Shown one piece after another: positions 1 to 18,310 of a DNA stretch of 18,310 nucleotides. Under the pieces are notes generated by a model. It made no database searches and had not been told where the DNA came from. It saw nothing but the letters and a program-made list of their open reading frames with translations. How positions within the stretch are numbered: the first letter of the stretch is position 1; each line of letters begins with the position of its first letter. Origin of the DNA: Bacteroidales bacterium (GTDB taxonomy: Bacteria > Bacteroidota > Bacteroidia > Bacteroidales > UBA932); assembly GCA_017631875.1 (NCBI GenBank), contig JAGBSL010000067.1:1-18310 (forward strand), written 5' to 3'. The translations under genes and the position numbers were made by a program.

Positions 1-164
1 TCAAGCTTTCCAGCTGCATAAACGCCTCCAATCAGAGATCCGATTGACGTACCTGCAACAGAGGTTATGTTGTAACCTCTGCTTACGAGCTCTTCGATAG
101 CTCCGATATATGCCCATCCTCGCGGCCCGCCGCTGGACAGCACCAATGCAACATCTTGTTTCAT
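1..164 (-). CDS. Patatin-like phospholipase, N-terminal fragment (3' end outside window)
   Basis: The 54 visible codons begin MKQDVALVLSSGGPRGWAYI and reach the window edge without a stop. They carry the two N-terminal hallmarks of bacterial patatin-like acyl hydrolases. One is the glycine-rich oxyanion-hole loop SGGPRG (residues 11-16). The other is the nucleophile elbow GTSIG with Ser40; the partner Asp (DGG/DGA motif) lies beyond the window. Such enzymes hydrolyse acyl esters of lipids, but substrate and location cannot be told from this fragment. The start is the only ATG giving the usual short beta-strand before the loop. It sits only about 17 bases after the pflA terminator stem on the same strand, with a TATTTTTG box (complement 170-177) in between. 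The transcript leader must therefore be very short, or the gene is read by leak-through. Confidence 0.85.
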   Translation of the reverse strand, partial: MKQDVALVLSSGGPRGWAYIGAIEELVSRGYNITSVAGTSIGSLIGGVYAAGKL

Positions 165-180
165 GATTACAAAAATAATA

Positions 181-205
181 AAAGACACGTTAAAAACGTG
201 CCTTT
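181..205 (-). terminator. Rho-independent terminator of pflBA
   Basis: On the minus strand, AAAGGCACGTT, loop TTT and AACGTGTCTTT form an 11-bp stem with one G-U pair. A T-rich tail (TTTATTATTTTTG) follows. It begins 8 bases after the pflA stop codon (213-215). The hairpin and U-tract orientation match termination of the pfl transcript. Confidence 0.88.
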
Positions 206-212
206 TACTATT

Positions 213-938
213 TTAGTTCAATACTGCGCAGTCGAAATATTCGTTGAACAGCGCCATGGCTCTGTCGAGTTGCTCAGGAGTGTTTGTCTTCGTGTCCTTG
301 AGCTTGTACTCCATTCCCATTGTCTCATACTTATGGATACCCAAAGTATGATAAGGAAGGATCTCAACCCTCTGGAGCATCTTGTAGTCCTTGAAATGCT
401 CTCCAAGAGCCCTGATGTCCTCTTCAAAGTCGCTGATTCCAGGGACAAGTACATATCTGAGCCAGAACGGCTTGCCGTTGTCCTCAAGCCACTTGGCAGT
501 CTTGAGTGTCTGCTCGTTGCTGCGTCCTGTCAGCTCCTTGTGTCTTGCATCATTGAACTGCTTGCAGTCCAGCAGCACGAGGTCTGTCTGTCTGAGAAGC
601 TCCTCGATGTCGCTGTTCCATCCGCCTCCGTTAGTGTCGATGCAGATGTGGATGTCCTCCTCCTTAAGTCTGGCATAGAGTGGAAGAAGCTCCTTTGCCT
701 GCATTGTCGGTTCACCGCCAGAGAAGGTTATGCCGCCGCGCTTTCCGAAGAAAGGCTTCTGGCTTACAGCCATCTTGACAATTTCCTCGACCTCTGTCAT
801 TGTGCCGCCCTCGAATGCTATAGTATCTGGATTTGCGCAGTACAGGCACTTGAAGGGACAGCCTTGAAGAAATACGACGAGCCTTAAGCCCGGCCCGTCG
901 TATGTTCCCATAGATTCGTAAGAGTGAACTCTTATCAT
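213..938 (-). CDS. pflA: Pyruvate formate-lyase activating enzyme (radical SAM)
   Basis: This 241-residue radical SAM enzyme uses a [4Fe-4S] cluster and S-adenosylmethionine to abstract a hydrogen from the glycyl-radical site of PflB, switching on formate-lyase in the anaerobic cytoplasm. The cluster motif CX3CX2C is visible as CPFKCLYC (Cys27, Cys31, Cys34). The SAM-binding GGE motif follows (FSGGEP, about residue 75). The N-terminal HSYESMGTYDGPGLR stretch matches the known PflA family pattern, and the length is close to the 246 residues of the E. coli enzyme. It lies 13 bases after the pflB stop on the same strand, so the two are cotranscribed in substrate-then-activator order. The first ATG fits the family N-terminus. 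Confidence 0.95.
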   Translation of the reverse strand: MIRVHSYESMGTYDGPGLRLVVFLQGCPFKCLYCANPDTIAFEGGTMTEVEEIVKMAVSQKPFFGKRGGITFSGGEPTMQAKELLPLYARLKEEDIHICIDTNGGGWNSDIEELLRQTDLVLLDCKQFNDARHKELTGRSNEQTLKTAKWLEDNGKPFWLRYVLVPGISDFEEDIRALGEHFKDYKMLQRVEILPYHTLGIHKYETMGMEYKLKDTKTNTPEQLDRAMALFNEYFDCAVLN

Positions 939-951
939 TATCGTCTGATTA

Positions 952-3177
952 TTATCTGAGTGACTCGTGGAATGTTCTTGAAATCACCTCAAGCTGATGC
1001 TCACGGCTGAGTCTGATGAAGTTTACAGCGTATCCTGAAACGCGGATAGTAAGCTGCGGATACTTCTCAGGGTGCTCCATTGCATCCTCAAGCATCTCTC
1101 TGTTGAGGACGTTCACGTTGAGGTGGTGTGCACCCTTGGTGAAGTAACCGTCCATCAAAGTGATGAGGTTCTCGAGCTTATCCTCGTTAGTCGGACCGAG
1201 TGACTTAGGCACGATTGAGAATGTATTCGAGATACCGTCCTTAGAATCGTGGTAGTCGAGCTTAGCTACTGATGAGAGTGATGCGATAGCTCCGTGAGTG
1301 TCACGTCCGTGCATTGGGTTTGCACCTGGTGCGAAAGCAACGCCCTTTGCTCTACCGTCTGGAGTAGCACCTGTCTTCTTTCCGTACATTACGTTCGAAG
1401 TAATTGTAAGGAGTGAGAGGGTAGGCATTGCATCCTTGTATACCTTACGTGTGCAGAGCTCAGTGTTGAAGAACTGAACGATGTCACGTGCGAGTACGTC
1501 AACTCTGTCATCGTCGTTACCGTACATTGGGAACTCGCCCTCGATGTCGAAGCCCTCAGTGAGGCCGTCTGCGTTGCGACGTGCTGTTACCTTTGCATGC
1601 TTGATTGCAGAGAGTGAGTCAGCAACGATTGAAAGACCAGCTACACCGTATGCGAGGTTGATTGTAGGGTTTGTATCGATGAACGCCATCTGTGATCTCT
1701 CATAGTCATACTTGTCATGCATGAAGTGGATGATGTTCATTGTCTCGTTGTAGACGCGAGCCACATCGTGGAGTACCTTCTTGTAGTTGTCCATTACCTC
1801 GTCGAAGTCGAGAACGTCGCTGCTGAGCGGCTTGATACCCTCTACCATGAGTGTGCCTGTGTTCTCGCAACGTCCGCCGTTGAGGGCGAGGAGGAGAGCC
1901 TTAGCGAGGTTTGCGCGTGCTCCGAAGAACTGGATTGACTTACCGATTGCCTGGTATGATACGCAGCATGCGATACCGTAGTCATCGCTGCCTCTTACCT
2001 TACGCATAAGCGAGTCGTTCTCGTACTGAACTGAGCTTGTGTCGATAGAAACCTGTGCGCAGAACTTCTTGAATCCCTCTGGAAGCTCTGGGTGCCAGAG
2101 AACTGTCATGTTTGGCTCTGGTGCAGGTCCGAGGTTGTAAAGAGTCTGGAGGAAACGGAATGAAGTCTTTGTAACCTTGCTCTTTCCACCTGTGAAACGG
2201 CCTCCGATAGCCTCAGTGATCCATGTAGGGTCACCAGCGAAGAGCTCGTTGTATGCGTTCATTCTGAGGTGACGCACCATTCTGAGCTTCATTACGAACT
2301 GGTCGATGAGCTCCTGTGCGAATGTCTCGTCGATGATGTTGTGGTCGAGGTCGTACTGGATGAAGATGTCGAGGAATGATGATACGTTACCGAGTGACAT
2401 TGCGGCGCCGTCCTGCTCCTTGACTGCAGCGAGGTATGCCATGTAAAGCCACTGAACTGCCTCCTGTGCGTTAGTTGCTGGTCTGCCGAGGTCGAGTCCG
2501 TAGTATGTACCCATGATCTTGATCTCCTGGAGAGCCTTGATCTGCTCTGCAACCTCCTCACGGAGAGTGATGCGTGAACGGGTCATTGTACCGGTGAGGT
2601 TTCTGAGGTCCTCCTTCTTAGCCTCGATCAGTCTGTCGATACCGTAGAGGGCAAGACGTCTGTAGTCACCGATGATACGGCCACGTGCATAGTTATCTGG
2701 AAGACCTGTAAGGAAGCCGAGTGAACGGTACTTACGGATTTCTTCTGTATATACGTCGAATACACCGTCGTTGTGTGTCTTTCTATAGTGAGTGAAGATC
2801 TCGATTACCTTAGGGTCGAGCTCGATGCCGTTCTCCTGGCAAGCCTTCTTTACTACCTGAAGACCACCGAAAGGCTTGATCGCTCTTCGGAGGAGCTCGT
2901 CTGTCTGAAGACCTACGATGAGCTCGTTCTCTCTGTCGATGTAGCCGGCTGCATGTGATGTGATAGTCGAAATTGTCTGTGCGTCGATTGAACGTACGCC
3001 GCCGTTAGCTCTCTCTTCTGCAAGAGCCTCACAGCACTTCTCCCAGAGCTTCTTTGTACGCTCTGTTGCTCCCTGAAGGAATGATGCGTCTCCCTCGTAA
3101 GGGGTGATGTTGTTGTAGACAAAGTCTGCAACGTCAATTCTACGGCTCCATCTGCCGTCGTTGAATTTCTGTGTCAT
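952..3177 (-). CDS. pflB: Formate C-acetyltransferase (pyruvate formate-lyase)
   Basis: This 741-residue glycyl-radical enzyme converts pyruvate and CoA to acetyl-CoA and formate, a central step of anaerobic sugar fermentation. The adjacent active-site cysteines are Cys404-Cys405 in GIACCVSYQ, equivalent to Cys418/419 of E. coli PflB. The C-terminal radical motif RVSGYAV places the radical Gly at residue 715, 26 residues from the end, exactly as in the 760-residue E. coli protein. No key residue is missing. The start gives the usual short N-terminal leader, and a good Bacteroidota promoter lies just upstream. pflA follows after 13 bases. The protein is destroyed by oxygen in its active form, which supports an anaerobic host. 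Confidence 0.97.
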
Positions 3178-3203
3178 AAGTTGTTACCTCTAGTTTTCGG
3201 GCG

Positions 3204-3235
3204 CAAAGGTAACTCCAAATTTATAATAAAGCAAT
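3204..3235 (-). promoter_or_regulatory. Promoter of pflB (Bacteroidota -33/-7 type)
   Basis: On the minus strand, ATTG (complement 3232-3235) is followed after 20 bases by TACCTTTG (complement 3204-3211). This fits the known Bacteroidota consensus TTTG-N19-21-TAnnTTTG with one mismatch in the -33 box. The pflB ATG is 26 bases downstream of the -7 box. No FNR-like palindrome was seen. Confidence 0.6.
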
Positions 3236-3291
3236 AGCTTTACATACTAAATTGTAATTTTTATAAAATATAAATTAGGTTTTCCATTGAA

Positions 3292-3313
3292 GGGCATAGG
3301 TCGCCCTATGCCC
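3292..3313 (-). terminator. Hairpin downstream of ssb, probable terminator
   Basis: GGGCATAGG and CCTATGCCC form a perfect 9-bp stem with a 4-base loop. It begins 33 bases after the ssb stop codon and lies before the pflB promoter. The downstream T-run on the minus strand is poor (TTCAATGG), so termination may be weak or factor-assisted. Confidence 0.55.
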
Positions 3314-3346
3314 GGTCACGTACATTTCTTGTTTCTGGGGTTGTGA

Positions 3347-3685
3347 TTATTCCGGTGCGGAATCGTCATGTACGACTCTGATCTTGCTGGCCAGAACTTC
3401 GTAGTATGTCTTCTCAGTGCCGTCTGCGTTAGTGTATTTCGATGTCCTCAGTCTTCCTACGACATTCAGCGGCATGCCCACACAGATGCCGTATACATCT
3501 GGAATATCCTTGCTTTCCCAGGCCACTACGTTGTGCCATGTGGTTTCGGAAACGGCCGCTCCGTCCCTGGTCTTGTAAAGCAGGTCGGTGGCAAGCGAAA
3601 AGTTGGCGACCCTCATCCCGTTGTGCTCGTTGGTGCGTACTATTCCTACGCGTCCCTGGAGCTCGATCCTGTTGATGTGTTCCAT
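3347..3685 (-). CDS. ssb: Short single-stranded DNA-binding protein (OB fold)
   Basis: This 112-residue protein has the SSB OB-fold pattern. It opens with MEHINRIELQGRVG, continues with ANFSLAT and the signature TTWHNVVAWE (about residues 48-57), and has VVGRLRTSKYTNADG in the second half. SSBs coat single-stranded DNA in replication, recombination and repair. The protein stops soon after the OB fold, at VVHDDSAPE. It lacks the long linker and the acidic DDDIPF-like tip with which typical SSBs recruit partner proteins. Short SSB paralogues of this kind are known in Bacteroidales, so this is probably a secondary SSB, not the replicative one. It stands alone, divergent from the zinc-ribbon gene. 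Confidence 0.88.
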   Translation of the reverse strand: MEHINRIELQGRVGIVRTNEHNGMRVANFSLATDLLYKTRDGAAVSETTWHNVVAWESKDIPDVYGICVGMPLNVVGRLRTSKYTNADGTEKTYYEVLASKIRVVHDDSAPE

Positions 3686-4005
3686 AAGATTTTCGTTCTT
3701 GGATTGTTGTTAATAGTTCTTCCCCACATCTTATGCGCGCTTTGTAGGTTGCTTGCAAAGTAAAATGAAAAATGCCGTTCTACGGCCCTCTTGGCAGCTT
3801 TTCCTTAAAAAGTTTTTCTTTATTTTAAAATCGTCGTACCTTTTTTAAAATCCTAAAATTTATTTTATAGTGCGCAAAATTTATTTTTCAACCGTATGAT
3901 TTAAAAATTTGTAAAAATCTTTTTAAAAAAGAGAAAAACCTGCATGTTCGCTCTTGCTTTCCCTCTTCCTTTCTGCCGATATTTGGAGGAAAATCCAATA
4001 AAATT
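3686..4005. other. AT-rich intergenic region between divergent genes
   Basis: These 320 bases separate ssb (-) from the zinc-ribbon gene (+), with no supportable ORF. The middle is strongly AT-rich and holds AAAATTTATTTT twice (3855-3866 and 3876-3887), exactly 21 bases apart. TTTTAAAATC also occurs twice, around 3823-3832 and 3843-3852. A possible plus-strand promoter is CTTG, 21 bases, GATATTTG (3978-3985), about 20 bases before the 4006 ATG. For ssb, only a weak box TTACTTTG (complement 3756-3763) was seen. The GGAGG at 3985-3989 is too far from the ATG (16 bases) to be a normal ribosome-binding site. Confidence 0.5.
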
Positions 4006-4416
4006 ATGAGCTACGAGAGAAAATTGAGGCTATTACCTAAGTGTCTGCATTGTGGTGAAAAGATCCGCTATGGAAGGACGGACAAAAAGTTCTGCTGTGA
4101 AGAATGTAGGATGAGGCATCATAACGAACAGACGAAGGATAACAGAGCGTTCCGCCGCAGGGTGCTTGCTCAGTTGTCCTCCAATTATAATCTGTTGTCG
4201 ACGGTGCTGCAGACCGGTGCAGACTCGATACTTCTGGTGGATATTGTCGCCATGGGTTTTGTGCCCGGTATTGTCACGTCTTATTCACGCGTCGGTAAGC
4301 ATGATGAATTCGGGTGTTTTGACATAAAATACAGAATGACTGCCACTAAGCTGTCTTCTATAATAAAAATACAAAATGTTTCCTTAAATTTGCACGCTGA
4401 CTTAGACTCAGAGTAA
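4006..4416 (+). CDS. Zinc-ribbon protein of unknown function
   Basis: This 136-residue protein has an N-terminal treble-clef or zinc-ribbon-like site: Cys13-X2-Cys16, then FCCEEC with Cys30/Cys31 and Cys34. A basic stretch follows (RMRHHNEQTKDNRAFRRR). The C-terminal half includes GFVPGIVTSYSR and FGCFDIKYRM. From memory, small proteins with the pattern CxxCG...KKFCxxxCR followed by Asn/Arg-rich helices recur in Bacteroidota and are annotated as hypothetical. No function is established. The basic zinc module could bind nucleic acid, but that is inference. The next gene starts 13 bases after its stop, and a promoter-like TAAATTTG lies inside its last codons, so the two may or may not be cotranscribed. 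Codon choice looks less biased than in its neighbours. Confidence 0.75.
   Translation: MSYERKLRLLPKCLHCGEKIRYGRTDKKFCCEECRMRHHNEQTKDNRAFRRRVLAQLSSNYNLLSTVLQTGADSILLVDIVAMGFVPGIVTSYSRVGKHDEFGCFDIKYRMTATKLSSIIKIQNVSLNLHADLDSE
4385..4392 (+). promoter_or_regulatory. Possible -7 element for the M3 peptidase gene
   Basis: TAAATTTG matches TAnnTTTG exactly and ends 37 bases before the ATG at 4430. It lies within the coding end of the zinc-ribbon gene. No clear TTTG was found 19-21 bases upstream, so the call is tentative. Confidence 0.35.
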
Positions 4417-4429
4417 ATACATTATAAAT

Positions 4430-6517
4430 ATGAAGAAAACATTACTTATCGCAGGCGCAGCGCTTGCACTTATCAGTTGCAACATGAAGAATCCGCTTTT
4501 GACAGAGTCGACAGCGCCGTTCGGTGCTCCGGAGTTCGACAAGATCGAGAATGAACACTACCTTCCAGCATTCGAGCAGGGTATCGCAGAGGCCAAGGCC
4601 GAGATTGATGCTATCGTAGCCAACCAGGAGGAGCCTACATTCGAGAACACAATCGAGGCTATGGAGTATGCAGGCCAGACTCTCAGCAAGGTTGCGAGCA
4701 TCTTCTATGCTGTAATGGAGGCCCATACCGATGAAGAGAAGCAGCAGATCGCTGAGCAGATCTCGCCGATGCTTACAGAGTATTCGATGTATGTGTCCCT
4801 TAACAATGATCTTTTCCAGAGGGTGAAGGCAGTTTACGAGAAGAAGGATGAGCTTGGTCTTGACCAGGACCAGATGACCCTTCTCGAGGACAACTACAAG
4901 AGTTTCGTTCGCGGAGGTGCTAACCTTTCTGACGAGGACAAGGCTGTCTACAGCAAACTTTCAGAGGAGCTGTCTCTCCTTACTCTTCAGTTCAGCAAGA
5001 ACGTTCTTGCTGCAACAAACGCTTATACTCTTCACATAACTGACTCTACAGAGCTCAGTGGCCTTCCTGAGTTTGTGAAGACAATGGGTGCCGAGACTGC
5101 TGCCGAGAAGGGTCTTGAGGGATGGGCATTTACGCTTGATTATCCTAGCTATGGACCTTTCCTCAAGTACAGCACAAACCGTGAGCTCCGCAAGCAGGTA
5201 TGGATGGCTTACAACACAAGGGCTATCGGTGGCGAGTTCGACAACACTGAAATCGTGAAGAAGATTGTTGATCTCCGCATCAAGATTGCCAATATTCTCG
5301 GTTACGAGACTTATGCTGACTATGCTCTCGAGGAGAGAATGGCTAAGAGCAAGACAACGGTAGATGGATTCATCATGCAGCTTCTTGAGCCTTCAATGGA
5401 GTTTGCAAAGAAGGATGTCGCAGACGTTCTCGCCTATGCGAAGAAGAACGGCTTCGAGGAGAACGTTCTCCAGCCATGGGACTTCAGCTATTGGTCAGAG
5501 AGGTATCAGGAGGCAGAGTACTCTCTCAGCGCAGAGGAACTCAAGCCTTACTTCCAGCTCGAAAGCTGCATTGATGCAGTGTTCGGCCTTGCAACACGTC
5601 TTTACGGCATTACTTTCGAGGAGCGTAACGATATCCCTGTATATCACCAGGATGTAAAGGTATATGAGGTTAAGGATGCAGACGGCAGCCACCTCTCACT
5701 CTTCTATGCTGACTTCTTCCCTCGCGCAAGCAAGAGAGGCGGTGCATGGATGACTGACTTCCGTGGTCAGAGCGTAAGAGACGGCGTAGAGTATCGTCCA
5801 TTCGTTACTATCGTATGTAACTTCACAAAGCCTACTGCAGACGCTCCGGCACTCATCACTCACGATGAGCTCACAACATTCCTCCACGAGTTCGGACACG
5901 CTCTCCATGGAATGCTTGCAAAGGGTCGTTATCCATCACTCACTGGTACAAGCGTATCTCGTGACTTTGTGGAGCTTCCTTCTCAGATCATGGAGAACTG
6001 GGCATATGAGCCAGAGTATCTCAACTCATTCGCTAAGCACTACCAGACAGGTGAGCCTATCCCAGCAGAGCTTATCGAGAAGATCGTTGCAGCAAAGAAC
6101 TATCTCGCAGCTTATGGCCAGGTACGCCAGCTCCACTTCGGTTACCTCGACATGGCATGGCATTCTCTCAAGGAGGTTCCGTCTGCAAGCACAGTTGAGT
6201 TCGAGCAGGGTGTTCTCGCTCCTTGGGGCGTTCTTCCTGCAGCAGAGGGTGCAGCATTCTCAAACTCGTTCTCTCACATCTTCTCTGGCGGATACTCTGC
6301 AGGATACTACTCATACAAGTGGGCAGAGGTTCTTGAGGCAGATGCTTTCTCGCTCTTCAAGGAGAAGGGAATCTTCAACACTGAGGTTGCAGATTCATTC
6401 CGCAGAAACATCCTTGAAAAGGGAGGTTCCGAGGACGAGGCAGTGATCTACCGCAACTTCCGCGGCCACGATCCTCAGCCTGAGGCGCTCATGAAGAAGC
6501 TTGGCCTTACCAAGTAA
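4430..6517 (+). CDS. dcp: M3-family peptidyl-dipeptidase / oligopeptidase, lipoprotein
   Basis: This 695-residue zinc metallopeptidase belongs to family M3 (Dcp/oligopeptidase A group), which trims short peptides. The active site is HEFGHALHG with His486, Glu487 and His490. Glu515 in FVELPSQIMENW is the expected third zinc ligand, spaced as in thimet oligopeptidase. The N-terminus MKKTLLIAGAALALISC has a signal peptide with lipobox LISC, making Cys17 the lipidation site. The enzyme is therefore predicted to be membrane-anchored outside the cytoplasm. No acidic residue follows closely after Cys17, which argues against the Bacteroidota surface-export signal and for a periplasmic position. Length matches the family. 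The exact dipeptidyl versus endopeptidase specificity cannot be settled here. The stop codon abuts a repeat/terminator element. Confidence 0.93.
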   Translation: MKKTLLIAGAALALISCNMKNPLLTESTAPFGAPEFDKIENEHYLPAFEQGIAEAKAEIDAIVANQEEPTFENTIEAMEYAGQTLSKVASIFYAVMEAHTDEEKQQIAEQISPMLTEYSMYVSLNNDLFQRVKAVYEKKDELGLDQDQMTLLEDNYKSFVRGGANLSDEDKAVYSKLSEELSLLTLQFSKNVLAATNAYTLHITDSTELSGLPEFVKTMGAETAAEKGLEGWAFTLDYPSYGPFLKYSTNRELRKQVWMAYNTRAIGGEFDNTEIVKKIVDLRIKIANILGYETYADYALEERMAKSKTTVDGFIMQLLEPSMEFAKKDVADVLAYAKKNGFEENVLQPWDFSYWSERYQEAEYSLSAEELKPYFQLESCIDAVFGLATRLYGITFEERNDIPVYHQDVKVYEVKDADGSHLSLFYADFFPRASKRGGAWMTDFRGQSVRDGVEYRPFVTIVCNFTKPTADAPALITHDELTTFLHEFGHALHGMLAKGRYPSLTGTSVSRDFVELPSQIMENWAYEPEYLNSFAKHYQTGEPIPAELIEKIVAAKNYLAAYGQVRQLHFGYLDMAWHSLKEVPSASTVEFEQGVLAPWGVLPAAEGAAFSNSFSHIFSGGYSAGYYSYKWAEVLEADAFSLFKEKGIFNTEVADSFRRNILEKGGSEDEAVIYRNFRGHDPQPEALMKKLGLTK

Positions 6518-6610
6518 ACATCATCCACGAAAACATAGAGAAAGCGTGGCAGATCCAACCTTTGAGGTGGGTATCTGCCACGCTTTTCCTATATAACTGT
6601 GGACGGTGTC
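6518..6610 (+). repeat. 93-bp double-hairpin repeat, copy A (bidirectional terminator)
   Basis: This sequence starts on the base after the M3 peptidase stop codon. It is 90/93 identical to the reverse complement of 10318-10410. The differences are at 6558, 6598 and 6606. Hairpin 1 pairs AAAGCGTGGCAGAT (6541-6554) with ATCTGCCACGCTTT (6573-6586); the inner CCAACCT/AGGTGGG also pairs with one mismatch. Hairpin 2 is imperfect, with TGTGGACG and CGTCCGCA closing on GTGT (6598-6617). Short T-runs follow hairpin 1 on both strands. Together with a few flanking bases it fills the whole gap between the convergent peptidase and permease genes. Confidence 0.85.
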
Positions 6611-6624
6611 GTCCGCACAATATA

Positions 6625-7716
6625 TTATTTAGGGGCGATGCGGTAGAGGATGCCGGCGATGAGGGCGAAAATGATGTTCGGGAGCCAGAGGGCTATGAAT
6701 GGCGGGAGAGTACCGGTATGAACAAACATCTGGCTGAAGCGGAGGAATAGGATGTAGGTGAAGGCAAGAGCGATACCTATACCGATGTTCCAACCGATAC
6801 CGCCCCTTCTCTTCTTTGAAGACAATGCAACACCCATAATGGTCAGGATGAAGGCTGAGAATGGGAGCGCTAAACGGGTATTCTTCTCAATAAGGGCGAA
6901 TTTTACGTTTGCATCTCCTCGCATCTGCTGCGTAGCAATCATATCATTGAGTTCCTCATAATCAAGAGTTTCTACGGTCTTTTCCGTCATATAGAAGTCT
7001 TTAACGGACAAGGCCAGAGTCGTATCCATCTGGCGGCCGCTGCGGATCTTGTCAGTGAGGTCCTCATTATACTCTCTGATGAAGTATTTTTTCAGGCGCC
7101 ATGTACCTTTAAGAGTATCATATACGGCCGTTTCCGCTGAAATTTTAGACACGAGCTTGTTATCCTCTATCCTTTCGATAGTAAAGCGGTAAGCGGTATT
7201 GTTCCATGAACTGAATGACTCGGCATATACAAACTCTCCCGGCGCTGTCTGATAATGGACATTCCTGCCGACGCTCTTATGCCTGTCCTTAATATATTGC
7301 GTTTCGAAATCCAGTCGCGTCTTGTTGGCGTCCGGTATGACGAAAAGGTTGAGCCAAAGCGACAAAAGAGCGATTATGGTCGCTGAGAACACGTATGGCA
7401 CCATCATCCTGTGGAAGCTGATGCCGCAGGAGAGGATGGCTACGATCTCAGAGTCAGCCGCCATCTTGGACGTAAAGAAGATGACCGTAATGAACACGAA
7501 CAGCGGGCTGAACATGTTTATAAAGTACGGAATGAAGTTCAGATAGTAGTCGAAGATGACTGCCTTGAGCGGAGCCTCCTTCGACACGAAGTCATCGATC
7601 TTCTCACTGATGTCGAAGATGATGACAATGCCGATGATAAGCAGCAGCGCCACAAAGAAGGTTCCCATGAACTTCTTTATTATGTATAGGTCTATCTTTC
7701 TTGGTGAGAGATCCAT
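6625..7716 (-). CDS. LptF/LptG family (YjgP/YjgQ) lipopolysaccharide-export permease
   Basis: This 363-residue inner-membrane protein has the LptF/LptG layout. Three N-terminal membrane helices (about 17-35, 62-82, 103-127) are followed by a periplasmic domain (about 130-280) and three C-terminal helices (about 283-299, 308-329, 338-358). Pairs of such permeases bind the ATPase LptB and extract lipopolysaccharide from the inner membrane toward the outer membrane. The N-terminal basic stretch PRKIDLYIIKKF and the short cytoplasmic loop SSKKRRGG are typical. It starts 6 bases after the tgt stop, so the two form an operon, an arrangement I recall as common in Bacteroidota. LptF cannot be told from LptG with certainty. 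The likely partner is the permease half of the fusion gene at 13466-15922. The gene ends at the double-hairpin element. Confidence 0.9.
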   Translation of the reverse strand: MDLSPRKIDLYIIKKFMGTFFVALLLIIGIVIIFDISEKIDDFVSKEAPLKAVIFDYYLNFIPYFINMFSPLFVFITVIFFTSKMAADSEIVAILSCGISFHRMMVPYVFSATIIALLSLWLNLFVIPDANKTRLDFETQYIKDRHKSVGRNVHYQTAPGEFVYAESFSSWNNTAYRFTIERIEDNKLVSKISAETAVYDTLKGTWRLKKYFIREYNEDLTDKIRSGRQMDTTLALSVKDFYMTEKTVETLDYEELNDMIATQQMRGDANVKFALIEKNTRLALPFSAFILTIMGVALSSKKRRGGIGWNIGIGIALAFTYILFLRFSQMFVHTGTLPPFIALWLPNIIFALIAGILYRIAPK

Positions 7717-7722
7717 GGTCTG

Positions 7723-8853
7723 TTAAAGTCTGGTTGTAATCCTCTTTACTGTCTCGTCCTTCCACGCCTTGAAGTCACCAGCCTTGATGTGCTTGCGGGC
7801 CTCACGCACCAGGTCAAGGTAGAATGCGAGGTTATGCTCGCTGGCTATCTGACCGGCAAAGATCTCGCCTGCGATGAAGAGGTGACGCAAGTATGCTCTT
7901 GTGTAAGTATGGTCAACGAATGAAGTTCCCTTAGGATCAAGCGGCGAGAAGTCGTCAGCCCACTTCTTGTTCTTGATATTTATGATGCCATCCCATGTGA
8001 AGAGCATTCCGTTACGACCGTTTCTGGTCGGCATGACGCAGTCGAACATGTCCACTCCCCTTGCGATACCTTCAAGAATGTTCGCCGGAGTACCTACACC
8101 CATGAGGTAGCGAGGCTTGTCTTCCGGAAGAATCGGACATACGACTTCAAGCATCTCGTACATCTTCTCGGTAGGCTCACCTACCGCAAGACCTCCAATA
8201 GCATATCCCTCACGGTCCAGCGCTGCTGCATGCTCAACGGCCTGACGTCGGAGGTCTGGATATACGCATCCCTGAACGATCGGGAACAGCGCCTGCGAGT
8301 ATCCATAAAGAGGTTCGGTCGCATCGAAGTGCTTAGAGCAACGCTCGAGCCAACGCTGAGTGAGTTCGAGGGACTTCTTTGCATATCTGTAGTCGGCATC
8401 TCCCGGGCAGCACTCGTCGAATGCCATCACGATATCAGCTCCGATAATACGCTGAGTATCCATGTTGTTCTCAGGGGTGAACAGGTGCTTGGATCCGTCG
8501 ATATGTGAACGGAAGACGCAACCGTCCTCGGTAAGCTTCCTTATCGGGCTGAGGGAGAAGACTTGGAATCCGCCGCTGTCAGTGAGGATCGGTCTGTCCC
8601 ATGACTCGAACTTGTGGAGTCCGCCTGCAGCCTTGAGCACGTCAAGTCCCGGACGAAGGTAAAGGTGGTATGTGTTTCCGAGGATGATCTCTGCCTTGAT
8701 GTCATCCTTGAGGTCTCTATGGTAAATGCCCTTGACAGAACCCACCGTACCTACTGGCATGAAGATAGGGGTCTCGATCTGTCCATGGTCCGTCGTGATT
8801 ACGCCGCAGCGCGCAGCGGACTGGGGGTCGTTATGTGTCTTTACGAATTTCAT
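7723..8853 (-). CDS. tgt: tRNA-guanine transglycosylase (queuine tRNA-ribosyltransferase)
   Basis: This 376-residue enzyme swaps guanine at the wobble position of GUN-anticodon tRNAs for a queuosine precursor. Motifs are TDSGGFQVFSLSP (Asp92), GGLAVGEP (220-227) and DMFDCVMPTRNGRNG, in which Asp271 aligns with the nucleophile Asp280 of the Zymomonas enzyme. The zinc site is altered: positions aligned with Cys318, Cys320 and Cys323 are Gly309, Ser311 and Asp314, while the His ligand is kept as His340. I recall this replacement from other Bacteroidota Tgt proteins. The ATG at 8853 was chosen because it gives the normal N-terminus MKFVKTHND. A TTG 21 bases upstream overlaps the probable -7 box and is unlikely. 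It is first gene of an operon with the LptF/G permease. Confidence 0.94.
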   Translation of the reverse strand: MKFVKTHNDPQSAARCGVITTDHGQIETPIFMPVGTVGSVKGIYHRDLKDDIKAEIILGNTYHLYLRPGLDVLKAAGGLHKFESWDRPILTDSGGFQVFSLSPIRKLTEDGCVFRSHIDGSKHLFTPENNMDTQRIIGADIVMAFDECCPGDADYRYAKKSLELTQRWLERCSKHFDATEPLYGYSQALFPIVQGCVYPDLRRQAVEHAAALDREGYAIGGLAVGEPTEKMYEMLEVVCPILPEDKPRYLMGVGTPANILEGIARGVDMFDCVMPTRNGRNGMLFTWDGIINIKNKKWADDFSPLDPKGTSFVDHTYTRAYLRHLFIAGEIFAGQIASEHNLAFYLDLVREARKHIKAGDFKAWKDETVKRITTRL

Positions 8854-8871
8854 TAAAATCAATTTAACCCT

Positions 8872-8879
8872 CAAAGATA
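8872..8879 (-). promoter_or_regulatory. Probable -7 element of the tgt operon
   Basis: On the minus strand TATCTTTG fits TAnnTTTG exactly, ending 18 bases before the tgt ATG. No good -33 TTTG is visible. It is back-to-back with the plus-strand box at 8902-8909. Confidence 0.5.
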
Positions 8880-8901
8880 GTAACTTTTAGTCAAAATCTT
8901 G

Positions 8902-8909
8902 TATATTTG
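8902..8909 (+). promoter_or_regulatory. Probable -7 element of the MFS transporter gene
   Basis: TATATTTG fits TAnnTTTG exactly. It lies 109 bases upstream of the transporter ATG, so the transcript would carry a long leader containing the inverted-repeat element at 8916-9004. The -33 box is not recognisable. Confidence 0.5.
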
Positions 8910-8915
8910 TTGTTT

Positions 8916-9004
8916 AGATGTCTCGACTTCGCTCGACATGACATGGTGCAAGTTACTTCCCTTTTGTCATTTCGACCGAGGACGAAGACCGAGTGGAGAA
9001 ATCT
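8916..9004. repeat. Inverted-repeat intergenic element (AGATnTCTC...GAnATGACA type)
   Basis: Two related units face each other. The left unit, 8916-8943, starts AGATGTCTC and ends CGACATGACA. The right unit, 8965-9004, starts TGTCATTTCG and ends GAGAAATCT. The outer 9-base ends pair 8/9 and the inner 10-base ends pair 9/10; the right unit is 12 bases longer. From memory, units of this type are dispersed in intergenic regions of Bacteroidota genomes, but only this pair is present in the window. It lies between the transporter promoter box and its ATG (9019). Confidence 0.65.
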
Positions 9005-9018
9005 AAAAACATTATAAC

Positions 9019-10302
9019 ATGAACAAATCGATCAAACCAAGACTCATTGCGATGAACCTCATCCAGTGGGCCGTATGGGGAGCTTACCTGACTTCAATGG
9101 GAAGTTACCTCGCATCAGTAGGACTTGCGACCCGCATCGGAATCTTCTATGCGATGCAGGGTATCGTATCCATCTTCATGCCGACCCTAATGGGTATCGT
9201 GGCTGACAAGTTCATCCCTGCACAGAAGCTCCTCGGCATCTGCCATGGTCTCGCAGGAGCCGCAATGCTCGGAGCGGGCTTCTACGGAATGACAGCCGGC
9301 ACAGAAGTATCATTCGGAATCCTCTTCGGACTCTATGCTCTCAGCGTGGCATTCTACATGCCTACAATCGCACTTTCAAACTCTGTAGCGTTCAAGATCC
9401 TGGAACAGAACGGATATGATACAGTGAAGGATTTCCCTCCCGTACGCGTATTCGGAACAGTCGGATTCATACTCGCCATGCTCTTCGTAAACTTCATGAC
9501 TAACGGCGACGGAGTTCAGTACCAGCACTCGTACAACCAGTTCATCGTTTCCGGTGCGCTTGGTCTGGCCATGCTTCTCTACTGCTTTACTCTTCCTAAC
9601 TGCCCATGCAGCACAGGAACAGGAGAAAAGCAGACAATGGCGGAAAGATTCGGTCTTGATGCATTCAAGTTATTCAAGGACAGACAGATGGCCATCTTCT
9701 TCATCTTCTCTATGCTCCTTGGTGTAGCTCTCCAGATCACAAACGGTTTCGCCAACCCATACATCTCGCACTTCAAGGAAGTTCCGGAGTTCGCAAACAG
9801 CTGGGGTGCACAGAACGCAAATGCCCTCATCTCGATATCACAGATTTCCGAGACTCTCGGTATCCTCCTCATCCCTGTAGCAATGAGGATCTTCGGCATC
9901 AAGAGAGTAATGCTCATCGCCATGATTGCATGGGTACTCCGCTTCGGTCTCTTCGGAGCCGGCAACCCAGGTTCTGGAGTATGGATGCTTATCCTCTCGA
10001 TGATCGTTTACGGTGTGGCATTTGACTTCTTCAACATCTCAGGAGCCCTCTACACCAACATGCGCACAAGCGAGAAGCTCCAGAATAGTGCTCAAGGCCT
10101 CTTCATGCTCATGACCAACGGTATCGGCGCTACAATCGGAACCCTCAGCGCACAGGCTGTAGTAAACCACTTCGTTTACAACGCTGCCGAGCCAAACTGG
10201 AGTGCAGCATGGTATGTATTCGCAGCCTACGCACTTGTAGTAGCGTTCCTCTTCATGATTCTCTTCAAGGCTCCTAAGGACGTCACACAGAAAGTCGCGT
10301 AG
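9019..10302 (+). CDS. MFS transporter, nucleoside:H+ symporter family (NupG/XapB-like)
   Basis: This 427-residue hydrophobic protein is a major facilitator superfamily permease of about 12 membrane helices. Its start, LIAMNLIQWAVWGAYLTSMG, resembles the opening helix of NupG and XapB nucleoside permeases. The conserved loop MGIVADKFIPAQKLL after helix 2 fits the same family. Proton-driven uptake of nucleosides across the inner membrane is the family role; the actual substrate is inferred, not shown. It is a single-gene unit, divergent from tgt, with a long leader holding the inverted-repeat element. Its stop codon is followed within 4 bases by a perfect 14-bp hairpin. Codon use is strongly biased to C-ending codons, like the other core genes here, so recent transfer is not suggested. 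Confidence 0.85.
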   Translation: MNKSIKPRLIAMNLIQWAVWGAYLTSMGSYLASVGLATRIGIFYAMQGIVSIFMPTLMGIVADKFIPAQKLLGICHGLAGAAMLGAGFYGMTAGTEVSFGILFGLYALSVAFYMPTIALSNSVAFKILEQNGYDTVKDFPPVRVFGTVGFILAMLFVNFMTNGDGVQYQHSYNQFIVSGALGLAMLLYCFTLPNCPCSTGTGEKQTMAERFGLDAFKLFKDRQMAIFFIFSMLLGVALQITNGFANPYISHFKEVPEFANSWGAQNANALISISQISETLGILLIPVAMRIFGIKRVMLIAMIAWVLRFGLFGAGNPGSGVWMLILSMIVYGVAFDFFNISGALYTNMRTSEKLQNSAQGLFMLMTNGIGATIGTLSAQAVVNHFVYNAAEPNWSAAWYVFAAYALVVAFLFMILFKAPKDVTQKVA

Positions 10303-10306
10303 CCGC

Positions 10307-10337
10307 ATATAACCGTGGACATCGTCCACGGTTATAT
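10307..10337. terminator. Perfect 14-bp hairpin after the MFS gene
   Basis: ATATAACCGTGGAC (10307-10320), loop ATC, then GTCCACGGTTATAT (10324-10337) form a perfect stem. It is the second hairpin of repeat copy B and starts 4 bases after the transporter stop. No long T-run follows on the plus strand, so it may act together with the neighbouring hairpin. Confidence 0.65.
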
Positions 10338-10410
10338 AGGAAAAGCGTGGCAGATACCCACCTCAAAGGCTGGATCTGCCACGCTTTCTCTATGTTTTCG
10401 TGGATGATGT
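10318..10410 (-). repeat. 93-bp double-hairpin repeat, copy B (bidirectional terminator)
   Basis: This is the inverted copy of 6518-6610, with 90 of 93 bases identical. Hairpin 1 pairs 10342-10355 with 10374-10387 using the same 14-base arms as copy A. Hairpin 2 extends beyond the 93-bp match into the 10307-10337 perfect stem. It lies in the 118-bp gap between the convergent MFS and ilvE genes, starting 10 bases after the ilvE stop. Confidence 0.85.
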
Positions 10411-10420
10411 CAGCAGTAGA

Positions 10421-11455
10421 CTACTCTACAAAGTGAATCCATCCGAACGGATCCTCAATGTCACCCTTCTGGAGCTGAGTGATGAAGTTGTAAAGTCTGA
10501 GTGACTTAGGACCACACTTTCCGTCACCGTAAGTGTAAACTGTCTCCTCCTCTGACTCAAGGAACGGCTTGTCAACCAGCTTGTGTACAGGAGTGATCAC
10601 AACTGCAGTACCGCACTCGCCGACCTCCTCGAATGTGCTGAGCTCGTCCACGAGCACCTCACGTCTCTCAACCTCCATTCCAAGGTGTGCAGCAACAGTC
10701 TCGAGAGACTTGTTGGTGATGGATGGAAGGATTGAGTCAGACTTAGGAGTGATATATCTGTTGTCCTTGATTGCGAAGAAGTTAGATGAGTTGAACTCGT
10801 CGATCTTGGTCTTTGTAGAAGGATCGAGGTAAAGCACTGCCTTGTATCCCTGTGCGTGAGCCACGTTGAGAGAGTAGAGTGAGCATGCATAGTTACCACC
10901 TACCTTGTACGAGCCTGAGCCGTTAGGAGCAGCTCTGTCGTAGTTACGTGCAATCACTACGTCTACAGCGTCAAGTGCGCCACCTACATAGGCACCTACA
11001 GGTGCACAGAGTACCATGAATGTGCTCTCCTTAGAAGACTGAACTCCGAGCTGAGGGTTAGAACCGATAAGGGTAGGGCGGAGGTAGAGTGATGCTCCTG
11101 TTGCCTCGTAAGGTGGGAGGAACTCCTCGTTCTCCTTGATGCAGCGCTCACACATCTCGATGAAGAGCTCTGTCGAAGGAGCCTCGATTCCGAGATACTT
11201 TGCAGATCTCTGAAGACGGAGGGCGTTCTCCTCAGGTCTGAACATTCTGATTCTGCCATCCTTGCCTCTGAAGGCCTTCAGACCCTCGAAGCACTCGATT
11301 GCATAGTGAAGCGCGCCAGCGTATGCGCTGAAGTGCAGGTAGTCCTCAGTAAGGCTTGCGATCGGAGTCCATGCTCCGTCCTTGAATTCTGTCTTGAGGA
11401 TAGTGTTGGTTTTTGTGTAGGAGAAAGTGAGTTTGCTCCAGTCAATATTAGCCAT
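10421..11455 (-). CDS. ilvE: Branched-chain amino acid aminotransferase
   Basis: This 344-residue class IV (D-amino-acid-transferase-like fold) PLP enzyme transfers amino groups between glutamate and the keto acids of leucine, isoleucine and valine in the cytoplasm. The PLP lysine is Lys184 in GSYKVGGNYACSL. Other family features are HYAIECFEGLKAFRG (50-64), RPTLIG (126-131), the EFNSSNFF segment (220-227) that lines the cofactor phosphate, and GECGTAVVITPV near the end. The length fits the long (about 340-360 residue) bacterial and eukaryotic subgroup. It follows ilvA by 7 bases, so the operon pairs the first committed isoleucine step with the last. It ends at the double-hairpin terminator. 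Confidence 0.94.
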   Translation of the reverse strand: MANIDWSKLTFSYTKTNTILKTEFKDGAWTPIASLTEDYLHFSAYAGALHYAIECFEGLKAFRGKDGRIRMFRPEENALRLQRSAKYLGIEAPSTELFIEMCERCIKENEEFLPPYEATGASLYLRPTLIGSNPQLGVQSSKESTFMVLCAPVGAYVGGALDAVDVVIARNYDRAAPNGSGSYKVGGNYACSLYSLNVAHAQGYKAVLYLDPSTKTKIDEFNSSNFFAIKDNRYITPKSDSILPSITNKSLETVAAHLGMEVERREVLVDELSTFEEVGECGTAVVITPVHKLVDKPFLESEEETVYTYGDGKCGPKSLRLYNFITQLQKGDIEDPFGWIHFVE

Positions 11456-11462
11456 AATGTTA

Positions 11463-12722
11463 TCAGATTAGTATTTCGAATAATTTATTGTTCTCGTTGA
11501 TGTATTCGTATGAAATTCCATGCTTATCCATCCTCGCGGTAAGCGCTGCGAAGTCTTCCTTGGCTGCAAGCTCGATACCGATGAGTGCCGGACCGAAGTT
11601 CTTGTTGGTCTTCTTGATGTACTGGATATATACGAGGTCATCTGTAGGACCGATCACGTCTCTGATGAATGAGAGGATCTCTCCGGACTTTTGCGGGAAG
11701 TTCACGATGAAGTAGTGCTTCAGACCTTCATACAGAAGCGACTTCTCGCGGATCTCCTCCATTCTTGTGATGTCGTTGTTGCTGCCGCTGACAACGCAGG
11801 CTACATTCTTGCCCTTGATCTTGTCAGCATAGAAGCGGAGAGCTGCAGATGCCAATGCTCCCGCTGGCTCTACGACGATCGCGCTCTTGTTGTACATCTG
11901 GATGATTGTTGTGCAGACTGCTCCCTCAGGAACTACCACGATGTCATCAAGTACATCCTTGCATACCTCATATGTCATAGAACCGGCCTTCTGCACTGCG
12001 GCTCCATCTACGAATTTGTCGATATGCTCGAGTCTTACTGTCTCACCTGCTTCTATGGCAGCCTTCATACATGGCGCGCCGGCAGGTTCAACTCCGATGA
12101 TCTTTGTTTCAGGACACATCTGCTTGAAATATGCACCGAGTCCCGATGCAAGTCCACCACCTCCGATAGGAACGAAGATGTAGTCGAGCTTCACCTTGGT
12201 CTGGCTGAGGATTTCCTTTCCGATGGTTCCCTGTCCTTCCATTACCTTAGGGTCGTCGAACGGCGGAATGAATGTCTTGCCTGTCTCCTGTGCATATGCG
12301 ATTGCGGCTGAATTTGCTGCGTCGAAAGTGTCACCTGTGAGAACGATTTCGATGAACTCCTTTCCGAACATCCTCACCTGCTCGATCTTCTGCTTAGGAG
12401 TGGTCGTAGGCATGAAGATGGAACCCATGATCTGGAGCTTGTTGCATGAGAATGCTACGCCTTGGGCATGGTTGCCTGCGCTTGCGCAGACGATACCCTT
12501 GTGGAGAAGTTCCGGCTCGAGTGTCCTGATCTTGTTGAATGCTCCTCGGATCTTGTAAGATCTTACCATCTGCAGATCCTCTCTCTTGAGGAAGACATTG
12601 GCGTCATAGACGTCAGAGAGGTTGTTGTTCTTCATGAACGGCGTAGGATCGAGGATTTCCTTGAGGACCTCGGCAGCATTATCGATTGCCTCTACGCTTG
12701 GAAAGTACTTTGTCGTATCCAT
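11463..12722 (-). CDS. ilvA: Threonine dehydratase (threonine ammonia-lyase)
   Basis: This 419-residue fold-type II PLP enzyme deaminates threonine to 2-oxobutanoate, the entry step of isoleucine synthesis. PLP Lys57 lies in SYKIRGAFN. SAGNHAQG (81-88), the phosphate-binding GGGGL (187-191) and SGSNND (312-317) complete the cofactor site. Residues about 335-419 form one ACT-like regulatory domain (HYFIVNFPQKSGE...). This is the short form, in contrast to the 514-residue E. coli enzyme with two such domains. The C-terminal domain suggests the biosynthetic, isoleucine-responsive type rather than the catabolic TdcB type, but effector binding cannot be read from sequence. It is the first gene of the ilvA-ilvE unit, with its own promoter-like box upstream. 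Confidence 0.94.
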   Translation of the reverse strand: MDTTKYFPSVEAIDNAAEVLKEILDPTPFMKNNNLSDVYDANVFLKREDLQMVRSYKIRGAFNKIRTLEPELLHKGIVCASAGNHAQGVAFSCNKLQIMGSIFMPTTTPKQKIEQVRMFGKEFIEIVLTGDTFDAANSAAIAYAQETGKTFIPPFDDPKVMEGQGTIGKEILSQTKVKLDYIFVPIGGGGLASGLGAYFKQMCPETKIIGVEPAGAPCMKAAIEAGETVRLEHIDKFVDGAAVQKAGSMTYEVCKDVLDDIVVVPEGAVCTTIIQMYNKSAIVVEPAGALASAALRFYADKIKGKNVACVVSGSNNDITRMEEIREKSLLYEGLKHYFIVNFPQKSGEILSFIRDVIGPTDDLVYIQYIKKTNKNFGPALIGIELAAKEDFAALTARMDKHGISYEYINENNKLFEILI

Positions 12723-12758
12723 CTCTTAACGATTAAAATCAGAAATTGATTTATGTGT

Positions 12759-12766
12759 CAAAATTA
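12759..12766 (-). promoter_or_regulatory. Probable -7 element of ilvA-ilvE
   Basis: TAATTTTG on the minus strand fits TAnnTTTG, ending 36 bases before the ilvA ATG inside the AT-rich 76-base gap after the thiamine pyrophosphokinase gene. A -33 box is not clear. No leader peptide or T-box-like attenuator was seen. Confidence 0.45.
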
Positions 12767-12798
12767 TAATTATTATTGTTGATTTCCTAATATTTCCT

Positions 12799-13464
12799 TT
12801 AATTCATCATCACCAGCGCAATCGATTTGTGACTGAATTCCAGACGCACCCTGTCCTGTGTCGCTCTGTTGAGTGTCGCTTTCCACCAGTTATCAAAGAT
12901 GACATCATCGGTCTTCCAGGCCAGGCCAGCTGATTTTATCCTTAAAGAGTTATCAGGGCTGAAGATAGAGACTTGTCTCCCTATGCCGCAGTCGAATTCC
13001 AGCGTATCGGTTATCGGGAATATCACCCCGTGGTCAGTGATCATCTGAAGCTGAATTTCCATGGACTCAAGATCATATGTACGCGCATATTCCATCAGCA
13101 GCGATATGTTGCCGATGGTGTGATCCTCCCTCTGTCCTGTGGCTCCTATGATTGTGATTGTACTGATACCTTCAAGATTCTCCAAGGCCCATCTGAACGC
13201 CTTTGTCTGGTCGTTATGCTCCTGCTCGTCTATCTGGATTATTATGTCAGCATACTTATTTCTCAGGCTTGCTGACAGCGAGTCCATGTCACCTACAACT
13301 TTGTCGGGAAGTCTGTCTTCGTCGAAAATTGTCTTGCTGTTCCGGATGAATTTCCTAAGGGCTCCGTCGCAGCAGATTATGAAATCGGCCGTACGGATCA
13401 GGTATCTCGGATACTCAGTCTTAGGAAATGCTCCGTCGCAAATTATGACAACTCCTCCGCCCAT
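12799..13464 (-). CDS. Thiamine pyrophosphokinase (thiamine diphosphokinase)
   Basis: This 221-residue protein transfers a diphosphate from ATP to thiamine, giving thiamine diphosphate, the cofactor of pyruvate- and acetolactate-handling enzymes. The family motifs are all present: CDGAL (32-36), VGDMDSL (57-63) with its acidic metal-binding residues, DQTKA (85-89) and GATGQREDHTIGN (107-119). A beta-rich C-terminal half (from about 140) fits the thiamine-binding domain. The ATG lies one base after the stop of the LptF/G-Fmt fusion gene, so the two are almost certainly cotranscribed and perhaps translationally coupled. The functional link to those genes is not obvious. Confidence 0.92.
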   Translation of the reverse strand: MGGGVVIICDGAFPKTEYPRYLIRTADFIICCDGALRKFIRNSKTIFDEDRLPDKVVGDMDSLSASLRNKYADIIIQIDEQEHNDQTKAFRWALENLEGISTITIIGATGQREDHTIGNISLLMEYARTYDLESMEIQLQMITDHGVIFPITDTLEFDCGIGRQVSIFSPDNSLRIKSAGLAWKTDDVIFDNWWKATLNRATQDRVRLEFSHKSIALVMMN

Positions 13465-13465
13465 T

Positions 13466-14500
13466 TTATCTTCCGGTTATCTTTGATGATGTGCCTTCTG
13501 TCGTTGTGTATGTCATCGGCTCTCTGAATCCAATCAAGAAGTCCTTGACAGGCATTCTCTTCTTGCCGGCGAGCTGCAGTTCTGTTACAGAGATTGCACC
13601 GTCTGCAGTGGCGATTGCAAGGAAGGTCTTTCCGTCCGAGAGCACCGTTCCTGGTGCAGCTGTCTCCATAGAACACTGAGCAAGCATCGTTGCATACTCT
13701 TCACCCTCGACCTTGACTGTCTGGTATATCTTCATCTGCGTAACCTTGTCACCCTTGACCAGCTCTGTGAATGCAGCAGGATATGGGCTCAAGCCGCGGA
13801 TGAGGTTGTAGATGTCCTTTGTGTTGCTTCGCCAGTCGATATGACAGAGCTCACGTGTGAGCTTAGGCGCAGGCTTGAGAATCTCGGATCCCTGGATAAA
13901 GCTCTTCTGAGGGCGGAACTCCACGTTGTTTTCGAATATAGCCTCTACTGTGTTTACAACAAGATCCGATCCCATTGCCATAAGCTTATCGTGAACCTCT
14001 CCGACCGTTTCGTCAGGCCCGATCTTGCAGTCGTATCTGTACATGATTCCGCCGGTATCCATGCCTTCGTCGATCATGAATGTAGTCACACCTGTGGTCT
14101 TTTCTCCGTTGATCACCGCCCAGTTGATAGGCGCAGCTCCACGATACTGAGGCAGGAGGGCAGCATGGAGGTTGAATGTACCCATCTTAGGGATTTCCCA
14201 TACCACCTTAGGAAGCATGCGGAATGCAACCACAACGAAGAGGTCTGCTTTCCATGCCTTCAGTGCTTCAAGGAACTCAGGATCCTTGAGGGATATAGGC
14301 TGAAGTACCGGTATGTTGTGTTCTACTGCATATTTCTTGACCGCGCTCTCATTTACTTTGAGTCCGCGTCCGCTGGCCTTGTCAGCTACTGTCACAACTC
14401 CCACTACTTCATATCCGTTCTTTATAAGCGCATCGAGAGGTGCTACAGCAAACTCCGGGGTACCCATGTACACGATGCGGTTCTTCTTGAAAACTCCCAT
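13466..14500 (-). other. fmt: Fmt part of the fusion, with possible internal start
   Basis: ATG codon 475 (complement 14498-14500) begins MGVFKKNRIVYMGTPEF, which would make a 344-residue Fmt of near-normal length if translated separately. The bases before it (AGATAACATCTAAGATA on the minus strand) hold no Shine-Dalgarno. These genomes rarely use one, so internal initiation cannot be excluded. Confidence 0.55.
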
Positions 14501-15922
14501 TATCTTAGATGTTATCTTCTTGAAACCGTTCTTAAGGTTTCCAAGGTTGAATATTGATGAATCGTTTATTGCCTGCCATGTCAGGTATAGTCCTGTCGGG
14601 AGCAGGATATATGATGAAATGAATACTCCGCTGAACGGTCCTATGGCACCGTCACGGGCGAGCTTCGTTCCGGTAATGTCGATTACCCAGTAGAATACGA
14701 AGAACAGCACGGATATGATTGCCGGCGTACCCAGACCACCCTTTCTGATCAGGGCTCCGAGAGGAGCTCCGATGAAGAAGAAGATCAAGCAGGCGATCGA
14801 GAGAGCGAACTTCTTGAGTATCTCGATGTCTATGAGCCTTAGAGTGTATGTGTGGTGGTATCTCTCGCGTGAGAATGAAGCAAGAGTTCCCTGGAGGTCT
14901 TCGGCATTGCTCTTTGCCTTCTCGTATGCCGATATCTGTGACTCCAGAGACTTCCACTTGTCGGTATCCTTCTTGATGAATGGGGTTGTTCTTCCAGCCT
15001 TTCCAGCCGAGTCAAGCTGCGAGTTGTATCTAAGTGTCCTTGAAGTCTGTACGGACCTCACGTTCGCCATCTTGCCTTCATGGTTGAGGGCTCCGATGGA
15101 GTCCTGGCCATGCTGCAGCTGCTTGAGGTTCATTGATTTCACCTGGTCGTTGAAGCGGCTCGAGTCAGATTTCTGGAAGGCATAGTTTTTCAGAGGAATG
15201 ATCAGCTCCTGCATCATGAAGTCGATCTTCTGCAGCTGAAGCGTCGTGTCGCGATACTTTCTTGTATTGGTCTCTTCATAGTTCGCTCCGTCGTAAAGAG
15301 TGAAGGTAAGGTAAGTCTTGTCCTTCGACATCTTCATCAATGCGGAGTCTGCAAGCGTGAGGCTGGTGTTACCCTTGTTCTTTGTGTGGTTATATACCAT
15401 CACGCCGTACATCATGTCAGTCTCGTCGTTTCTTTCGTCGACACGAAGAATGTAGCCGTCGATACCGTTGTAGAAGGTACCTGTAGGAATTTTGATTTCC
15501 TCCTTGGTCTTTCCGATATCATCTCTGAGGGTGTAGATCTTGTTATAGGCAACAGGAATCAAGTCATTGGAGATGAAGAATGCACCGACACTGATCGCTC
15601 CGCAGATTATCGCGAGCGGTATCAGCACTCTCTGGAGGGAGATACCGGCAGCCTTGATAGCCAGCAGCTCGTTGTTTTCTCCAAGCGTACCTAGGGTCAT
15701 CATTGACGACAGCAAGGTTGCTAGAGGAAGGGACAGAGGCAGCAGAGTGGCGCTGCCCCAGCCGAGGAACTCAAGGATAACCTTGAGACTCAATCCTTTA
15801 CCGACCAGTTCATCAATGTACAGCCACAGGAACTGCATCATCAGGATGAACACGACCACCAGCAGGATCGCTATGAACGGTCCCACAAATGACTTTATTA
15901 TGAACTGGTCGAGTTTTTTCAT
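13466..15922 (-). CDS. LptF/LptG-type permease fused to methionyl-tRNA formyltransferase
   Basis: One 818-codon frame without stops encodes two complete proteins. Residues 1 to about 470 are a YjgP/YjgQ permease of lipopolysaccharide export. It has membrane helices near 10-36, 55-80, 97-122, 371-391, 399-417 and 430-450, with a long periplasmic region (about 123-360) including a charged helical stretch near 320-350. Residues about 475-818 are a full Fmt, which formylates initiator Met-tRNA using 10-formyl-tetrahydrofolate. It shows RIVYMGTPEFAV (482-493), Asn584 and His586 in FNLHAALLPQYRGAAP, and Asp622 in MDTGG, matching Asn106, His108 and Asp144 of E. coli Fmt. The linker is nearly absent. 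The permease C-terminus should be cytoplasmic, so the fusion is topologically sensible. Alternatives are internal initiation at codon 475, or an assembly error removing a stop. The thiamine pyrophosphokinase gene follows by one base. Confidence 0.9.
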   Translation of the reverse strand: MKKLDQFIIKSFVGPFIAILLVVVFILMMQFLWLYIDELVGKGLSLKVILEFLGWGSATLLPLSLPLATLLSSMMTLGTLGENNELLAIKAAGISLQRVLIPLAIICGAISVGAFFISNDLIPVAYNKIYTLRDDIGKTKEEIKIPTGTFYNGIDGYILRVDERNDETDMMYGVMVYNHTKNKGNTSLTLADSALMKMSKDKTYLTFTLYDGANYEETNTRKYRDTTLQLQKIDFMMQELIIPLKNYAFQKSDSSRFNDQVKSMNLKQLQHGQDSIGALNHEGKMANVRSVQTSRTLRYNSQLDSAGKAGRTTPFIKKDTDKWKSLESQISAYEKAKSNAEDLQGTLASFSRERYHHTYTLRLIDIEILKKFALSIACLIFFFIGAPLGALIRKGGLGTPAIISVLFFVFYWVIDITGTKLARDGAIGPFSGVFISSYILLPTGLYLTWQAINDSSIFNLGNLKNGFKKITSKIMGVFKKNRIVYMGTPEFAVAPLDALIKNGYEVVGVVTVADKASGRGLKVNESAVKKYAVEHNIPVLQPISLKDPEFLEALKAWKADLFVVVAFRMLPKVVWEIPKMGTFNLHAALLPQYRGAAPINWAVINGEKTTGVTTFMIDEGMDTGGIMYRYDCKIGPDETVGEVHDKLMAMGSDLVVNTVEAIFENNVEFRPQKSFIQGSEILKPAPKLTRELCHIDWRSNTKDIYNLIRGLSPYPAAFTELVKGDKVTQMKIYQTVKVEGEEYATMLAQCSMETAAPGTVLSDGKTFLAIATADGAISVTELQLAGKKRMPVKDFLIGFREPMTYTTTEGTSSKITGR

Positions 15923-15932
15923 AATTTTTTGA

Positions 15933-15940
15933 CAAAATTA
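15933..15940 (-). promoter_or_regulatory. Possible -7 element of the permease-Fmt gene
   Basis: TAATTTTG on the minus strand fits TAnnTTTG and ends 10 bases before the ATG. The spacing would give a leader of only a few bases. The -33 position is occupied by the G/C-rich hairpin, so the call is weak; readthrough from alaS is the alternative. Confidence 0.35.
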
Positions 15941-15951
15941 TTCAGGTCTTA

Positions 15952-15976
15952 ACCCCCTGCACCCCCTGTCAGGGGG
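15952..15976. terminator. CCCCCTG triple-unit hairpin between alaS and the fusion gene
   Basis: CCCCCTG occurs twice in direct order (15953-15959 and 15962-15968), followed by the inverse CAGGGGG (15970-15976). Either copy can pair with the inverse arm, giving two mutually exclusive stems of 6-7 bp. On the plus strand the stem is followed by ATTTTCC. On the minus strand, the direction of alaS, there is no T-run. It may be a partial terminator or a dispersed palindrome. Confidence 0.45.
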
Positions 15977-15982
15977 ATTTTC

Positions 15983-18310
15983 CTATCCGATAGCAGATTC
16001 AATCAATTTAGCAAGGGCGTCAGCAAGACCGTCGACGTTCTTGCCGCCGGCTGTCGCGAGGCCTGGCTGTCCGCCGCCACCACCCATGACGAGCTTGGCA
16101 GCTTCGCGAACGTCAGCACCTGCATTCTTGCCGGCCTTCACGAGGTCCTCTGAGTACATGAGCAGGAGCTGTGGCTTACCTGCTGCCTCGAATGCCGCAG
16201 CTATCACGAAGTTCTCAGTCTCCTTCTGGAGCATGAATGCTGCATTCTTGAGCATTGATGGATCGATGCTGTAGTCAATGATGACAACGTTCTTTCCGCC
16301 TATCTCCTTGGCAAGCTCCTTGAGGCTGTTCTTGAGGGTTACGGTCTTTTCTCTGATGACTTCTTCCATCTGCTTCTTGTATGTCTCATTCTCTTCAACC
16401 ATCTTCTTGATAGCGGCTGCAAGATCCGGTGCGTTGTTGAAGAATGCCTTTGCAATGCGGATAGATGTCTCCATTCCGTCTACAATGAGCTCGGCATGAA
16501 CGCCAGTAGTTGCCTCGATGCGGCGTACTCCGGCTGCAATAGCTGACTCTGAAGTGATCTTGAAGAATCCGATCTGTCCTGTCGCAGCTGCGTGTGTACC
16601 ACCGCAGAGCTCACAAGACTGGCCGAACTTCACTACTCGAACCTTATCGCCGTATTTCTCTCCGAAGAGGGCCATAGCGCCCATCTCCTGAGCCTCTTCC
16701 ATAGTTGCGGAGCGGTTCTCATCAAGTGGATAGTTAGCCCTGATAAGAGCGTTCACTCTCTTCTCGACTGCATCGATCTGCTCCTCGCTGAGCTTCTCGA
16801 AATGCGAGAAGTCGAAACGGAAGTACTGATCGCATACATACGATCCCTTCTGCTCCACGTGTGTTCCGAGGATCTCGCGGAGAGCCTGGTGGAGAAGGTG
16901 GGTCGCAGTATGGTTGTTCTCGATCTGGAGTCTTCTCTCAGTGTCCACATGGAGGCTGAAGCTCTCGGTGCAGTCAGCAGGGATGCGCTCTGCAACGTGG
17001 ATAGTGAGGTTGTTCTCCTTGATTGTATTTACGATGTTGATCTTCTCACCGCTCTCAGAAAGGATGTAACCGGTATCGCCTACCTGACCTCCCATCTCGG
17101 CATAGAATGGTGTGCGCTCGAATACGAGCTGGAACATGGTCTTGTTCTTCGCCTTTACTGTGCGGTGACGTGTAAGCTGGACTCCCTCGATCTCTGTAAG
17201 GTCATAACCTACGAACTCGATGTTGTCACAGTGTACGAACTCCACCCAGTCGCCAGACTCGATTGCAGTTGCGTTACGCGCTCTGTCCTTCTGCTTCTGG
17301 AGCTCTACCTGGAAGCCCTCGAGGTCGATCTTGTAACCCTTCTCGGAAGCGATAAGCTCAGAGAGGTCGATTGGGAATCCGAATGTGTCGTAGAGTACGA
17401 ATGCATCCTCGCCGCTGATGAGCTTAGTCTCTGCAGACTTAGCCATGATGTTGTCCATCAGGCGTATACCTCTGTCGAGAGTACGGAGGAATGCCATCTC
17501 CTCTTCCTTGATCACGCGCTCTATGAGTGTCTGCTGCTTCACGATCTCAGGGTAGAACTCACCCATATCGTCAACCAGCTGCTGTACGAGGCGGCAGATG
17601 AAAGGCTCGTTGAATCCGAGGAATGTGTATCCGTAACGGACTGCGCGGCGGAGGATTCGGCGGATGACGTAGCCGGCCTTCACGTTAGAAGGAAGCTGGC
17701 CGTCAGCAATAGAGAAGCTGATCGCACGGATGTGGTCAGCGATGACTCGCATTGCGATATCCTCTTCAGTTGTATTTCCATATTTGTGTCCTGAAAGCTC
17801 CTCGATCTTTGCAATCATGCCTGTGAATACGTCGGTATCGTAGTTAGACTGCTTGCCCTGGAGAGCCATGCAGAGGCGCTCGAAGCCCATTCCTGTATCC
17901 ACGTTCTTGTTAGGGAGAAGCTCAAGCTCGCCGCTTGCCTTGCGGTTGTACTGCATGAACACGTTGTTCCAGATCTCGATCACGAGGTGATGATCCTTGT
18001 TCACGAGTGATGCGCCGGGAACGGCTGCACGCTCCTCGTCAGAACGGAGGTCGATGTGGATCTCAGAACATGGTCCGCAAGGGCCTGTGTCGCCCATTTC
18101 CCAGAAGTTGTCCTTCTTGTTTCCGAGGAGGATGCGGTCCTCAGGGAGGTGCTTCTTCCATGCTTCCATAGCCTCAGTGTCGAGCGATGTGCCGTCAGCC
18201 TCAGAACCCTCGAATACAGTTGCATAAAGTCTGTCTTTGTCAAGCTTATAAACCTCTGTGAGAAGTTCCCATGCCCAGTCGATGGCCTCTACCTTGAAGT
18301 AGTCGCCGAA
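15983..18310 (-). CDS. alaS: Alanyl-tRNA synthetase (5' end outside window)
   Basis: The frame runs open to the window edge, giving 775 residues that start [17 protein letters not shown] within the catalytic core. The enzyme charges tRNA-Ala and clears mischarged serine or glycine. The visible parts are the rest of the aminoacylation domain ([22 protein letters not shown]) and the editing domain. Its zinc site consists of His467 and His471 in HTATH, and Cys569 and His573 in CGGTH. The C-terminal oligomerisation (C-Ala) domain ends with the glycine run [14 protein letters not shown]. All four editing ligands sit exactly 97 residues before their E. coli numbers (564, 568, 666, 670), so about 97 N-terminal residues are missing. 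It is the upstream neighbour of the fusion gene by 60 bases. Confidence 0.97.

Follow-up and report, generated by a model that had tools for sequence, protein, structure and literature searches.

Is a reading frame that joins a lipopolysaccharide-export type permease to methionyl-tRNA formyltransferase (Fmt) a true gene, how could it have arisen, and in which form would it supply Fmt to the cell? These questions are raised by one frame in the window (the whole stretch of 18,310 nucleotides that was analysed), the features of which are collected in the table below. Fmt is considered to be a soluble enzyme, and no link between it and lipopolysaccharide export is known to us. No report of an lptF-fmt fusion was found among the papers searched, judged by titles and the openings of abstracts.

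Table. Features of the lptF-fmt fusion gene and its neighbours, in positions of the window.
Feature	Position	Strand	Evidence or remark
lptF-fmt fusion gene, 818 aa	13466..15922	-	open frame; Pfam and NCBIfam matches to both halves; full-length homologues
LptF-like permease half, residues 1-449	14576..15922	-	
Linker, residues 455-482, mostly low-confidence predicted helix	14477..14560	-	AF2 pLDDT <50 at 455-479
In-frame ATG at codon 475, probably kept as the start of a free Fmt (344 aa)	14498..14500	-	conserved position, start-like context, weaker folding
Methionyl-tRNA formyltransferase half: Formyl_trans_N 482-658 and Formyl_trans_C 687-799	13526..14479	-	
Fmt catalytic Asn584 and His586	14165..14173	-	conserved in 240/240 listed fused relatives
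Fmt catalytic Asp622	14057..14059	-	conserved in 240/240 listed fused relatives
Thiamine diphosphokinase gene (thiN)	12799..13464	-	ORF; Pfam and NCBIfam matches
alaS	15983..18169	-	60 bases upstream of fusion gene
Separate LptF/LptG-family permease	6625..7716	-	best NCBIfam score is LptG, below cut-off

The frame runs from an ATG at 15922 to a stop ending at 13466 and contains no internal stop codon. Pfam analysis of its translation revealed LptF_LptG (PF03739) at residues 7-449 (E 1.4e-64), a full-length match above the gathering score, followed by the two domains of Fmt, Formyl_trans_N (E 3.2e-35) and Formyl_trans_C (E 4.4e-22). The Fmt half passes the NCBIfam fmt equivalog TIGR00460 (232.8 bits for a cut-off of 201.5). 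Residues N584, H586 and D622, which we take to be the catalytic residues of Fmt, align with E. coli Fmt (1fmt) and are conserved in all of the 240 related fused proteins that make up the best 120 matches of each of two protein searches. Pfam, TIGR00460 and the alignment to 1fmt agree with the proposal of the earlier note that one 818-codon frame holds a permease and a complete Fmt with its Asn, His and Asp. The permease half misses the NCBIfam LptF equivalog TIGR04407 (136.2 bits for a cut-off of 230), and the other permease of the window misses the cut-off of TIGR04408 (172.1 for 240); the permease half is therefore named LptF-like. Between the last predicted membrane helix, which reaches to about residue 453, and the first Fmt strand at residue 482 lies a linker of about 25-30 residues, modelled at low confidence, so that the description of the two halves as joined with almost no linker was roughly correct. 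The arrangement of the domains in the AF2 model was disregarded (pTM 0.43).

A single base separates the stop of the fusion gene from the ATG of thiN, and both genes therefore probably share one operon. The separate permease of the window is the likely partner subunit of the fusion's permease half. The two LptF/LptG-family permease genes lie on the same strand, less than 10 kb apart, and the gene adjoining the LptG-like one (7723-8874) is, by its look, presumably tgt.

The same architecture was encountered throughout the close relatives. All three Pfam domains were present in 240 of the 240 proteins that formed the best 120 matches of each of the two protein searches, and protein clusters of the fused sequence hold up to 190 member sequences. 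Genome contigs scanned with the Fmt half delivered 74 loci, 31 of them fused; these 31 comprise every locus whose Fmt half is at least 71% identical, the remaining ones reaching 54% at most. The earlier note had suggested a search of related Bacteroidales for one spanning protein and had allowed that close relatives might all carry two genes; the spanning protein was found, and the second possibility fails at each of the 31 closest loci. According to their record titles, 30 of these belong to a Bacteroidales bacterium and one (L028) to a Bacteroidia bacterium, and many titles name the ruminant gut. Two different lptF-fmt fusions (L017 and L025) occur in one assembly (JALFNZ01), which is probably a mixed metagenome bin.

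At least 145 of the 299 sampled genomes of the window's family are fused, a number composed of 144 of the best 150 matches listed, which carry no stop flag, and of genome G239, which is flagged for a stop and yet fused in its DNA (L094). The 144 unflagged matches cross the junction in one open frame, a few of them ending at contig edges, and the other flagged ones read as separate genes (G054, G247 and G191, at loci L161-L163; G180 and G121, at L150 and L142). In 295 Bacteroidales genomes, a sample that holds few members of the window's family and in which fusions cut by contig ends may be missed, one frame spanning the whole query was present among the matches listed in G001, G031 and G014, all members of the window's family. 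A search of a plasmid collection gave no match. A chance frame was rejected on the ground that the same frame occurs in many separately assembled genomes. Many of the relatives are metagenome-assembled according to their record titles, but an assembly or sequencing error that deleted the stop codon between two genes can be dismissed, the same frame being present in the 31 contig loci, in the family genomes counted above and in the large protein clusters. Judged from these reading frames, the fusion is real, stable and lineage-wide.

Genomes of relatives were also searched for additional copies of either half. With the fmt model, the single match over the cut-off was the fused gene in 8 of 8 and 22 of 22 fused genomes, and no second full fmt was found in these 30 draft genomes, weaker matches staying far below the cut-off. 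A PF03739 search of 12 related genomes placed two permeases above the cut-off in 11 of them and one in G068; in G086, an additional weak match accompanied the two permeases. As indicated by these model searches, the fusion holds the sole fmt over the cut-off in the fused relatives tested.

The organisation of unfused genes gives an indication of how the fusion arose. Forty fused and 40 unfused loci of the family were picked by hand from 149 listed matches, a choice that does not represent frequencies. Among the 40 unfused loci, 33 are preceded by an lptF-like frame in the same orientation and seven are not, two of the seven (L115 and L117) offering little upstream sequence. Without L125 and L154, where the lptF-like frame is about 1 kb away, and with the addition of L031, this gives 32 tight lptF-fmt pairs, 15 of which are in frame 1, 15 in frame 2 and two in frame 0. 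By hand count, a candidate ATG, GTG or TTG start of fmt precedes the lptF stop in 22 of the 32 pairs. Since 30 of the 32 tight pairs are in different frames, a small indel merging the two frames appears as the likelier fusion step than the loss of a stop codon. The simple stop loss proposed in the earlier note is thus probably not the route, considering these out-of-frame pairs together with the 22 overlapping start candidates.

Several unfused loci deserve mention in their own right. In L118, L119, L123 and L133, the stop codon of lptF falls inside the stretch that encodes the first strand of Fmt, and the shared bases are consequently constrained by both proteins; in L131 and L147 it comes shortly ahead of that stretch. 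L142 and L150 have both genes in one frame with a TAA and a few codons between them, where read-through of the stop would yield a fusion protein without any mutation. The order lptF, ribBA, fmt was observed in a more distant Bacteroidales genome (L155:160-4041), an order hinting that lptF and fmt may have become neighbours in the window's family once ribBA was lost. Two loci of other Bacteroidales (L156:369-2438 and L157:414-2393) code for an LptF-like permease with a C-terminal extension of its own, about 170 amino acids long and displaying a hydrophobic stretch near its end. In G417, an open frame of 918 aa was considered as a fusion of LptF with a different enzyme and rejected, as lptF, ribBA and fmt are separate there.

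Phylogenetic analysis addressed the number of fusion events. The Fmt tree (108 rows), which leaves out the distant L045-L069, L073 and L074 as well as L039 and 19 of L001-L030 as near-copies, implies four changes of state, of which starred branches force two. The joint tree of LptF and Fmt (82 rows), which also leaves out L085 and L106, truncated at contig ends, as well as the loci lacking an lptF nearby, implies three, all forced. In AU tests, a single origin of all 50 fused rows was rejected (p 3e-76), and so was a single clade for A, B and D (p 0.0004). A grouping of clade A, to which the window belongs, with its sister clade B has a support of only 7, and the two may or may not share one origin. 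The fused L086 has the unfused L141, L127 and L135 as its nearest relatives. The junction sequences differ strongly between clades, which fits separate gains. On these trees, the fusion appears to have been gained more than once, or to have been gained and then split again. The linker of clade D (L092, L096, L101, L109, L114, L167-L174 and L178) contains Gly, Ser and Thr (e.g. GSTDGxLSR), unlike that of the other clades.

The form in which Fmt is produced would depend on the internal ATG at codon 475. This ATG precedes the first strand of Fmt by eight codons and thus stands close to the place where fmt starts when it is a gene of its own. In the 120 close proteins (best 120 matches), a Met at this position (-8) was always present, beside variable positions. 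An ATG at -10 to -4 was found in 32 of the 32 closest sequences (the window and the 31 loci) and in 61 of 70 sequences of clade A, nine of its 38 wider members lacking one. A Met at -5 or -6 occurs in 10 of the 20 sequences without Met -8 and in 0 of the 50 with it (Fisher p 5e-7, computed ignoring kinship), these counts coming from related and hence not independent sequences. The fused L159, L166 and L175-L177 were assigned to no clade and stand outside the clade-wise ATG counts; L165 was missed by the motif though fused, L185 is a duplicate of L177, and L164 seems to be one of L029.

In order to rate the start context, the 20 bases before each codon were scored for resemblance to the start contexts of these genomes (193), taken from mechanically chosen frames of at least 250 aa and not from curated genes, and the scores were set against those of synonymous draws. 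Codon 475 reached a mean z of 1.58, which is rank 4 of 815 positions and the first of 27 Met positions; the three positions above it are the last codons of the gene, whose scores may be caused by the region before the thiN start. Folding at codon 475 is weaker than in the synonymous draws (12 members), six of 201 other positions being as high. In the rest of clade A, unused in the first result, 25 of 29 members were positive for a start-like context. The window displays an A at -3 of ATG 475, and adenine at -3 favours initiation in Flavobacterium johnsoniae according to a report on that organism (PMC6847099). Among 808 positions in clade D, the Met at -24 ranks first (five members), and all 12 members with an ATG in the -24 zone, these five included, are positive. 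Codon 475 is thus an in-frame ATG with a start-like context beyond synonymous expectation. The mean score of the internal ATG is reached by 9.5% of the other in-frame ATGs of the near set and by 14.7% of those of the wider set. A peak of synonymous conservation was sought at codon 475, and none was found beyond the level that clade B displays there without an ATG, unlike at the true N-terminus, where the peak is strong. Conservation within the window's clade extends to the linker residues around Met 475, and the Met may for that reason be kept merely as a residue.

The reading that we favour, and regard as fairly probable, is that of a stable LptF-like-Fmt fusion that is the sole fmt of the relatives, was born from an indel and yields both the 818-aa fusion and a free 344-aa Fmt. 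The ancestor would have had an lptF-fmt pair in different, mostly overlapping frames, which a small indel would have merged. Translation from the permease start would give the 818-aa protein, the permease part of which would reside in the inner membrane with an LptG-like partner; the Fmt part would hang off the cytoplasmic end of the last helix and, as predicted from its domains, formylate Met-tRNA(fMet). In the window's clade, the old fmt start ATG 475 would have been kept and ribosomes would start there as well, producing the free 344-aa Fmt. Internal initiation is considered most likely because ATG 475 is kept in a start-like context.

Release of Fmt after translation by a protease that cuts the linker, in which case neither lasting tethering nor internal initiation would matter, is improbable: the low confidence at which the linker is modelled and its divergence between clades would accommodate such a cut, but its conservation within the window's clade speaks against it. 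An explanation that is somewhat less remote, although still unlikely, is that ATG 475 is just a conserved Met and all Fmt of the window's organism is membrane-bound fusion. The flat synonymous conservation at codon 475 agrees with it, and so does clade B, which is also fused: among its 119 listed proteins, 76 are free of Met over the 38 residues that precede Fmt and 107 over the nearest 12, P0176 having been missed by the motif in this count. In four of the 40 sampled fused family genomes (L075, L085, L091 and L111), no ATG, GTG or TTG exists within 45 codons, and the same is true of L176; the 16 of 40 counted as lacking an ATG within this distance include L104, unmeasured owing to a wrong motif. 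The genomes hosting the first four loci (G266, G237, G238 and G207) have the fused gene as their only fmt over the cut-off. With a sole fmt and no inner start, their Fmt would have to come from the fusion, whole or cut by a protease, unless the drafts miss a second copy. Against the extension of this explanation to the window stand the start-like context and the weak folding of ATG 475 beyond synonymous expectation, and the fact that in several relatives the ATG shifts in position rather than vanishing. Production of both the fusion and free Fmt therefore stays the preferred reading for clade A.

The situation in clade B is different. A start-like context was not found at the homologous codons of this clade. 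Eight of its nine members with an ATG at -38 to -4 score positive, which blurs the contrast with clade A, and some members may start at such an inner ATG. The clade B members devoid of a linker Met probably make Fmt only as a fusion. It is conceivable, though we put this forward tentatively, that formylation of the initiator tRNA, in those members of clade B whose linker offers no start codon, is carried out solely by permease-tethered Fmt at the inner membrane, and that the fusion was gained repeatedly since tethering or strict co-expression pays. The earlier note had opposed an Fmt tethered at the membrane to a free Fmt made from codon 475. Its choice of codon 475 as a start remains plausible, but the two products are not exclusive alternatives, as the window's clade shows signs of both and the sister clade mostly lacks an internal Met.

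Comparison with known systems helps to place the protein. With Fmt (TIGR00460; E. coli 1fmt/2fmt) it shares the two-domain enzyme, the Asn/His/Asp triad and the GRG loop, but its Fmt has the N-terminus joined to a membrane permease. It matches the permeases of LptB2FG (PF03739) in family and fold, and a second PF03739 permease is present in the same window; in contrast to LptF and LptG, however, the permease bears a 340-aa enzyme at its C-terminus, and its permease part is about 100 residues longer than LptF chains of 365-366 aa. ArnA, 10-formyl-THF dehydrogenase, linear gramicidin synthetase and HypX/HoxX are likewise single-chain fusions of a formyltransferase domain, with solved structures, in which this domain is N-terminal, whereas here it is C-terminal and the partner is a membrane permease. 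To our knowledge, none of these four formylates initiator tRNA. Other genes are known that yield two products of unequal length owing to a second start within the frame, and the fusion resembles them in the start codon inside the frame and its apparent constraint; it differs in that the short product would be a whole gene which stands alone in relatives, and in that the support comes from sequence bias.

If the proposal for clade B is true, a normally soluble step of bacterial translation initiation would be membrane-bound in this clade. A family whose sole fmt sits on an exporter-type permease offers a test case from nature for asking whether a diffusing enzyme is required for formylation, and also whether an envelope protein can set the dosage of Fmt. 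The series from overlapping genes to a fusion with an inner start, and from there to a fusion without one, would illustrate how overlapping genes of an operon merge.
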